From Solidesulfovibrio magneticus RS-1 (GTDB lineage Bacteria > Desulfobacterota > Desulfovibrionia > Desulfovibrionales > Desulfovibrionaceae), in the NCBI RefSeq assembly GCF_000010665.1, contig NC_012796.1, forward strand, positions 1,550,001-1,614,000: a stretch of DNA of 64,000 bases, written 5' to 3'. How positions within the stretch are numbered: the stretch's first letter is position 1; each line of letters starts with the position of its first letter. Both the position numbers and the translations under genes were made by a program. This document shows positions 1 to 64,000 of this stretch, one piece after another. The notes under the pieces are model-generated. The model saw only the letters and a program-made list of their open reading frames with translations, was not told where the DNA came from and did no database searches.

Positions 1-1283
1 CGGCGTCGTTCCTGACCCTGGAAGGCCAGGCCGCCAAGGGGTTCCTGCCCTTGGCCGACGCGTTCCCTTCAAGCCAGGGCCCGCGGCCGGTTGGGCGGTT
101 GTTTCGCCACTGGCAGGCCTTAAGCGATCCCCAGGCGCTTGCGCAGGGGGCGTCGGAGCTTTTCAGCGACGCCGCCACGGGGCTGTTCCGCCTTGGCGAC
201 GCGGCCCGGGAAGCCCTGTCCGAGGCGGATGTCGTCAACATCCACTGGAACGCCGGCATACTGCTGTCTCCGGATTTCTTGGCCGCCCTGGCCGGCAAGA
301 ACATCGTGCTGACCCTGGCCGATCTCGGACCCCTCACCGGCGGCTGCCATTATCATCTCGCCTGCCGCCGGTTCGAGGCGGCCTGCGGCCGCTGCCCGGT
401 TCTGCGGCGCTCCGGCGCGCAGGACGCCAGCCGGCGCAACCATGGGCTTAAAAGACGCGTGTACGGGCTGCTGCGGCCAAGCGTGGTCGCCCTGAGCCGC
501 TGGCTGGCCGACGAAGCCCGGGCCAGCAGCCTGCTCGGCCATCGTCCCATCACGCATCTGCGGTACACCTATCCGTTGGACGTCTTCAGGCCCCTTGGCC
601 CTGACGAACGGCAAGCCGTGTTGCGGCGATTGGGCATTCCGCCTCAGGCCCTGGTCATCCTGGCCGGGGCCTATGGCCTGGACTGCGGCCGCAAGAACAT
701 CACCGCCCTGGTCCGGGCCGTGGAGCGCCTGCGCACCTCCTGGCCGGGCAGGGCCGTGGAACTGGTAACCTACGGCTACGGCTCGCCTCCGCCTGCCGCA
801 TTCCCTATCCGGCATGTCGGCTTTGTCGACAACAGCGCCATGGGGGAGCTCTACGGCGCGGCCGATCTGTTCGTGCATCCGGCCGTGGCCGAGGCTTTGG
901 GCAACACCCTGTGCGAGGCCCAGTGTTGCGGCACGCCGGTGGTCAGCTTCAACGTGGGCGGTTGTCCCGAGGCCTACCGGCCCGGCGTCACCGGATTTTG
1001 CGTGGAACCAGTCAGCGAGGACGCCCTGTATGCGGCCCTTGCCGGCATTGTGGCCAACCCCGGGCAGCTGGCCCCCATGCGGCGGGCCGCCCGGGAGTTC
1101 GCCATGGCGGCTTTTTCGCCGCAACGCCATGTCGAGGCCTACGCCGCGTGGCTGTGCGCCGCCGAAACGGCCCGTTCCCTGGCGGAAGATCCCGGGCTGG
1201 GGGCGGATTTGGCTGACAATGCGCGGCAAAGCCGGAGCCTGTTTGCGGCGTCTGACTGGGAGCAAAGCATTCGGCGCGCATAA
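1..1283 (+). CDS. Glycosyltransferase family 4 (GT-B), 5' end outside window
   Basis: Retaining GT-B glycosyltransferase, probably acting on a cell-surface polysaccharide with a nucleotide-sugar donor; the substrate cannot be read from sequence. The C-terminal half has the family 4 donor-site pattern: a VHPAVAEALGNTLCEA stretch with the conserved glutamates, then GTPVV and NVGG. The N-terminal half carries a cysteine pattern (GGCHYHLAC, then CGRCPVL) seen in one branch of the family and perhaps binding metal. The frame is open to the first base of the window; the first in-window start codon is a TTG at 51 with no ribosome site, so the gene most likely starts upstream. It ends with TAA at 1281-1283. 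Confidence 0.85.
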   Translation, partial: ASFLTLEGQAAKGFLPLADAFPSSQGPRPVGRLFRHWQALSDPQALAQGASELFSDAATGLFRLGDAAREALSEADVVNIHWNAGILLSPDFLAALAGKNIVLTLADLGPLTGGCHYHLACRRFEAACGRCPVLRRSGAQDASRRNHGLKRRVYGLLRPSVVALSRWLADEARASSLLGHRPITHLRYTYPLDVFRPLGPDERQAVLRRLGIPPQALVILAGAYGLDCGRKNITALVRAVERLRTSWPGRAVELVTYGYGSPPPAAFPIRHVGFVDNSAMGELYGAADLFVHPAVAEALGNTLCEAQCCGTPVVSFNVGGCPEAYRPGVTGFCVEPVSEDALYAALAGIVANPGQLAPMRRAAREFAMAAFSPQRHVEAYAAWLCAAETARSLAEDPGLGADLADNARQSRSLFAASDWEQSIRRA

Positions 1284-1567
1284 TCGTTGAGATCCCGCCA
1301 CCATGACCTCCCGGCCAGCAGCGTATCACTTCCGTAAGTTGACTGTCGCCGCAAACTATGCGAATTTTTCAACACTATCACTGCATCGCACGTCGTTGCG
1401 GCTATGCGGCAGCGGCGCGCTGCGACATCGGGCGCAGTCGTGTATTTCTGTCGGCATCGACTGTATTGGCGTTGTTGTTGTTCGGCCTTTTGTCGGTGCC
1501 GCAGAGGGTTCTGTGCTTGTGTCTTGGTGTGATGCGTCTGTGCGGTCCAACAAACACTGGAGGGATT

Positions 1568-2062
1568 ATGCGTTCGTTCATGCTTGTTGCGATTATGGTG
1601 TTTAGCGCGTTGTATGTGCATCAGGCTCAAGCCTTTGAATGCGGCAAGCTGGAATTTGGAGCCAAACTCGGCGACATGGACGACGGCAATTTTGTGCTCT
1701 ATATGGAGAAAGACGGTGTCACCTATTATAATTATGTCGGGGCGTGCCGTCTTCCGGTCCATCAGAAGGCCTCTCCGGCTATTGCGTATGCTTTTGTTGA
1801 CGGAAAATACTACGCCAGAATTATCCGTGTCGCCGGTCGGGAGAAAAAGGATATTCTCGCCGACATGGAGAAAAGCTTTTGCAAGCCGGTTTCCGTGAAA
1901 AGCGAAGGGGACGTGAGCTTGTATCAATGTGATTTGCCAAACGACATCGAGTTCAAGTTCAAGTACAACAACAAGACCGGCGAGGCGCGGACCGCCGCGT
2001 ACAGCAAGGCCTTGCGCAAAAGCATCGGCAAGGCCGATCTGGCGGAGTTCCCGGAGCAGTAG
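1568..2062 (+). CDS. Small secreted protein of unknown function
   Basis: A 164-residue protein I do not recognise. The start at 1568 is chosen because GGAGGG lies just upstream and the first 22 residues form a clean signal peptide (MRSF, a hydrophobic run, then VHQAQA before a cleavage site). The mature part has three or four cysteines and many aspartate, lysine and tyrosine residues without membrane segments, so a periplasmic or exported location is likely. An in-frame upstream extension to 1358 exists but has no ribosome site and would bury the signal peptide. The downstream ligase starts about 80 bases later and could be cotranscribed, but nothing links their roles. Confidence 0.7.
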   Translation: MRSFMLVAIMVFSALYVHQAQAFECGKLEFGAKLGDMDDGNFVLYMEKDGVTYYNYVGACRLPVHQKASPAIAYAFVDGKYYARIIRVAGREKKDILADMEKSFCKPVSVKSEGDVSLYQCDLPNDIEFKFKYNNKTGEARTAAYSKALRKSIGKADLAEFPEQ

Positions 2063-2141
2063 CCCCTCGGTGAAATCGTCGTCAGGGCTTACGCAGCGAG
2101 ACGACGGTCCAAAGGCATGGGAACATGCCAAGGAGCGTTCC

Positions 2142-3668
2142 ATGCCCCTGTATCGCCTGGTGGCCGCCACGGCGGCGCGGCGGCCCGAGGCCGTGGCCCT
2201 TTGTTGCGGGGCGGGCCGCGTCACCTATGCCCAGCTGGCGGAAGATGCGGGCCGGCTGGCCGCCTGGCTTTCCAGCCTTGGTCTGGTCCCGGGCGACCGG
2301 CTGGCCGTGCTGCTCCCGAATTCCATCGAGCTTGTGGCCGTCATCCTGGCCGCCTGCCGGGCCGAGCTGGTCCTTGTGCCGCTTGCGCCGGACGCGCCGC
2401 CGGCCCGGCAGACCGAGATACTCAAGCAAACAGGGGCCAGGGGGCTGGTCCTGGCCGCCGAGATGGCCGCCGCCGTCCCGGCAAAGGCGCGGCAGGGGGT
2501 GGCCGTGACGATCTGCCTGGGGCCGCCCGAGCCCGGAACCATCGCCTACGACGCCTTTCGCGCCCAGGCCGACGTTGCCCCGCCGCCCCGAAGCGGCGTG
2601 CCCGACCCGATCTGCCTGCTCGTGTACACCTCCGGCTCCACCGGCCGGCCCAAGGCCGTGGCTCACAGCCAGGAGCGGTTGGCGCGCCGCGTGGACGCCT
2701 TTATCCAGGCTCTGGACATCACGGCCCAGGACACGACCCTGGCCGTCTTTCAAGCCTGGCGGCCGGTGGTCCTGGTGTTCCAGGTCCTGGCCATGCTGCG
2801 CCTGGGTGGAACCGTCGTGCTGGCCGACAGTCCGGACCCGGCCGCGTTCTGGCGTCTCTACGGGGAGCATCGACCGGGATATTGCCTGCTGATGCCCAGT
2901 TACGCCCGTAAGATTTTTGCCGATCCGGCCGCCGCCCGGGCGGACCACTCACGGCTGCGGTTTTGGATAAGCGGCGGCGACGCGCCGGGACCGGCCCTGT
3001 ACGAAGCGGCCCGGCGCATTGCCGGACGGCCGTTATGCAATCTCTACGGCCTCACCGAAACCGGCTTGGTGGCCGTGGTCGCGCCAAGTGAAACGGACAA
3101 GCCCGGCTGCATCGGCCAGCCCGTGGGCGACGTGGTCATGCGGCTTGTGGACGACGCCGGGCGCGACGTCGCCCAAGGCAGTCCCGGCCGCCTTCTCGTC
3201 GCCTCAGCGAACATGATGGTCGGCTATTTCAACGACACCCTGGCCACGCACCGGGCCATCGGGACCGGCTGGTACGACACCGGTGATCTCCTGCGCCGCG
3301 ACGCCCAGGGCGACTACTGGTATATCGGCCGTGGCGAAGACGTCATCGTGCGCCATGCCGCCCAGGTGGCCGCCGCCCTGGTGGCCGACGTCCTGGCCGG
3401 GCATCCCGGCGTGGCCGAGGCCGTGGTGGTGGGGGTGGCCGATGCCGAGGCCGGGCAAGTCCCCGTGGCGTTCTATCGAACGACCGGCCCCGATCCCGGC
3501 GGCGAAGCGCTTATCGCCTACCTCGCGCAGCGGGTGGAAGCCGTGTCCGTGCCCGTGGCCTGCCTGGCCGTGATGCAGTGGCCGGTGACGCCTCGGGACA
3601 AGACCGACCGGCAAAAGCTGCGGGCCATGGCCCTGGAACATCTTGGCCGGGTGAGCGGGAACGACTGA
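2142..3668 (+). CDS. AMP-forming acyl-CoA synthetase/ligase family protein
   Basis: Member of the adenylate-forming (ANL) superfamily, 508 residues, expected to activate a carboxylic acid as an acyl-adenylate, with CoA or a carrier thiol as acceptor. Visible motifs: the phosphate loop YTSGSTGRPK near residue 160, the aromatic-rich LYGLTETG near 300, WYDTGD near 380, and the C-terminal lysine region TPRDKTDRQKLR that usually supplies the adenylation lysine. The hinge region reads GRGEDVI, somewhat unlike the usual GR-DD-I. The start at 2142 has AGGAG seven bases upstream. The substrate is not predictable; there is no neighbouring carrier protein, so it may be a stand-alone ligase. Confidence 0.85.
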   Translation: MPLYRLVAATAARRPEAVALCCGAGRVTYAQLAEDAGRLAAWLSSLGLVPGDRLAVLLPNSIELVAVILAACRAELVLVPLAPDAPPARQTEILKQTGARGLVLAAEMAAAVPAKARQGVAVTICLGPPEPGTIAYDAFRAQADVAPPPRSGVPDPICLLVYTSGSTGRPKAVAHSQERLARRVDAFIQALDITAQDTTLAVFQAWRPVVLVFQVLAMLRLGGTVVLADSPDPAAFWRLYGEHRPGYCLLMPSYARKIFADPAAARADHSRLRFWISGGDAPGPALYEAARRIAGRPLCNLYGLTETGLVAVVAPSETDKPGCIGQPVGDVVMRLVDDAGRDVAQGSPGRLLVASANMMVGYFNDTLATHRAIGTGWYDTGDLLRRDAQGDYWYIGRGEDVIVRHAAQVAAALVADVLAGHPGVAEAVVVGVADAEAGQVPVAFYRTTGPDPGGEALIAYLAQRVEAVSVPVACLAVMQWPVTPRDKTDRQKLRAMALEHLGRVSGND

Positions 3669-3671
3669 GCA

Positions 3672-3699
3672 AGCTCCGGCCCCGGGCGCTCCCGGAGCT
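3672..3699. terminator. Stem-loop after the ligase gene
   Basis: AGCTCCGG and CCGGAGCT form a perfect 8-bp stem around a 12-base GC-rich loop, three bases after the ligase stop codon and between two convergent genes. No T run follows, so it is a stabilising or Rho-assisted end rather than a classic intrinsic terminator. Confidence 0.45.
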
Positions 3700-3783
3700 G
3701 GCCGAACAGGGCGGCTGGTGCGGCGCTTGGCCGGTTGGCTCCGAAACGTCCCGGACCTTGCCAAGTGGGCGGCTGCCGCGTCC

Positions 3784-5421
3784 TTACGAGGGCGGCGCGT
3801 CTTCGGGCAGGGCTTGCGAGGCGGGTTCGGGCAGAAAGCGCGAGGCGAGCAGATTGGCCAGGGTGACCAGAAAAGCGACCCCGGCGGCGGCGTAAGCCAC
3901 CCGGGCGGGGTGGGCGGCGGCGATGGGCAGGGCGGCGGCCAACCATTGGGTCAGAGCGGCGAAACACGATCCGAGCATCCGGCCGCCGACGTTGGCCGAA
4001 AAACTCTCGCCCGTGCCCCGCAAATGCAGCGGATAGGCGCGGGGGAGGTAGTTTCCCCAGAAACTGAACTGGCCGATGATCACGAATCCCGCCAGGAAGA
4101 GGCCGCGTTCAAAGGCGGGCAGGCTTGTGGTCCCGGCCCAGGCGAAGGTCACCGGCAATATAACCGTCGCCGGAATCAGGAAAAATCGCAGCAGCTTCCT
4201 GCGGCTGACAATCCACACCGCCAGCACGGCCAGGGCGCAGCGGCCGGCAATCCCTCCAAATTCCTGAAACGTGGTCGCCCGCGCCGCGAATCCCTGTTCT
4301 ACCGGGCCGGCGATCCGGCGGCGCTCGGCGTCTAGGCGCTGTTTGATTTCATTTTCCGAACGTCCTTCCTGCGTCCACTGGGCACGCAACGCCGCCTGTT
4401 TCTCTTCGGGCAGGCGTTTGTCCAGGGCTTCGGCCACGGCGGCCCGGGTCTCGGGCAGGCCCGGCACGATCTGTGGGGCTTGTTGGATGGCCCCAAAGGC
4501 GGCGGCGAAGCTCAGGGTGAACATGGCGGTGACAAGACAGGTGGTGCGCCGCAGCTCCGGGGAGAACAAGGCGCCCAGGCTTGGCCGGCCCAACTGGCCG
4601 GCCCGGCGCTTGGCCAGCCAAGGCGGGGATTCCGGCAAAAACGGCCGCACCAGCAGCAGCGGCAGGGCCGGCAGCAGGCCGGACATGAGCGTGTAGCGCC
4701 AGTCGGCTTGGGGATTGTCGATGTGCCCGAGAAACGACAACACCTCGGGCAGGGCGATGGATGGCGCGGGCATCGGCGGCAAGGCGAGCCAGCCCAGCAG
4801 CGTGACGGGGCGTCCGCCGGCCAAGGCGGAGGCCAGGCCGCCGACCACGGCCACCAGCAGACCGCCGACCGAGGAAAAAGCCTGGGTCGTTCCCAATACG
4901 GCTTCCCGCCGGCGTGGTTCGGGAAAAAATTCGGCCAGCCAGGCAATGGCCGCCACGAATTCCACGCACACGCCAATGAACACGAGACAGCGCAGGACGA
5001 GCAACATGGTCAGGGACGTGGCGAATCCGGACAGGAAGGAGGAGACCGCGTACAGCACGATGCTGGCCGTCAGCAGGCGTTGCCGCCCGAAACGGTCGGC
5101 GAGCCAGCCGCCAAGCAGGCCGAACGCGCCGCCGGCCACGGCCGGGACATAGAAGAGCATCCCGAACCAGAAGGTGAATTCCGGCGTGCTGGGGCGGATG
5201 CCGCCCAGTTCCATAAGCGCCGGCCGCACGATGAGCGGCAGCATCAGCAGTTCGTAGCTGTCAAAGAGAAAGCCCCAGGCGGCCACGGCGCAAACGAGCC
5301 ACTCCCGGGCCGTCAGCCCCAGCGGCCTAGGCGGGGCGATCACGGACAGGCCGGACAGGGCCGGCGGCGACAGGGCGCTTGGAGCATGCCGCTTGGTAAC
5401 AGAGCCTCGGCCCAGCGGCAA
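3784..5421 (-). CDS. Major facilitator superfamily transporter
   Basis: About 545 residues with the 12-helix pattern of an MFS permease of the sugar/organic-acid porter type. The loop between helices 2 and 3 carries GGWLADRFGRQRLL, the family signature. Helices 1-6 lie in the first 230 residues, followed by a long, charged, coiled cytoplasmic insert (about residues 320-370, with EALDKRLPEEKQAALRAQWTQEGRSE-like text) before the last helices; an insert of this size is unusual. The apparent start is a TTG without a good ribosome site, so the true N-terminus may be a few residues shorter. It is convergent with the ligase gene. The substrate is unknown. Confidence 0.85.
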   Translation of the reverse strand: MPLGRGSVTKRHAPSALSPPALSGLSVIAPPRPLGLTAREWLVCAVAAWGFLFDSYELLMLPLIVRPALMELGGIRPSTPEFTFWFGMLFYVPAVAGGAFGLLGGWLADRFGRQRLLTASIVLYAVSSFLSGFATSLTMLLVLRCLVFIGVCVEFVAAIAWLAEFFPEPRRREAVLGTTQAFSSVGGLLVAVVGGLASALAGGRPVTLLGWLALPPMPAPSIALPEVLSFLGHIDNPQADWRYTLMSGLLPALPLLLVRPFLPESPPWLAKRRAGQLGRPSLGALFSPELRRTTCLVTAMFTLSFAAAFGAIQQAPQIVPGLPETRAAVAEALDKRLPEEKQAALRAQWTQEGRSENEIKQRLDAERRRIAGPVEQGFAARATTFQEFGGIAGRCALAVLAVWIVSRRKLLRFFLIPATVILPVTFAWAGTTSLPAFERGLFLAGFVIIGQFSFWGNYLPRAYPLHLRGTGESFSANVGGRMLGSCFAALTQWLAAALPIAAAHPARVAYAAAGVAFLVTLANLLASRFLPEPASQALPEDAPPS

Positions 5422-5514
5422 TATCGGCGGATTTGTTCCGAGGCGTCGCGACGGGAGAAGGCGGCGAGGCTGTGCTCCGTCAATGGCGAGAGTTTTCCCG
5501 CGTCCTTGGCGAAC

Positions 5515-6315
5515 TTATTTGGCGGCAAGTTCCGGCGCGCCCCAGGCCGGGGCCAGCCGGACCAGTTCCTCGCGCGGCAATTGCACCAGTACCGGGTTTT
5601 TCGCGGCGTCGAGCCAGCCCAACACGGCGAGCATGTCCGGTTCGGCCATGGCCGTGCAGCCCGCCGTGGGCGCGCCGGGACCCCGCCACAAATGCAGGAA
5701 GATGCACGAACCGGCTCCCGGCTGGGCGCTTGGGGCATTGTGATCCACGAACAGTCCTAAACGGTACAGGCCGTCGGGCCGCAGCATCCGCTCCTCGCTG
5801 TCCCAGTCCTTGGCGACGGTGTTTTCCTCGAACAGCTGATTGTAATGCTTTGACGCAACGCCATCCACGCAAACGGTTTGCGCGGTGACCTGATGCACGG
5901 GGAAGTGGGGCGACGCGCCGCTGGATTCGCTGGGGCCGATAAAGGCGCGCGGCAGGCGAAAAACGCCGGCCGGCGCGCGCCCGTCCCCTTCGGCCTTGAC
6001 CGGCGCGGCGGAGAGACCCTCACCGTGCAGTCCCCGGCCCCAGGCCAGGCCGCTTCGCCCCAGGCTCACGGGCACGGCGTCGCCCACAGGACGCCACGGG
6101 CCATTGGGGCTGGAGCGTTCGAACCGCCGCAGCCGGGCTTGGGTCGTGTTCCAGTCCTCGGCCACCACCAGCACCATCTGGCCGGCTCCCGCCACAGGGG
6201 ACGCCGGCCTCATGGCCGCATCGGTTTGCGCCGGAGAGGTGCTGGCGGCCTGGCACTCCAGGCCCAGGCCCAGGACAAGGACCATAAGAAGCGACAACGC
6301 GGTAAAGTGTCTCAT
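5515..6315 (-). CDS. Secreted L,D-transpeptidase (YkuD-like) family protein
   Basis: 266-residue exported protein. The start at 6315 follows a GGGGAGAGAG ribosome site and gives a signal peptide (MRHF, a leucine/valine run, then CQAAS, which could also be a lipobox-like cysteine). The C-terminal half has the catalytic signature of YkuD-type L,D-transpeptidases: a histidine in IFLHLW, then GAPTAGCTAM with the nucleophilic cysteine 11 to 12 residues later. Such enzymes cross-link peptidoglycan or attach proteins to it in the periplasm, but this divergent YafK/ErfK-like subgroup is mostly uncharacterised. A longer in-frame start at 6492 would remove the signal peptide from the N-terminus and is rejected. 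Confidence 0.8.
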   Translation of the reverse strand: MRHFTALSLLMVLVLGLGLECQAASTSPAQTDAAMRPASPVAGAGQMVLVVAEDWNTTQARLRRFERSSPNGPWRPVGDAVPVSLGRSGLAWGRGLHGEGLSAAPVKAEGDGRAPAGVFRLPRAFIGPSESSGASPHFPVHQVTAQTVCVDGVASKHYNQLFEENTVAKDWDSEERMLRPDGLYRLGLFVDHNAPSAQPGAGSCIFLHLWRGPGAPTAGCTAMAEPDMLAVLGWLDAAKNPVLVQLPREELVRLAPAWGAPELAAK

Positions 6316-6626
6316 GTCTAGCTCTCTCTCCCCGGCCGGCGTCAGGGGTGCATTGTTGGGCGACCGCGCCGGTATAGCCGGATATTTCCAAGCCGGGAAG
6401 GGGCGTTGACGGCTATTGGCTGGAGAGCCTCGGCCATGGTGGACGCTGGGGGCCAGGTCCGGCGTGCCGCCCTGCCCCAACAACCGAGGCATGAGCGGCC
6501 TGTCTTCCGGGCGGGTCGCTTGTTAGGGAACATGCCCAGAAAAAAGAAACTCGGATACGGCAAAGAACTGTGCAGCAGTCTCAAAAAGGGGGAGCCTGCG
6601 CCGATGCAATGCACTTTCGCAGGCCA
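6316..6626. other. Gene-free gap between YkuD-like and LysR genes
   Basis: About 310 bases between two minus-strand genes. It must hold the promoter of the YkuD-like gene and the end of the LysR transcript. I see no convincing promoter hexamers, RNA gene or conserved short reading frame. Confidence 0.5.
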
Positions 6627-7604
6627 TTATTTGCTGCAACATGGTGTATCTTTGACGTTAAGGGTTGTTGGCATCTGTTGATCAAGCCGTTGCCTTGCGG
6701 CCGAGGCCGAAGACGGCGTCGCCAGTTCCTCGCGCATCAAGGCCATGAATGCCGCGAGCTGGGGCGAGATCCATTTGTTCTTATGGTGCAACATCAGGAG
6801 GGCCACTTCAAAGGTGGGAAGGTCCAAGGGAAGAACGGCCAGGTTGCCGGCGGCGAGGTCTTCCTGGACGGCCGAAGTCGGCAGGATGCTCACCCCTGTC
6901 CCGTTTCGCAGACATCCCCGCATCGAGGCCGCGCTGGAAAATTCCAGGCAAGCCCCGGTTTCCACCTCGGCCTGGGCCAGCATGGCCTCAAAGAGCCTGC
7001 GGTAGGCGCAGTCGGCCGTGCAAAGCAACAAGGTCTCTCCAGACAGGGCGTCCAGACCGAAGGGCTCCCCCCTTTGCGCCAGCCGATGCGTCGGCGCGGC
7101 CACCAGAACCAGTTCCTCCACGCCAAGGGCCTCCACCAGGAGATCGCCGGCCCGAACGCTGTCCGCCATGAGAAAAGCGAGATCAGTGACGCCCTGGCGC
7201 AAATCGTCCTCCAACCCCTCGACGGTGCAGGAGATGAAGCGCAGCTGCACATGGGGATAGGTCTCGCGGTACTGGCGGATGGCCCGTCCCATCCGCCAGG
7301 CGCAAAGCGACTCGGGCACGCGGATGGTGAGCATGCCCCGCGCCTGTGACGCCCCGGCCACCCAGGCCCTGGCCTCGTCTTCCAGGTCCAGGAGCTTGAT
7401 GGCCATGTGCTGCAGGCGTTTCCCGGCTTCGGTGAGCACCACGCGCCGGCCGAGGCGTTCGAAGAGGCGGGCCTGCAATTCGTCCTCCAGAGAGGCGATT
7501 CGCGTGGAAATCGTGGATTGGGCCGCATGCACTTCCTGGGCCGCCCGGTGAAAGCTGAGGTGGCGGGCCACGGCCACGAACGTCCGGAGATCACGCAGTT
7601 CCAT
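6627..7604 (-). CDS. LysR-family transcriptional regulator
   Basis: 325-residue LysR-type regulator. The N-terminal winged helix-turn-helix is typical: MELRDLRTFVAVARHLSFHRAA, QSTISTRIASLEDELQARLFER, then VVLTEAGKRL. The remainder is the two-lobed periplasmic-binding-like effector domain. The start at 7604 has AGGAG six bases upstream and matches the family's usual N-terminus; the ATG-like start 21 bases further upstream does not. It is divergent from the C_GCAxxG_C_C gene, the classic arrangement in which a LysR protein controls its neighbour and itself. The effector is unknown. Confidence 0.9.
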   Translation of the reverse strand: MELRDLRTFVAVARHLSFHRAAQEVHAAQSTISTRIASLEDELQARLFERLGRRVVLTEAGKRLQHMAIKLLDLEDEARAWVAGASQARGMLTIRVPESLCAWRMGRAIRQYRETYPHVQLRFISCTVEGLEDDLRQGVTDLAFLMADSVRAGDLLVEALGVEELVLVAAPTHRLAQRGEPFGLDALSGETLLLCTADCAYRRLFEAMLAQAEVETGACLEFSSAASMRGCLRNGTGVSILPTSAVQEDLAAGNLAVLPLDLPTFEVALLMLHHKNKWISPQLAAFMALMREELATPSSASAARQRLDQQMPTTLNVKDTPCCSK

Positions 7605-7760
7605 GAGCGCTCCTGGATGGGGCATGTTCGGATTTTCCGATCAACCCCTTCGGATATATTCGCTGGATTCGATCGAAAGCCATGATTAAGCAGAAATAAA
7701 GATCGAAGCAACCACGCCGCCGGCCCCGTGCCGGCAGGCCGCAAACGGAGGGCGAAAGTC
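7605..7760. promoter_or_regulatory. Divergent control region with two palindromes
   Basis: The gap between the LysR gene and the divergent C_GCAxxG_C_C gene has TCGGA-TTT-TCCGA at 7628-7640 and the perfect palindrome TTCGATCGAA at 7668-7677. Paired dyads about 30 bases apart in a divergent LysR intergenic region are what a regulatory and an activation half-site would look like. Binding is an inference. Confidence 0.5.
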
Positions 7761-8261
7761 ATGGAAACTCGAGAAGTGGAGCAAAGAGCCCAGGCGTTGT
7801 TTGAGAGCGGACTGAACTGCGCGGAAGCGGTGTTGACGGCTGTCCTGGCCGGACAAGGAGTCATGGATTGCGCCGAGGCCACGCGACTGGGCACGGCTTT
7901 TGGCGCGGGCGTGGGGCGCAGCAAGGAAGAACTGTGCGGGGCGCTTTCGGGTGGCCTCATCGCCCTGGGCTATCTTCAGGGGCGCGACCGGGGAAGCGTG
8001 CAGTGGGACGGGCTGGCCAGCCTCGCGGCCGGTGTCCGTAACCGCTTCAAGGCCCTTCACGGGTGCACGTCCTGTTCCGCCTTGCTGGCCCGGTTGGGGC
8101 CTCAGGAAGACATGGACAAGTGCGTGGCCTTGTCGGCCGTGACCGCAGGCCTTTTCCACGAGGCGCTGCGCAACCCTGACTCCGTCAAGGCGCCGTCCGT
8201 GGCCTGCGGCTGCACCGTGCGGCCGGCGGGACAAGCCACGACCGGAAGCTGTTGCGGGTAG
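7761..8261 (+). CDS. C_GCAxxG_C_C family (putative redox) protein
   Basis: 166 residues with the features of the small cysteine-rich C_GCAxxG_C_C family: an N-terminal GLNCAEAVL, a central LCGALSGG, a C-terminal cysteine pair (CTSCSALL) and a late CGC. These proteins, common in anaerobes, are thought to carry redox-active cysteines or a metal centre, but no reaction is established. The start at 7761 has GGAGG ten bases upstream. The usual glycine-rich segment is present and the protein has no signal peptide, so it should be cytoplasmic. Divergence from a LysR regulator suggests it answers an inducer sensed by that protein. Confidence 0.8.
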   Translation: METREVEQRAQALFESGLNCAEAVLTAVLAGQGVMDCAEATRLGTAFGAGVGRSKEELCGALSGGLIALGYLQGRDRGSVQWDGLASLAAGVRNRFKALHGCTSCSALLARLGPQEDMDKCVALSAVTAGLFHEALRNPDSVKAPSVACGCTVRPAGQATTGSCCG

Positions 8262-8417
8262 CCCTTGGGTGGTCGTCCAGGCCCGCCATCAAGCCTTTTT
8301 GTCGTAATAACTTCGAAATGGTGCACAAAATCGGAGCAGGGTGAGCATGCAGACGGTTTGTCTGGATACACTGTGTTTCGATTGGATAAAACAGGGGGTC
8401 GGTGGGAAAACTCAGGA

Positions 8418-8855
8418 TCAACACCCTTTAAGCATGCATAAGAAATCGGCAGCACTGGCGTACAAGGGCTTTTGGAAGGCTATGCCGAATTCGTCGCCCT
8501 TCACCCAGCGCACTGTCGCTTGGTGAAAAACGCCCAGCGGTCCCACAGGCTGCAGTTTGGCATTGAACAACAGCCTGTCCTTTGGTTCAACGGGGAAGTC
8601 CTCTTCCCCGGTCAGGCGCAGCCGGGCTCCCAGGACGCTGAGGTCGAGAATCTGGACTTGGGTGGCGCTTGTCGGTTTTTGCACAGAGCCCCGGTGCAGG
8701 GCATGTTCCTGGCTGAGGTGGATGCGTCTGGCGGACCGGCGTTCGCCACAGGTCCGGCAACGCCAGTAGCATGGCGTCGGCGGACCGTAGTCGACGAGTT
8801 CGTGCCATGCCGTGGTGCCGCATTGTGGGCATTTCTTGAGTTCGACAAGGGGCAT
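8418..8855 (-). CDS. Zinc-ribbon plus PilZ-domain protein
   Basis: 145 residues. Residues 8-40 form a zinc ribbon with two CxxC knuckles (CPQC and CRTC). The rest resembles a PilZ domain: a hydrophobic beta strand DLSVLGARLRL matches the D/N-x-S-x-x-G core of PilZ, although the upstream RxxxR element that contacts cyclic-di-GMP is only weakly represented. It lies 36 bases after the TadG-like gene on the same strand and may be the last gene of that operon, which would tie pilus or surface-protein assembly to second-messenger control. That functional link is inference. Confidence 0.65.
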   Translation of the reverse strand: MPLVELKKCPQCGTTAWHELVDYGPPTPCYWRCRTCGERRSARRIHLSQEHALHRGSVQKPTSATQVQILDLSVLGARLRLTGEEDFPVEPKDRLLFNAKLQPVGPLGVFHQATVRWVKGDEFGIAFQKPLYASAADFLCMLKGC

Positions 8856-8891
8856 GAGAACAACGCATTGGTTCTTCGCACAGCGTGGGGC

Positions 8892-10067
8892 TTACTTGAC
8901 CAGCCCCACGCTGTAGAGGGACACGGATGCCGTGTCGCAGGCCCCTGTCGTACGCTTCGGCTCGACGGCCATGCCGCGCATGAAACGGCCGACCACTTCA
9001 CCCTTGGCGTTGGTGTTTTCGATGAAAACCGCCCCCAGTTGATAGACGTAGATGGAATTACGGCCGGAGTTCTGCGGCCGGGAAGGGTCATAGAACGGAA
9101 TGAGCGCGACCCGGGGACTCTTCATGGGATCGGCGTAGGCGCTGCCGGTGATGGAATTGGTGGCGCTGTCCCAGGATGCGCCCGGGTCCGTGGCGATCAG
9201 GTCGGCTAGCCCTTGGTTGGTGGGGCCGACCATGTTGCCGGGTTCGATGACCAGCTCGTCGCCCTCGCGGACCACGGTGTTGTTGGAGGCGGTGCAGCCG
9301 GCGATGTTAAGGCGATAGACGGCGGCGCCGGATTCGGGGTTACCGGTGTTGGCCGGAGGATAGTCCACGGCCTGGAAGTGGCCGGGAACCACGGTGTCGT
9401 GGCTGTCGCTGAGCTTGAGCACGATGGGTGTGCCAAGGTCGCCGGCATCGTAGCCAAGGACGTTGACCGAGGACAACTCGCAACTGCTGCCGGGATCGAA
9501 TGCGTCGTTGTTCTTAAACTTCTTGTTCGTATCGCAGCTGTCGTCCCAGGTGAATTTGGCCGGCGGCGAGAAGGGCTTGAGGCACTTGGTCTGGTCCGAG
9601 CAGAAAAGCGAGGCGCTGGCCGTGGCGGTCAGATCCTGGGTGTTCCAGCCGAGCACGGGGCCAAGGAACATGTCCACGGGGTTGCCGCGCTGGGCGGTGC
9701 GTCCGGCGGTCACCCGGACGGTGTCCGGGGTGGCTCCGGCGGCCGGGGTTTCGCCCTTGAGCAGTTCCACGTCGCCGGTGGTCACGGCGCTGGCGACCGT
9801 GTCCTGCTCACCCAGGTTGCGCTGACCGAAATCCACGGCCGTGGCGCGGACCGCGTCGAAATCGTCGCCGTTGCGCAACAGATCGGCCGCGCCGGCCAGG
9901 GCGGCGGCATCGGCCGCCGTCTGCAATTGGCTGCGTTTATATTGTAAAAAGCCGTAGTCCACGGCCAGGGTGGCCAGACCGGCCAGAACGATCATGATCA
10001 GAGCGGAGAAGACCACAACAGAACCGCTCTCGGCCAGGCGCGCGGCAGGAACTTGATGGTCGGGCAT
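8892..10067 (-). CDS. TadG-like pilus/secretion protein (Flp pilus family)
   Basis: 391 residues. It begins with a prepilin-like hydrophobic segment (SGSVVVFSALIMIVLAGLATLAVDYGFLQYKRSQLQTAADAAALAG shown in part), the hallmark of TadG-like proteins: a transmembrane helix followed by the QTAADAAALAG heptad region. The C-terminal three-quarters is a long extracytoplasmic part with cysteines, probably disulfide-bonded. It follows the two TadE-like genes by 10 bases. No tad secretion ATPase or prepilin peptidase is near, so this set either works with a distant tad locus or has another envelope role. Confidence 0.75.
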   Translation of the reverse strand: MPDHQVPAARLAESGSVVVFSALIMIVLAGLATLAVDYGFLQYKRSQLQTAADAAALAGAADLLRNGDDFDAVRATAVDFGQRNLGEQDTVASAVTTGDVELLKGETPAAGATPDTVRVTAGRTAQRGNPVDMFLGPVLGWNTQDLTATASASLFCSDQTKCLKPFSPPAKFTWDDSCDTNKKFKNNDAFDPGSSCELSSVNVLGYDAGDLGTPIVLKLSDSHDTVVPGHFQAVDYPPANTGNPESGAAVYRLNIAGCTASNNTVVREGDELVIEPGNMVGPTNQGLADLIATDPGASWDSATNSITGSAYADPMKSPRVALIPFYDPSRPQNSGRNSIYVYQLGAVFIENTNAKGEVVGRFMRGMAVEPKRTTGACDTASVSLYSVGLVK

Positions 10068-10077
10068 GACGGCCCCC

Positions 10078-10479
10078 TTAGAATTGTTGGGCCGTGGCCG
10101 TGGCCACGACCTGGGTCATGTTGGGGCTGATGCCTTGCCAGGGGATGATGACCATGGCCGAGGTGTCGTAACGCACCGTGACCATGACCGGCTCGCCGGC
10201 AACCCGGGACCCGGCCGTGGCGATATGGGCCAGGCTGGTGTCGTAGCCGGCGTTTTGGATGTAGGCGTCCACGGCCGTGGGAATGTCCTGATTCCTGGCT
10301 GCCGCCACCACGCCTTCCCTGGCGGCTCTTGTGACCACGCTCTGAGCATGCAGGATCTGGCCGAAATCGACGATGCCGATCAGCAGCGGCATGAAGAACA
10401 AGACGAGCATCAAGGCGAATTCCACACTGATCGAACCGTCTTGCCGGTCGATCCGGGCACTGGGTTGCGGCGTGTTCAT
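10078..10479 (-). CDS. TadE-like pseudopilin
   Basis: 133 residues. The start of the protein has GSISVEFALMLVLFFMPLLIGIVDFGQIL, a TadE signature with glutamate at position 5 of the hydrophobic run, the residue that follows the prepilin peptidase site. The remainder is extracytoplasmic. Its start overlaps the end of the second TadE-like gene by four bases (ATGA), which indicates translational coupling in a TadE-TadE-TadG operon. Confidence 0.75.
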   Translation of the reverse strand: MNTPQPSARIDRQDGSISVEFALMLVLFFMPLLIGIVDFGQILHAQSVVTRAAREGVVAAARNQDIPTAVDAYIQNAGYDTSLAHIATAGSRVAGEPVMVTVRYDTSAMVIIPWQGISPNMTQVVATATAQQF

Positions 10480-10889
10480 GGTTCCACCACCATTGTCGCG
10501 GCAGCGTTGATGTTTTGGGGAAACAGCGACATTCCCAGGAATTGGGGCAAAATGAGCGGGCTGAAGGGGAGGCTGGCCGTCACGGTCACCGGCTGGCCGG
10601 CGCTGCGCTGGGACGGGGTCACGCTGACGTTGGGTGTTTGTCCATCGGCCTGATTGATGGGGTCGAGCAGGGCTTGGCTGATCGCGGCGGCGATCATGGC
10701 GTCGGTGGTTCCGGGCAGGACGGCCAGACGCGTCGCGTCGGCCACGGCGGCCGTGACCGTGGAGCGGAGGAAGAAAAACCGGCTGTAATCAATGATGGCG
10801 AAAACCACGGTCAGCAGCAGGGGCAAAATGAGCGCCATTTCCACGGCGCTGGCTCCGCGTTGGTCTGGAGATGAGGTGGGGACGGGCAT
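10476..10889 (-). CDS. TadE-like pseudopilin, first gene of operon
   Basis: 137 residues with GASAVEMALILPLLLTVVFAIIDYSRFFF near the N-terminus: the TadE pattern of a short basic leader, glycine, the conserved glutamate and one transmembrane helix. It is the promoter-proximal gene of the four-gene minus-strand set. Two TadE paralogues in tandem are usual in tad loci, where they act as minor pseudopilins in Flp pilus or adherence-factor assembly at the inner membrane. Confidence 0.75.
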   Translation of the reverse strand: MPVPTSSPDQRGASAVEMALILPLLLTVVFAIIDYSRFFFLRSTVTAAVADATRLAVLPGTTDAMIAAAISQALLDPINQADGQTPNVSVTPSQRSAGQPVTVTASLPFSPLILPQFLGMSLFPQNINAAATMVVEP

Positions 10890-11072
10890 GGGCGTTCCTG
10901 GTGTTTGGATGGCAGGCGGGGGCCGGCCTTCTGTCCAGTTCCCAAGTAACGCTAAGGAGGGAGAGGGTCGATGGGATTGATTCCGCAGGCCATGGGGGAA
11001 AACCCCTATGCCGTCGTCTGCTCGGGCGGCCGGGGCCTAGGATACGAACGGGGCATTCCCCTTTTTGACGAC

Positions 11073-11729
11073 TTAATCGATCAACCCGAGCTTTGTGGCG
11101 TAACGGACCAACTCCACGGAATTCTGCATGCCAAGCTTGCGCATGAGGCTGCCCCGGTGATGCTCGGCGGTCTTGACGCTGATCTCCAGGGCTGCGGCCA
11201 CTTCCTTGTTGGAAAGGCCCTCCACCACCAGCCGCATCACTTCGCGCTCGCGGGGGGTCAGCGAGTCGTAGGCCGAATGGGATTCCTCCTCGGCCCGGGG
11301 AGTTTTGGCCAAAAGCGAGCGGGAGATTTCCACGGACAAGGTTGGATCGAGCCAGGGCTGGCCGGCGGCCACGGCGCGCAGGCCCGACAGCAGGTTGTCG
11401 GTGGCGGCGTCCTTGGTCAGATAGCCCAGGGCTCCGACTTTCAGGGCCTCGGCCACGTAATCCACCTTGGCGTGCATGCTCACCATGAGGATGCCAAGGC
11501 TCGGGAGCATCTGGCGGAGCTCCCGGGCGAGTTGGATGCCGGAACGATCGGGCAGGGAGATGTCCAACACGGCCAGGTCGGGGCGGCAGTCCTTGGCCGT
11601 GCGCAGGGCCTCGGCGTAACTGCCGGCTTCGCCGGCTACGGCATAAGATGGGTCCCGGCGCAGGATGGCCTTGAGGCCTTCACGAAACAGCGGATGGTCG
11701 TCAACGATGAGCAGGCGTTTGCTGGGCAT
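11073..11729 (-). CDS. NarL/FixJ-type response regulator
   Basis: 218 residues. The N-terminal receiver has the acidic pair in LLIVDDH and the phospho-acceptor Asp56 in AVLDISLPD; the C-terminus is a LuxR-type helix-turn-helix with LTPREREVMRLVVEGLSNKEVA. The gene overlaps the 3' end of the kinase gene by 29 bases, so the two form a cotranscribed and translationally coupled pair. The regulated genes are not evident; the nearby Tad-like operon runs in the same direction just downstream and is a candidate. Confidence 0.9.
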   Translation of the reverse strand: MPSKRLLIVDDHPLFREGLKAILRRDPSYAVAGEAGSYAEALRTAKDCRPDLAVLDISLPDRSGIQLARELRQMLPSLGILMVSMHAKVDYVAEALKVGALGYLTKDAATDNLLSGLRAVAAGQPWLDPTLSVEISRSLLAKTPRAEEESHSAYDSLTPREREVMRLVVEGLSNKEVAAALEISVKTAEHHRGSLMRKLGMQNSVELVRYATKLGLID

Positions 11730-13815
11730 GGCTCACTTCTCCGGCGTAAGGGACTTCCGCCACCACGGTCGTGCCGTGTCCCGGGGACGAAATGACGCGC
11801 AGGCTGCCGCCAAAAAGCCCGGCGCGCTCCCGCATGTTGATCAACCCCATACAGGGCCGGCTGGCCTCGCCCGGGCAGTCACCATGTTCCCGGACGGCGT
11901 CGAAGCCCCGGCCGTCGTCGCGAATCCGCAGGATCAGCTTGGGATAGGACTCGATCAGGCGCATCTCGACGCGGCTGGCCCCGGCGTGTTTGCGGACGTT
12001 GGCCAAGGCTTCCTGGGCGATGCGAAAGAGGTTTATGGCCACATCGGCATCGACGTCCAGTCCCTCCAGGCCAACCCCGGCATAGGAGACGGCCAGCCCC
12101 GAGGCCTGGCCCATTTCCTGGCTCAGTCGCCGCAGGGCCTGGTCAAGGCCCAGGTGCTCCAGGTTGGGCGGCCGCAGGCCGTAGGCCAGTTCGCGCACCG
12201 AGGCGATGGTGCGGGCCAAAAGCCCGGAGGCGGCTTCCAGGCGTTGGCGCAGGGCCGCGTCGACGTCGGCCAGGCCGTCGAGAAGGGTTTCATAGGCGAT
12301 CTTGAGCGAGGACAGGTCCTGGGCCACGTTGTCGTGCAGATCCCGGGCGATGCTCGCCCTCTCCGATTCCTGGGCCTGCATGAGCCGGCCTGACAGAGCC
12401 CGGATGCTTTCGGCGGCCTGCTTGAGTTCGGTGATGTCCACCGCCGTGGCCACTAGTCGGGACGGCGAGCCGTCCGCCCCAGGCACGAACTGGCCCCGGC
12501 ACAAAAAGCACAGAACGCCGCCCTGGGCAGCCACGACGCGCAGTTCCCGCTCAAAAGTCGGCTTGTCGAACAGGTGCTGCCCTGGGCGCACGAGGCTGTC
12601 CCGGTCCTCGGGGGCAAGCCGGTCCAGCCACAAGGCCAGCGCCTCAGGCTGTCCCGGGCTGTCATAGCCGAGCAGGCCGGCGATGACCGGATCGACCACA
12701 ATCAGCCCCGCATCGGGCTGGAGTTCCCACACTCCAACCTTGGCTGCCCGTGTCGCCATCACATAGTGGGCTCGGGCGGCGTCAAGTTCGTCCAGCATGA
12801 GGTTGACGGCCCGGGAAAGAGCCGAGACCTCGTCGTTGCCGGCAAGGGGCGTGACCCGCTTACGGCTGCCCTGGCCCAGTTGGGCGATCTCCTGGCCCAG
12901 GCCCGTCACCCGCGACAGGATGAAGCGCTCCACGAAATAGAGCATGGCCAGACCGAACATGATGCCGATGGTCGTGAGGCTGCCGACCATGGCCCGTTCG
13001 AGCAAACGTCCTTGCTGGTGGATACTGCGGGGCATGCTGACTGCCAGAACCAGGGCCGGTCCTCTCGCGATGTCGCGCAGCAGGGCATAGCCGCTCACCG
13101 TGGTGGCATCGGGAGTCCGGATGGCGTAGCCGCCGTCCGGGTCGGCGGCGAGGGCGTCGGTCAGGCCGGGAGGCAGCTCCTGGCTGGTGAGGGGAAGCAG
13201 CTTCACATCCAGGAGTGTCAGCTCCGCAATGGCGGCAACCTTGGCGACGTCAAGCATCTGGGCCATGATGAGGGTTCCGGCCGCGGGCCCTTGTCGGGCG
13301 CTGGTCAGCACGGTCTGGGCCACGATGAGGCAGGGTTGTCCCTCGTAAAAGGCGAGTCCGGATTTGCGTCCCTCAAAGGCGTCGAGACGCAGCAGCCCGG
13401 GCGCGGCTTCCGTCATGGCCGACACCGGTTTTGCGGCGTCAAACAACACGCCTTCGGTGGCGTCGTACTGTCTGGCTGCCTGCAGCCGGCCGGACGCGTC
13501 ATAAAGGGCCAGCACGTCGAGACGCAATTCGCCGAAGCTTTGAGCCGTGAGGTTGGCCTCCACATAGGCGTCGTCCCCGGTCTGGAGGTAGTGGTAGGTG
13601 TCGTCCCACAGTCCCCAATCCGCCGCCATGCCTTCCAGGTTTTTGAGGTCGCGGTTGAGGGCGTTTTGGACCCGACGGAGATTCTCCGTCACGGCCTGAC
13701 GTTCCAGGCCGTCGAAGCCGCTCTGGATATTGCCCCGAAACATGGCGTAGAGCAGGAGCAGCAGGCCGAAAAAGACGGCGCAGACGATGACAGCGGCGGT
13801 TTTGCGAAGGCTCAT
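11701..13815 (-). CDS. Membrane sensor histidine kinase (CHASE4-HAMP-PAS-HisKA_3)
   Basis: 704 residues. An N-terminal transmembrane helix (VIVCAVFFGLLLLLYAMF) is followed by a periplasmic domain with the CHASE4 hallmark GMAADWGLWDDTYHYLQTG near residues 60-80. A second helix (about 270-295) leads into a HAMP linker and a PAS domain (about 345-470). The dimerisation domain has the phospho-accepting histidine in RASIARDLHDNVAQ, typical of HisKA_3 kinases that pair with NarL-type regulators, and the HATPase domain ends with DDGRGFD and GLINMRERA. The ligand of the CHASE4 domain is unknown. The cognate regulator overlaps its 3' end. Confidence 0.9.
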   Translation of the reverse strand: MSLRKTAAVIVCAVFFGLLLLLYAMFRGNIQSGFDGLERQAVTENLRRVQNALNRDLKNLEGMAADWGLWDDTYHYLQTGDDAYVEANLTAQSFGELRLDVLALYDASGRLQAARQYDATEGVLFDAAKPVSAMTEAAPGLLRLDAFEGRKSGLAFYEGQPCLIVAQTVLTSARQGPAAGTLIMAQMLDVAKVAAIAELTLLDVKLLPLTSQELPPGLTDALAADPDGGYAIRTPDATTVSGYALLRDIARGPALVLAVSMPRSIHQQGRLLERAMVGSLTTIGIMFGLAMLYFVERFILSRVTGLGQEIAQLGQGSRKRVTPLAGNDEVSALSRAVNLMLDELDAARAHYVMATRAAKVGVWELQPDAGLIVVDPVIAGLLGYDSPGQPEALALWLDRLAPEDRDSLVRPGQHLFDKPTFERELRVVAAQGGVLCFLCRGQFVPGADGSPSRLVATAVDITELKQAAESIRALSGRLMQAQESERASIARDLHDNVAQDLSSLKIAYETLLDGLADVDAALRQRLEAASGLLARTIASVRELAYGLRPPNLEHLGLDQALRRLSQEMGQASGLAVSYAGVGLEGLDVDADVAINLFRIAQEALANVRKHAGASRVEMRLIESYPKLILRIRDDGRGFDAVREHGDCPGEASRPCMGLINMRERAGLFGGSLRVISSPGHGTTVVAEVPYAGEVSHAQQTPAHR

Positions 13816-13998
13816 GACGACAAAACAGGCAAGGACGGTTTGACCTGACCCCCTCAGACGTTCTGCAAACAGCCTGTTCCCCCCAGTTTGCTGGTAGCCG
13901 GAGAGGGAGCAAAAGGCAAGAGCGGGCTTGCGCCGGGAAGTTTCAGAGGTGACCCTTTGTCGGATAAGTATGTGCGGCCTTGGGCTTGGCCTCTCGAT

Positions 13999-14241
13999 CT
14001 ATCTGGTGGCCTCTTGGATGATCTTCATGGCCTTTGCCTTGCGCGACTCCAGGATGAGCAGGAAAACATCTGAGCCCTTTGGTCGCCGGTCCCACCATTC
14101 GGGATCGGCAAGGGCGAGAATCGAGTCGGCGACGGCGTCCCTTTTTTCGCGTGGCACGGCCCGAAGGCGGGTCATGCACAGCTCTTTTGCCTCGGCCATC
14201 TTGTCCGCCAGGGTTGCCCGCTTCGCATCGCCAATTTTCAT
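13999..14241 (-). CDS. Small hypothetical protein (80 aa)
   Basis: I do not recognise this protein. It is lysine/arginine- and alanine-rich with helical periodicity and no signal peptide. AAAGGA six bases before the ATG supports it as a real gene. It lies alone between the kinase gene and a long region without genes, at the edge where base composition begins to change. Confidence 0.5.
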   Translation of the reverse strand: MKIGDAKRATLADKMAEAKELCMTRLRAVPREKRDAVADSILALADPEWWDRRPKGSDVFLLILESRKAKAMKIIQEATR

Positions 14242-14950
14242 GCAATTCCTTTTAAGTCTATCTTGTTGCGAACATCTTTAGACATTTCCACGCTGTGACA
14301 TTTCGCCTTCCTTGTAGCCGTCGAAGTCGAAGCGGCCGGCCACGCTGCCGGCGTCATGGCGCTTGGTCATCAAGCCGAAGGCCGCCAAGCACCAAGAGAC
14401 GTCCCTTCCTGGCGGGCAGGAACAGCAACCTCTCGCCAGGCGGCCTACAGAATACCCGCAGGGAACTGGCTGGCCTCAATTCCTGGCTTGAGCCGGGAGA
14501 ATTCCACCCCACAAGCGAACCTATTCCCAGTACCGCTTGCCCAGGGTGCTGTCTATGGGGAGCGCCGAGGTCGGTAGCACCCGCACACTGCAGTCAGTCG
14601 GTCGGCCTGGGAAAAGTGCTATGGGTGGGGCTGGCGTCGATCCTGGGGAGGATATTGGGGTGGTGGGCCTCGGCAGGCAACGCAAAACCTGTCTTGTCAA
14701 TAGAATAACTGGTTTTTGCACTTTAACAAGGCTTTCCCATCTTTGAAGTCTCCAGCTCTCTCAAGGAATACGTTACCAATGCTTGGCTTGCTTGCCTCGC
14801 TGAGAATTGGCATCAATAAATAATTTGAACCAAAATCTACGTCTACAACTCCACCTCAGAAGACTAAACACGCGATATGTAAAATGCATTAAAATTATCC
14901 GCCATATCGACCAATTCAATCAACGGTTGAAGGACTAGAATAAAAGGATC
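14242..14950. other. Gene-poor boundary of the AT-rich island
   Basis: About 700 bases with no supported gene. The left half is GC-rich; on the minus strand at roughly 14,285-14,410 it encodes a plausible protein tail (AFGLMTKRHDAGSVAGRF-DFDGYKEG) without a start, possibly a gene fragment. The right half (from about 14,700) becomes AT-rich and continues into the glycosyltransferase gene. This composition step looks like an insertion edge. Confidence 0.4.
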
Positions 14951-17215
14951 TTAATAAAAGAACATACCCTCTGCTGCCCAAACCTGCGCATCAGCCCCAT
15001 GCAATACAATGTCCAAAAGTATATTCTTTGAATTTTCTGGAAGCGGAATAAAAGAGACTTTTCCCCCAATGGGAGACCAGCCACTGCCTCCTCCGTAGAA
15101 ATTAGCTATTGTAGATCCATTTTGAATAATATTGATATGATTTTGTGGGGTTGACGACCGTGGGAAAAAACCAATATCCCGACCTGGGTTGGGCATGGCA
15201 ATTCGAATAACCCCCGCCTTTGCACTGTCGAGCGGTGAAAAAACTTCCAAACCATTTTCCATAGTCTTTTTTACATTATCTAAGGCAATAACCTCTTGAC
15301 TAATCGTAGATCCGCCAATCTTCGAAACAGGAAGCAGGCTGATATACTTTTCTTGGCATCCTAATTTATCATTTTCCCATGCTGAAAAATGAATATTATG
15401 CAAACCAATTACGGATACATCTGGGCCATAATATGTTAATGGCTTGGCTACAGGTTCAATAACAATTTTAAATCTCAGCTTTTCAAATGGAATATTCGAA
15501 ATGAATTTGCAGGCAAAACCACTATCGACATCAGGACCGACACTAGTTTTCAGCGGGACAAAGGGGCCATCATTCTCTGCGATGTACACCTTGATTATGC
15601 CACCAGGCATCTGGTTGACATAATCAAAAGCAAAAACTATTGAATCAAAACGGACACCTTTGCCAGGAACAACAATATATTCCTGGACACCTTTGACATC
15701 AAAAGAGACTGGTACAGCCCTCCCCTCGCTGGTAGCATCCAATGTCAGGCCTTCAGAAGAATAAGCATACTGAAAAATGGACCCGTCTGAAGCATGCACA
15801 TCTAGAAAATATGGGGAACCCTGAACAGTTACATATGGATGACGAGGCAATGACACTTCATAAGAAGATATAGTGTCAGTAATCAGTACAGGATGCTGAG
15901 CCAATGCTGTTTTTATTATGGGCGAGTTTCTTTCTCTAGAGTCATATGTAGACACTACATTAATAACTGCCGCAGAATCCGAAGCAGTCAACTTGCCAAT
16001 CTCGCCGCAACAATCTTTCATTGCATTTCGAAAGTACCAGTTCAACGCCACTTTTGGCGCAGAATTAAGGACAACAACAATCTTATTATTTAATCCGTAT
16101 TCTCCAAGAGACGTGGCTACTTTTCTGTATGACATAGGTATAATATTTGGACCCAATTCGACGTTTTTGCCATACATTTTGTCACTATATACGAAAACAA
16201 CCAAAATCGCCAAAGAAGAAGCAATAAATTCCGGACTAAAGTCACGCAACAAATAAGAAAACCCTACAGAAGCAAAGATGCACAGTATAGGAATTATGAA
16301 AAACAAATGCCATGCATTAAAAAAAGGGCCGTACCTTACAGAAATCATCATAAGCACCGGCACCACCACAAACGTCAACAACAACAGCGATAGGGTGTTG
16401 TCGATCTTCATCGACATAAGACAGCCAAATATACAAAGACATGCAGCAACAATAATAAGAGCCCACTGTTCCATGAAAAAAACATACATATTGCTACAAA
16501 ACTTTTCCAAAAACCATCGAAACGTCGCCTGGATAACCATCGGATCTTTTGCTAAAAGCATTTTTACAATATAAAATAGTGACGGAATGAGGAATAGTGC
16601 ACTCGACAGAATGAACCACGCCAAAACTTTCCAGGACATCCTCCTCTGCATAAACAGATAAACCACTAGAAAAACACCTTGCGCACCTACAATAAAAAAC
16701 CCCTGATAATGAATAAAGCACATTATTCCATTTACAAATGATAATAAAACCAACCAAAATACTTTGTCACTTTTTATATAGTTTACAATAAAAAGCATGC
16801 AAATTATCTCAAAATCAACCATCAATGCGTATGGACGAGGAGTTCTTGATAATAATATATGATATGGAAAAACAGACAAGGCAACAGCAGCCAACAAAGC
16901 CATCCGTACGCCAAACATACGGCGGACCAAAAAAAACATCAAAACAACACCAACAATTCCTGCGAAGACCGAAATACTACGAAATGCAATTTCTGAATTT
17001 CCGAAAAGCGACGCGCCCTTTAATAAAAAATAAAAAAGCGGCGGATGGACCTCATGAAACAATGTCCATTGCAATATAGACTCAGCAGGGAACCCAGAAC
17101 TATTTATTGCAATTATTTCATCCCACCACAGCGACGAGTTGTCCAAATGATACACACGCAATGCCAGCGCAACAAATGTAATACACACTATCGAAAATCT
17201 ATTCTTTGAGCTCAT
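14951..17215 (-). CDS. GT39/ArnT-like membrane glycosyltransferase, AT-rich
   Basis: 754 residues. The N-terminal two-thirds is a polytopic membrane domain resembling the PMT_2/GT39 family, which transfers sugars from polyprenyl-phosphate donors on the outer face of the membrane. Early motifs fit: ALRVYHLDNSSLWWDE (a conserved acidic residue in the first loop) and HEVHPPLFYFLL. The C-terminal third (from about residue 400) is a soluble beta-rich extracytoplasmic domain. The gene is strikingly AT-rich compared with its neighbours and is flanked by a hairpin relic and an IS630 element, so it was probably acquired by transfer. The glycan or protein target is unknown. Confidence 0.75.
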   Translation of the reverse strand: MSSKNRFSIVCITFVALALRVYHLDNSSLWWDEIIAINSSGFPAESILQWTLFHEVHPPLFYFLLKGASLFGNSEIAFRSISVFAGIVGVVLMFFLVRRMFGVRMALLAAVALSVFPYHILLSRTPRPYALMVDFEIICMLFIVNYIKSDKVFWLVLLSFVNGIMCFIHYQGFFIVGAQGVFLVVYLFMQRRMSWKVLAWFILSSALFLIPSLFYIVKMLLAKDPMVIQATFRWFLEKFCSNMYVFFMEQWALIIVAACLCIFGCLMSMKIDNTLSLLLLTFVVVPVLMMISVRYGPFFNAWHLFFIIPILCIFASVGFSYLLRDFSPEFIASSLAILVVFVYSDKMYGKNVELGPNIIPMSYRKVATSLGEYGLNNKIVVVLNSAPKVALNWYFRNAMKDCCGEIGKLTASDSAAVINVVSTYDSRERNSPIIKTALAQHPVLITDTISSYEVSLPRHPYVTVQGSPYFLDVHASDGSIFQYAYSSEGLTLDATSEGRAVPVSFDVKGVQEYIVVPGKGVRFDSIVFAFDYVNQMPGGIIKVYIAENDGPFVPLKTSVGPDVDSGFACKFISNIPFEKLRFKIVIEPVAKPLTYYGPDVSVIGLHNIHFSAWENDKLGCQEKYISLLPVSKIGGSTISQEVIALDNVKKTMENGLEVFSPLDSAKAGVIRIAMPNPGRDIGFFPRSSTPQNHINIIQNGSTIANFYGGGSGWSPIGGKVSFIPLPENSKNILLDIVLHGADAQVWAAEGMFFY

Positions 17216-17271
17216 AAACCAATCTTCCTACAGATTTGAAAAATCTGAGCTAAACAATATCTTACTAAACA

Positions 17272-17293
17272 CCCACCAGCTGAAGCTGGTGGG
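17272..17293. repeat. Hairpin resembling an IS200/IS605 end
   Basis: CCCACCAGC, a TGAA loop and GCTGGTGGG form a perfect 9-bp stem followed by TTTAAG. It could act as a terminator, but the sequence style resembles the sub-terminal hairpins of IS200/IS605-family elements. No transposase of that family is adjacent. Confidence 0.4.
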
Positions 17294-17358
17294 TTTAAGA
17301 CCTGCGAACTGAAAGTCTAGCTGCATCGCGGCGATCCAAGTGATCTATTTGCGACTTA

Positions 17359-18477
17359 TTGCTCAGAGCGTAAAAAATTTAACTATGCGGCCTTGGCATA
17401 GGCAACGTATTTCCCTTCAAAATACTTCTTCACCTTGTGCGGACGACGCTGCCGACTGCGCAGAAAGCCTCTCAGCTTGCCCATTAGCTCTGGCTTGTCT
17501 TTGGCCTTTCCATCACGAAAATATTGCGCTTGATGTCCTGATTCGCAAGATCGTCAGGATTCAATTCCGGGCTGTAGGGCGGCAGAAAGAACAGCCTGAT
17601 TTTGTCCTCATGTTCGGCCAGCCACTCTTGGACCTTCTTTGCTTTGTGAACCGAATGCCGCTCCACAATCAGGAACACTTTTCGCCCTTCCAGCTGCTTC
17701 ACCATCCGAGTCAGGAATTCCAAGAAAATCTTCACGGTGAATCGACCATCGAACACCATGAAACTGAGGTCTCCTTGGTTGGTGATGGTGGTGATCGCGT
17801 TGTATCCAAAGCGTTTGCCGCAGCATTTGACGACTGGCGTCACACCCTTTTGACTCCAGGTGGTTCCTGCTTGATGATCCGAGCGGAGTCCGGTTTCGTC
17901 GCCCCACCAGATTTTGGCCTTTTCGGCCTTGGCCTGCTGCTGGATGGCGATGTATTTGTGCTCAAGCCAGTGCTTTACCTGGGCAGAATTCTGCTCCAGA
18001 GCGCGTTTTGCCGGTTTTTGAGGTGTCAGTCCCCAATCCTTGAGGTACCGGCTCACGGTCCAACGAGACAAACGGATTCCGAAACGCCGCTCAGTAAGAA
18101 ATCCAACCAGATCACGGGTCCAAAGCAAGCCTGGGAGGCGCAATTGCTCGGGATTCTTGCCCAGGACGGACTTTTTTATGGACTCCATCTGTTTTGATGT
18201 GAGTTTCCCACCCTTTGGTCGCCCCTTGGGCTTGCTTGTAAGGCCCTCTTCGCCGCCAAGCCGGTAGGCCTTGACCCACAGACACACTGAGGTACGCGAT
18301 GCTCTAAATACCTCTGCGGCCATGGTCTGGCTCATTCCTCCCTCGACGACAGCCTTCACGGCTTTGCGCCGAATGGCGTCCTGGGCCGAAGGAGTCAGTT
18401 TTCTTGCGTCACCGGAATCCATGCAAGAAATCTATCAAATGTCGCCTAAAATGTTAAATGTTTTATGCTCTGAGTAT
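17359..18477. mobile_element. IS630-family insertion sequence, 1.1 kb
   Basis: The element is bounded by imperfect inverted repeats. The left end reads CTCAGAGCGTAAAAAATTTA from 17,362; the right end, read on the minus strand from 18,474, is CTCAGAGCATAAAACATTTA. Just outside both ends is a TA dinucleotide (17,357-17,358 and 18,478-18,479), the target duplication expected for IS630/Tc1-mariner elements. The single transposase gene fills the interior on the minus strand. It sits between the AT-rich glycosyltransferase and a Mu-like phage relic. Confidence 0.85.
17383..18422 (-). pseudogene. IS630 transposase, frameshifted and with altered DDE residue
   Basis: The N-terminus has the helix-turn-helix region (MSQTMAAEVFRASRTSVCLWVKAYRLGG). 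The catalytic core shows WWGDETGL for the first aspartate and PYSPELNPDD for the final acidic residue. The second position reads VERHSVHKAK, with glutamate where the family has aspartate (LIVD-H). The open frame stops at 17,484 after IFVMERPKTSQS. A -1 shift at about 17,511-17,517 restores a normal ending (DGKAKDKPELMGKLRGF... YVAYAKAA) that stops at 17,383. A single-base deletion therefore truncates the enzyme, though a programmed shift cannot be excluded from sequence alone. Confidence 0.85.
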
Positions 18478-18490
18478 TAGGAGAGAATAA

Positions 18491-18616
18491 GAAGAGGAGC
18501 GGCAGGGCGGCGGCCACCGCACCACCGACGCGATGCGTGAACATCGCGCCACGGCCGAAGCCGCGCTCCAGCCCGCGCGGGCGTTAGAGGGCTACCGCTT
18601 CCGGCTCAACCTGTAA
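18491..18616 (+). pseudogene. 3' fragment of a phage gene upstream of com
   Basis: A frame open from just right of the IS630 end encodes a tail of about 41 residues ending ALEGYRFRLNL, with stop at 18,614-18,616. It immediately precedes the com-like frame, the place occupied by a late gene in Mu-like phages. Its upstream part is missing where the IS630 copy sits. I cannot identify the parent gene. Confidence 0.45.
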
Positions 18617-18906
18617 AGGCAAGCATTGAGATACGTTGCGGACAATGCGGACGTTTACTGGCCAAAGGCACCGGGACCATCGAAATCAAATGCCCCCGCT
18701 GCCGCACCATCAACCACGTGAGGGCCGCGAGCCCCATCACAGAAGGCCATGGAGCCTCCCCCAGGGAGCGCGCCAATGGCCAGACCGTATCATCCGCCGG
18801 GCCTGTCCGACCGTGGCCTGAGGCCAGAGCTTCGCCGATGAACGCTGCGGCGGGTTGGGGGTGGTCTACCAAGCCAGCAACTTCTTGTACTGCGGCAGTC
18901 ACCTGA
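18613..18906 (+). pseudogene. Mu Com-like zinc-finger translational regulator, degenerate
   Basis: The frame encodes SIEIRCGQCGRLLAKG, TIEIKCPRCRTINHVRAAS: four cysteines in two CxxC knuckles, matching the zinc finger of the Mu Com protein, which binds the mom mRNA and allows its translation. The normal initiation codon is absent: the position where Com usually starts reads GTA-AAG. The 3' half runs on into sequence that overlaps the mom-like frame, suggesting an internal deletion that joined com to the middle of mom. I read it as a relic of a Mu-like prophage. Confidence 0.7.
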
Positions 18907-19121
18907 CGACCTTCTGGCACCTGGATGGGGATTGGTTCCATGTCCTGATGCTGACCGCGCACCGCAAGCAAGGAGGCCGCGCCCAATTCCTCCGGGAGAA
19001 CCTCAGCCGGGCTACACGCCACCAGTTCCGGCAGTTCCGCTATGTGCTCTTTTTGAAGCACCCCTGGCGCAAACACCTCCGCCTGTCAGTCCAACCATAC
19101 CCCAAGCGTGAGGCCGCGTGA
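18771..19121 (+). pseudogene. Mu Mom-like DNA-modification protein, truncated
   Basis: From 18,822 the frame reads GQSFADERCGGLGVVYQASNF, LYCGSH, and ends KHPWRKHLRLSVQPYPK-REAA, the characteristic second half of Mom-family acyltransferase-like proteins, which carbamoylate adenines in phage DNA. Upstream, the same frame has RIIRRACPTVA and then a TGA (18,819-18,821) where a tryptophan codon would be natural. The N-terminal half is missing. Mom is active only with Com; both are broken here. Confidence 0.65.
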
Positions 19122-19328
19122 CGGCAACGTGCGTCCGCCGTGTGACTTTGGTCGTCCGCAATAATTTGCTTGGGCAACATGGACCTTCTACAGGACGTCC
19201 CCAGTTTTCCAGATGTTCTCCAATGTCCCGGTTATCTAGGGCGGTAGAGGCTATTTCAGTCGACCCGCTATTGAAGTCCGTACCGACCGGGATAAGGCCA
19301 TCTCCTTGCGTGTCTACCGAGAGCTTGA

Positions 19329-20789
19329 TCACGTTTTCGATGCAGGCCGGGGTCGTTCTTCTTCGTGATCCTGGAGCGATTGCCGGTATTTGCTGACCGC
19401 CTGGCGCGATACGCCAAGGAGTTGGGCGGCAACGGACTGGTTGCCGCCCGCCCGGCGCAACGCTTCTTCAAACAACAGTGTACGCGCTTGATTAAGCGTG
19501 GGCAGCCTGGGACCAAAGCCCAGAAGTCCCGTGTCCGACGTTGGGCCGGGGAGGCCCTGCCCGGCCGCAGGGTCGAAGGGTAGGACCAGGCGGAACTGTT
19601 TTGGTCCAAGCTCTTCGCCGTCGGCCAGACGGGCCGCGTCGTGCACGAGATGGCACAATTCGCGGACATTGCCCGGGAAGGCATACCGGCCCAGCAGGGC
19701 CGCGATGCCCGGGACGTCCGGACGCAGCACAACCCCCATCTCCCGGGCCGCCTGGGCCGCGAAATAGTCGATGAGCAGCGGCAGATCGCCGATCCGCTCC
19801 CGCAGCGGCGGCAGGGTCACCATGTGGCCGCGCAGCCGGAAATACAGGTCGCGCCGGAAAAGCCCCTGTTCCTGCAGGGCGTTGAGATCCTGGTGCGTCG
19901 CGGCGATGATGCGGGCCGTGGACTTGCGCGAAACATCCGAACCAAGGGGCGCGTATTCCGCCTCCTGGAGCAGGCGCAGCAGCTTTTTTTGGGACTGCGG
20001 GCTCAAATCGCCGATTTCATCCAGGAACAGCGTGCCGCCCCGGGCCGTCTCGACCAGCCCCGCCCGAACCTGGGACGCCCCGGTAAAGGCTCCCTTGGTG
20101 TGGCCAAAAAGGGTGTCGGCCACGATATTATCATCCAGCCCGGCCATGTTGACGGCCACGAATTTCCCCGTCCGCCGGCTGGCCCGGTGCATGGCCTGGG
20201 CGATCAGCTCCTTGCCGGCGCCGCTTTCCCCGATCAGCAGCACCGGCCAGGACGTCTCCGCTACGGCCTCGACATAGTGGAACACCGCCCGCATGGTTTT
20301 GTCGGCGGTGACGATGGCCGCGAAATGTTCCGGACAGTCCAGCTCCTCCTGGAACAGGCGCTGGCGCAGGGTGGAGTTTTCCCGGCGCAACTCGAAGATC
20401 TCGATGGCGTGCTTGATGCCGGCGATCAAGGTGTTGCGCGATTCGGTCTTGACGATGAAATCAAAGGCCCCAAGGCGGATGCAGTTGATGGCGGTCTTGA
20501 TCTGATTGAGCCCGGAGATGACAAGCACCGGCAATTCCGGATGCTCGGCCAAAATAAGCGGGATGAGTTCCTCGCCGGCGATATGGGGCATCATGAGGTC
20601 CACGGCCACGGCGCAGTATTGCTGCCGCCCGAGGGTTTCGAGCACCAACCGGCTGTCGGAGAGCGTCATGACGTTGTCCACGCCCGAGGCGCGCAGGGCG
20701 TTTTGAAAGCTGCGCAGCCACGCCTCTTCGTTGTCCACGAGCAACACCGGATAGCGGGGCGAAACCGGTTTTGGCTTGTTACGCTCCAT
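19329..20789 (-). CDS. NtrC-family sigma-54-dependent response regulator
   Basis: 486 residues in three domains. The receiver (1-130) has Asp64 in VAVDLMMP. The AAA+ domain (about 150-390) has Walker A GESGAGKE, the sigma-54 contact loop GAFTGA, GGTLFLDEIGD and the arginine-finger region FRRDLYFRL. The C-terminus is a Fis-type helix-turn-helix (ALRRAGGNQSVAAQLLGVSRQAVSKYRQSL). The start at 20,789 overlaps the end of the PocR kinase gene by 11 bases, so the pair is coupled. A sigma-54-like promoter with upstream inverted repeats lies in front of the divergent diol dehydratase operon, its likely target. Confidence 0.92.
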   Translation of the reverse strand: MERNKPKPVSPRYPVLLVDNEEAWLRSFQNALRASGVDNVMTLSDSRLVLETLGRQQYCAVAVDLMMPHIAGEELIPLILAEHPELPVLVISGLNQIKTAINCIRLGAFDFIVKTESRNTLIAGIKHAIEIFELRRENSTLRQRLFQEELDCPEHFAAIVTADKTMRAVFHYVEAVAETSWPVLLIGESGAGKELIAQAMHRASRRTGKFVAVNMAGLDDNIVADTLFGHTKGAFTGASQVRAGLVETARGGTLFLDEIGDLSPQSQKKLLRLLQEAEYAPLGSDVSRKSTARIIAATHQDLNALQEQGLFRRDLYFRLRGHMVTLPPLRERIGDLPLLIDYFAAQAAREMGVVLRPDVPGIAALLGRYAFPGNVRELCHLVHDAARLADGEELGPKQFRLVLPFDPAAGQGLPGPTSDTGLLGFGPRLPTLNQARTLLFEEALRRAGGNQSVAAQLLGVSRQAVSKYRQSLQDHEEERPRPASKT

Positions 20790-22755
20790 CCCTGTCACCC
20801 TGGCCCCTGGAACCGGCTGGCGCCGGGATTGATCGGCCTGACCCATTGGGGGCGGGCCGATCTGTTGTCTTGGCCAGGCCGGCCGCGCAGGCCGGCAGCC
20901 GCAGCTCCACCGTGGTCATGACGCCGGGATCGGAAGCAAAGGTCAAACGCCCGCCATGTTCCTCGACGATGGTGGCCGAGACGGAAAGCCCAAGCCCCGT
21001 GCCGCCGGTTTCCCGCTTGGTGGTGAAAAACGGGTCCATGATCTTGGAGAGCACGTCCGGCGATATGCCAATGCCCCCGTCCGTCACCCGGACGACCAGG
21101 CAATCCGCGGCGGCATCATAAAAGGTCTTCACGCCAATGGCCTGACTGGGTTCGGACAGGGCCTCGCAGGCGTTGACCACGAGATTGATGACGACCTGGG
21201 AGAGCTTTTGCGGATTGGCGGTCACCGGCGGCAGGCCCTCGGCCAGGGACACGGTGAAGCGGCGGGTGCTCTTGGCCACAAGATTGCCGACAAGTTCCAA
21301 GGAACTGCGCACGACGGCATTGATGTCGATGTCCCATTTGAAATCCTCGGGCGAGTGGCGCGAGAAATTCTTGAGACTGCCGACAATGCCGCGGATGCGG
21401 GCGGCTCCTTCAAACATGCGGGCCAGGAGATCGGGCATCTGGTCGCGCAGTTCGGAATACTCCAGGCCCCCGGCCAGAAAATCGCCGTTGTCCCGATAAT
21501 AGGCGTCCAGGATGGGCGCAACGTCTTCCCAGACCTCCTGAAGCAGCGGCAGGTTCAGCGTGATCACGCTGTTGGGGTTGTTGATCTCGTGGGCCATGCC
21601 GGCCACGAGCACCCCAAGGGAAACCATTTTGTCGGCCTGGATCAGCTGCTGCTGTTTTTCCTTGGCCACCTGATCGGCCAACACCTGCTCGGTGATGTCG
21701 CGTACGGCCAGCACCCGGGCGGCGCGGCCCTGATAGGCCATGTCGCGTTCCCGGATTTCGCAGACCCGTTCCTCGCCCCCCGGCCCCAGGAATTTCGCCA
21801 GACAGGCGTCCCCGTCGTCGGCGTCGGGACAGGCCGTCGCCAAGGGCCGGTCGGCTAAGGAAACCAGGCTTTCGACGTCGCGGCCCAGCAGGGCCTGGCG
21901 CGTGCGGCCGAACATGGCGCAGCCGGCCTTGTTGACGTCCAGAATCCTGCCGCCCTGGTGAATGAAGATGCCTTCGAACGTGGCCCCGGAAAGCTGTCGG
22001 AAACGTTCTTCGCTTTCCCGCAAAGCCAGTTCCGCCTGCCGCAGCCGTTCGATGGCCTGGGCCTGCAGGTAATTGTTTTCCGCGAGGGTCGAGATCTGGT
22101 AGGCGATCAGGCAAAGCGCCTGGCACACATTGAGAAATTGCTCGCGGGTCATGACCGGGACTTCGGCCAGGGCGGTCCGGTATTGTTCTTCGTCGGCCCC
22201 GATCTCGGCCGCATAGGCGCGCATCCGGTCGTCGTCGCCGCATTCGATGCGCACCTGTCCCACCACCCAATTGGCCACATGGCGCTCGCCCACATAGATG
22301 CTCGTGCCGCCGTCCCACAGGCCGCTGCTCAGGCACGGACGCATGATCGGCTCCAGAGGATCGTTGGACCCGAAGGCCGCGTCGGAACGGATGCAGTTGG
22401 CAAGGCCGGTCGGGGTGCGGCGCACCACTTCCCGGCACAGGCGGCAGAAACGGCTCGGGCGGGTGATGGGGCGGCCGTCGACCTCGGTGATGATGGAGGC
22501 GACGTTGGTGGCGGCGGCAAAGGCGTCCTGGATTTCCTGGATGGCCTCAAGATTGAAAATGTCGCGGAAGGCCAGCTGGCTGTCGGCCGGTGCTTCGGCC
22601 GGCCAGCGAAATCCCGGCCGCGTCGGATCGCGCAGGAGGCACAGGCCATAGCCTGTTTCCAGTTCGCGAATGCGGGCGCGCAGGCTTTCGAGTTCCCGCA
22701 GCAGCGTCCCCCTGGCCGGGCGCTGCTGCGCCGGCCCATGCTCCCGTGGCTCCAT
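20779..22755 (-). CDS. PocR-domain sensor histidine kinase
   Basis: 658 residues, predicted cytoplasmic (no transmembrane run). Residues about 45-210 form a PocR domain: FRDIFNLEAIQEIQDAFAAATNVAS, a cysteine-rich CRLCREVV...CIRSD loop, and later GLWDGGTSIYVGERHVANW. A PAS domain (about 250-370) follows, then a HisKA domain with the phospho-accepting histidine in VAGMAHEINNPNS and a HATPase domain ending DPFFTTKRETGGTGLGLS. PocR domains are known from regulators of propanediol and glycerol use, so this kinase probably senses a small diol or related compound. The start at 22,755 has GGGAGGGAG upstream; a longer frame to 23,007 lacks one. Confidence 0.9.
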   Translation of the reverse strand: MEPREHGPAQQRPARGTLLRELESLRARIRELETGYGLCLLRDPTRPGFRWPAEAPADSQLAFRDIFNLEAIQEIQDAFAAATNVASIITEVDGRPITRPSRFCRLCREVVRRTPTGLANCIRSDAAFGSNDPLEPIMRPCLSSGLWDGGTSIYVGERHVANWVVGQVRIECGDDDRMRAYAAEIGADEEQYRTALAEVPVMTREQFLNVCQALCLIAYQISTLAENNYLQAQAIERLRQAELALRESEERFRQLSGATFEGIFIHQGGRILDVNKAGCAMFGRTRQALLGRDVESLVSLADRPLATACPDADDGDACLAKFLGPGGEERVCEIRERDMAYQGRAARVLAVRDITEQVLADQVAKEKQQQLIQADKMVSLGVLVAGMAHEINNPNSVITLNLPLLQEVWEDVAPILDAYYRDNGDFLAGGLEYSELRDQMPDLLARMFEGAARIRGIVGSLKNFSRHSPEDFKWDIDINAVVRSSLELVGNLVAKSTRRFTVSLAEGLPPVTANPQKLSQVVINLVVNACEALSEPSQAIGVKTFYDAAADCLVVRVTDGGIGISPDVLSKIMDPFFTTKRETGGTGLGLSVSATIVEEHGGRLTFASDPGVMTTVELRLPACAAGLAKTTDRPAPNGSGRSIPAPAGSRGQGDRDGA

Positions 22756-23000
22756 GTCGCTCCCTCCCGGCGCGCTCTGGCCGCGCCCTCCCAAGTCCTG
22801 GGCAGCTTTGCCAGATCCGTGCCGCCGCAGCCCTTCCCGGTCTCGCCCAGCCCGAGCCGGATACGGGCTTTGGCAGACGGTTCCCCGCGCTTTTTCCGGA
22901 GAAATGCCCCGTTTTTGTCCTGGGAAAGCCTCTTGCCGGCCGCCAGCCCGGCGTCTTTGCCCGCGCTTGCGTGATCGTGACAACCACCCTTGGCTGGCGA

Positions 23001-23090
23001 CAACCACGGTTGACGGCCTCTAAGGCCCGTCCGGCCTGGGGCCGGGGCCTTTGGCCTGTCCGGTCAGCCTATTTTTGTCAACCTTGGTTG
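23001..23090. promoter_or_regulatory. Two enhancer-like inverted repeats upstream of diol dehydratase operon
   Basis: CAACCACGGTTG at 23,001-23,012 and CAACCTTGGTTG at 23,079-23,090 share the arms CAACC-NN-GGTTG, and in one orientation both extend to GTCAACC. They lie 78 bases apart, about 90 and 170 bases upstream of the sigma-54-like promoter, the normal distance for activator sites of an NtrC-family protein. A third, weaker half-site occurs at 22,980-22,995. Confidence 0.6.
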
Positions 23091-23132
23091 CGGGGGAGGG
23101 CGGGGCGAGGCCGTTCCTGAAGCGTCAAATTT

Positions 23133-23144
23133 TATGTTAACATA
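23133..23144. promoter_or_regulatory. Perfect palindrome TATGTTAACATA
   Basis: A 12-bp perfect palindrome in an AT-rich patch between the enhancer-like repeats and the sigma-54-like promoter; a second dyad AAAAT-GT-ATTTT follows at 23,152-23,163. Either could be a site for a bending protein such as IHF or for an anaerobic regulator. No partner can be named. Confidence 0.35.
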
Positions 23145-23169
23145 CTAAAATAAAATGTATTTTATGGTT

Positions 23170-23184
23170 TGGAACAGCGTTTGA
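23170..23184 (+). promoter_or_regulatory. Sigma-54-like promoter (-24/-12)
   Basis: TGGAAC, five bases, then TTGA: it matches the TGGCAC-N5-TTGC consensus except for the fourth and last bases. It lies about 80 bases before the GlcG-like start codon and downstream of the enhancer-like repeats. The divergent gene encodes a sigma-54 activator with the GAFTGA loop, which supports the assignment. Confidence 0.55.
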
Positions 23185-23262
23185 ATAAAGTCCTGTCCAG
23201 AGCAACGTCCACTCTTGGCCCGGACGCTTAAGCCGCCTCCGGCAACGACAAGGAGCCCCGTC

Positions 23263-23661
23263 ATGCCCGTCACCCTCCAAGCCGCCCGCCGCATGATCGA
23301 GGCGGCCAAGGCCAAGGCCGACACCCTGGGCGTCCCCATGGTCGTGGCCGTGGTCGATGCCGGCGGCAACCTGGCCGCCCTGGACCGCCAGGACGACGCC
23401 CTGCTGGTCAGCATCGATCTGGCCCGGGACAAGGCCTATTCGGCCGTGGCCGTCAAGGCCGACACCGCCACCATCGGCAGCCTGTCCCAGCCCGGAGCCG
23501 AACTGTTCGGCCTTGGCCGGGCCTGCGGCGGACGTATCGTCACCTTTGGCGGCGGCCTGCCCATCGTGGAAAACGGCCGGGTCGTCGGTGGCATCGGCGT
23601 CAGCGGCGGCAGCGTGGCCCAGGACACGGCCTGCGCCGAAGCCGGCCTGGCCGCCTATTGA
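23263..23661 (+). CDS. GlcG/HbpS-family protein in diol dehydratase operon
   Basis: 132 residues with the GlcG/HbpS (DUF336) fold signature: LQAARRMIEAAKAKADTLGVPMVVAVVDAGGNL, then GGLPIVENGRVVGGIGVSGG. Family members bind haem or small metabolites, and related domains occur in propanediol- and glycerol-degradation operons, for example as part of PduO. The start at 23,263 has AAGGAG upstream. It is the first gene after the sigma-54-like promoter, 53 bases before the glycyl-radical dehydratase, so it probably serves that pathway, perhaps as a protective or cofactor-handling protein. The exact role is unknown. Confidence 0.85.
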   Translation: MPVTLQAARRMIEAAKAKADTLGVPMVVAVVDAGGNLAALDRQDDALLVSIDLARDKAYSAVAVKADTATIGSLSQPGAELFGLGRACGGRIVTFGGGLPIVENGRVVGGIGVSGGSVAQDTACAEAGLAAY

Positions 23662-23714
23662 GTCGCTTTTTGCGGCGGCACGTCGCAACGACACATAACC
23701 ATCCGGAGGAAGCA

Positions 23715-26105
23715 ATGTCCCAGCATCAGGTTCAAGCGCCCGATCTCCATGGCCCCACCCAACGCACCACTGCCGCCCTGGCCCGGTTTGTCGACACCAC
23801 GCCGACCATCTGTCCCGAACGGGCAATGCTCATCACCGAATCCTACAAGGAGACCGAGGCCCTGCCCATGGTCCTTCGCCGGGCCAAGGCCCTGGAGAAG
23901 ATCCTGGCCGGGATGCCGATTTTCATCCAGGACGGGGAACTCATCGTGGGCAACCAGGCCAGCAAGCCCAGAAGCGCCCCCATCTTTCCGGAATTTTCGT
24001 GCAAATGGGTCGAGGCCGAGCTCGACCGTCTGGCCAACCGCACGGCCGACGTCTTTTTGATCTCCGAGAACACCAAGGCCAAGCTGCGCCAAGCCTTCGC
24101 CTACTGGGACGGCAAAACCACCAACGAGTTCGCCGCCGCCATGATGCCGCCCCAAGCCCTGGAAGCCCACAACGACGTGGTCTATACCGTGGGCAACTAC
24201 TTCTACAACGGCGTGGGCCACATATCCGTGGATTACGCCAAGGCGATCGGCCAGGGCCTGTCCGGTGTCATCGCCAACGCCCGCCAGGCCCTTGAAGCCC
24301 TGGACTATGCCGACGCCGAACAGCTCAAAAAGCGCCATTTCCTCGAAGCGGTCATCATCGCCAATCAGGCTGTCGTCGATTTCGCCGGCCGCTTCGCCAC
24401 CCTGGCCGCCGCCCTGGCCGCCGACTGCGCCGATCCGATCCGGCGCGACGAGCTGCAGGAAATCGCCCGCATCTGCCGCAAGGTTCCGGCCCAGCCGGCC
24501 GAAACCTTCCACGAGGCGATCCAGGCCTTCTGGTTCGTCCATCTGGTCATCCAGATCGAGTCCAACGGGCATTCCATCTCGCCCATGCGCTTCGACCAGT
24601 ACATGGAACCCTACTATGCCCGGGACAAGGGCCGGGTGTTGCCGGAAAAAGCCCAGGAACTCCTGGATCTGCTCTGGATCAAGTTTGCCGAACTCAACAA
24701 GGTGCGGGACGAAAATTCCACCATGGCCTTCGCCGGCTATCCCATGTTCATGAACCTCATCGTCGGCGGCCAGAAGCGCGACGGTTCCGACGCCACCAAC
24801 GATCTGTCGTTTATGTGCCTGCAGGCCGCCGCCAACACCAAGCTCTACGCCCCCTCGCTGTCCATCCGCATCCACGAGGGCACGCCTCCGGCGCTGTACA
24901 AAAAGGCCGGCGAAATAAGCCGCCTGGGCATGGGCTACCCGGCCTACTACAACGACCGGGTGATCATTCCGGCCCTGCTGGCCCGGGGCCTGACCCGCGA
25001 GGATGCCCGGGACTACGGCATCATCGGCTGCGTGGAGCCGCAGGTGGGCGGCAAGACCGAGGGCTGGCACGACGCCGCCTTCTTCAACATGGGCAAGGTC
25101 ATGGAACTGGCCCTAAACGACGGCGTGGACAAGCGCACCGGCAAGCAGATCGGCCCCAAGTCCGGCAGCCTGGAAACATTCCAGACCTTTGACGACGTGA
25201 TGGCCTCCTACAAGACCCAGACCGCCTACTTTGTCCGTCTCATGGCCGCGGCCGACAACGCCGTGGACATGGCCCACGGCGTGCGTTGCCCGCTGCCGTT
25301 TCTTTCCTCCCTGGTCGATGACTGCATCGCCGCCGGCAAATCCCTCCAGGAAGGCGGCGCCCACTACAACTTCACCGGTCCCCAGGGCGTGGGCGTGGCC
25401 AACGCCGGCGACTGCCTGACCGCCATCAAGAAGCTGGTCTTCGACGACCGCCTGCTCACCCTGGCCGAACTGCGCCAGGCCCTCGACAGCGATTTCGAGG
25501 GCCGCGAGGATGTGCGCCAGATGCTTCTCAACCGCGCCCCCAAGTACGGCAACGACGACGACTATGCCGACGCCGTGGCAAAGGAAGCGGCGCGCATCTA
25601 TTGCGAAGAGGTCAACCGCTACACCAACCCGCGCGGCGGCCGCTTCCAGCCGGGCCTGTATCCGGCCTCGGCCAACGTGCCCCTGGGTTCGGTGGTGGCC
25701 GCCACGCCCGACGGTCGCAAGGCCTGGAGCCCGCTTGCCGACGGCGTCTCGCCCATCTCCGGTTGCGACACCTGCGGTCCCACGGCCTCGGTGCTGTCCG
25801 TGGCCAAGCTCGACCATGAAATCGCTTCCAACGGCACCTTGCTCAACCAGAAGTTCCACCCCACGGCCCTGGAAGGCGACCAGGGACTCAACAACCTCAA
25901 GGCCGTGACCGAAACCTACTTCCAAAACGGCGGTTTCCACGTCCAGTACAACGTCATCAGCCGGGAAACCCTCCTGGAAGCCCAGGCCCAGCCCGAGGCC
26001 TACAAGAACCTGGTGGTGCGCGTTGCCGGCTACAGCGCCTTTTTCACGGCGCTGGACAAGTCCCTGCAGGACGACATCATCGCCCGGACCGAACAGACCT
26101 TCTAA
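23715..26105 (+). CDS. dhaB1: B12-independent glycyl-radical glycerol/diol dehydratase
   Basis: 796 residues, a PFL-like glycyl-radical enzyme. It agrees with the Clostridium butyricum glycerol dehydratase at the residues I can compare: His169 in GVGHISVDY, His286-Ser287 in ESNGHSISP, the thiyl Cys439 and Glu441 in GCVEPQ, Asp453 in EGWHD, and the radical glycine Gly772 in RVAGYSA. It should dehydrate glycerol or 1,2-propanediol to the aldehyde without B12. The start at 23,715 has CGGAGGA upstream. Its activating enzyme follows. The PocR kinase next door senses this class of compound. No microcompartment shell or alcohol dehydrogenase gene is in the window. Propanediol and glycerol as substrate cannot be separated by eye. 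Confidence 0.9.
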   Translation: MSQHQVQAPDLHGPTQRTTAALARFVDTTPTICPERAMLITESYKETEALPMVLRRAKALEKILAGMPIFIQDGELIVGNQASKPRSAPIFPEFSCKWVEAELDRLANRTADVFLISENTKAKLRQAFAYWDGKTTNEFAAAMMPPQALEAHNDVVYTVGNYFYNGVGHISVDYAKAIGQGLSGVIANARQALEALDYADAEQLKKRHFLEAVIIANQAVVDFAGRFATLAAALAADCADPIRRDELQEIARICRKVPAQPAETFHEAIQAFWFVHLVIQIESNGHSISPMRFDQYMEPYYARDKGRVLPEKAQELLDLLWIKFAELNKVRDENSTMAFAGYPMFMNLIVGGQKRDGSDATNDLSFMCLQAAANTKLYAPSLSIRIHEGTPPALYKKAGEISRLGMGYPAYYNDRVIIPALLARGLTREDARDYGIIGCVEPQVGGKTEGWHDAAFFNMGKVMELALNDGVDKRTGKQIGPKSGSLETFQTFDDVMASYKTQTAYFVRLMAAADNAVDMAHGVRCPLPFLSSLVDDCIAAGKSLQEGGAHYNFTGPQGVGVANAGDCLTAIKKLVFDDRLLTLAELRQALDSDFEGREDVRQMLLNRAPKYGNDDDYADAVAKEAARIYCEEVNRYTNPRGGRFQPGLYPASANVPLGSVVAATPDGRKAWSPLADGVSPISGCDTCGPTASVLSVAKLDHEIASNGTLLNQKFHPTALEGDQGLNNLKAVTETYFQNGGFHVQYNVISRETLLEAQAQPEAYKNLVVRVAGYSAFFTALDKSLQDDIIARTEQTF

Positions 26106-26130
26106 CCCACGTCAACCCACGCCAACCCAC

Positions 26131-26159
26131 GGCCGGGGGACGCAAGACGTCCCCCGGCC
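26131..26159 (+). promoter_or_regulatory. Strong intercistronic stem-loop
   Basis: GGCCGGGGGACG and CGTCCCCCGGCC form a perfect 12-bp stem with the loop CAAGA, between the dehydratase stop and the activase start. There is no T run. It is placed to reduce read-through or to protect the upstream mRNA, giving more dehydratase than activase, as these enzymes need. Confidence 0.6.
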
Positions 26160-26170
26160 CAAGGCCTTGC

Positions 26171-27133
26171 ATGAACTGGAAACAGCGTCAGCACACGTTT
26201 CGATTGTCCGACCGGGATCGCCCCGGTCCCACCGGGCTTGTTTTCGACATCCAGCGTTTCGCCGTGCATGACGGCGGCGGCATCCGCACCCTGGTGTTTC
26301 TCAAGGGCTGTCCGCTGCGTTGCCAGTGGTGCCAGAATCCGGAATCCATGTTTCTCGGCCCGGAAATCCTGCGCATTCCGCACAACTGCATCTCGTGCGT
26401 GAAGTGCATGACTCTGTGTCCCCAGAAGGCCATTTGCTACGATGGCGGCGGCGAAATCGGCATCGACCGTGTCCGGTGCGATCTGTGCGGGGACTGCGTG
26501 ACGTCCTGCTATGCCGGCTCCATGACTATTGTGGGCCGCTATCTGACGGCCGGGGAAGTCATGGAGGAGGTGGATCGGGACCGGAAGTTCTACGCTGAGT
26601 CCGGCGGCGGGGTGACCTTTTCCGGCGGGGAGCCGACGTCCCAGCCGGACTTCTTGCTGTCCTGCCTGCGCGCGGCCAAGGCCCGGGGGCTGCACACGGC
26701 CGTGGAGACCTGCGGACACGCGCCCTGGGAGACGTTGGCCGCCTTGCGCGACGTCGTTGACCTGTTTTTGTGCGACATCAAACACATGGACACGGCGCGC
26801 CACCGGGAACTGACGGGGATGCCTAACGAACGCATCCTGGACAACATCGCCCGTCTGAGCCAGGCCGGCAGCGCCCTGCGCCTGCGTCTGCCTCTTGTGC
26901 CCGGCGTCAACGACAGCGAGGCCAATATCGTTGCCAGCGCGCAATTCGCCGCAGCGCTGCCGACCCTTGAGGGGTTTGACATCCTGCCCTACCACCGCCT
27001 CGGTGAAGCGAAGTGGCGACAGCTGGGGCGGGTCTATCCCATGCACGACGTTGCGCCGCACACGCGCGAGGATGTTCTGGCCAAGGCCTGTCTGGCCGGG
27101 CAGCATGTTGGAGGCGTCGGCATCGGAGGCTGA
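26171..27133 (+). CDS. dhaB2: Glycyl-radical enzyme activating enzyme (radical SAM)
   Basis: 320 residues. The radical SAM cluster motif is near residue 50 in KGCPLRCQWCQNPES (CxxxCxxC). Two ferredoxin-like 4Fe-4S motifs follow: CISCVKCMTLCP and CDLCGDCVTSC, as in activases of glycerol dehydratase and related enzymes. FSGGEPTSQPDF is the SAM-binding GGE motif. The protein would abstract a hydrogen from Gly772 of the upstream dehydratase under anaerobic conditions. It is separated from that gene by 65 bases containing a stem-loop, and no other glycyl-radical enzyme is near. Confidence 0.92.
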   Translation: MNWKQRQHTFRLSDRDRPGPTGLVFDIQRFAVHDGGGIRTLVFLKGCPLRCQWCQNPESMFLGPEILRIPHNCISCVKCMTLCPQKAICYDGGGEIGIDRVRCDLCGDCVTSCYAGSMTIVGRYLTAGEVMEEVDRDRKFYAESGGGVTFSGGEPTSQPDFLLSCLRAAKARGLHTAVETCGHAPWETLAALRDVVDLFLCDIKHMDTARHRELTGMPNERILDNIARLSQAGSALRLRLPLVPGVNDSEANIVASAQFAAALPTLEGFDILPYHRLGEAKWRQLGRVYPMHDVAPHTREDVLAKACLAGQHVGGVGIGG

Positions 27134-27395
27134 TCCGGGGCGTGGCATTTTCTGCTGCCGGCCAACGTGTAGGCCGTTCGCCGAGTCTGATGGCAGCGTG
27201 GAATTCTTGGCATCGGCGCGGCTGCGGAAAAGGGCGGACTCCACCCGCGCGAGCGGGGAAGGCACGGTAACCCCTCTTTCCCTCATGACATTAAGGGGGC
27301 TACCTCCGCCAAGCCCGTGCTCCATTGCGCCAATAGCGGCGCCTGGCGTGTCCCGGGGTGTTGGGTGTTGGCGGCGTGGCCCAGGCCGGTGTTTC

Positions 27396-27785
27396 TCAGC
27401 CGACCGTTTTGCCGCTGCCCTGGATTTGGATGACCGTGCTGTTGTCGCCGGCTGTTGCGGTCTGATGTTGGGATTTGTCGATGGAGACCGTCCCGATGAC
27501 GGCCTTGATGTCGGCGGCAAAGTCCCGGTCTTCGTCGAGGAGTCCTTCCAGGCGTCGGCGCACGGCTTTCTGCGCCACGGCATCGGTGGGATTGTTTTCC
27601 AGAGTGGCGAGGGCTTTGGTCGCTCCTTCGCCGTCCTTGGCAAAACGGTCTTTGACCAGGGCGCAAACTTTTTCCACGCCGGCCTTGCCGAGTTTGGTCG
27701 CGACGTCGGTGATGGCTGCAGTCGCCCCGGACTGGGCGGCGACCAGCGCGCTTAAGGCGAGATCGGTCAGGGAGGACAGGTCCAT
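27396..27785 (-). CDS. Hypothetical protein in TPR-protein operon
   Basis: 129 residues, no recognised family. The first 60 residues are alanine-rich and helical, the middle is charged, and the last 30 are glycine/threonine/glutamine-rich (QTATAGDNSTVIQIQG), a tail style seen in small adaptor proteins encoded beside STAND-type or TPR signalling proteins. The start at 27,785 has AAGGAGC upstream and lies 11 bases after the TPR gene, so the two are cotranscribed. The function is unknown. Confidence 0.6.
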   Translation of the reverse strand: MDLSSLTDLALSALVAAQSGATAAITDVATKLGKAGVEKVCALVKDRFAKDGEGATKALATLENNPTDAVAQKAVRRRLEGLLDEDRDFAADIKAVIGTVSIDKSQHQTATAGDNSTVIQIQGSGKTVG

Positions 27786-27796
27786 GGCGTTGCTCC

Positions 27797-28507
27797 TTAC
27801 TGTGGGCTGGGTTTGTCGGAAGGGGAAGGTTCGTCCGAGTCGCCGTCGTTGAAGAGGGCGTGGAACTGGGCTTGGGGGTTTTGTTTGAGCAGGGCGACGG
27901 CTTCCTCTCTGGAGATGGCATGGCGGAGAGAGAGCCAGGTGAGCAGGGTATTGATGGCTTTCTGCTCGAAAGCTTCAGGTAACTGGTTGGCCAAAGTAAC
28001 ATATAACTGAGCAGACTTGCGAGCGATGGGGAGCGCCTCTTCGCGTTGACCCAGGTCGCTGAGCCTGTTGGCGAGATTGTTGAGACTCCTGGCGAGGTCT
28101 GGCAGGAAGGCGTCTGGGTTGGCCTGGGTGAGTTGGCTGTAGAGTGCGGTCGATTTTTGGGCGTTTTCCAACGCCTCCGTGCGCTGGCCGGCCTCACTGA
28201 GCCTGTTGGCGAAGTTGTTGAGGCTTGTGGCGAGGATGACTCTCTGAGCAATGGAACCATCCTGTTGCTGCCGTAGGTGCTCTACGACACGTGATTGCCA
28301 TTCCACAGCCAGTTCGCGCAGAGCCGCAGTGCTCTCCGGCAATGCCCCCGTCAGCACAAGAAGCGTCTCCAGCAGTAAATCCGGCCTGTCTCCCAGGGCG
28401 CGAAGCCAAACCATGGCCCGTTGGCCGGCTGCCCTGGCCCGGCCGGAGGCATCGCTTTCAGCTCGCGGCGCAAAATTTTGCACGCACCGCACCAACACCG
28501 CTGCCAC
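27797..28507 (-). CDS. Tetratricopeptide-repeat protein, probably 5'-truncated
   Basis: About 236 residues from an in-frame GTG. Residues about 90-190 carry two recognisable TPR units with the repeated core SLNNFANRLSEAGQRTEALENAQKS and SLNNLANRLSDLGQREEALPIARKS. The C-terminus is a charged tail. Upstream of the GTG the frame stays open and protein-like (RPIHFGERPSEVAAVL) to about 28,590, where it runs into the oppositely oriented transposase fragment, so the gene probably lost its N-terminal part to that insertion. Full-length relatives often have a STAND or peptidase domain before the repeats; none is visible here. Confidence 0.6.
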   Translation of the reverse strand: MAAVLVRCVQNFAPRAESDASGRARAAGQRAMVWLRALGDRPDLLLETLLVLTGALPESTAALRELAVEWQSRVVEHLRQQQDGSIAQRVILATSLNNFANRLSEAGQRTEALENAQKSTALYSQLTQANPDAFLPDLARSLNNLANRLSDLGQREEALPIARKSAQLYVTLANQLPEAFEQKAINTLLTWLSLRHAISREEAVALLKQNPQAQFHALFNDGDSDEPSPSDKPSPQ

Positions 28508-28596
28508 TTCCGACGGCCTTTCGCCAAAATGGATTGGCCTAGGGTTTTCTTGGACACCAACTTGGCGGTATGTCTCTGCCGCTCGGGAGGTGTCGT

Positions 28597-28770
28597 ATGC
28601 AGAGAGAGGAAGGAGCGCCCAAGCGATTCTGGGCGCGTCACAAGACCCAGGCCGTGCTGCGGCTGCTTCGAGGCGAGGACATTGACTTGGTGAGCCGGGA
28701 GCTGGGGGTGACCGCCGCGACGCTGTCCCAGTGGCGCGACACCTTCCTGGAGGCCGGGGAATCGGGTCTT
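28597..28770 (+). pseudogene. Helix-turn-helix transposase N-terminal fragment
   Basis: With a good ribosome site (GGGAGG), the frame encodes MQREEGAPKRFWARHKTQAV then LRGEDIDLVSRELGVTAATLSQW, an OrfA-like helix-turn-helix of an insertion sequence. It is interrupted after GESGLN by the left end of an IS1182-family remnant. No downstream half remains. Confidence 0.7.
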
Positions 28771-29395
28771 AACAGCGTGTTGAAAAACACTGCTAAGTGA
28801 CCGAGACTCCAGCCATCGGGATGGTGGGGTAAGTCGATGGGGCTTGGCCGTCAGGGCGATCGGCAGAGGGGCGATGTCTCTGGCCTGGGATGAGATTCCC
28901 CGGTCCCGTGGGCATGCCTTTTACGGCCGTCTCCAGCAAATTCTCAGGAAATGCGGCTTCGACGCCTTCGCCGAGAAGCTGTACAAGACCTTCTATGCCG
29001 ACAAGGGGCGTCCCTCGATTCGGTCTGGTCGGTATTTTCGGATGCACCTCGTGGGGTATTTCGAGGGCATCGACAGCGAGCGCGGCATTGAGTGGAGGTG
29101 CGCCGATTCGCTTTCCCTTCGGGATTTTCTCCAGCTTCGACCAAAGAGTTGGTCCCGGATCATTCCTCGCTCAGCCGGACACGGTCCCGTCTGCCGCTGG
29201 CGACCCCCCAAGAGGTTTTCACCTGGGTTCTCAAAGTGCTCAGCAAGGATGGCTTGGTTCTTGGAAGCCGGATCGGCGTGGACGCTTCGACCATGGAGGC
29301 CAACGCAGCGCTGAAGACCATCTCCGGGACACGGGCGAGAGCTACCGGAAGATGCTCCTGCTGATGGCCAAGGAGAGCGGACTCGACTCTCCGAT
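28770..29395 (+). mobile_element. IS1182-family element, degenerate 5' part
   Basis: The segment begins with the same terminal sequence (TAACAGCGTGTTGAAAAAC) as the complete copy at 41,840 and then encodes the same transposase N-terminus (LAWDEIPRSRGHAFYGRLQQ). A one-base loss after DFLQL and a small deletion after AALKTI throw it out of frame, and similarity ends near 29,395, leaving well under half of the 1.45-kb element. A purine run of 11 or more G residues follows at about 29,421. Confidence 0.8.
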
Positions 29396-29580
29396 GTCTT
29401 TAGAAGGTTGCTCGTCGGAAGCGGGGGGGGGGGAGGGGGGGCGGGGCCACCACCACCTTTGCTTGCCACCTCCCGCGATCCGGCCTGCCGCCCCGTGGAG
29501 AGCGGCCAACCCCTTTCCTCGGGGCGATTGCCACCAATTTGCCACCACTAATGCCCATTTAATTCAAAATAATAGCCTGG

Positions 29581-29617
29581 GAAAAGAAAAAGGGCCGACG
29601 CTTTTGGCGTCAGCCCT
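29581..29617 (-). terminator. Intrinsic terminator after tRNA-Met fragment
   Basis: Read on the minus strand, AGGGC-T-GACGC, a short loop, then GCGTC-G-GCCCT is followed by TTTTTC. It lies nine bases past the CCA end of the tRNA-Met fragment and is probably the native terminator of that tRNA, marking the chromosomal side of the integration site. Confidence 0.75.
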
Positions 29618-29626
29618 TGGACTTCC

Positions 29627-29678
29627 TGGTTGCGGGGGTGGGATTTGAACCCACGGTCTTCGGGTTATGAGCCCGTCG
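29627..29678 (-). other. Attachment site: 52-bp 3' fragment of tRNA-Met(CAU)
   Basis: On the minus strand the segment reads from CGACGGGCTCATAACCCG (anticodon arm with CAU) through the T arm GGTTCAAATCC to an encoded CCA. The D arm and acceptor 5' strand are absent; the sequence beyond 29,679 is AT-rich and unrelated. This is the usual att repeat left where an element integrated into a tRNA 3' end. The tyrosine integrase gene lies on the element side. Confidence 0.85.
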
Positions 29679-29800
29679 ACCGCAATTTCCTAACCTCTTT
29701 AACTATGTCTAATTATCATTAAAAAACAAACTATTGCTGGTAAAGTTTTCGGGTGAAAATTTGATCGATCTTTGATGATATTTGACGGTTTTTAGCCTTC

Positions 29801-29880
29801 AGGTTAGGAATAGGTTAGGACGAAACGGCCGCCGCACAAGGCTTCCTAGCGGGTTGTTCGTCCTAACCTATTCCTAACCT
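29801..29880. repeat. 24-bp perfect inverted repeat, arm-type integrase sites
   Basis: AGGTTAGGAATAGGTTAGGA at 29,801 (24 bases in all) is repeated exactly in reverse at 29,857-29,880, with 32 bases between. Each arm holds two copies of AGGTTAGG, and a fifth copy is at 29,689-29,696 beside the tRNA fragment. The set lies between att core and integrase start, as arm-type binding sites do. It would also fold as a long hairpin in the integrase leader. Confidence 0.7.
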
Positions 29881-29894
29881 TTGGAGGCCAAGCC

Positions 29895-31091
29895 ATGGCG
29901 GCAAAATACACCAGGGCGCACAAGGACAAATGGCCGGGCGTCTATGTGTACGAAATGACCGAGCGCACGTTCCAGGGAAAGCCCGACCTCTGCTACATGG
30001 TCGCCTACAAAGTGGCGGGCAAGCTGCGCTGGGAAAAGGTCGGGCTCAAGTCCGAAGGCTATACGCCGCAGGTGGCGGCGGAGGTCCGGGCGGATCGAGT
30101 CAAGAAGGCCCGGCACGGCGAAGATGTCAAGACCGCCAAGGAAATCGCCCGCGACCGGGCCATGACCGACCGCACCATTGCCGAACTGGCCGACGCGTAT
30201 TTCGAAGCCAAGGGCGATGCCCTCAAAGGCGTCGTGACGGACCGCAACCGCTACGAGAAGCATGTTCGTCCGCTCCTTGGCGGATTTCGGGCCAGCAAGC
30301 TTTCGCCCTTGGACATGGCCCGGCTGCGGAAAACCATGGAAGGCCGGGCGGCGGCCACCGTCTGGAACGTCCTGGAACTCGTCCGGCGCATCGTCAATTT
30401 CGGGACCAAGGCCGGCCTGTGCCCGGCGCTCACGTTCACCATCGAAATGCCCAAGAAGGACAATGAGGTGGTGGAGTACCTTGAGCCAGAGCAGGCCGCC
30501 CGCCTCAAGGCCGTGCTGGACGAATGGCCTTCCCGGGATGCGGCCAGGATGCTCGAAGTCGCCATGTTTTCGGGCATGCGGCGCGGCGAGGTGTTCAAGC
30601 TGCGGATTCGCGACCTGGACTTTCGGGCCGGTCTCATCAGCATCAGGGATCCCAAGGGTGGCAAGACGGTGAGCGTCCCCATGAACCCCATCACCCGCGC
30701 GGCCCTGGAAGATCAGCTTGCCTGGAAGGAGGAAGCCTTCCCCGACAGCTCCTACGTGTTCCCGGGAAAGGATGGTGCCCAGCGGGTGGCGTGCAGTGCA
30801 GCCAGCCGCATCAAGCAGGCCGCCGGCATCCCGGCCCGGTTTCGCATCTTTCATGGCCTGCGCCATCATTTCGCCGTGACCCTGGCCAATTCTGGGGAAT
30901 TCACCTTGGATATGATCGGCGAGCTCCTGACCCACAAGAGCACGGCCATGACCCGCCGCTACGGCCAGTTCCTCCCGGACGCCAAGAAGCGGGCCAGCGA
31001 CAAGGCGGCCGAGCTTTTGACCAACCATGCCGGGCTGGGCAAGCCGGCGGCCACGGACAAGAAGGTGGTCGGGATCGGGGGAGGGAAGTAA
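29895..31091 (+). CDS. Tyrosine-family site-specific integrase
   Basis: 398 residues. The C-terminal catalytic domain shows the first arginine in MFSGMRRGEVFKL, then HGLRHHF (H-x-x-R) and the nucleophilic tyrosine in TAMTRRYGQFL. The N-terminal third is an AP2/DUF4102-like arm-binding domain followed by a SAM-like core-binding region. The start at 29,895 has GGAGG upstream. It stands 200 bases from the tRNA-Met att fragment and is the likely recombinase of the island that carries the CRISPR-Cas genes. Confidence 0.92.
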   Translation: MAAKYTRAHKDKWPGVYVYEMTERTFQGKPDLCYMVAYKVAGKLRWEKVGLKSEGYTPQVAAEVRADRVKKARHGEDVKTAKEIARDRAMTDRTIAELADAYFEAKGDALKGVVTDRNRYEKHVRPLLGGFRASKLSPLDMARLRKTMEGRAAATVWNVLELVRRIVNFGTKAGLCPALTFTIEMPKKDNEVVEYLEPEQAARLKAVLDEWPSRDAARMLEVAMFSGMRRGEVFKLRIRDLDFRAGLISIRDPKGGKTVSVPMNPITRAALEDQLAWKEEAFPDSSYVFPGKDGAQRVACSAASRIKQAAGIPARFRIFHGLRHHFAVTLANSGEFTLDMIGELLTHKSTAMTRRYGQFLPDAKKRASDKAAELLTNHAGLGKPAATDKKVVGIGGGK

Positions 31092-31094
31092 CCG

Positions 31095-31355
31095 ATGCCT
31101 ACCGTCAGCGTGTTTTTTGGCATCGTCATCACGATGTATTGGCGGGAGCATGGCCGTCCACATTTTCACGCCAAATATGGTGAGCACGGAGCCACGTTCG
31201 ATATCGAGACCTTGGCGATACTGACGGGAGAACTGCCCGGCCGTGCGCGGCTCATGGTTCTTGAATGGGCTTTCGAGCACAGGGCGGAGCTCATGGAAAA
31301 CTGGCGTCTGTGTCAGGAGTGGGCGAGTCCGAAACCCATAGCCCCGTTGGAGTGA
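31095..31355 (+). CDS. DUF4160 protein
   Basis: 86 residues with the DUF4160 core: FFGIVITMYWREHGRPHFHAKYGEHGA. The name of the family is recognised but its activity is not known. It begins three bases after the integrase stop and is followed three bases later by a DUF2442 gene; the two families are very often paired, and the pair has been suggested to behave like a toxin-antitoxin or accessory module on mobile elements. Confidence 0.8.
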   Translation: MPTVSVFFGIVITMYWREHGRPHFHAKYGEHGATFDIETLAILTGELPGRARLMVLEWAFEHRAELMENWRLCQEWASPKPIAPLE

Positions 31356-31358
31356 GAT

Positions 31359-31619
31359 ATGATCCCTTGGGAAGTGAAGGCCGCCAAGCCTCTGCCTGGC
31401 TACCGTCTGGAAGTGACGTTCGCGGATGGTGTGCATGGCGTCGTAGACCTCTCGGACGTGCCGCACAAGGGGGTGTTCGCCTTGTGGGATGAGCCCGGCT
31501 ATTTCGAGCAAGTGCGCGTCGACGCCGAAACCGGGACGGTGTGCTGGCCAAGCGGCGCGGACGTCGCCCCTGACGCCATGTACGAAGAGGTGAAACGGCA
31601 GCGTGCGTCCGCCGTGTGA
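31359..31619 (+). CDS. DUF2442 protein
   Basis: 86 residues. The central sequence YRLEVTFADGVHGVVDLSD, then YFEQVRVDAETGTVCWPSGADVAPD, matches DUF2442, a small beta-rich domain. It is the second gene of the DUF4160-DUF2442 pair and probably cotranscribed with the integrase. A role as partner or antitoxin is only an inference from the pairing. Confidence 0.8.
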   Translation: MIPWEVKAAKPLPGYRLEVTFADGVHGVVDLSDVPHKGVFALWDEPGYFEQVRVDAETGTVCWPSGADVAPDAMYEEVKRQRASAV

Positions 31620-31848
31620 TATTGGTCTGCGCTATCGCATGAGGGGATGACGAGAGATGGCCAGGTTCCCCCGCGTCTTCTTACGGCCTGTAAGGGAGGA
31701 GAAGCAGAGGGCTCATTCGTGACGTTGCCATGGCACAGGCCACCCGGAAAGACTTGTTTTTCTTGTCGCCCTATCTGATGATGTCTTGTATGATAAGAAA
31801 AATAGGTTGTCTGTATTGGCTGGTTCCGGCTGGCGCAGAGGATGCGCG

Positions 31849-34092
31849 ATGGCGGAGTCGGGAAGGGTGGCTGGGCAGTGGTTTGCTCACAGCATGGTGG
31901 GGGAGCCCAAGGAGACGTGGCAGACGCTTGAAGCGCATCTGGGCGGTGTGAGCAGGCAGGCCCGGGAGTTCGCCAGCCGTTTCATGGCGGGCGAGTGGGG
32001 CGCGCTAGCCGGATTGCTTCACGACGTCGGCAAATATACCGAGGCTTTTCAGCGACGTCTGGCCGGAGCTGGCGTCCGGGTCGACCATTCCTCGGCCGGC
32101 GGAAAGCTGGCCGTGGACCGCTTCAAGGGGGCGGGCAAGTTCCTCGCCTACGCCATTGCCGGCCATCATGCCGGGTTGCCGAACGGCCGCGACAATGATC
32201 TGGCTTGCCTCTCGGCCCGGCTCCAGGCCGCTGTCGTGCCCGAGCCGGCCCTGGCCCTGGCCGTCGGACCAGCGCCCGCAGCGTTGCCTTTTGCCCAGGC
32301 CCTGGGGCGCACCGGCTTTCAGTGCGCCTTTTTCATCCGCATGCTCTATTCCTGTCTGGTGGATGCCGATTTCCTTGATACGGAAGCCTTCCTCGATAAA
32401 GAGAAAAGCGCCCGGCGCGGCGGCTATCCGACGCTGGGAAGCATGACGGAGCGTCTGACCGCCCATCTTGCCGGGTTTTCCAACAAGGCCGCGCCTTCGC
32501 CCATCGATCCCTGGCGGGCCAAGGTGCTGGACTGGTGCCGGGAGGCGGCCGGCGAGAAACCGGGGCTTTTCGCCCTCACCGTGCCGACAGGGGGCGGCAA
32601 GACGCTGTCGTCCCTGGCCTTTGCCCTCAAGCACGCCCTGGCCCACGGCCTGGACCGGGTCATCTACGTCATTCCCTACACCAGCATCATCGAGCAGAAC
32701 GCCGACGTTTTTCGGCGAGCTGTGGGTGACGACGCTGTGGTGGAGCATCACAGCAATTTTGATCCCTGGAAGGAGCGCGACAGCGGCGCTTCCGAGTCCG
32801 AGCCGGCCGGCGACGAGGGGCTGGCCAAGCGCCATGAACTTGCTGCCGAGAACTGGGACGCGCCCTTGGTCGTCACCACCAGCGTGCAGTTTTTCGAGTC
32901 GCTTTTCGCCCACCGTGCATCGCGCTGCCGCAAACTGCACAATATCGCGCGCAGCGTGGTCATTCTGGACGAGGCGCAGATGCTGCCGCCCTCGCTCTTG
33001 CGGCCGTGCCTGGAGGCTCTTCGCGAGCTGCACGAGAGCTATGGCGCGACAGTGGTGCTGTGCACGGCCACCCAACCGGCGCTGACCCGGCGCGACGGGT
33101 TTGCCTTCGGCTTCGAGCCGGGACTCGTGCGTGAGATCGTGCGCGACAGGTCCGGTCTGTTCAAGGAACTCAAGCGCACGCGGGTGACGCATCTGGGCCA
33201 GCTTGCCGACGACGAGCTGGCGCTGCGTCTGCGTGGGCACGAGCAGGTGTTGTGCGTGGTCAACACCCGGGCCCACGCCCGGCGGCTCCATGGCCTGCTT
33301 GGCAAGGGAGCGGGAGTTTTTCATCTGAGCGCCAGCATGTGCCCGGCCCATCGCACGGAAAAGCTCAAGCACATCCGGGCGGCGCTAACGGCCGGGGAGC
33401 CGTGCCGGGTGGTCAGCACCCAGCTCATCGAGTGCGGCGTGGATGTGAGCTTTCCGGTGGTCTACCGGGCCGAGGCCGGGGTGGACAGCGTGGCCCAGGC
33501 GGCCGGGCGTTGCAACCGCGAGGGGGAGTTGCCCCAGGGCGCGGTGTACGTGTTTGCCGCCGAGAAAGCGCCGCCGGCCGGGGAGTTGCGCCGGGCGGCC
33601 GAGGAGGGCCAGGTGGTGCTGCGGGCCTTTGCCGATCCGCTGTCGCCCCAGGCGGTGACTGCCTATTTCGAGGCGCTTTACTGGCGCGTCGGCCCGGAAG
33701 CGCTGGACAAACGAACGGACCGAATCGCCGGGATTTTCGCCGCCCTGCAGGCAGGAGCCAACACCCTCGATTTTCCGTTTCGCACGGTCTCCCAGGAATT
33801 CCGGATGATCGAACACTTGTGCGAGCCGGTCATCATCCCCTGGGGCGAGGAAGGGGAGGACCTTGTCCGTGGGCTGGAGCATGCCGAGCACACGGGACGC
33901 CTGGCCCGGCGCGCCCAGCGGTATACGGTTCAGGTACCGGCCCGGGTGCGGGCGGCGTTGGTCGCGGACGGCGACGTGGAATGCGTTCAGGAACGGTTTT
34001 TCGTGTTGCGCCGCATGTCGCGCTATGACGACGAAGAGGGTTTGTCAGGGGAGGGGGCCGGGGTTTTTCGGGCTGAGGACTGGATACAGTAG
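31849..34092 (+). CDS. cas3: CRISPR-associated nuclease-helicase Cas3 (type I-C)
   Basis: 747 residues. The N-terminal HD nuclease has HSMV near residue 13, LLHDVGK near 55 and a later GHHAGL histidine pair. The helicase has Walker A PTGGGKTLS, DEAQMLPP as the DEAD-box variant, and STQLIECGVDVSFP plus QAAGRCNREG as motifs V and VI. Cas3 is recruited by target-bound Cascade and degrades the DNA. The start at 31,849 follows AGAGGA by seven bases and places the HD motif at the usual distance; an in-frame start at 31,786 lacks a ribosome site. It is separated from cas5c by about 310 bases holding a degenerate repeat. Confidence 0.95.
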   Translation: MAESGRVAGQWFAHSMVGEPKETWQTLEAHLGGVSRQAREFASRFMAGEWGALAGLLHDVGKYTEAFQRRLAGAGVRVDHSSAGGKLAVDRFKGAGKFLAYAIAGHHAGLPNGRDNDLACLSARLQAAVVPEPALALAVGPAPAALPFAQALGRTGFQCAFFIRMLYSCLVDADFLDTEAFLDKEKSARRGGYPTLGSMTERLTAHLAGFSNKAAPSPIDPWRAKVLDWCREAAGEKPGLFALTVPTGGGKTLSSLAFALKHALAHGLDRVIYVIPYTSIIEQNADVFRRAVGDDAVVEHHSNFDPWKERDSGASESEPAGDEGLAKRHELAAENWDAPLVVTTSVQFFESLFAHRASRCRKLHNIARSVVILDEAQMLPPSLLRPCLEALRELHESYGATVVLCTATQPALTRRDGFAFGFEPGLVREIVRDRSGLFKELKRTRVTHLGQLADDELALRLRGHEQVLCVVNTRAHARRLHGLLGKGAGVFHLSASMCPAHRTEKLKHIRAALTAGEPCRVVSTQLIECGVDVSFPVVYRAEAGVDSVAQAAGRCNREGELPQGAVYVFAAEKAPPAGELRRAAEEGQVVLRAFADPLSPQAVTAYFEALYWRVGPEALDKRTDRIAGIFAALQAGANTLDFPFRTVSQEFRMIEHLCEPVIIPWGEEGEDLVRGLEHAEHTGRLARRAQRYTVQVPARVRAALVADGDVECVQERFFVLRRMSRYDDEEGLSGEGAGVFRAEDWIQ

Positions 34093-34205
34093 CAACGCGG
34101 GTTTTCTCCGGCCGGGCGGTTGGCGGAGGAAGCCCTATAGGTGTTTGATTCCGTTTGTCTATTTATATGTCGCATGAAATATATTTTTTGTTTGATACTA
34201 AATTC

Positions 34206-34222
34206 AGTTTATCGTAAAGGCT
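34206..34222 (+). promoter_or_regulatory. Predicted target of the repeat-like guide in cas promoter region
   Basis: Seventeen bases preceded directly by TTC (34,203-34,205), the PAM typical of type I-C systems. They match the pseudo-spacer at 34,281-34,297 at 14 of 17 positions. Mismatches are at 6, 8 and 12; positions 6 and 12 are the ones not paired in type I crRNA-DNA hybrids. TTGATA at 34,192-34,197 could be a -35 element, putting the site between -35 and -10; another reading (TTGTCT at 34,155, TATATT at 34,180) would put it just after the start of transcription. Confidence 0.6.
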
Positions 34223-34235
34223 AAACGACTTCTCT

Positions 34236-34300
34236 GCAGCCCCGAGGTTTGGCTGGGGGGGCCGGGGAGTGGATTGAAACAGTTTTTTGTAGAGGCTTGT
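34236..34300 (+). ncRNA. Candidate crRNA-like regulatory RNA (degenerate repeat plus pseudo-spacer)
   Basis: GTGGATTGAAAC at 34,269-34,280 is identical to the last 12 bases of the CRISPR repeat and so contains the full 11-base 5' handle that Cas5c leaves on type I-C crRNAs. Upstream, the conserved repeat stem is replaced by looser pairing (CCCCG at about 34,240 with CGGGG at 34,263). The 17 bases that follow form a pseudo-spacer with a target 75 bp upstream. This is the layout of CreR or CreA RNAs, which guide Cascade to a promoter for repression without cleavage. The RNA would lie in the leader of the cas5c operon. Confidence 0.6.
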
Positions 34301-34401
34301 CAATGATCTTGCCCTGGGGGGAGGGAAAAGGAGGGCCGCGAATCAGGAAAAACACCCTCGGCAGTGACCATGCTCCAGCGCACACCAGCAAGGAGGTTGG
34401 C

Positions 34402-35058
34402 ATGTCCTTTGGCGTCAGACTCAAGGTCTGGGGCGATTTCGCCTGCTTCACGCGCCCCGAGATGAAATCCGAGCGCGTCTCCTATGATGTCGTCACGCCG
34501 TCGGCCGCGCGCGGCATTCTGGAGGCGATCTATTGGAAACCCGGCATTACCTGGGTCATCGACCGCATCCACGTTTTGAGCCCCATCCGTTTCACCGCCA
34601 TTCGCCGCAACGAACTCGGCGGCAAGATCCCCTACGGCAACGTCAGATCCGCCATGAAGGGCGGCGCGCCCCAGCCGCTGTTCATTGAAGACGACCGGCA
34701 GCAGCGCGCCGCGCTGGTGCTGCGCGACGTGGCCTACGGCATAGAGGCCCATTTCGAATTGACCGGCCAGGACGACAACGCCGCCAAGCATGCGGAAATG
34801 TTCAAGCGCCGGGCGCGAAACGGCCAGTGCTTCAACCAGCCGTACCTGGGCTGCCGCGAATTCCCGGCCTTTTTCGAGTGGGTGGACGGTCCCTGGCCGG
34901 ACTCGGACTTGCCAGCCCAGGACCGCGACAAGGATCTGGGTTTCATGCTCCACGACATCGATTTCGCCCACGACATGACGCCGAGGTTTTTCCGGGCCCA
35001 GCTGGCCGGCGGCGTCATCGACGTGCCCCGGTTCGACGCGGCGGAGGTGCGGACATGA
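34402..35058 (+). CDS. cas5c: Cas5c, Cascade subunit and pre-crRNA endonuclease
   Basis: 218 residues with the type I-C Cas5 (Cas5d) hallmarks: GVRLKVWGDFACFTRPEMKSERVSYDVVTPSAARG at the N-terminus (RAMP ferredoxin fold) and a basic central region. In type I-C this subunit replaces Cas6, cutting the repeat 11 bases from its 3' end and holding the 5' handle. The start at 34,402 has AAGGAGG upstream; a frame open further upstream runs through the degenerate repeat and is rejected. It overlaps cas8c by four bases. Confidence 0.93.
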   Translation: MSFGVRLKVWGDFACFTRPEMKSERVSYDVVTPSAARGILEAIYWKPGITWVIDRIHVLSPIRFTAIRRNELGGKIPYGNVRSAMKGGAPQPLFIEDDRQQRAALVLRDVAYGIEAHFELTGQDDNAAKHAEMFKRRARNGQCFNQPYLGCREFPAFFEWVDGPWPDSDLPAQDRDKDLGFMLHDIDFAHDMTPRFFRAQLAGGVIDVPRFDAAEVRT

Positions 35059-36764
35059 TCCTCACCTCCCTGGCCGTCTACTACGACCGCCTGAGCCAAG
35101 AGCCGGAACCGGCCGTGCCGCTGTCCGGGTTTTCGCGACAAAAAATCCACTTCGCCCTGCACATCGACGCCGACGGCAAGCTGGCCGAGCCGCCGGTCTT
35201 CGATCTGCGCCAGACCGAAGGCAAGAAAACCGCGCCCCAGGAACTGGTCGTGCCCGAGGCCGTCAAACGGTCGGTGGGCGTTGCCGCCAACTTCCTGTGG
35301 GACAACACCGGCTATGTGCTCGGGGCCGACGACAAGGGCAAGCCCGAGCGCACGGCCAAGACCTTCGAGGCGTTTAAGGCCCGGTGCCACGAAATCGGCG
35401 ACGGCCTGGACGACGCCGGCATGGCCGCCGTGCTGTCTTTCCTCGACGCCTGGAACCCGGCCGACGCGCCGGACCTGCCGGGCTGGGAAGAGATGGTCAA
35501 GGGCTGCAACCTCGTTTTCCGGCTGGCCGGCGGCGGATTGGGCTATGTCCATGAGCGCCCGGCCGTGCGCCAGGCCTGGCTGGATCACCTGGCCGGCGCG
35601 TCCAGGGAGCGGCGGGGCATGTGCCTGGTCACCGGCCAGGACGCGCCCATCGCCCGCCTGCATCCGAGCATAAAGGGCGTGCGCGACGCCCAGTCGTCAG
35701 GCGCGGCGCTCGTTTCCTACAACCAGGAGTCGTTCACCTCCTACGGCAAGGAGCAAAGCTACAACGCGCCCGTGGGCGAGCCGGCCGTTTTCGCCTACAC
35801 CACGGCGCTCAATCATCTGCTGCGCAAGGGCAGCCGCCAGCGGGTCCAGATCGGCGACGCCACCACGGTGTTTTGGACCGAACGCGCCAGCGAAGTCGAG
35901 GGACTCCTCGGCTTCCTGTTCGACCCCACGGCCGACGACGGCACCGAAGACGCCGTCCGGCGGTTTCTGGAAGCCGTGCGCGACGGCAAAAAGCCGCGAG
36001 ACGACCCGGAGGAACTGCAAAGCGGCTTTTTCATCCTGGGCCTGGCCCCCAACGCCGCCCGCCTGTCCGTGCGCTTTTGGCATGTGGACACCGTGGCCGG
36101 CGTGTGCGCCGCCGTCGGCCGCCACTTCGCCGATCTGGCCATGGACCGGGCCTTTGACAACGAGCCCGAATTCCCGGGGCTATGGCAACTGCTGCGGGAA
36201 ATTGCCGCCCAAGGGGAACTCAAAAACGTCAATCCGGCCCTGGCCGGAGCGCTCATGCGTTCCATACTGACCGACGCGCCCTATCCGGCCAGCCTGCCGC
36301 GCGCCGTCATCACCCGCATACGGGCCGATCAGACCGTCAATTACCCGCGCGCGGCCATGCTCAAGGCCTATCTCGTCCGCAACCGTCAAAAGGAGGTGTC
36401 CGTGAGTCTCGATCCCAACTGCACCGACGTCGGCTATCGCCTGGGACGGCTGTTCGCCGTGCTCGAAAAAGCCCAGCAGGAGGCCATCCCCGGAGCCAAT
36501 ACCACCATCCGCGACCGTTACTACGGCTCGGCCTCGGCCACCCCGGCGGCGGTGTTTCCGCAACTCATGCGGCTGGCCCAACACCATATCGAAAAAGCCG
36601 AATACGGCGGCGTCTCCGACCGGCGCATCGAGGAAATCCTGGAAACCGTCCAGACCTTCCCCAAGCATCTGTCCCTGGACGAGCAGGGCATGTTCGCCAT
36701 CGGCTACTACCATCAGCGCCGCGAGAACTACAAAAAGACCGCCAAGACCAAGGGGGAGGACTAG
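35055..36764 (+). CDS. cas8c: Cas8c (Csd1), large Cascade subunit
   Basis: 569 residues. It begins MILTSLAVYYDRLS, the conserved N-terminus of Csd1, and has the family's LCLVTG-like region with a short cysteine-containing motif and the GRLFAVLEKAQQEA element near residue 480. Cas8c recognises the PAM and, through an internal start, also supplies the small subunit in type I-C systems. ATG at 35,055 overlaps the cas5c stop (ATGA), so translation is coupled. Confidence 0.93.
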   Translation: MILTSLAVYYDRLSQEPEPAVPLSGFSRQKIHFALHIDADGKLAEPPVFDLRQTEGKKTAPQELVVPEAVKRSVGVAANFLWDNTGYVLGADDKGKPERTAKTFEAFKARCHEIGDGLDDAGMAAVLSFLDAWNPADAPDLPGWEEMVKGCNLVFRLAGGGLGYVHERPAVRQAWLDHLAGASRERRGMCLVTGQDAPIARLHPSIKGVRDAQSSGAALVSYNQESFTSYGKEQSYNAPVGEPAVFAYTTALNHLLRKGSRQRVQIGDATTVFWTERASEVEGLLGFLFDPTADDGTEDAVRRFLEAVRDGKKPRDDPEELQSGFFILGLAPNAARLSVRFWHVDTVAGVCAAVGRHFADLAMDRAFDNEPEFPGLWQLLREIAAQGELKNVNPALAGALMRSILTDAPYPASLPRAVITRIRADQTVNYPRAAMLKAYLVRNRQKEVSVSLDPNCTDVGYRLGRLFAVLEKAQQEAIPGANTTIRDRYYGSASATPAAVFPQLMRLAQHHIEKAEYGGVSDRRIEEILETVQTFPKHLSLDEQGMFAIGYYHQRRENYKKTAKTKGED

Positions 36765-36767
36765 ACC

Positions 36768-37637
36768 ATGAGCCAGCCCATCGCCAACCGCTACGAGTTC
36801 GTGTTCCTCTTTGACGTGGAAAACGGCAACCCCAACGGCGACCCCGACGCCGGCAACATGCCGCGCCTGGACCCGGAAACCAGCCATGGCCTGGTCACGG
36901 ACGTGTGCCTCAAGCGCAAGATCCGCAATTTTGTGGAACTGGCCAAGGGCAACGTCAGCCCCTTCGAGATCTATATCCGCGAAAAAGCGGTGCTCGGCAC
37001 GGTGCAAGGCCGCGCCCACGCCGCCGTGGCCAAGGAGGGCGGCAAGAAGGCCGACGCCATCAAGGAAGCCCGGGACTGGATGTGCGCCAATTTCTTCGAC
37101 GTGCGCGCCTTTGGCGCGGTGATGTCGCTTAAGGACAACAACTGCGGCCAGGTGCGCGGCCCGGTGCAGCTCAACTTCGCCCGCAGCATCGAACCCGTCG
37201 TGCCCCTGGAAATCAGCATCACCCGCATGGCCGTGGCCACCGAGAAAGAGGCCGAAAGCCAGTCCGGCGACAACCGCACCATGGGCCGCAAACATATCGT
37301 GCCCTATGGCCTGTATCGGGCCGAAGGCTTCATCTCGGCTCATCTGGCCGCCCAGACCGGCTTTTCCGAGGACGACCTGGAATTGCTGTGGCAGGCGCTT
37401 TTGGTCATGTTCGATCACGACCATTCTGCCGCGCGCGGCAAGATGAACGCTCGCAAGCTCGTCGTCTTCAAGCACGAGTCGATGCTCGGCAACGCACCGG
37501 CCCAGAAGCTTTTCGATCTGGTCGGCGTGTCCCGGGCGACCGACAAAAGCTCGCCGGCCCGGGCCTACAGCGATTACGCCGTGGCGGTCGATGCCGCCAA
37601 CCTGCCGGTCGGTGTGGAGCTGATCGAAAAGCTCTAG
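36768..37637 (+). CDS. cas7c: Cas7c (Csd2), Cascade backbone
   Basis: 289 residues starting with the Cas7 signature [27 protein letters not shown]-fold subunit that polymerises along the crRNA. It starts three bases after cas8c and the gene is of normal length with no defects visible. A long stretch of basic residues in the thumb region and the C-terminal DYAVAV are consistent with the I-C subfamily. Confidence 0.93.
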
Positions 37638-37651
37638 CAGGGGAAAAAGCC

Positions 37652-38284
37652 ATGTTCAGCGAGGAGGCGCTGCTCCCGATTTCGGCCTTGCAACATCTGC
37701 TCTTTTGCCGGCGGCAATGTGCGCTGATCCACATTGAGCGGGCCTGGGCCGAAAACGTCTTCACGGTCCAGGGCGGCATCCTCCACGAACGGGCCCATGA
37801 GCAGGGGTACGAGTCCCACGATGGCATACGCGTCGCCCGGGCCGTATCCCTGCGCTCCTTGCAACTTGGCCTGACGGGCGTGGCCGACGTGGTGGAGTTC
37901 CACCCGGCCAGCGATGGCCTGGAGACGGCCTTCCCCGTGGAATACAAGCGCGGCAGGCCCAAGGCCGAGGCCTGCGACACGGTGCAGTTGTGCGCCCAGG
38001 CCTTGTGCCTGGAAGAAATGCTGGGAAGGCCCGTGCCGGCGGGCGCGCTTTTTTACGGACGTACCCGTCGTCGTCTGGGCGTGGCCTTCGACGCCGCCTT
38101 GCGGGAGACGACGCAGGCGGCCTGCCAGGATTTGCACGCCTTCATCCGGGCCGGGCTCACGCCCGAGGCTATGTACGACTCCCGCTGCGCCTCCTGTTCC
38201 ATGGAAGGGGCCTGCCTGCCGCGCGCCTGCGGCGGCAAACGCTCGGTTCGGACCTATCTGCGCCAGGCGCTGGAGACGCCATGA
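37652..38284 (+). CDS. cas4: Cas4 nuclease, adaptation factor
   Basis: 210 residues. It has the RecB-like nuclease region (VEYKRGRPKAEACDTVQLCAQALCLEE with the catalytic acidic-lysine pattern) and four cysteines for an iron-sulfur cluster: CRRQC near residue 20 and CASCSMEGAC near 190. Cas4 trims and orients prespacers with the correct PAM. The start at 37,652 follows AGGGGAAAA. The stop overlaps the cas1 start. Confidence 0.92.
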   Translation: MFSEEALLPISALQHLLFCRRQCALIHIERAWAENVFTVQGGILHERAHEQGYESHDGIRVARAVSLRSLQLGLTGVADVVEFHPASDGLETAFPVEYKRGRPKAEACDTVQLCAQALCLEEMLGRPVPAGALFYGRTRRRLGVAFDAALRETTQAACQDLHAFIRAGLTPEAMYDSRCASCSMEGACLPRACGGKRSVRTYLRQALETP

Positions 38285-39312
38285 AACGTCACCTCAATAC
38301 GCTGTATGTGACCACTCAGGGCGCGTATCTGTTCAAGGACGGCGAGACGTTGGCCGTCAAGGTCGAGGAGACGGTGCGGTTGCGCCTGCCCATCCACACC
38401 GTGGCCGGGGTGGTGTGCTTCGGCCAGGTGTCGGTCAGTCCGTTTCTGCTCGGTCACTGCGCCGAGAACAACGTGGCCGTGAGTTTCCTGACAGTAAACG
38501 GCAAGTTTCTGGCCAAGGTGCAGGGGCCGGCCTCGGGTAATGTGCTGTTGCGCAGGCAGCAATACCGCATGGCCGACGATACGGCGACCTGCGCCGCGAC
38601 GGCGCGCTTTTTCCTCACCGGCAAACTGGCCAACGCGCGCACCGTGCTGTTGCGGGCGCTTCGCGACCATGGCGAGAAGATCGACGCTTCGGCCGTGCGC
38701 CGGGTCGTCGACCGGCTGAGCCAGCATCTGACGGGTCTTGAGGCCCGAAGCGACCTGGACGCCCTGCGCGGTTTGGAAGGCGACGCGGCCCACGCCTATT
38801 ACGGCGTGTTTGATCAGCTTATCGTCTCGTGCCATGAGGCGTTCCGGTTTGCCGGCCGCAACAGGCGGCCGCCCCTGGACCCGGTCAATTGTCTGCTGTC
38901 GTTTCTCTACACGCTGCTGGCCCATGACGTGCGCTCGGCCCTGGAGACGACGGGTCTTGATCCGGCGGTGGGTTTTCTGCACCGCGACCGTCCGGGCCGC
39001 CCGGGCCTGGCCTTGGACATGATGGAGGAGTTCCGGCCGTTTTTCGCGGACCGGCTGGCCTTGACGCTGATCAACCTGGGGCGTGTGCGGCCCAAGGGGT
39101 TTATCACGGCGGAGACCGGGGCCGTGCTCATGGACGAGGCCACGCGCAAGGAGGTGCTTATAGCCTATCAGGAGCGCAAGCAGGATGTGGTGGAACATCC
39201 GTTTTTGCGGGAGAAGATGCCGCTCGGCCTGCTTTTTCACATGCAGGCGACGCTTTTCGCCCGCTATGTTCGGGGTGATCTGGACGGCTATCCGCCGCTT
39301 TTGTGGAAGTAG
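38281..39312 (+). CDS. cas1: Cas1 integrase (type I-C)
   Basis: 343 residues. Visible conserved residues: glutamate in LRGLEGDAAHAYY, histidine in GFLHRDRPGRPGLALD, and the acidic DMMEEFRPFFADR helix, which make the metal site for spacer integration. It is intact, so spacer acquisition should have been possible. It starts within the cas4 stop (ATGA). Confidence 0.95.
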   Translation: MKRHLNTLYVTTQGAYLFKDGETLAVKVEETVRLRLPIHTVAGVVCFGQVSVSPFLLGHCAENNVAVSFLTVNGKFLAKVQGPASGNVLLRRQQYRMADDTATCAATARFFLTGKLANARTVLLRALRDHGEKIDASAVRRVVDRLSQHLTGLEARSDLDALRGLEGDAAHAYYGVFDQLIVSCHEAFRFAGRNRRPPLDPVNCLLSFLYTLLAHDVRSALETTGLDPAVGFLHRDRPGRPGLALDMMEEFRPFFADRLALTLINLGRVRPKGFITAETGAVLMDEATRKEVLIAYQERKQDVVEHPFLREKMPLGLLFHMQATLFARYVRGDLDGYPPLLWK

Positions 39313-39315
39313 GCC

Positions 39316-39606
39316 ATGTTGGTGCTGGTGAGCTACGACGTGGCGACGGCTGATGACGGAGGATCTGGTCGGCTGCGCCGTGTGGCCAAGGCGTGCAAGG
39401 ATTATGGCCAGCGCGTGCAGTACTCGGTGTTCGAGTGCCTGGTTGATCCTGGCCAATGGGAGCGTTTGAAGCATCGTCTGCTTGGTTTGATTGACCCGGA
39501 CAAGGACAGTCTGCGTTTTTATTACCTTGGGTCGAACTGGCGGGGGAGGGTAGAGCATGTCGGCGTCAAGCCCGGCGTGGACCAGGAAGGGCCGCTTATC
39601 ATCTGA
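39316..39606 (+). CDS. cas2: Cas2 (type I-C)
   Basis: 96 residues beginning MLVLVSYDVATADD, the ferredoxin-fold strand with the conserved aspartate, and later QYSVFECLVDPGQWERL. It forms the central dimer of the Cas1-Cas2 complex. It starts three bases after cas1 and is the last cas gene before the leader. Confidence 0.95.
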   Translation: MLVLVSYDVATADDGGSGRLRRVAKACKDYGQRVQYSVFECLVDPGQWERLKHRLLGLIDPDKDSLRFYYLGSNWRGRVEHVGVKPGVDQEGPLII

Positions 39607-39784
39607 ATCGCGAACCGCCAGCGCCCGGCAAAACCCCGGCCGGATCGCGATGGTGCTAATTGTAGTGATAACAGTCGGATAGCTTGTCAGGCTCTTTGAC
39701 AACAGAGCACGTGTTGGTAAGAGTCGGAAGGTTCGCGGCAGCGTGGTTCTCAGGCCGCGCAACCGCTAGGTCGCGTAAGCGACA
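39607..39784 (+). promoter_or_regulatory. CRISPR leader with promoter
   Basis: 178 bases between cas2 and the first repeat. TTGACA at 39,696-39,701, 16 bases, then TAAGAG at 39,718-39,723 make a reasonable promoter for the array, with transcription starting about 55 bases before the first repeat. The segment also serves as the integration-recognition leader. Confidence 0.65.
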
Positions 39785-41828
39785 GTCGCCCCCTGCGCGG
39801 GGGCGTGGATTGAAACGTCTTGCCCACCCACACGCCATTGATCCAGACATCGGTCGCCCCCTGCGCGGGGGCGTGGATTGAAACCGGGAACTCCAGCAGC
39901 ACCGACGGGCAATCCGCGGTCGCCCCCTGCGCGGGGGCGTGGATTGAAACGACGACTGGGCCAAGCAGGTCGCCGCCGGCACCAGTCGCCCCCTGCGCGG
40001 GGGCGTGGATTGAAACCAGGCGGCCACGGAGGTGGTGGCGTAAATGGACATGTCGCCCCCTGCGCGGGGGCGTGGATTGAAACGACCTGGACGAGTACCA
40101 GGATTACGAAATGATCGGGGGTCGCCCCCTGCGCGGGGGCGTGGATTGAAACCCCCCATGCCGCCGCGCCTCCTTGACCAGATCACGTCGCCCCCTGCGC
40201 GGGGGCGTGGATTGAAACCACGAACGGTAATTCCGGTCTCCAGACCATGCCAGTCGCCCCCTGCGCGGGGGCGTGGATTGAAACCATGAGCTGGCCGGCC
40301 CCCAGCGGCGTGGACCCCTGTCGCCCCCTGCGCGGGGGCGTGGATTGAAACCAAGGGCAGCTCGCCGGAACCGACCGAGCCGGCGGGTCGCCCCCTGCGC
40401 GGGGGCGTGGATTGAAACCGGCCGTGCCCGGCAGCGTCCCGGGGCAGGATTCGTCGCCCCCTGCGCGGGGGCGTGGATTGAAACCGGCTTTTGACGTTTG
40501 GAACTGTAGCCCCCTTGGCTTTAGTCGCCCCCTGCGCGGGGGCGTGGATTGAAACCGGCTCCCCGGCCGGATCGGGCGAGGCCAGGAGTTGTCGCCCCCT
40601 GCGCGGGGGCGTGGATTGAAACTGGGCCAACCCAAGCCAATGAAGAGTCTGACTTTCCGTCGCCCCCTGCGCGGGGGCGTGGATTGAAACTTTCCCCTGC
40701 CCTGGTACTTGTAGACCCAGCCGCCGTCGCCCCCTGCGCGGGGGCGTGGATTGAAACTTGCCCTTGAGCAGCAGCCGACCCTTGATGACCGGTCGCCCCC
40801 TGCGCGGGGGCGTGGATTGAAACCTGGATGCCGGTGACCACGCCGCCGGGGCTGTCGCAGTCGCCCCCTGCGCGGGGGCGTGGATTGAAATCAGTCGCAC
40901 AGTGCCGCCGCCGGGGCCAATACGCCCGTCGCCCCCTGCGCGGGGGCGTGGATTGAAACGATATGACCCCCGTCAAGGCCGCCCTGGCCCCGTAGTCGCC
41001 CCCTGCGCGGGGGCGTGGATTGAAACATCCTGACGATGGCCCACAATGACCATCTCCAGGAGTCGCCCCCTGCGCGGGGGCGTGGATTGAAACCAAACGA
41101 TTTGCTTGGTGCCGGAAAAATTGTGCGTGTCGCCCCCTGCGCGGGGGCGTGGATTGAAACCTTAAAGTCGTTGACGCTGGTGGTGGCGCACCACATGTCG
41201 CCCCCTGCGCGGGGGCGTGGATTGAAACCTCCGACGCAATCTCTGTCACCTACCGAAGCTCGTGTCGCCCCCTGCGCGGGGGCGTGGATTGAAACATCAG
41301 GATGTACAACAGGTCGGCAAACGCTTTTGGGTCGCCCCCTGCGCGGGGGCGTGGATTGAAACGCGGCCAGGGTTGTGTCCACGCCAACAAACTCGCGTCG
41401 CCCCCTGCGCGGGGGCGTGGATTGAAACCTATCCAACTCGTCCAGGAGGCTGTCGGCCGCAAGTCGCCCCCTGCGCGGGGGCGTGGATTGAAACAAACGT
41501 GTCCACGGCCTCGTCGTCGAAATTGCAGGCGTCGCCCCCTGCGCGGGGGCGTGGATTGAAACCCGGGATGCGCCACTCTCGTGGTCCCCGTCCACCGTCG
41601 CCCCCTGCGCGGGGGCGTGGATTGAAACTGCGTATTTACGTTGCCTGTTGAGGTGGAGGGCGGTCGCCCCCTGCGCGGGGGCGTGGATTGAAACTACGTC
41701 AAAGACGCGTCCACGTCCTGGTTGGTGGCGTCGCCCCCTGCGCGGGGGCGTGGATTGAAACGAGAACCAGCACGTCGGCAAGCCTTTCGTGAGCCGGTCG
41801 CCCCCTGCGCGGGGGCGTGGATTGAAAC
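39785..41828 (+). CRISPR. Type I-C CRISPR array, 31 repeats
   Basis: Thirty-one 32-bp repeats beginning GTCGCCCCCTGCGC and ending GTGGATTGAAAC, with 30 complete spacers of 34 to 39 bases (mostly 34-36) and a 12-base piece of a 31st. The repeat palindrome (CGCCCCC/GGGGGCG) gives the type I-C hairpin. Repeats are otherwise identical; the one at 40,860-40,891 ends in T instead of C. The leader-distal end has no degenerate terminal repeat because an IS1182-family element is inserted at 41,840. Transcription should run left to right. I could not match any spacer to another sequence in the window. Confidence 0.98.
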
Positions 41829-41839
41829 GACAAGGCGTA

Positions 41840-43293
41840 TAACAGCGTGTTGAAAAACTCCGCCAAGTGACCGAGAATCCAGCCATCGGGGTTCCGGAGG
41901 TGATCTGATGGGGCTTGGCCGTCAGGGTGATCAGCAGGGGACGATGTATCTGGCCTGGGATGAGATCCCTCGGTCTCGTGGGCACGCTTTTTACGATCGT
42001 CTCCAGCAGATTCTCCGGAAAGCCGGCTTCGATGGTTTCGCCGAGAAGCTGTGCAAGCCCTTCTATTCCGACAAGGGGCGTCCCTCCATTCCGCCTGGCC
42101 GGTATTTTCGGATGCACCTCGTGGGGTATTTCGAGGGCATCGACAGCGAGCGCGGCATTGAGTGGCGCTGCGCTGATTCGCTTTCCCTCCGGAATTTTCT
42201 CCAGCTTTCGCCCAAGGAGTCTGTGCCGGATCATTCCTCGCTCAGCCGGACACGGTCCCGTCTGCCACTGGCGACCCACCAAGAGGTTTTCACCTGGGTT
42301 CTCAAGCTGCTCAGCAAGGATGGCTTGGTCCTTGGAGGCCGCATTGGCGTGGACGCTTCGACCATGGAGGCCAACGCGGCGCTCAAAACCATCGTGCGCC
42401 GGGACACGAGTGAGAGCTACCGCAAGATGCTCCTGCGCATGACCAAGGAGAGCGGCATCGACTCTCCGATAGATGAGGATCTGGCTCGCATGGACCGCAA
42501 GCGCGTCGGCAAGACGCTTTCGAACAAGGACTGGCGGTCACCGGTCGATCCCGAGGCGAAGATCGCCAAGATGAAGGATGGCCGAACGCATCTGGCGTAC
42601 AAGCCCGAGCACGCGGTGGACCTGGACACCGGCGCGGTGGTGGCGGCCGAGGTGCATGAAGCGGACAAAGGGGACACCTCGACTCTGCAAACGACGCTGA
42701 AAGCCGCTCAAGAAAGTCTGCGGCGGGTCACTTCCACACCGCCATGCCCGGACGACCCTGCGGAACTGGTCGCGGATAAAGGCTATTTCTCCCGGGATGT
42801 CCTCAAGGTTCTGGACGGTGGACCATGGCGGACGAGAATCGCCGAACCCAAACGCAACGGTCTGAACTCCTGGCGTGGCGACCAAGAGGCGCGACGCGCC
42901 GTGTACAACAACCGAATCCGGATATCCTCGATGGTCGGGAAGGCCATGGGAAAACAGCGGACGGAACTGGTCGAAAGAAGCTTCGAGCATACGCTGGACC
43001 GGTGCGGCGGCATGCGCCGGGTCTGGCTCAGAGGACGAGAGAACATCCGGAAACGCTATCTGGTCCATGTGGCTGGTTTCAATCTCGGCCTGCTGATGCG
43101 GGTCAAGACCGGCCATGGCACCCCCAGGGGCTGGGCCAGTGCCTGGCTTGCGCTCATTTGGCCTGACCAGCATCCCTCAATGGCCTATTTGGCCATCGTC
43201 ATGGTGGTCAAGGGACGATGCTGCGGGATCATCCCCATCGCCATCATCTGCGGGGGAGAATAGCCGGAAACAGCTTTTTGCAACGGCCTGATA
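41840..43293 (+). mobile_element. Complete IS1182-family element
   Basis: 1.45 kb with imperfect terminal inverted repeats: the left end begins TAACAGCGTGTTG-AAAAAC and the right end, read on the minus strand, TATCAGGCCGTTGCAAAAAG. One transposase gene fills the interior. It was inserted in the 31st spacer, 12 bases after a repeat, and no repeat follows its right end. A shorter, broken copy is at 28,770. Confidence 0.85.
41908..43263 (+). CDS. IS1182-family DDE transposase
   Basis: 451 residues and uninterrupted. The first 100 residues carry the DUF772-like region (FYSDKGRPSIPPGRYFRMHLVGYFEGIDSERG), then DHSSLSRTRSRL. The DDE core includes GVDASTMEANA for the first aspartate, VADKGYFS for the second, and VERSFEHTLDR with the glutamate. 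The length and motif spacing are normal, so the enzyme may be active. Whether the start is 41,908 or the methionine 12 codons later is not decided. Confidence 0.88.
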   Translation: MGLGRQGDQQGTMYLAWDEIPRSRGHAFYDRLQQILRKAGFDGFAEKLCKPFYSDKGRPSIPPGRYFRMHLVGYFEGIDSERGIEWRCADSLSLRNFLQLSPKESVPDHSSLSRTRSRLPLATHQEVFTWVLKLLSKDGLVLGGRIGVDASTMEANAALKTIVRRDTSESYRKMLLRMTKESGIDSPIDEDLARMDRKRVGKTLSNKDWRSPVDPEAKIAKMKDGRTHLAYKPEHAVDLDTGAVVAAEVHEADKGDTSTLQTTLKAAQESLRRVTSTPPCPDDPAELVADKGYFSRDVLKVLDGGPWRTRIAEPKRNGLNSWRGDQEARRAVYNNRIRISSMVGKAMGKQRTELVERSFEHTLDRCGGMRRVWLRGRENIRKRYLVHVAGFNLGLLMRVKTGHGTPRGWASAWLALIWPDQHPSMAYLAIVMVVKGRCCGIIPIAIICGGE

Positions 43294-43388
43294 GGCGGTG
43301 TCATTGACCGCCCTAATGGAGCCAGCGATGTTCACCCCTAATGGAGCCACCTTGGGTGGCGATTCCGGGGTTCGGACGCATCGAAAAG

Positions 43389-44165
43389 TTAGGTGTTTTC
43401 CTCCGCACCGGCAACGAGGTTTTTGAGCGCCGCTTCCTCTCGGGAGCTTCGATAGCTCCTTCCTTCAAGAATGACCTTGTAGGCTCCATGCCGAATCCGG
43501 TCCAAGGTCGCCGCCCCCAGCAGTTTATTGTTGAAAGCCTCCCCCCATTCGGCGAAGTCCAGGTTGCTGGTGATGACCGTTGCGCAGCGCTCATAGCGCT
43601 CGGCGATCAGGTCGTGAAAATCCTCATTCTCAGAGGATTTAAAGGGTTTCAGACCAAAATCGTCGATGATGAGCAGGTCCGTCTTGGCCAGGGTGGACAG
43701 TTTTCTGTCATAGGTGTTGGTCGCCTTGGCCGCCTGGAGCATCCCCAGGAGCTTGCCGATAGGCGTAAAGAGCACCTCGTAGCCGTTTCTGGCGGCGGCA
43801 TGGCCAAGGGCCTGGGCGGTATGGCTCTTGCCGGTGCCACAGGGACCGACGATGAGTACCGGGGCCTTTTCCTCCAGGAAGCGGCAGGTGGCCAGGTCCA
43901 GGATGAGCGCCTTGTTGACGGACGGATTGTAGCTGAAGTCGAAGCTTTCCAAGGTCTTTTCGCTACGAAAACCGGCACGGCGGACGCGCAGTGAGAACTT
44001 CTTCTGTTCCCGGCGGGCCACCTCGTCCTGGATCAGCATGGCCAGGAACTCCACGTGTGACAGGCCGTTCTCGATGGCCTGTTTGTTGCGGATCTCCATG
44101 GAATCCAGGATGCCGGAGAGCCGGAGTTGCTTGAGCGCGGGTTCGAGCGCTGGCATAGGGTTCAT
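43389..44165 (-). CDS. istB: IstB, IS21 helper ATPase
   Basis: 258 residues. AAA+ ATPase with Walker A GPCGTGKSH and Walker B LLIIDDFG, the DnaA-like IstB fold that selects target DNA for IstA. The start at 44,165 has AGGAGG upstream; a longer frame to 44,204 has none. It follows istA by 13 bases and is intact. Confidence 0.9.
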   Translation of the reverse strand: MNPMPALEPALKQLRLSGILDSMEIRNKQAIENGLSHVEFLAMLIQDEVARREQKKFSLRVRRAGFRSEKTLESFDFSYNPSVNKALILDLATCRFLEEKAPVLIVGPCGTGKSHTAQALGHAAARNGYEVLFTPIGKLLGMLQAAKATNTYDRKLSTLAKTDLLIIDDFGLKPFKSSENEDFHDLIAERYERCATVITSNLDFAEWGEAFNNKLLGAATLDRIRHGAYKVILEGRSYRSSREEAALKNLVAGAEENT

Positions 44166-44178
44166 GAGTTCCTCCTTT

Positions 44179-45715
44179 TCATTGCAGTATTCCTCGCAGT
44201 TCACGGCAATATTTCGACTTTCCTCTGTAGACCTCTTTCACCTCCTCATGGAAAACGGGACGCGGCAGGACATCCAGCCCTTTTTCCAGGATGCGTTTGA
44301 CGGTGTTGTAGCGAGGATCGTGATGGTCCAAGGCGCGGCGGCAGGCGGCTTCCAGGCGTTTGGCCCCATACTTCTTCTTAAGCTGGAGTGTTCCTTGGGC
44401 GGCCCGGAGATTGTCCAGGACCTTGTGGGAAAACAGCGCGTCGATGCACTCCCGACAGGCCAGGCCGACCTTCTCGGCCTGGGCCAGACACCATTGCGGA
44501 TCGTGCATGATGTAGGCTTGGGCTTCAGGTGGCTGATGCTCCTGGACAGTGGCTTTGCTCCCGGGGCGTGACAGCCGAGAGTGGATGGCGACCAGTTCGT
44601 TGTCGTGGAAGATCTGGACGGTTGTTTCCGTGGCGCGCAGCCACAGGGTTTGACGCACCAGACGGTGCGGGGCGGAGTAGTAGCAGCGGCGGAACTCGAC
44701 GTGGCAATTGCCGTGCAGCTTCACCTTGGCCCAGACGGCCAGCTCCAACGGCACATCCGGCAGAGATCGCAAGACATGCTTCTCTGTTTCGACGAACATC
44801 GCTAAGGGCTGTTCCTTGGTGGTGCCATGGATACGGTTGCCCGCCATGCTCATGACCCAGTCCAGCAGCTGGTCATTGGCGTCCCGTAAGCTGCGGAAGT
44901 CGCGTAACGGCATGAAGTTGTTCTTGATATATTTAACGCCAGCCTCCACCCGGCCTTTTTTCTGGGGATCACGCGGCGGACAAGGCGACACCAGGAATCC
45001 GTAACTCTCTGCAAATTCGGCATAAGAACGCTGTACCACGGGGTCATGGTAGCAGGCCTTGGTGATGGCGCACTTGGGATTGTCGATGATGACCCTGGCC
45101 GGGACGCCGCCGAAAAACTCAAACGCTCTACGGTGGCACCCAAGCCAGGTCTCGATTTTCTGGTCGCGCACGATCTCCGCATACTGATGCCGGCTCCAAG
45201 CCAGCGTCATCACGAAGAAATGGGTCTTGATAACTTCGCCTTGTGAAAGCGTCAGTGATCTCCGGTCCGGCACCAAAATCCACCTGCACCGCGTCGCCCG
45301 GGGCAAAATCCAGCATCACCGTGGCCGCCGGAGTGACCTCTTTGATCTTGGCAATGAAGCGCCTGACACTTGAATACGCACCCGTGAAACCGTGCTTGCG
45401 AATCAGGGCTTGGTGGATCGTGCAGCCGGCAACGCCCTGCTTGACCCAGTCCCGGACGTCGTCTTGGAAGGGGATGATACTGGAAGTGGATGGCTGCTTC
45501 GATGCCCGGCCAGGAAAAAACGAAGCAAGGTCCGCGTCAGCGGGCACGGACGCCGCTGGATTGAGCCATCCTTGCGATTCGGCTGTCTCACGGACGTGGG
45601 CGAGTTTTCTGCGCCCCATCAGGCCGGTCTTTGCGATCTGCCTGTCGGACTCGCCAAGGCGCATCCGGACAAGGGCTTGACGATACTCGTACATCTCGAA
45701 CCTCCGATTAGACAT
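44179..45715 (-). pseudogene. istA: IstA transposase, frameshifted
   Basis: The N-terminal part (from 45,715) has the helix-turn-helix region and the first aspartate of the DDE core in DAVQVDFGAGPEITDAFT. At about 45,240 an extra A turns the expected ACA-GGC into ACA-AGG and the frame runs out; the next frame continues perfectly with GEVIKTHFFVMTLAWSRHQY, then VIIDNPKCA and PPRDPQKKGRVEAGVKY with the remaining catalytic residues, to the stop at 44,179. Both halves are otherwise normal, so the event is recent or a programmed shift. Confidence 0.85.
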
Positions 45716-45940
45716 CCCGCGCTCCTCCCGTTTGTGAATCGGGAAAAAGTACGCGGCGTCTCGAAGGTCCGAAACCCGGTCGCTTACGGCTGCCCTGGCT
45801 CCATTAGATGATCACGGAATGGCTCCATTGCCTGATCACCAAATGGCTCCATTATGGGAGCACGCCGTGGCTCCATTAGCTGAGCACCCAGTGGATCCAT
45901 AGGAGCGGTCGCCGACAGGCACATGACGCGAAAACGGAGA

Positions 45941-47671
45941 TCATCTAGATTCTTGGCGCTTTGTAGGCCGACTGCCAACAACCCATTTGCGATGAACAAA
46001 AGTTGTTACGACAACGAACCCGGCAAAAAAAAGAGACACTCCAGTCAGCAGCATGCCGCGACTGCTGGAGTCTGGCTCAATAACCACAGGACTGGCCGCA
46101 GACGTGACCTCGATGACTGTCCCGCCATAGGGAGATTCTCGCAGGGGCCTGGCTCCATGGAACATATGATGCCCAACAGCGCCCCAGGGAAGCCAGGGCA
46201 AAAGGATGTGGTGGCCAGCAACACCAGCGGGAATGATGGTTACGCTTGTTGGAGTTGCCGTAACAGGCAACAGCGTCTGGCCAGACTGAGCGACGATGCG
46301 GTTGCTGTAGAATTCCGAGATAGAAAAATCACCGTAAAAATTCGGATTTTCTGTAAGATAAGGCATAAGTTCACGGTTTCGGTCATAAAATGTCAGACAG
46401 GTCATCGTCAGCGCAGCATAAATCACAGCATTCCGGATGCGCCCGGAGAATCTGGCGTGGCAACGACCAATGCGATCGACCACAAAAAAAATCATGAAGT
46501 TGTAGGCGACAAAAAGAAAACGAAAGGGATATATCTCGGACGAAGACAGGAGTAAATAGCCAGAGACGGTGCGCCAGATCGTGTTCCAGCCTAGGAGAAA
46601 AAATACTGATGCGGCGAGCAAGCAAACTCCGTCGCGAAGACGGAGGGCATTAACGATGCGAAGCTGGCTGAGATATTCAAAAACAAGCCAAACGACGAGC
46701 AAAACAAATACCGATCCAACCAAAAGCGAACCGTCGTAAAAGGCCACGTTATATTTTGTGTAAGTCTCGGGAAAGAGAAACATCGGAAAAGAGTCGTCAG
46801 TCAAAAGCCCCCAGACGTCTGTCAACGAGGCATACCCGACGGCGGGGAAACGCTCCCAGACGCCGTAGACCTTTGACACCGCATAGACTTTCGGCAAAAC
46901 AAGTATGAGCGTACCCATGAAAAAAAAGGCTGCCCGCCACAATACATCGGCCCGGCGACCAAGCAGCGCGATCATAGCAATAGTCACCCCCATAGCCATG
47001 CAAAGCCAAACAAATAAATGCAGCGCACCTTGGTAGAATATCCAAGCGGCGACGAGCGACGCACCGGCCAATTGAATCGGCCGAAACTGCTCTGAAATCA
47101 ACAGGGCGACCAAAAGCGGCACTAGGCACAGGCTTATCTGGGGCGTGTAACCAATAGCCAAGTGCTGGACCAGCCAGGGGTTTAATAAAAAAAGAACCAA
47201 CAACGCCATAGTCTGTACAGTGCCGAGGCCCGTTCGCGCGGCCAAGAACCGCACCCCCCAGACAGCCACAAAAATGTGTGCGGCAAAATAGGCTTTCATA
47301 AAGGCCATGAAAGACATTACGTAGGCTAGAGGAAGAAAAGGAGACAAGCTAATGACTTCAGGATTAGACCAGTAAGACAGATCCTGGAGAGTAGAAAACC
47401 ATGCTATATCCGACGGTATAGCTAAAAACGAGACTGGAATTACTCCAAACTTATGCAAAGAGTCGTATAAAAAATGAAAATAAAAAAGATCTTTCCTCCA
47501 ATCCAACGCACCAACTCGATCTGAAAAAATAAATTCTCCGTAAAAAAAATATACAATCCCAAAAGAAAAGAACGAATAGAAGGCAAGACTATACCACGAT
47601 TGTATTTTTTTAAAATTATAAAGACAGCAAACATCGCGGACTTGTTGCCCGGGTCCAATGACAGTTAACAT
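45941..47671 (-). CDS. Polytopic membrane protein, probably surface-glycan related
   Basis: 576 residues with about 11-12 predicted transmembrane helices and a final extracytoplasmic domain before one more helix near the C-terminus. The layout (loop with acidic residues after helix 1, conserved proline-rich helices) resembles GT-C type glycosyltransferases or lipid-linked glycan enzymes, but I cannot assign a family. It starts beyond an IS21 right end; its last codons lie 24 bases from it, so its 3' end could have been altered. GC content is lower than the surrounding backbone, particularly at the 5' end. Confidence 0.55.
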   Translation of the reverse strand: MLTVIGPGQQVRDVCCLYNFKKIQSWYSLAFYSFFSFGIVYFFYGEFIFSDRVGALDWRKDLFYFHFLYDSLHKFGVIPVSFLAIPSDIAWFSTLQDLSYWSNPEVISLSPFLPLAYVMSFMAFMKAYFAAHIFVAVWGVRFLAARTGLGTVQTMALLVLFLLNPWLVQHLAIGYTPQISLCLVPLLVALLISEQFRPIQLAGASLVAAWIFYQGALHLFVWLCMAMGVTIAMIALLGRRADVLWRAAFFFMGTLILVLPKVYAVSKVYGVWERFPAVGYASLTDVWGLLTDDSFPMFLFPETYTKYNVAFYDGSLLVGSVFVLLVVWLVFEYLSQLRIVNALRLRDGVCLLAASVFFLLGWNTIWRTVSGYLLLSSSEIYPFRFLFVAYNFMIFFVVDRIGRCHARFSGRIRNAVIYAALTMTCLTFYDRNRELMPYLTENPNFYGDFSISEFYSNRIVAQSGQTLLPVTATPTSVTIIPAGVAGHHILLPWLPWGAVGHHMFHGARPLRESPYGGTVIEVTSAASPVVIEPDSSSRGMLLTGVSLFFAGFVVVTTFVHRKWVVGSRPTKRQESR

Positions 47672-47769
47672 TTTAAAAATATATTCCTTTTTTTATCCGA
47701 AAACGGTTTAAAGCCTGTCCTCAACAAACAAGCAACCAATTGCGAGCTGGTTTCATAGCCAAATCAGCT

Positions 47770-47938
47770 ACCACCGGCATAGCCGGTGGTATGATGATGC
47801 CCCCTCGAAGGGGGCTAACGACTCAAGAATAAGAAACTTCCGGTATCATGCCATTATGAATCACTTGTCGGATTGATTACCGAAGGCCAGATTCCCGGAA
47901 CGGTCGAACCGATTCGGGTCACACCGCCAGAGGCGGTG
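47770..47938. repeat. IS200/IS605-like hairpin pair (possible MITE)
   Basis: ACCACCGGC-ATA-GCCGGTGGT at 47,770-47,790, GCCCCCT-CGA-AGGGGGC at 47,799-47,815 and CACCGCC-AGA-GGCGGTG at 47,922-47,938 are perfect stems with three-base loops. Two end hairpins bracketing a segment of about 170 bases without a gene resemble a non-autonomous IS200/IS605 derivative. The segment from about 47,820 to 47,920 has no coding potential. Confidence 0.5.
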
Positions 47939-47989
47939 GTTTATCTGTTGGAATTAAGCTTCTTCATCATTTCCACAACAAATCGGAAT

Positions 47990-48713
47990 AATTTTTTTAT
48001 GCGTGGATTGTATTGCAAAATACCACAAGTCGCCTAGAATAATCAGCCCGTCAAAAACCCATCATCATTGTTTGACAAATAAAAAACAAATATCGAGTGT
48101 ATTACAGCGCTGAAAGTCTCGTCATGACAAACTCCTCAGTATCATCTGCGCCCATGCACAGAGTTCATACACGATCTGGCGCATCGTCTACACTCATTAG
48201 CAGTGTCATGTTCGCTCGGTTCACCAGTTTCACTCCGACAGACTCCGCACATTCCGCAGCGCTTATCGTATATATTTTTAATCAATAATCATCTACGCAG
48301 TCCGCTCTGCCAAAGTCACTCGAATCATTTCAAGACCCTTAAACAATAATCTATAGAAAACAGCTATCCGCTGAATCTTTACCACAGAAAAGACAAAAGA
48401 GAAAGAGGATCAAATAGTGGCCAAATCGGGTCCGCCAACTATGGGGAGTCAGGCAAAGTGAGAAGTGGCGTGGGGGCTGAATCGGGTAGGACGGGCGTGG
48501 GCTAAACGTAGGACTGACGTGGACTTTGGGGTGTCTGCCCGGATCGCGAGAGGGCAATAGGGCAAGATGGGAAAAGCGGCTAAAAGGCGGAAAGCGTTTC
48601 AGGCAAATTGAGAAGGCACGTCACCTGCAGCCCCGACCGATCTGTTGAAGGCAAATCCAGCTGAGGCAAACGCTACGGAGCCAATGCCACTCATTTAAAT
48701 CCCCTGTGAAAAG
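47990..48713. other. Gene-free left end of Mu-like prophage with imperfect repeats
   Basis: No supported gene. Two 22-base tandem units sharing GTAGGAC and CGTGG-CT lie at 48,486-48,507 and 48,508-48,529 (15 of 22 positions equal), and a third, looser copy (CGTGGGGGCT) is at 48,469. The sequence AATCGGG also occurs twice (48,424 and 48,480). In Mu-like phages the left end, with transposase-binding sites, lies just beyond the repressor gene, which fits this position. The exact end is not identifiable. Confidence 0.4.
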
Positions 48714-48887
48714 CTATTTTATACCGCCGGAAAAGCCTCCCCGCAAGAAATCAGCCATACAAAGGACAGCTACAATTATTGTAACCACTCCAAAAAACCT
48801 GACGACGCCGGAATCCTTGCCTTTAAGCAACGTCAACATTCTCGTGATAATATAAAAACCGATCATCAAGCCAATGTCAGGAATCAA
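48714..48887 (-). CDS. Small two-helix membrane protein beside phage repressor
   Basis: 57 residues from a TTG start at 48,887 with GGAG nine bases upstream (or 50 from the ATG at 48,866). It has two hydrophobic segments: IPDIGLMIGFYIITRML and VVRFFGVVTIIVAVLCMADFL, separated by basic residues. It follows the repressor gene by about 30 bases on the same strand, so it would be expressed in the lysogen. I know of no family; a superinfection-exclusion role would fit its place and size but is only a guess. Confidence 0.5.
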   Translation of the reverse strand: MIPDIGLMIGFYIITRMLTLLKGKDSGVVRFFGVVTIIVAVLCMADFLRGGFSGGIK

Positions 48888-48916
48888 AGCGCTCTACTCC
48901 AATTCGTATAGTGTGC

Positions 48917-49690
48917 TTATCGCACGTACTCCCGGCAACTCCAGACGACCCGCCCGATAATCCGTACTGACGCGGCCAGATCGCCGTTCATGTCCACTTC
49001 TATGGGCTGGTAGTCGGAGTTCTTGCTTCGCAGCACCAGCTTGCCTGGAATACGATCCAGGTATTTCACAAAGACTTCCTGCTCCACTCCCACCGCGAAA
49101 AGCCCGCCAGAGATAATTGCATTCTGGCTTTCATCGATAAGCACGGTATCCCTATCCAGCAGGATAGGTTCCATGCTGTCGCCAGCCACGTCCATCAAGA
49201 CCATTTTCTGAGGACGACCTTTTCGCCGCAGAAAATCCGTCTTGAACGCATAATAGCCGATCACCTCGCCTTCCGTCTCCAGACTGCCGGAGCCTGCCGC
49301 CAACCGGGCCTGCACCTTCGGGACAAGCGTATACCCCATGCTGGGAGCGGCTTCCGGAGCCATCCAGGGGGGCGCGTCTGCCGGAATTGCGCCCGTCGTT
49401 TGCCCTGGTCCTGAGGCAACCGCAGCCCCTCCGCGTTCCATCGGGCCGGTACCGTAAAAAAGCCAGTCCGCAGAAACGGAAAAACCTTTAGAAACCTTCG
49501 CTATCCAGACAGGAGGGATTTGCAGGCTGCGCTTGGCGGCCGAGACCGCTCCTTGCTTTATGCCTAAAGCCTTGGCGAGCTCGGTGTCCGTCCCTGCCCC
49601 TGTGGCCAGTTTGAGACGGGTAAATATCTCCTGAAATTCAGCGGTTGCAGCTTTTTCGTCCGAAGGTGCAAGGGAACCTGCAAGGGTCAT
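48917..49690 (-). CDS. Phage repressor, S24/LexA-like peptidase with HTH
   Basis: 257 residues. The N-terminal helix-turn-helix is around residues 30-75 (LAKALGIKQGAVSAAKRS). The C-terminal half is an S24 domain with the nucleophile serine in VAGDSMEPILL and the lysine in EVFVKYLDR; self-cleavage or, at least, a cleavage-competent fold is implied, so induction by DNA damage is plausible. The start at 49,690 has AAAGGA upstream. It is divergent from the early genes, the position of the Mu c repressor. Confidence 0.85.
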   Translation of the reverse strand: MTLAGSLAPSDEKAATAEFQEIFTRLKLATGAGTDTELAKALGIKQGAVSAAKRSLQIPPVWIAKVSKGFSVSADWLFYGTGPMERGGAAVASGPGQTTGAIPADAPPWMAPEAAPSMGYTLVPKVQARLAAGSGSLETEGEVIGYYAFKTDFLRRKGRPQKMVLMDVAGDSMEPILLDRDTVLIDESQNAIISGGLFAVGVEQEVFVKYLDRIPGKLVLRSKNSDYQPIEVDMNGDLAASVRIIGRVVWSCREYVR

Positions 49691-49785
49691 AACTTTTCCT
49701 TTTAGCAGCACCCCCAACAAAACCAAGGAGATAGCGGCTCAACTGGTGTTTAAACTGTTTAATTAAGCTGCAAGCAATTTTTCCG

Positions 49786-49813
49786 TTGACGATTAAATGC
49801 CTAGCCGTTAATC
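49786..49813 (+). promoter_or_regulatory. Early-promoter and operator region
   Basis: TTGACG at 49,786-49,791 with a weak -10 (TAATCA) 17 bases later, overlapped by the inverted repeat GATTAA (49,791) and TTAATC (49,808). TTTAAAC and TTAATTAA elements lie a little upstream. The place between the divergent repressor and early genes is where operators are expected. Confidence 0.45.
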
Positions 49814-49920
49814 ATGATCCCAGAACGGCGACGGTTGGCCCGTTACGAACGTAGCTAGCAGGGCCAAAGGTTTTACTCAATGTCCGCCATTCGGTTTTTT
49901 TCGGATTGGAGAAATCAACA

Positions 49921-50355
49921 TTGGCCCCTCAGTCCCGACGACTCAGCCTGCTCGAACTGGTCGAGCTCTGCCCGGACGAGGGTCTGGCCCTGTCCATGGA
50001 CCGGATTATCCAGGCAGCGGGAGTGTCACGGGCAGAAGCCGTGGACAGGCTTAATGCCGCAGCCAGGCGCTTTGGCGTGCGGTTGACCTCGGGAAACGCC
50101 AGGGAGCTTGGCTTGGCCACCTTTGAAAAGTGGCTCAACCCCAAAGAGGTCGACTACGTGCCCACAATCCGAGCCCTGAATCTTTTCTGTCATGTGTTTG
50201 GAACTCCTGAACCCCTCGACGTATTGGCGCGTTCGCATGGAATGGGCTGGAGAGTGATCGGAGCCGCCGATGCCAAGCTTCTGGAGCTTGCGCGCACCGA
50301 ACGGGAGATCAAGGCACTGCGCGAGCGCAAACGAAAAATTGAGGCTGAACTATGA
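49921..50355 (+). CDS. Early phage protein, unknown function
   Basis: 144 residues from a TTG start at 49,921 that has GGAG nine bases upstream; an upstream TTG at 49,906 lacks a site. The protein has an N-terminal helical region resembling a helix-turn-helix (ALSMDRIIQAAGVSRAEAVDRLNAAARRFG) and a C-terminal coiled coil (RTEREIKALRERKRKIEAEL). Its position between c and ner suggests an early regulator. It overlaps the ner gene by four bases. Confidence 0.65.
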   Translation: MAPQSRRLSLLELVELCPDEGLALSMDRIIQAAGVSRAEAVDRLNAAARRFGVRLTSGNARELGLATFEKWLNPKEVDYVPTIRALNLFCHVFGTPEPLDVLARSHGMGWRVIGAADAKLLELARTEREIKALRERKRKIEAEL

Positions 50356-50570
50356 AACGCGAAGGAAACAAGATTCGCGCGTGGCTCGTGGAAAGACGCA
50401 TTTCTGTGTCTGACGTTGCTCGCTCGGCAGGCATTGCGCGATCGATGGTTTCGGAAACCATCCACGGCAGAAGAAACAACAGGCGCGCGCTCCGTGCGCT
50501 TGTTGCCGTCGGTTGTCCGGAAAAACTGCTGGCGCTGCCCGAAGACATGCAGGGCGAGCAAGCGGCTTAG
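50352..50570 (+). CDS. ner: Ner-like DNA-binding protein
   Basis: 72 residues with a helix-turn-helix (RISVSDVARSAGIARSMVSETIHGRRNNRRAL). Size, fold and position ahead of the transposase match Ner of Mu, which switches early transcription. It begins ATGA over the stop of the preceding gene, so translation is coupled. Confidence 0.75.
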   Translation: MKREGNKIRAWLVERRISVSDVARSAGIARSMVSETIHGRRNNRRALRALVAVGCPEKLLALPEDMQGEQAA

Positions 50571-50599
50571 GTCGAACGCCTACGGTTTACGGCATCGCC

Positions 50600-52699
50600 A
50601 TGCGGGAAAACTACACAGCCAAGGACATTGCCAAGGCATTCGATGTCTCACGGCAAGCAATCGAAGCACGGGCCAAAAAGGACGGCTGGGCGTTTCAAGA
50701 GGAAAGTTGCCGTGGCGGCAGACGTCGCCTGTATTTGGCTGCTTCGCTCCCCGAAGACGTCCGCACCGCGCTGATCGCCCACGAAGGGGTTCATCTTCCT
50801 GCTGACTCGAGCGAAACACCTTTGACCGAAGCGCAGCGCCGCAAGGCCCTGGCCAAGGCCGATCTGGTTCGCCTTTACATCGACGCCTTGGCCAAGGCTT
50901 CCAACAAGGGCCGCGCGCGGGAAGAATTCATTGCCGCCTACACGGCCGGCGTCTGGCCGGCCATCCGGGAGGTGCTCGGCGACGTCTCCTGGAAGTCGGT
51001 GGAGCGTTGGAAGCTGGCCATGCGTCGGACCGGCTCGGTCCTGAAGCTGGCCGACACGCGTGGCGGCGTTCGCGTCGAGCCGGTGGTGACCGAAAGGCAC
51101 GCCCAAATCCTGCTTGCCCTGGCTCGGCATCCCAACAAGCCGCGTCTGGCCGAAGTCTGCCGCATGGCCCGGGAAGCCTTCAAGGCCGCCGGACTCCCCG
51201 ACTGCGCCGACATCACGCTGTACCGCTACCTCAAGAAGTGGATGACCCTCAATTATGGGGAATGGGTCTATGCCAGACAGGGCAAGAAGGCCTGGAACGA
51301 CCTGTGCTGTCCCTTCATTGAGCGCGACTACTCCCGGATCGGCGTCGGCGACATCCTGGTGGCCGACGGCCACGCCCTGAATTTCGAGATTCTTGACCCC
51401 GAGACCGGCAAGGGCGCGCGCATGGAACTGGTGCTGTGGTTTGACATGGCGTCCAGTTACCCGCTCGGCTGGGAAATCCTGCCCACGGAAAACACCCAGG
51501 CTATTGCCTCGGCCCTGCGTCGCGCCTGCCTGCGGCTCGGCAAGTTTCCCAAGGTCGCCTACTTGGACAACGGCAAGGCCTTTCGGAGCAAGTTTTTTAA
51601 CGGCGTCGACCTCAGTCAAAGCGGTCTCGGCGGCGTCTTTCAAGAGCTCGGCGTCGCCCCGCTGTTCGCTTGGCCCTACCATGGCCAATCCAAGACCATC
51701 GAACGGTTTTTCAGGACATTTGGCGAACTGGAACGCTGGATTCCCTCTTATGTCGGGACGTCCATCGAATCCAAGCCGCCGCGTCTCATGCGCGGGGAAA
51801 AGCTGCACCGCAAGGTCTACGAGGCTTCCGGCGGCCGGCCGCTGACCCTGGAAGAGGCCCACACCGCCATCGCCACGTGGTTCGACGCTTATGCCGAACG
51901 GCCCCAACGTGGCCACCTCGGCGGCAAGAGCCCGGCCGAAGCGTTTGCCGCCGGCATGGGTCCGGGACTTACCGATGCCGAACTGGTGCGCCTGCGGCTG
52001 TGCATGCTCTCCAAGGCCGTGCGCACCATTGACCGCAACGGCGTGAGTCTCTTCGGGACATATTACCGTCACCCCTTCCTGCACAGCCTGCGGCATCCCG
52101 TGCTGGTGCGTTTCGATGACCAGGATCGTCGCTCGGTGCTGATCTATGACCAGTCCGGCAAAAACCTGATCTGCGAGGCCACGCCCGCGCCCAAGGTACA
52201 TCCCGCCGCCCGCCTCCTGGGTACGGCCGAAGACCAGGCCGCTTTGACCCAGGAAATCGCCTACAAGAAGGCGCTCGAAAACCAGGTCACGGCCAATGCC
52301 CGGGAGTTCCTCAACAGCGTGGTGCTGCCCGAGACGCAAAGCCGAATGCGCCTTGTCACGTCCGACAAGGCGGAACCCCAGGCTTTGCCGGAAGCCCGCA
52401 CGCCGGACGTCAAAAGCATCGAGGCCGCCAAGATCGCGGCCAGGGCCAAGCTCGAAGCCGTGCCGGCCTACGTGCCGCCGGCGCAGATGCCCGCCATCGT
52501 CAGCGAACTCGACCGCTACGAATACCTTTTCAACTTGGCCGTTAGGGACGGCGTGGCCCTGCGTGAGGCCGACGCCGACTGGATGGCCCGCTACGAGCAA
52601 ACCGAGGAATACGCGGCCTGCGCGGCTGGACGTTACGCGCGCTTGCGCACGGTCTACGAACGCCGCCGCAAGGCCGCCAACGGGGGAGGAGACGCATGA
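50600..52699 (+). CDS. Mu-type transposase A
   Basis: 699 residues. The N-terminus has a Mu-type winged helix (YTAKDIAKAFDVSRQAIEARA, then CRGGRRRLYLAASLPE). The RNase H-like core carries the catalytic triad Asp256 (VADGHAL), Asp323 (YLDNGKAF) and Glu368 (KTIERFFRTF), spaced like D269, D336 and E392 of MuA. The C-terminal third is the Mu beta barrel and the region that contacts the B protein. The start at 50,600 gives the normal N-terminus. It is intact, so the prophage left end could in principle transpose. Confidence 0.92.
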   Translation: MRENYTAKDIAKAFDVSRQAIEARAKKDGWAFQEESCRGGRRRLYLAASLPEDVRTALIAHEGVHLPADSSETPLTEAQRRKALAKADLVRLYIDALAKASNKGRAREEFIAAYTAGVWPAIREVLGDVSWKSVERWKLAMRRTGSVLKLADTRGGVRVEPVVTERHAQILLALARHPNKPRLAEVCRMAREAFKAAGLPDCADITLYRYLKKWMTLNYGEWVYARQGKKAWNDLCCPFIERDYSRIGVGDILVADGHALNFEILDPETGKGARMELVLWFDMASSYPLGWEILPTENTQAIASALRRACLRLGKFPKVAYLDNGKAFRSKFFNGVDLSQSGLGGVFQELGVAPLFAWPYHGQSKTIERFFRTFGELERWIPSYVGTSIESKPPRLMRGEKLHRKVYEASGGRPLTLEEAHTAIATWFDAYAERPQRGHLGGKSPAEAFAAGMGPGLTDAELVRLRLCMLSKAVRTIDRNGVSLFGTYYRHPFLHSLRHPVLVRFDDQDRRSVLIYDQSGKNLICEATPAPKVHPAARLLGTAEDQAALTQEIAYKKALENQVTANAREFLNSVVLPETQSRMRLVTSDKAEPQALPEARTPDVKSIEAAKIAARAKLEAVPAYVPPAQMPAIVSELDRYEYLFNLAVRDGVALREADADWMARYEQTEEYAACAAGRYARLRTVYERRRKAANGGGDA

Positions 52700-53418
52700 A
52701 ATCGGTTTTTGTGGAGACGGGCAATGTGACCGCCTTTCGGCGGGCCGTGCTGACCGTCGAGGACACCCAGCGCGGACAGCCCGGCATTGTCGTGGCCTGG
52801 GGACAGGCCGGCCGGGGCAAGACCTTCACCGCGCGCAACTCTCATTCCGAACGCGGCGGAGTCTTCATCTCAGCCTGGGAGGGGATGACGCAAGCCGCCT
52901 TCCTGGGACGGCTTTGCAAGGAGACGACGGGAGATAAGACCACGCCGCGATCCGCCCATGCCTGCAAGGTACGCATTATCGAAACCTTGGGAAAGCGGCG
53001 AGACCAAGGGCAGACCGTCACCATCTACATGGACGAGGCCGACCGCTTGCACTTCGGGCGCATTGAGGACTTGCGCGACATCCACGAGTCGACTGGCGCG
53101 GCCGTGATCCTGATCGGCGAAGAAGAACTTATTGGGCTCTTATCTGAGCGCCGCCGCATCTGGTCCCGTGTGACCCAGGAAGTTGCCTTCGGGCCTGTGG
53201 ATGAAGCCGACATCGCAGCCTTTGCCTTTGAAGCTGCCAGCCTCGACCTGACGCCCGAAGCTTGCGCCATGGTCCGGGCCACTTCGGACGGCGACATGCG
53301 GCTGGTTCGCAACATGGTGCAGTTGCTGGAACAGGCGGCCAAGGCCCGCGAGACCGACAAGGCCGACGCGGCCATGGTGGCGGCAATCCAGAAGCAAAAG
53401 AGCTGGAGGCGGGCATGA
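52696..53418 (+). CDS. Mu-type B protein (AAA ATPase)
   Basis: 240 residues. Walker A GQAGRGKTFT and Walker B TIYMDEADRL; target-DNA binding ATPase that activates the transposase. It lacks the N-terminal helix-turn-helix extension of MuB and so is of the shorter type found in many Mu-like phages. It overlaps the transposase gene by four bases. Confidence 0.9.
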   Translation: MKSVFVETGNVTAFRRAVLTVEDTQRGQPGIVVAWGQAGRGKTFTARNSHSERGGVFISAWEGMTQAAFLGRLCKETTGDKTTPRSAHACKVRIIETLGKRRDQGQTVTIYMDEADRLHFGRIEDLRDIHESTGAAVILIGEEELIGLLSERRRIWSRVTQEVAFGPVDEADIAAFAFEAASLDLTPEACAMVRATSDGDMRLVRNMVQLLEQAAKARETDKADAAMVAAIQKQKSWRRA

Positions 53419-54038
53419 GAACCCCGGAAGCCGATCGTGTGCGCTTGGTCATCCAAGGCTTGTCTGTTGGCGGCAAGCAAACTGTAACCCATCAACTATT
53501 GTTTGAGGCTCTCGGTTGTTCGGATGAGCCTGCAAAGTCCCGAGTACGCCGCCAAGTCAACGACATGGCGCGCCGCCAGGAGCTTATCCGAGTGGAAGAC
53601 GGTGTTTTCCGCTTCAACCCGCATGCCGTTGGCAAGCAGCAAGGCGAATTCCTGCAACGGGTCTGGCGGGCTATCCGCTCGGCCAAGTCGGGCTTCTCCT
53701 ATCAGGACTTGGCCTCGGTCACTCGCGTTTCCTACGACCACGTGCGCCGCTACTGCCTGTGGCTTGCCGAGGAAGGCTATGTCGGCCGCCATGGCATGCG
53801 CGGCGCGGCGCAACTCTTCCGGGCGACGGAGAAAGCCCGGCAGCAGATCGAAACGCCCTATCCCCCCCGGCGCATCAACGATCCTTTTGAAGCCGAAAAG
53901 CGTTCGGCGTTGGAGCTGGTCCGCTTGTTTTTGCTGCATGACCCCTACCAGCCCGCAGTGCGCGCCAAGATCGTCGACAACTGCCGGACCATCCTGGCCC
54001 GGTTCGAGAAGGAGGAAGAGGAGGTGTCCCATGGCTAG
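53415..54038 (+). CDS. Winged-helix phage early protein
   Basis: 207 residues with two winged-helix-like segments (VTHQLLFEALGCSDEPAKSRVRRQVNDMARRQELIRVEDG and FSYQDLASVTRVSYDHVRRYCLWLAEEGYV). It is common between the B and gam genes of Mu-like phages; the role is unknown, perhaps control of early or replication genes. ATG at 53,415 overlaps the B stop; its own stop lies inside the gam gene. Confidence 0.7.
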   Translation: MRTPEADRVRLVIQGLSVGGKQTVTHQLLFEALGCSDEPAKSRVRRQVNDMARRQELIRVEDGVFRFNPHAVGKQQGEFLQRVWRAIRSAKSGFSYQDLASVTRVSYDHVRRYCLWLAEEGYVGRHGMRGAAQLFRATEKARQQIETPYPPRRINDPFEAEKRSALELVRLFLLHDPYQPAVRAKIVDNCRTILARFEKEEEEVSHG

Positions 54039-54564
54039 AACGAAACCGAAGGTCGCCGTATTGGCCGACGTCAAGGACGTGGACGCGGCCCTGGCCGAAC
54101 TGGCCGGCATCCAGCGCGACGTGGCCGCCCTGGAGTGCGTCATGAACGACTCCATCGACCGAATCAAGGCCGAGGCCAAGGCGCAGTCGGAACCGTTGCT
54201 GACCCGCAAGAAAGACCTGGAAGCGGCCCTGGCCAATTTCGCCACGGCCCGCAAGGACGATCTGTTCCCGAAAAAGAAGTCCCTGGAAATGACTTTCGGC
54301 GTCCTGGGCTTCCGGCAGTCCACCAAGCTCAAGACCCTGGTGAAGTGGACCTGGAAACTGGTGCTGGAACGGCTCCAGGAGCTGGCCGAAGGCGATGCGG
54401 GCAAGCCTTTCCGCGAAGCGCTGCGAACCAAGGTCGAGGTGGACAAGGAAGCCATGCGCGACTGGCCGGAAGAACGACTGGCGACGGTCGGCGTCCGCAA
54501 GGTGGCGGAAGACGAGTTCTTCTACGAGCTCAAGGCCGAAGCGCTCGAAAACGCGGCCGCCTGA
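54031..54564 (+). CDS. gam: Gam-like host-nuclease inhibitor
   Basis: 177 residues. A long helical hairpin (residues 15-75) followed by the conserved FPKKKSLEMTFGVLGFRQSTKLKTL, then KVEVDKEAMRDWPEERLATVGVRKVAEDEFFYEL, the Gam signature. Gam binds DNA ends as a Ku-like dimer and protects them from RecBCD. The start at 54,031 has AGGAGG upstream. Confidence 0.88.
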   Translation: MARTKPKVAVLADVKDVDAALAELAGIQRDVAALECVMNDSIDRIKAEAKAQSEPLLTRKKDLEAALANFATARKDDLFPKKKSLEMTFGVLGFRQSTKLKTLVKWTWKLVLERLQELAEGDAGKPFREALRTKVEVDKEAMRDWPEERLATVGVRKVAEDEFFYELKAEALENAAA

Positions 54565-54697
54565 TCCCTGCGAAACCGCCCCATGCGGGCGGTCGTCCGG
54601 GCGTGGCGGCCCGGGCCTGACGAGCAGCCGAGGCGCTTGGGACCATCTGTCTTCTAAGCAGGAGGTCCGGGGCGCTTACAACCAAACGAGGTATCCC

Positions 54698-55276
54698 ATG
54701 GCAACGCGACCGTTTGTCTCCTGCGCGGCCATCTACAACATGCAAAGCAAGGTGTTCTTCGGCACGCTGCTGCCGGCCACGTCGCTTTCCTACGAGACCG
54801 ACAAGGCGCTTCTTGTGGAGCTCTTCGGCCGCATCCTGGGCGGCGAAGGCGCTTCCTGGTCGAAGCTTTCCCTCGGGGAGCGCAACCAGGTCCTGGACGC
54901 CTTGGCGGCGCAGTGGCTGCCCGATCATGCGGCCGTGGACATCCCGCTTTTGCCCAAGCGGCTCCGGGGCTGGAAGAAAGGCGACAAGGCCGACGGCTAC
55001 GAGCGTCTGGACATTCCCGCCGGGCCGCTGGCGCGCCAGAAGCGCTACATCGTGACCCTGTGGCTGCTGCTTGGCTACGAACCCAAGAGCCTCGACGGCC
55101 GGGTGTCCAAGCAGTTCGGCGTCGAGCGGTTCGTCTGGCTGACCGATCCGGCCGCCCTGGCCACCCTGGCCAAGGACCTGTGGAGCCGCTGCCGCAAGGC
55201 CGGCATCGATCCCGAGCCCCACGAAGGCATTACCGGCAACGGCAAGGCCGGAAGCGGCCGGCGCGGCGCGGCATGA
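54698..55276 (+). CDS. gemA: GemA/gp16-like regulatory protein
   Basis: 192 residues with a late region LWLLLGYEPKSLDGRVSKQFGVERFVWLTD then LATLAKDLWSRCRKAG, as in the GemA/Gp16 (DUF1018) family. In Mu, GemA modulates host gene expression and DNA topology; here only the family membership is visible. It lies 133 bases after gam, an intergenic stretch without features, and four bases before the next gene. Confidence 0.7.
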   Translation: MATRPFVSCAAIYNMQSKVFFGTLLPATSLSYETDKALLVELFGRILGGEGASWSKLSLGERNQVLDALAAQWLPDHAAVDIPLLPKRLRGWKKGDKADGYERLDIPAGPLARQKRYIVTLWLLLGYEPKSLDGRVSKQFGVERFVWLTDPAALATLAKDLWSRCRKAGIDPEPHEGITGNGKAGSGRRGAA

Positions 55277-55279
55277 CGC

Positions 55280-55621
55280 ATGGGGCCGGACGAACGCGAG
55301 GCGTTGCGGGCCGCCATCCTGGCCCGCCATCGGACCCTCTACGCTTTCTGCAAGGCCACCGGCATCACCAAAAGCGTCGTGCTCCAGCTTCTGGCCGGGC
55401 GCTATCCCGGCAACGTGGAACGCCAGACGGCCCGCATCCGGGCCGCGCTGGCCGATGCCCCGGTTTTGGACGTGACGCCCGGGGCGGTGTTTGCAGTGCT
55501 CGAGCGCATAGGCTGCGCCCGTTGCCGGGCTACGGACAAGCGCCGCTGCCGCAGTTGCCGCACCCTCTGGGAGAAGCAGGCCGAGGCGCTGACCGGCCTG
55601 TTTGGGCCAGCTGATTCGTAA
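55280..55621 (+). CDS. Mu-like early protein with cysteine knuckles, 3' end at tRNA fragment
   Basis: 113 residues. The N-terminal half resembles a helix-turn-helix (FCKATGITKSVVLQLLAGRYPGNVERQ) and the second half carries CARCRATDKRRCRSCRTLWEKQ, a zinc-binding pattern. In Mu-like phages this type of gene is followed by mor and the lysis genes; here the frame ends 14 bases into a tRNA-Thr fragment, so the C-terminus may be altered and the downstream phage genes are missing. Confidence 0.65.
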   Translation: MGPDEREALRAAILARHRTLYAFCKATGITKSVVLQLLAGRYPGNVERQTARIRAALADAPVLDVTPGAVFAVLERIGCARCRATDKRRCRSCRTLWEKQAEALTGLFGPADS

Positions 55622-55659
55622 TCAGCAGGTCTGGAGTTCGAGTCTCCATGCTGGCTCCA
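55608..55659 (+). other. Attachment site: 52-bp 3' fragment of tRNA-Thr(CGU)
   Basis: From CAGCTGATTCGTAATCAGC (anticodon arm with CGT) through the T arm GAGTTCGAGTCTC to CTCCA. The D arm and acceptor 5' strand are missing; to the left lies a Mu-like gene, to the right an integrase gene. The fragment has the same length and cut point as the tRNA-Met fragment at 29,627, which suggests the same class of tRNA-targeting integrase. Confidence 0.85.
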
Positions 55660-55748
55660 GTATTTCAAGTGGTTAGGCCAAAAGCCTAGCCCCTTCTTGA
55701 TTTATTGCTCCAAATATGCTCCACTTCCTCCAACAAAGAGGTGAAGCA

Positions 55749-56756
55749 ATGGCAACATTTCGCAGTCGTGGGAATCTTCAGTGGGAAGCCCGGATTCGGC
55801 GGAAGGGCTATCCGACGACGTGCAAGACCTTTGACACCAAGGCCGAGGCCGAAGCCTGGGCGGCGGCCCGGGAATCGGAAATGTTTCGTGGGGCGTGGGT
55901 ATCGAGTAAAGAAGCCGACTCTACGACGCTCGAAGAATGCCTTGACCGCTACGCCAAAGACTATCTTCCCGCTATGAAATCTCATGCTCGGGAAGTTCGG
56001 CGTATCTCAAATCTTAAAAAATATCCATTGGTTAAGCGGATTATGTCAACAATCCGCACCAAGGACATTGCCGAATTTCGGAAGGTCCGGGAGGAAGGCG
56101 GGGCTGGTCCTGATACCGTGCGGCTTGACTTTTCCCTTATTTCTCGGGTGTTTGTCATTGCTAAATCCGATTGGGGCATGGAATCGTTGTCAAATCCCGT
56201 CGAACACGCGACAAAGCCCAAGTTGCCCGGCGGGCGTACCCGCCGACTCGTGGGCGACGAAGAAAAAAGGCTGTTGGCAGCGTGCCAGCCGCCGGAATTC
56301 CGCGCAATTGTCGAGTTGGCTATTGCAACGGCAATGCGTCGGAGCGAAATTCTTGGTGTTGAGTGGGATAGTGTCAATTTAAAACAGCAAACGATTCATT
56401 TAGCAGACACAAAAAACAGTTCCGCTCGTACTGTGCCGCTTGATGAAAGGGCTGTCGAAATCCTAAGTGATTTGCCAAGAAATATTTCTGGAAAGATTTG
56501 GGATATTCACGAAGATACAATTGACAAATGGATGACTAAGGCGTGTACCGCTGCCGGAATTGTTGGACTGCGTTTTCATGATCTTCGGCACGAAGCAACG
56601 TCAAGACTTTTTGAGAGTACGGATTTAAGTGATCTCGAAATTTCCGAGATTACCGGCCATAAATCGCTGCAATCGCTCAAGCGGTACGCTCATTTGCGAA
56701 CAGCGCGGCTAGTAAAGCGGCTTAATGGAGCGCGGCGGGGAGAGGCCCACGCCTAG
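55749..56756 (+). CDS. Tyrosine-family site-specific integrase
   Basis: 335 residues. Catalytic residues: arginine in IATAMRRSEILGV, then HDLRHEATSRL and the tyrosine in LKRYAHL. The N-terminal region is an arm-binding Arm-DNA-bind domain. The start at 55,749 has GAGGTG upstream and lies 90 bases after the tRNA-Thr fragment. Composition shifts from GC-rich to AT-rich through the gene. An intrinsic terminator follows directly. Confidence 0.92.
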   Translation: MATFRSRGNLQWEARIRRKGYPTTCKTFDTKAEAEAWAAARESEMFRGAWVSSKEADSTTLEECLDRYAKDYLPAMKSHAREVRRISNLKKYPLVKRIMSTIRTKDIAEFRKVREEGGAGPDTVRLDFSLISRVFVIAKSDWGMESLSNPVEHATKPKLPGGRTRRLVGDEEKRLLAACQPPEFRAIVELAIATAMRRSEILGVEWDSVNLKQQTIHLADTKNSSARTVPLDERAVEILSDLPRNISGKIWDIHEDTIDKWMTKACTAAGIVGLRFHDLRHEATSRLFESTDLSDLEISEITGHKSLQSLKRYAHLRTARLVKRLNGARRGEAHA

Positions 56757-56764
56757 ATATAATA

Positions 56765-56797
56765 AAGCCCTTACAGTCAAACTGAGGGCTTTTTTAT
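56765..56797 (+). terminator. Intrinsic terminator after integrase
   Basis: AAGCCCT and AGGGCTT form the outer stem, CAGT/ACTG an inner one, followed by a run of T residues. It separates the integrase from the AT-rich gene downstream. Confidence 0.8.
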
Positions 56798-56817
56798 TTT
56801 CCGAGTGGAGATTTTCT

Positions 56818-58935
56818 ATGAAAGCAGTATTGTGCATTTCTGATTCGATAAATGAATTTGGAAATGGAAATTTTGAGTATTTCCCAATTAAGATCACTAC
56901 AAACAAAAAAAAATTTATCAAGTCCCTCGTAAAAGAAGTGAACAAATTGTTGTTCAAGAACAATCCCAAGGATGTTGTCAAGCTATTAGTTTTAGGGTTT
57001 CTGTATGATTCCTTGCTGTTTTCTGAAGAGATTAAAAAAATCGGGTTTTTTAGAGCGTCAAAATATGATTTCTCAATGCCGCCGGTGATTCGAGCTTTTT
57101 TAAAAGGATTTTTCTTAACTTCACTAAATACAAAAGTAGATGACAGAACAGCAAAATATATCAAGTCAGTGGATAATTTCTTGAGCATAACTCGTGATGT
57201 GAAAAAATTATACGAAAAAATCATACATTTCACTCATAAAAACGATGATAAATTGTTCAAAACTGTAGTAGCTATTATAGACATGTTTTTTATGCATGAC
57301 ACCTCAAAAGCAATCCAAGACCCAAGACGGCCACGCAAATTATATACCCGTGAAGCTTTGTCTGAAGGCGCTTCGTATTTGCTCTACATACACAAAGACC
57401 AGTGTCATCTCGGTTTCAATAACGTAAATGAAATTGATGAAAATGCGCTGTTTGATCCAGAATATTTGTGCGCCATAATAGATACATACAGTCTCAAAGA
57501 GTATATGTATTCTGAAATTCGCATAGAAAGATTTCCCTATACAATGGATAAAAAAGAAAGTGGAGTTTGCCTTGTTTGCCAGGATGAATTGTTCGAAAAA
57601 TCACGTCATTTAGGATTTTTAATGCAGGATTTGGCCAATTACAAAATCATAGAGGCCACAGAACAGGCCTATAAAAACAAAGCAGCCTCATTTGGAACTT
57701 TTTTTTATTCTGCTCCACGCCTGTATGATAGTCTTATAGTCAAACTTGACCACCCTGTTGAACGGTGGGTTTTGAAAATTTCAGAGAAAATTCTTGAAAC
57801 TTTCAAAGACGAATTCCTCAAAGACAAATATTTTTACGAGGAATTAGCAGAAATTAAAAACCTGAACCACAATCACTTTGTATCTGAAAATACTTTTTTT
57901 AATTATAAAATCGAAGATGACGTGACAATAACTGATGTTTTTAAATTCAAGCGTTTCATTGTTTTCCTAAGTTCTATAATGATGTCTTTTTTAAAAGAAA
58001 AGATTCAAAAAGGGAATGCTAAAGAAAAAGCCATGGCGTTTAGATCGCTGATTCCTGTTTTTAAGAAAACCGACTTCATTAACGCTGTGTCAATTTTGAT
58101 GCCTAAAAACAAAGTCCAGTCTATTGTCAAATTGTTGTCCTGGGTGTCAAAAGAAAGCAACGCATTGGACTTGCAGTACACGCCATTTATTGAAATCGAA
58201 AGTGAGTTAGTTGTGCCATTTAATCTTTTTTACAACTCAAACACGGTAAGAAATTCACTCAGCCTAAAGAAGAAACGATTTTACGAAACGAATGAATACG
58301 AACCAACAGTTAACATGTTGTATAGTTCGCTTGTCAATAAGTTTGAAAATGTTTGTAAAAACTTAAAATATCGCTCCAACAATGAGGAAGGCGAACTCGA
58401 CGTCATATTAGCCAAAGATGGGTATTTAATCGTATTTGAAATTAAAAACTCACTACATCCTTGCAATATCGCCGAGTTAAGGACTAGCTTTGACTATATT
58501 ACTTACGGGGCAAAACGATTAAACGATTTCACAAGATTATTTTTTTCGGACGAAAAACTTCGAACGTCTATACTAAATAGACTTGGACTAGCCAGCACCG
58601 GAACCTATCATATAGTTCCATGCATTGCCACTGGAAACAGGGCGCTGTACGGGTATAGACACAATTCTGTTGCAGTTCGCTACATTCATGAATTGTTAAA
58701 TTTAATAAACACAGGACAAATTACACTCGGCGACAAACCTGTTTCTACATGGAAAGGATCAAATATTTCTATAGATGACTTAGCAAAATTTATCCAAGAG
58801 GATAGCTTATATGACGAAAATTTTAGTTTTTTCGAACTGCAAGAAGCTTCCATTAGTTATGTTGACAAGAAATTAATTCAACAACGATACCTATATAATA
58901 ATGAAGCAGCCCAAAAAAAGTATGAACTTCAATGA
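56818..58935 (+). CDS. Large AT-rich protein with PD-(D/E)XK nuclease-like motif
   Basis: 705 residues, no recognised family. GGAG before the ATG at 56,818 supports the start; a longer frame begins inside the integrase gene. Residues 524-545 read EGELDVILAKDGYLIVFEIK-N: Asp528, then Glu541-x-Lys543 on the next strand, the core of the restriction-endonuclease fold, with a predicted helix after it (AELRTSFDYITYGAKRL). The first 500 residues are helical and basic, with one CLVC knuckle near residue 260. The gene has far lower GC than the integrase or relaxase and stands alone behind a terminator at the element edge, a place that often carries defence genes. Confidence 0.6.
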   Translation: MKAVLCISDSINEFGNGNFEYFPIKITTNKKKFIKSLVKEVNKLLFKNNPKDVVKLLVLGFLYDSLLFSEEIKKIGFFRASKYDFSMPPVIRAFLKGFFLTSLNTKVDDRTAKYIKSVDNFLSITRDVKKLYEKIIHFTHKNDDKLFKTVVAIIDMFFMHDTSKAIQDPRRPRKLYTREALSEGASYLLYIHKDQCHLGFNNVNEIDENALFDPEYLCAIIDTYSLKEYMYSEIRIERFPYTMDKKESGVCLVCQDELFEKSRHLGFLMQDLANYKIIEATEQAYKNKAASFGTFFYSAPRLYDSLIVKLDHPVERWVLKISEKILETFKDEFLKDKYFYEELAEIKNLNHNHFVSENTFFNYKIEDDVTITDVFKFKRFIVFLSSIMMSFLKEKIQKGNAKEKAMAFRSLIPVFKKTDFINAVSILMPKNKVQSIVKLLSWVSKESNALDLQYTPFIEIESELVVPFNLFYNSNTVRNSLSLKKKRFYETNEYEPTVNMLYSSLVNKFENVCKNLKYRSNNEEGELDVILAKDGYLIVFEIKNSLHPCNIAELRTSFDYITYGAKRLNDFTRLFFSDEKLRTSILNRLGLASTGTYHIVPCIATGNRALYGYRHNSVAVRYIHELLNLINTGQITLGDKPVSTWKGSNISIDDLAKFIQEDSLYDENFSFFELQEASISYVDKKLIQQRYLYNNEAAQKKYELQ

Positions 58936-58968
58936 GCCCACGAAACATTAGGCCCCCCCTTTGAAAAA

Positions 58969-59466
58969 CTAGCCCTTCTTTCTCTGTTCATCCGCTGCGA
59001 CCTTTTCCTGCCCAATCTTCCGCCATTTCTCGATTTGAGCAGCCTGTTTGCCAGCACCATACGCGTAGACTAAAACGCCTAGAATCACATCGTTATCCCA
59101 ATCCTCGATCCCCGCCTTAACAGCCAAACCGCCAATTTCATATTTCCGCCTGTCCGCTTCGCGGCGAAGCTTGTCGCGGAGGCGCGCGGCACGAATGCCG
59201 AGCTTGCTTTGGGACTGGCGGATTTTCTCCAATTCCTCCTCGGGGGTGAGCTTCTTTCGTTTTTTCGGTTCCTGTGGTTCCGCCGCCAAAGGCGGTTCCA
59301 ACGCTGCCTGCGATTCGGGTTCCGCCGCCTTGGACTCCTGCGGTTCCGCTGCCTGAGACTCCTGCGGTTCCGGTTCCGCCGCCGGCACCTGCGGTTCCGC
59401 CGCCTTGGGTTCCGCCGCCGCGTGGGCGGTCAGGGCCTTGGTCAGGGCCTGGGTGTCAGTCGTCAT
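58969..59466 (-). CDS. TraD/MobC-like mobilization accessory protein
   Basis: 165 residues. The N-terminal half is a low-complexity tract of Ala-Glu-Pro-Gln repeats; the C-terminal half is helical and basic (KRKKLTPEEELEKIRQSQSK, RLRDKLRREADRRKYEIGGLAVKAG), like the TraD/MobS-type proteins coded beside MobA/TraA relaxases. These help the relaxase at oriT. The gene is divergent from the relaxase, with the oriT between. GGAGG precedes the ATG. Confidence 0.65.
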   Translation of the reverse strand: MTTDTQALTKALTAHAAAEPKAAEPQVPAAEPEPQESQAAEPQESKAAEPESQAALEPPLAAEPQEPKKRKKLTPEEELEKIRQSQSKLGIRAARLRDKLRREADRRKYEIGGLAVKAGIEDWDNDVILGVLVYAYGAGKQAAQIEKWRKIGQEKVAADEQRKKG

Positions 59467-59637
59467 AACGCCTCCTGGATTGACTTCAAGATAACCCTAC
59501 TCCATGGTCGTATCAAGCGGTTTCGGCCCCGATAGGGGACGAGAACGCTTGGCCTCACCCGCAGGGGGAGGAGGATTGGGTAAATTTCAGTGGATTAGTT
59601 TGATAGTTTTGAGTAGGATTTTGAGCATACGCAATAT

Positions 59638-59672
59638 GCAAACGGACAAGGTCCGTTTGCGTGCGCCCTCCC
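59638..59672 (+). other. Origin of transfer (IncQ/R1162 type)
   Basis: GCAAACGGAC, three bases, then GTCCGTTTGC form a 10-bp perfect stem directly followed by GTGCGCCCTCCC. The oriT of RSF1010/R1162 has the same order: an inverted repeat and then the nic core TAAGTGCGCCCT. The nick would fall within TGCGCCCT. The neighbouring MobA/MobL relaxase belongs to the matching MOBQ family. Confidence 0.8.
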
Positions 59673-59787
59673 GGGGGGACTTTGACACAATGAGAATATG
59701 GGGGGAGTGAGGAGTTAAGTGATTTGACGAGGATGGGGGGGTAGAGTTTTAAAGGTTTGATTGCGGTGGGAGTAGGAGGCAGGGGAA

Positions 59788-62631
59788 ATGGCAATCGCGT
59801 TCGCCCGCTTGGAATATATCGGCATCAGCAATGGCAAATCCGCCGTTGCCCTGTCCGCCTACATCCGCCGCTCGGCAGAAGAATTGAAGTTCTGGGAAAG
59901 CCAAGGGGTTGATTTTTCGACATATAAAGATGGTGAAGCGGCCGTCCTCTCAACCGGCGTTATCCTTCCGCCCGGCTCCCCTTCTTGGGACGCAACACAG
60001 CTTTGGAACGAAGTAGAAAAGGCCGAGATTGCCAAGAAACCCCTTGCAAGGGGTGAAATCCGTTTTCGTAAAAACGCTCAATTCGCCAAACATTATATTC
60101 TTGCTTTGCCTTCTAATTCCGAAGTTACGCACAAAATGTATATAGAAATGACCTTACAATACATTCAAAAAAACTTCACCGATCAAAATATTCCATGCGA
60201 GTACAGTATCCACCTGGAGGAAGGGAATCCTCATATTCATATCCTAGCTGCAACGCGACGTCTTCACAGAAACGGCTTTGATTCACATAAAGCTCGTGAT
60301 CTTGATGTCAAACAATCATTTTCATCAAAAACAGGAAAAGGCTTTGTCTCTGAAAAAGACGGTCTTCATATGCAGTGGGCCGATTTCCAAAACCAATATT
60401 TCGTGTCAAATGGTTTAGACATCAAAGTCGATCCGACTGCCGCTATTTCTCAAGTCCACGAAGGCAAAGCTCGTCATATTAAGAACTCTGCAAAAGTTGC
60501 TGAAAATCAAACTCGTTTAGAAGAGTTGCAAAACATCGCCAGAAATGACCACCCGGCTATTCTTGAAGCCCTTGTTTATCGCCAAACCACTTTCAATGTC
60601 CGTGATCTCAACAAAACTCTCAAAAAGCATGGTATTGAAGACGATGATGAACGCGAAGTATTGGTAGAGGCGATCCTAAAAAACGCCGAATGTGTTCCGC
60701 TGTTCAATGCCTTCGGCGAAGAGGCCAATGTCTACACGAGCCGAAAGGTCCGAGCCGAGGAAGCCGCGATCCTGGGCAACGTGGGAAAAATCCTAGAGGG
60801 CAAGGGCGGCGCGGCAAGCGCCAAGTCCAGGGCCGCCGCATTGGCCTCTAAAACGCTCGATACGGAGCAGCGCGAGGCTTTTGACGTGATGACGGCCGAG
60901 AACCGGCTCTGCGTCATCCAGGGCCGGGCTGGGGCCGGCAAGAGCTACACCATGGGCGCGGCTCGGGAGGCTTTCGAGGCTGACGGGTGGCGGGTGGTGG
61001 GACTGGCCCCGACGAACGCGGTGTCGAGGGACATGGCGAAAGACGGGTTCAAAGAAGCTTCCACATTGCATTCCGAACTTCTGAAGCAAGAAAACCCCAA
61101 GAAAAAGACCGTGCCATGGGATGAAACAACGGTTGTATTTGTCGATGAAGCGGCGATGATGGACAATTCAATTTTACTGCGATTAACCGATCATGCAGAA
61201 AGAACAGGCGCAAAACTGGTTCTTATCGGCGACGATGCACAGCTTTCCAGTGTTCAGCGAGGAGGAATGTATTCAGAGATTCGGACCAGGACAAGTGAAT
61301 CTCTGATTTCCCAGGTAAGACGTCAAAAAGAAGAATGGATGATAAAGGCAAGCATGAATTTGGCGGACGGAAGAATCGGTGAAGCCATCGAAGCATATAA
61401 TAAGAATGGACACATCATCCCTTCAAACGACCCAATTAAAGAACTTTTAGAACAATGGAAAACGGACGCGCTTAACAATCCAAGTGTCAATAGATTTGTC
61501 TACGCTGGCACAAATGCAGAAGTCAATGCAATCAATGATGCATGTTCCGAAGCGATGAGAGAAGCCGGACACGTTATCGGCGCTTTTGAGTTTATTTGCA
61601 AAAAAGGCGACTTGGCATTTCAACAAACATTTGGCGTTGGTGATCGACTCCAGATCAATGCTACTGCAAAAAATATTAACTCTGATTTGATAAATGGAAG
61701 TTTTGGCACCGTTCAAAATATCAGTGATGACGAAATAACTGTTTTATTTGACACTGGGCAGATTGTTACTTGGAAACCTTCCGAGTTCAATGGGTTTGCC
61801 CTGGGCTATGCCGGGACCGTCTACAAGGGCCAGGGGAAAACCCAAACGGACGTGTACGCCTTGCACGGCAGCACTTGGGACAACCGGACAACGTATGTTG
61901 GAGCGACTAGGCATAAAGGGAATTTTCGTCTGTATGTTGACAAGAACAAAGTAAAATCATTGGAAAGTCTCGTTAAAGGCATGAGCCGGTCAAAATCGTC
62001 TGGGACTACTCAATCGTATTATGATGCGAATCAGATTTTGGACCGGCAACAACGCGTTGAGAAGATGAATGGAAAAGAGTTCGAGAAGTTTGGCTTATAC
62101 TCCATGCTTAAAACAAAGCATGATGTCGAAATCAAGCACAAAGAAAAGCTTCCTCGTTTAGCTATTGTTGCCTTAGAACTTAGCAATTATGGACTGTCCA
62201 AGAAGGATATTGCCCACTGCCTGGAACACGACATCGATCCGACCCAGGTCAAAAAAATCCTGGCCTACCTGGACAGTCAAGAGGCGAAGACCTTGGCCGC
62301 GTCACTCCAAGCGCAGAATATTATTGCTGGACCGAGTCATATCAAGATAAGCAAATGGTCTAAGCGGATCACTCAAACATTTTCTATTGCAAAGAAACAG
62401 CTTATTAAAAAAAGAAGGCAAGAACATAAGAGCTGGAGACAACGTTGGCTTGAACAGATGCGTGATTACGAACCAACAATGACTATCTTGGATAGCTCAA
62501 TGCATCCAGAAACAGGAGCCAAAGCATATGTCGCAGCAGACACAGAACCAACAAGCGTGGATCACGGAACAGATCAACAAACAATTGAACCCGGAGCAGA
62601 ACAATCCGACCAGTATTTGCCTCGGATGTAA
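59788..62631 (+). CDS. traA: MobA/MobL relaxase fused to RecD-like helicase (TraA type)
   Basis: 947 residues. The N-terminal MOBQ relaxase has an early tyrosine (YIRRSAEEL near residue 25) and the histidine cluster His149/His151 in EEGNPHIHI. The middle and C-terminal parts form a superfamily 1 helicase: Walker A GRAGAGKSYT with Lys385, then VFVDEAAMMD, GDDAQLSSV and YKGQGKTQTDVYA. It would nick and unwind the oriT upstream. AGGAGG precedes the ATG. GC content varies within the gene: about 60,720-61,060 and 61,790-61,870 are GC-rich, the rest AT-rich. Confidence 0.92.
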   Translation: MAIAFARLEYIGISNGKSAVALSAYIRRSAEELKFWESQGVDFSTYKDGEAAVLSTGVILPPGSPSWDATQLWNEVEKAEIAKKPLARGEIRFRKNAQFAKHYILALPSNSEVTHKMYIEMTLQYIQKNFTDQNIPCEYSIHLEEGNPHIHILAATRRLHRNGFDSHKARDLDVKQSFSSKTGKGFVSEKDGLHMQWADFQNQYFVSNGLDIKVDPTAAISQVHEGKARHIKNSAKVAENQTRLEELQNIARNDHPAILEALVYRQTTFNVRDLNKTLKKHGIEDDDEREVLVEAILKNAECVPLFNAFGEEANVYTSRKVRAEEAAILGNVGKILEGKGGAASAKSRAAALASKTLDTEQREAFDVMTAENRLCVIQGRAGAGKSYTMGAAREAFEADGWRVVGLAPTNAVSRDMAKDGFKEASTLHSELLKQENPKKKTVPWDETTVVFVDEAAMMDNSILLRLTDHAERTGAKLVLIGDDAQLSSVQRGGMYSEIRTRTSESLISQVRRQKEEWMIKASMNLADGRIGEAIEAYNKNGHIIPSNDPIKELLEQWKTDALNNPSVNRFVYAGTNAEVNAINDACSEAMREAGHVIGAFEFICKKGDLAFQQTFGVGDRLQINATAKNINSDLINGSFGTVQNISDDEITVLFDTGQIVTWKPSEFNGFALGYAGTVYKGQGKTQTDVYALHGSTWDNRTTYVGATRHKGNFRLYVDKNKVKSLESLVKGMSRSKSSGTTQSYYDANQILDRQQRVEKMNGKEFEKFGLYSMLKTKHDVEIKHKEKLPRLAIVALELSNYGLSKKDIAHCLEHDIDPTQVKKILAYLDSQEAKTLAASLQAQNIIAGPSHIKISKWSKRITQTFSIAKKQLIKKRRQEHKSWRQRWLEQMRDYEPTMTILDSSMHPETGAKAYVAADTEPTSVDHGTDQQTIEPGAEQSDQYLPRM

Positions 62632-62845
62632 CAACGGCTTGCCGTGTACCGGCCAGGGACAGGATTGTCATACTGACAAATGGTACGTCGCTACGCATGT
62701 GACATGTCTGGCGCACAAAATGAAGTTTTTGGTATTTTACGAGACAGAGAGTAATGATACGCGCTCTTTTGCGCGCCCGCCTGAACCCACGTTCCTCGTC
62801 CCCCATCCGCGATGTTGCGCAATGTACGAACCGCGCCAAGAATAA
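62528..62845 (+). CDS. Small cysteine-rich protein overlapping relaxase 3' end
   Basis: 105 residues in another frame than the relaxase, overlapping it by 104 bases. AGGAG ten bases before its ATG and the cysteine pattern CLGCNNGLPCTGQGQDC, later CCAMYEP, argue for a real gene. A small zinc-binding protein of unknown role. Alternative: chance frame; the second half does not overlap anything and still looks coding. Confidence 0.5.
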   Translation: MSQQTQNQQAWITEQINKQLNPEQNNPTSICLGCNNGLPCTGQGQDCHTDKWYVATHVTCLAHKMKFLVFYETESNDTRSFARPPEPTFLVPHPRCCAMYEPRQE

Positions 62846-62871
62846 CGTAGCCATGGAAGTAGCCAAACATA

Positions 62872-62896
62872 AAGCCCCCATTTGGGGGCTTTTTTA
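62872..62896. terminator. Bidirectional intrinsic terminator
   Basis: AAGCCCCCA-TT-TGGGGGCTT followed by TTTTT, preceded by an A run. It ends the relaxase/small gene transcript and, from the other side, the HsdS-like gene. Confidence 0.85.
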
Positions 62897-63460
62897 TTCC
62901 ATTAAACGAATCATTTCAGCACTCAATTCTTGTATTTCCGTGTAAATAGAAGAGATGCGCTTGTGTTTTGCATGAATTTTATCAACTTCTTCATCGGAAG
63001 ACATTTCTACCAAAACATCTCTTAAATCGTTTAAATTGATTGTCATAAGTCGATTTCCACATGACTTTGCCAGCAAGCTTTCTCTAGCCGCTCTCCTCCT
63101 CATGAAATAATAGAGCCAAAGCCCGTCTATGGCTTTGGGACGAATAATGCAAAGACTTTGCCCACAAACAACCCTTTCTTCATTTTGACCAATATAAAGC
63201 CCGGCCTGTCCAAGTGTTTCTCCGGTCCCGCGAAAAGAGAAAAGTACGTCGTTGTTCCGGATCAAATACTTTTTCTGTTTTCCACTTGGGTCAAGTTCGA
63301 CCCAAATATCTCCACTCCCGCCACTTACGATGCCCGAAATTGGTTCAAAATCGGCCTGCGTCACCTCGCGGCACAAAATCCACCCATCTTTTCCGCCAGT
63401 GCGAGTCCTCGGCAACTGGCAGCGGATCACGTCCGCAACCTCGCCCAATTTCGTTTCCAT
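62894..63460 (-). CDS. Orphan half-size HsdS-like specificity protein
   Basis: 188 residues with the layout of one target-recognition domain of a type I restriction S subunit: LGEVADVIRCQLPRT at the start, VLFSFRGTGETLGQAGLY and the closing helix (DEEVDKIHAKHKRISSIYTEIQELSAEMI), which in HsdS is the conserved spacer helix. Full HsdS is about twice this length. No hsdM or hsdR is present in the window. It is oriented toward the relaxase and ends in the shared terminator. Half-size S proteins can dimerise to form a full S subunit with a host M. Confidence 0.7.
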   Translation of the reverse strand: METKLGEVADVIRCQLPRTRTGGKDGWILCREVTQADFEPISGIVSGGSGDIWVELDPSGKQKKYLIRNNDVLFSFRGTGETLGQAGLYIGQNEERVVCGQSLCIIRPKAIDGLWLYYFMRRRAARESLLAKSCGNRLMTINLNDLRDVLVEMSSDEEVDKIHAKHKRISSIYTEIQELSAEMIRLME

Positions 63461-63544
63461 ACGGGATTCCTAAAATACCAAATAATAAAAATCAATGAAC
63501 ATGTTCTCTAGCCTTGCTTTTAGAGAAATTGTGCCCTAAAACAA

Positions 63545-63572
63545 ATTTCCAGGGCGCATACGCCCTGGAAAT
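63545..63572. repeat. Perfect 12-bp inverted repeat upstream of coupling ATPase
   Basis: ATTTCCAGGGCG, loop CATA, CGCCCTGGAAAT, 30 bases before the start of the ATPase gene and 85 after the HsdS-like start. It may be a terminator for a transcript not seen or an operator. Confidence 0.5.
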
Positions 63573-63601
63573 CCATTCTTCCCAAAAATACGAGGTCCGT
63601 C

Positions 63602-64000
63602 ATGGCATCTATCGGATTTTGCGCCAAAACCCCTGTTCGGCCCCAGATTGAACCCGCCAAGGATGCTATTATCAAATTTGACTCCGGGATTTCGATTTCT
63701 CGGGAAGAAGCGTGTTACAATACCCTTGTTTTGGGATCGACTGGCACCGGGAAAACGACTTCGGTCATTTTGCCAGCCATTGGAGCTTTGATCGAAAAGG
63801 GTCATTCCGGCCTTATCATTGACATTAAAGGAAACCTTTCCGAGCAAGTGCGGATTTTAGCCACAAAGAGAGGTCGGATTGATGACGTTGTTGAATTCGG
63901 ATCATCAAAAAATGCTTCAAAGGTGGATTTATTAAGCGGACTTTCAATCTCTCAAGTCAGAGAGCTTTTAACTGTTATTGCCACGTTCCAATTCGGAAAC
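63602..64000 (+). CDS. TraG/VirD4-like coupling ATPase, 3' end outside window
   Basis: The first 133 residues are visible. Walker A GSTGTGKT is at residues 45-52 and LIIDIKGN forms a Walker B-like strand near 75, as in TraG/VirD4-type coupling proteins that link relaxase and type IV secretion. GAGGT precedes the ATG. No N-terminal transmembrane helix is seen, unlike VirD4 itself. The gene continues past 64,000. Confidence 0.7.
   Translation, partial: MASIGFCAKTPVRPQIEPAKDAIIKFDSGISISREEACYNTLVLGSTGTGKTTSVILPAIGALIEKGHSGLIIDIKGNLSEQVRILATKRGRIDDVVEFGSSKNASKVDLLSGLSISQVRELLTVIATFQFGN

Follow-up and report, generated by a model that had tools for sequence, protein, structure and literature searches.

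The 64,000-nucleotide stretch of Solidesulfovibrio magneticus RS-1 DNA analyzed here (NC_012796.1, positions 1,550,001 to 1,614,000; hereafter the window, with positions counted from its first letter) contains a complete type I-C cas gene set and a CRISPR array, all on the forward strand. The cas3 gene (31786 to 34092), encoding an HD nuclease and helicase, scores above the cut-offs of NCBIfam models TIGR01587 and TIGR01596. After a gap of 309 bases, it is followed by cas5c (34402 to 35058; TIGR01876, 190 bits), which encodes a Cascade subunit and crRNA endonuclease, cas8c (35055 to 36764, start approximate; TIGR01863, 569 bits), cas7c (36768 to 37637; TIGR02589, 402 bits), cas4 (37676 to 38284, start approximate; TIGR00372), cas1c (38281 to 39312, start approximate; TIGR03640), and cas2 (39316 to 39606; TIGR01573). 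The array (39785 to 41828) comprises 31 repeats of 32 bases and spacers of 34 to 39 bases. Thirty of the repeats are identical, and the one at 40860 has a single mismatch, in its last base. Some solved relatives of Cas5c bear the name pre-crRNA processing endonuclease; among the matches listed in a scan of named genomes, the closest named Cas5c is that of S. alcoholivorans (78%). Directly 3' of the array lies a transposase gene (41908 to 43263) whose best hit, to the IS1182 family, is below that family's cut-off.

The cas3–cas5c gap holds an intact repeat 3' end, GTGGATTGAAAC (34269 to 34280, forward strand), within which TGGATTGAAAC (34270 to 34280) is the predicted 5' tag of a processed RNA. 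Exact copies of GTGGATTGAAAC number 31 in the window and 31 in the whole 5.3-Mb genome, 30 in the array and this one, which is the sole exact copy outside it. The original prediction had equated the tag with the 3' end of all 31 repeats, which applies to 30 of them and fails for the repeat at 40860; it was right that the tag stands alone between cas3 and cas5c. Taken to full repeat length (34249 to 34280), the unit agrees with the array repeat at 22 of 32 positions but at only 10 of the first 20. The unit derives from a repeat and lies next to the cas genes, apart from the array, with its tag intact and its 5' part degraded. The minimum free energy structure of 34223 to 34345 contains a possible imperfect hairpin in the degenerate repeat (34228 to 34270, forward strand) that ends within one base of the tag boundary; this hairpin is no better than those of shuffled sequences, and a 46-base fold gives a different structure. 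The first gene 3' of the unit is cas5c, while cas3 lies upstream of it and is not downstream of the targeted site described below.

The 17 bases behind the tag (34281 to 34297, forward strand) form a candidate guide, or pseudo-spacer, with pairing segments at positions 1 to 5, 7 to 11, and 13 to 17. They are identical at 14 of 17 positions to a target at 34206 to 34222 on the same strand, directly preceded by a putative PAM, TTC (34203 to 34205). The mismatches fall at positions 6, 8, and 12, and similarity ends after base 17. The match, the adjoining TTC, the placement of two of the three mismatches at 6 and 12, and the end of similarity had all been claimed beforehand, and each is borne out. 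The guide is identical to the strand carrying the 5'-TTC, which is the right orientation for a type I crRNA, and it should not target its own gene because GAAAC precedes it there. TTC has been reported as a validated type I-C PAM (PMC10810201). With positions 6 and 12 left free, the target is the only TTC-flanked site of the organism's own genome that has one mismatch to the guide; the guide itself has two, the five other sites found have three each, and a reversed control pattern returned one site. Within the surrounding 510 bases, the pair scores 12.5, against 9 for the best of 200 shuffled guides.

The target lies in the presumed promoter region of cas5c-cas2, and the guide has limited complementarity to it, although the promoter status of this site rests on weak hexamers. 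Joint scoring of the window gives as its best promoter a -35-like TTGATA (34192 to 34197, forward strand), aligned with TTGATT and TTGAAT in two orthologs, together with a weak -10, TAAAGG (34215 to 34220), inside the target. When hexamers are considered singly, TATCGT (34210 to 34215) is picked as the -10, and a consensus scan of 34050 to 34420 returned no promoter at its threshold. Because neither the hairpin energy nor the promoter scan of the window gave support, the case rests on comparison with related loci.

The nearest comparison is with two same-genus orthologs (L046 and L074). Their guides have changed at positions 5, 9, 14, 15, and 16, and their targets carry the identical changes, while positions 6, 8, 12, and 17 do not covary in the three orthologs. 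Each guide matches its own target at 14, 14, and 15 of 15 positions and the targets of the others at 8 to 12. The alignment also shows a block 3' of the guide (34298 to 34314, forward strand) in which 12 of 17 columns are invariant, compared to 10 of 17 in the guide. It contains GTC at 34299 to 34301, like the start of the array repeat (GCA in L074), and is a possible second half-repeat.

For a wider survey, Cas5c was found in 60 of 199 genomes of the same bacterial family, at 65 places including that of the window; 60 of these loci were taken with flanks, with upstream pieces added for most, and four more were used as first retrieved. They were joined by 80 loci from named genomes, 9 from viral contigs, and 8 from plasmids, giving 157 loci after removal of five duplicates (L104, which is the L046 locus, L107, L172, L190, and L194); L122 also had a further tag pointing to its one target, which was left out. 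The 80 named loci are the best 80 of at least 586 candidates, not a random sample, and many come from metagenome bins that may carry an incorrect taxon. A lone tag was defined as one with at most one mismatch outside arrays, and its next 17 bases were scored with positions 6 and 12 ignored against all TTC- or TTT-flanked sites within 4,500 bases. A search range of about 450 bases had missed distant targets, and its extension to 1,500 and then 4,500 bases added L042 and L056. This rule (17 bases, positions 6 and 12 free, TTC or TTT) was devised once the copy in the window had been seen, so the window is not an independent test of it; the other loci are. Some candidates were rejected: repeat-unit matches in L082 and L122 (AAC) and matches to runs of N in L039 and L050 looked strong and were gone once TTC or TTT was required and arrays and N were masked, with L122 retaining another, TTC-flanked target.

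A target flanked by TTC or TTT with a score of at least 9 was found for 30 of 128 lone tags, against 1.27 expected from 3,734 random positions. At scores of at least 10, 11, and 12, there were 28, 23, and 21 tags, with 0.55, 0.07, and 0.0 expected, respectively. An earlier count, in which one locus entered twice (as L046 and L104), had given 20 of 111 tags at 12 or more versus none of 2,136 random positions. The original prediction had named as one of its checks that repeat, seed, and TTC be conserved among related type I-C loci; such pairs occur in 29 of the 157 loci (13 of the 65 in the family), and the other 128 have no scored pair. All 29 pairs were selected for TTC or TTT, and 26 have TTC. 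Position relative to cas5c separates the tags: exact copies no more than 1 kb upstream of it have a target in 27 of 37 cases, those further upstream in one of three (L167), and those downstream of its start, many of them array-like, in one of 18 (L095). Among tags with one mismatch, the figures are 1 of 15, 0 of 18, and 0 of 37, respectively, or 1 of 70 in total. Eight of the 34 loci with an exact tag at most 1 kb upstream lack a target at the score threshold (L040, L044, L049, L060, L062, L118, L119, and L185). The plasmid loci L193 and L195 to L200, from Nitratidesulfovibrio vulgaris, Zymomonas, Acidisoma, Thermus, Brevibacillus, and Rhizobium, gave no pair with a score of 8 or more.

Judging by sequence titles, the pairs extend beyond the Desulfovibrionaceae to Desulfonema magnum (L106), Desulfarculales (L149), Desulfobulbaceae (L171), and Desulfohalobiaceae (L174). 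They also occur in Pseudomonadales (L105), Gammaproteobacteria (L122 and L177), Aestuariivirgaceae (L128), Neomegalonema (L152), Delftia tsuruhatensis (L168), Rhodobacteraceae (L169), Burkholderiaceae (L170), and Halomonas sp. Y3 (L179), as well as in Pelosinus propionicus (L167; Bacillota), Gastranaerophilales (L180; Melainabacteria), and one viral contig (L184).

Several loci depart from the common layout. The viral contig IMGVR_UViG_3300048837_002140 (L184) carries a cas5c locus and a tag with a TTC-flanked target (score 14), and could be host DNA filed in error. A second Cas5c subgroup (L095, L073, and L075) has its lone tag about 4 kb downstream of cas5c; that of L095 is between cas7 and cas4, with a TTC-flanked target just 3' of cas7, and L073 has a 15 of 15 match, yet TCA precedes its target. 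Upstream of cas5c in L044 and L049 there are two or three successive repeat tags, with 13 to 14 bases between units and weak targets. In L084, one guide matches two TTC-flanked sites, at -279 and -156 relative to cas5c; TTGACA lies inside the site upstream of the unit and TATAAA in the downstream one, and this guide may control its own promoter too.

The 29 pairs define a pairing rule. By selection, 400 of the 435 scored cells match: positions 1 to 5 in all 29 pairs, positions 7 to 11 in 25, 25, 25, 28, and 27 pairs, and positions 13 to 17 in 28, 26, 28, 23, and 20 pairs. Because of this selection, a Fisher test (p ~2e-31) is not unbiased; the informative result is the chance-level agreement at the unscored positions. 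Position 6 matches in 7 and position 12 in 5 of the 29 pairs, although copied sequence would agree at both. Positions 18 to 35 match in 129 of 486 cells (27 pairs, with L046 and L104 being the same locus), and in these pairs positions 18 to 40 are likewise at chance. Guides match their own targets at a mean of 13.8 of 15 positions and the targets of other loci at 4.8. Type I effectors flip out every sixth guide base. Since the segments match while positions 6 and 12 and those beyond 17 are at chance, the guides appear to be kept for the three segments. To judge from these comparisons, the related systems of distant bacteria have different guides made by the same building rule.

Of the 29 pairs, 20 have minus-strand and 9 plus-strand targets, and many targets abut or overlap promoter-like hexamers. 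For minus-strand targets, the -35 of the best joint promoter within reach lies 0 to 4 bases after the PAM in 9 of 20, compared to 4.7% of 317 control GAA sites; with a promoter score of at least 8, this placement is seen in 8 of 20 targets and 1.6% of the 317 controls. TTGA or TTGC(T/C), the TTGC form having been chosen after seeing the rows, stands 0 to 4 bases from the PAM in 12 of 20 (TTGA alone in 10), compared to 3.5%; the remaining 8 have no -35-like motif beside the PAM. Among the nine plus-strand targets, the best -10-like hexamer lies at position 9 to 11 in L084, L167, and L106 (5/6) and at position 7 in L057; in the other five, including the window, it is elsewhere or weak.

The fold of 32 units was examined, and two forms recur. 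In one, a local hairpin ends at the tag, like an array repeat (for example, in L039, L061, L169, L170, and L171). The other has a stem that opens with the base 5' of the tag and involves the sequence that follows the guide, directly behind GT; it resembles a unit that has shed its outer half-repeats, with the inner halves paired across the guide. This second form comprises 12 to 14 pairs with at most one mismatch, G-U allowed, in L040, L042, L056, L086, L149, and L174 (0 of 200 shuffles as good) and 7 pairs in L084 (p = 0.055), and L128 has an across-guide stem not behind GT (p = 0.02). The unit in the window fits neither form, its best in-context fold ending at the tag and being no better than shuffles.

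Taken together, these comparisons make it highly likely that the product of the lone unit is a CreR-type regulatory RNA of the type I-C system, which represses cas5c-cas2. A transcript over the unit would be cut by Cas5c at the tag boundary, in keeping with reports that Cas5, not Cas6, trims the crRNA in type I-C (PMC10013973), and the resulting RNA, its short guide preceded by the tag TGGATTGAAAC, would load into Cascade. The complex would recognize TTC at 34203 to 34205, pair guide and target in the three five-base segments that match, and so cover the presumed cas5c-cas2 promoter. The loss of identity after base 17 suggests that the R-loop would stop there, leaving Cas3 unlicensed and the DNA uncut. 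By analogy with CreR in other subtypes, repression would rise with free Cascade and drop when crRNAs or anti-CRISPRs occupy it. With the target 5' of the unit, the repressed cas5c-cas2 message would carry the guide in its leader, and cas3 would be outside this control. Binding of this kind has been reported for the type I-C Cascade of Xanthomonas albilineans, which bound and repressed a TTC-flanked reporter promoter in Escherichia coli (PMC10810201). The immune system would thus probably turn itself down when abundant. The original comparison with CreR and CreA proves apt, and its reading as Cascade autoregulation gains support from the 29 of 157 loci, the every-sixth-base rule, and the ortholog covariation.

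Other readings of the unit have to account for the same observations. The guide might repress a toxic RNA or small peptide encoded in the stretch from the promoter to cas5c and thereby penalize any loss of Cascade, as in CreTA. This finds backing in related loci. The count covered 17 intervals in which target and tag are at least 100 bases apart or the guide lies upstream of its target; L095, L167, and loci with a spacing of 0 to 99 bases were left out. Short hydrophobic ORFs that have a Shine-Dalgarno-like site are present on the coding side in 10 (L084, L086, L128, L152, L168, L169, L174, L177, L179, and L180) and on the reverse side in one, compared to 0.87 expected from shuffles, under a hydrophobicity limit fixed after seeing the ORF rows. 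These ORFs lie upstream of cas5c, behind the targeted site, and are toxin-like by look; a Pfam scan of 8 of the 10 peptides and one other gave none over the cut-off. From their sequences, the loci concerned look like CreTA-type guards. As for other ORFs, L042 and L056 share a conserved one of 54 to 55 amino acids (MEYRK...) with several cysteines between target and guide unit, the L042 copy having no Pfam hit above the cut-off, and in Pelosinus propionicus (L167), whose unit lies about 590 bases 5' of cas3, the stretch from target to cas3 holds an ORF of 61 codons that has a strong Shine-Dalgarno-like site. In the window itself, the spacing of target and tag is 64 bases, and a scan for ORFs having a Shine-Dalgarno-like site and at least 12 codons found none there. 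Start codons from 34192 to the guide open 1 to 10 codons or run on in the cas5c frame, and those at 34364 and 34370, 3' of the guide, open 31 to 33 codons in another frame with no Shine-Dalgarno-like site by eye. A toxic RNA without an ORF may be encoded in the window, but for this locus we regard a CreTA-like guard as very unlikely.

A functionless leftover of a decayed array, with a spacer derived from the cas promoter, would agree with the degraded 5' part of the repeat and the weak hairpin in the window. Decay, however, does not restrict mismatches to every sixth base, break off identity at base 17, or couple changes in guide and target, and of the exact lone tags downstream of cas5c, many of which are array-like, just 1 in 18 has a target; we give this explanation a very slim chance. 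The tag and possible hairpin 5' of cas5c, in its presumed leader, might instead be a site at which Cas5c cleaves its own mRNA, an autoregulation by message cutting and not by Cascade guiding. Such cleavage could act in addition, but as a full account it is highly improbable, leaving the target, the PAM, and the pairing rule unexplained. Finally, while a single match of 14 in 17 is not overwhelming alone, chance accounts for roughly one of the 30 scored tags, the tag–target counts exceed the controls, and the orthologs covary, so that chance resemblance is hardly tenable for the group and has next to no probability for the window. Comparative sequence evidence for a CreR-type autorepressor in type I-C is strong.

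CreR has been listed for types I-B, I-E, and V-A (PMC13131331). With these RNAs, the unit in the window shares a predicted crRNA-like product, its position as a small unit beside cas genes, and its partial complementarity to a presumed cas promoter (PMC13131331 and PMC12737573). It differs in belonging to type I-C, with trimming by Cas5 instead of Cas6 (PMC10013973), in matching in three five-base segments (17 bases), and in its place in the presumed leader of the repressed operon. A search of the open literature showed no I-C CreR among the matches listed; subscription papers, including the original CreR paper with possible I-C candidates, were outside its scope. The unit is CreR-like in a type I-C system: the CreR kind is known, and the I-C case appears to be new. 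CreA of CreTA is reported from I-B haloarchaea (PMC8501985) and I-F Acinetobacter (PMC10097628). CreA likewise has a degenerate repeat, and that of H. hubeiense pairs its guide at positions 1 to 5 and 7 to 11 beside a TTC PAM; CreA action is described as needing Cascade but not Cas3 (PMC8501985). In contrast, the window has no small ORF under the targeted site and its identity reaches base 17, whereas some related I-C loci do have an ORF. Racr, the solitary repeat RNAs of phages, resemble it as lone repeat units, and one type I-C Racr has been described (PMC10651486). However, Racr are phage-borne anti-CRISPRs without guide use, whereas this unit lies inside a complete host cas locus and its guide matches the cas promoter region. 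In type II systems, tracr-L is a natural guide with which the effector represses a promoter through a short match. The same likeness holds for scaRNA (PMC9458426). Both differ in using Cas9, a class 2 effector, and a different RNA.

For type I-C systems in several phyla, we lean somewhat towards a common picture in which self-regulating guides consist of a tag and positions 1 to 5, 7 to 11, and 13 to 17 matching a TTC-flanked promoter site, with nothing beyond. These guides would be wired either to the Cascade promoter or to genes for short hydrophobic peptides that possibly punish the loss of Cascade, and at some loci a closed form, with inner half-repeats paired across the guide, would be offered to Cas5c for processing. 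The finding would add type I-C to the systems whose cas genes are under RNA-guided control, with the Cascade subunit Cas5c as guide processor. The 5+5+5 identity after TTC would provide a simple rule for finding such guides without sequence conservation. A 2025 review asks whether CreTA-like mechanisms exist in other CRISPR types (PMC12737573), a question on which the I-C loci with small ORFs bear. In addition, the rule suggests how much pairing holds the I-C Cascade on DNA without calling Cas3, and such a pairing limit would serve gene silencing with native I-C systems.
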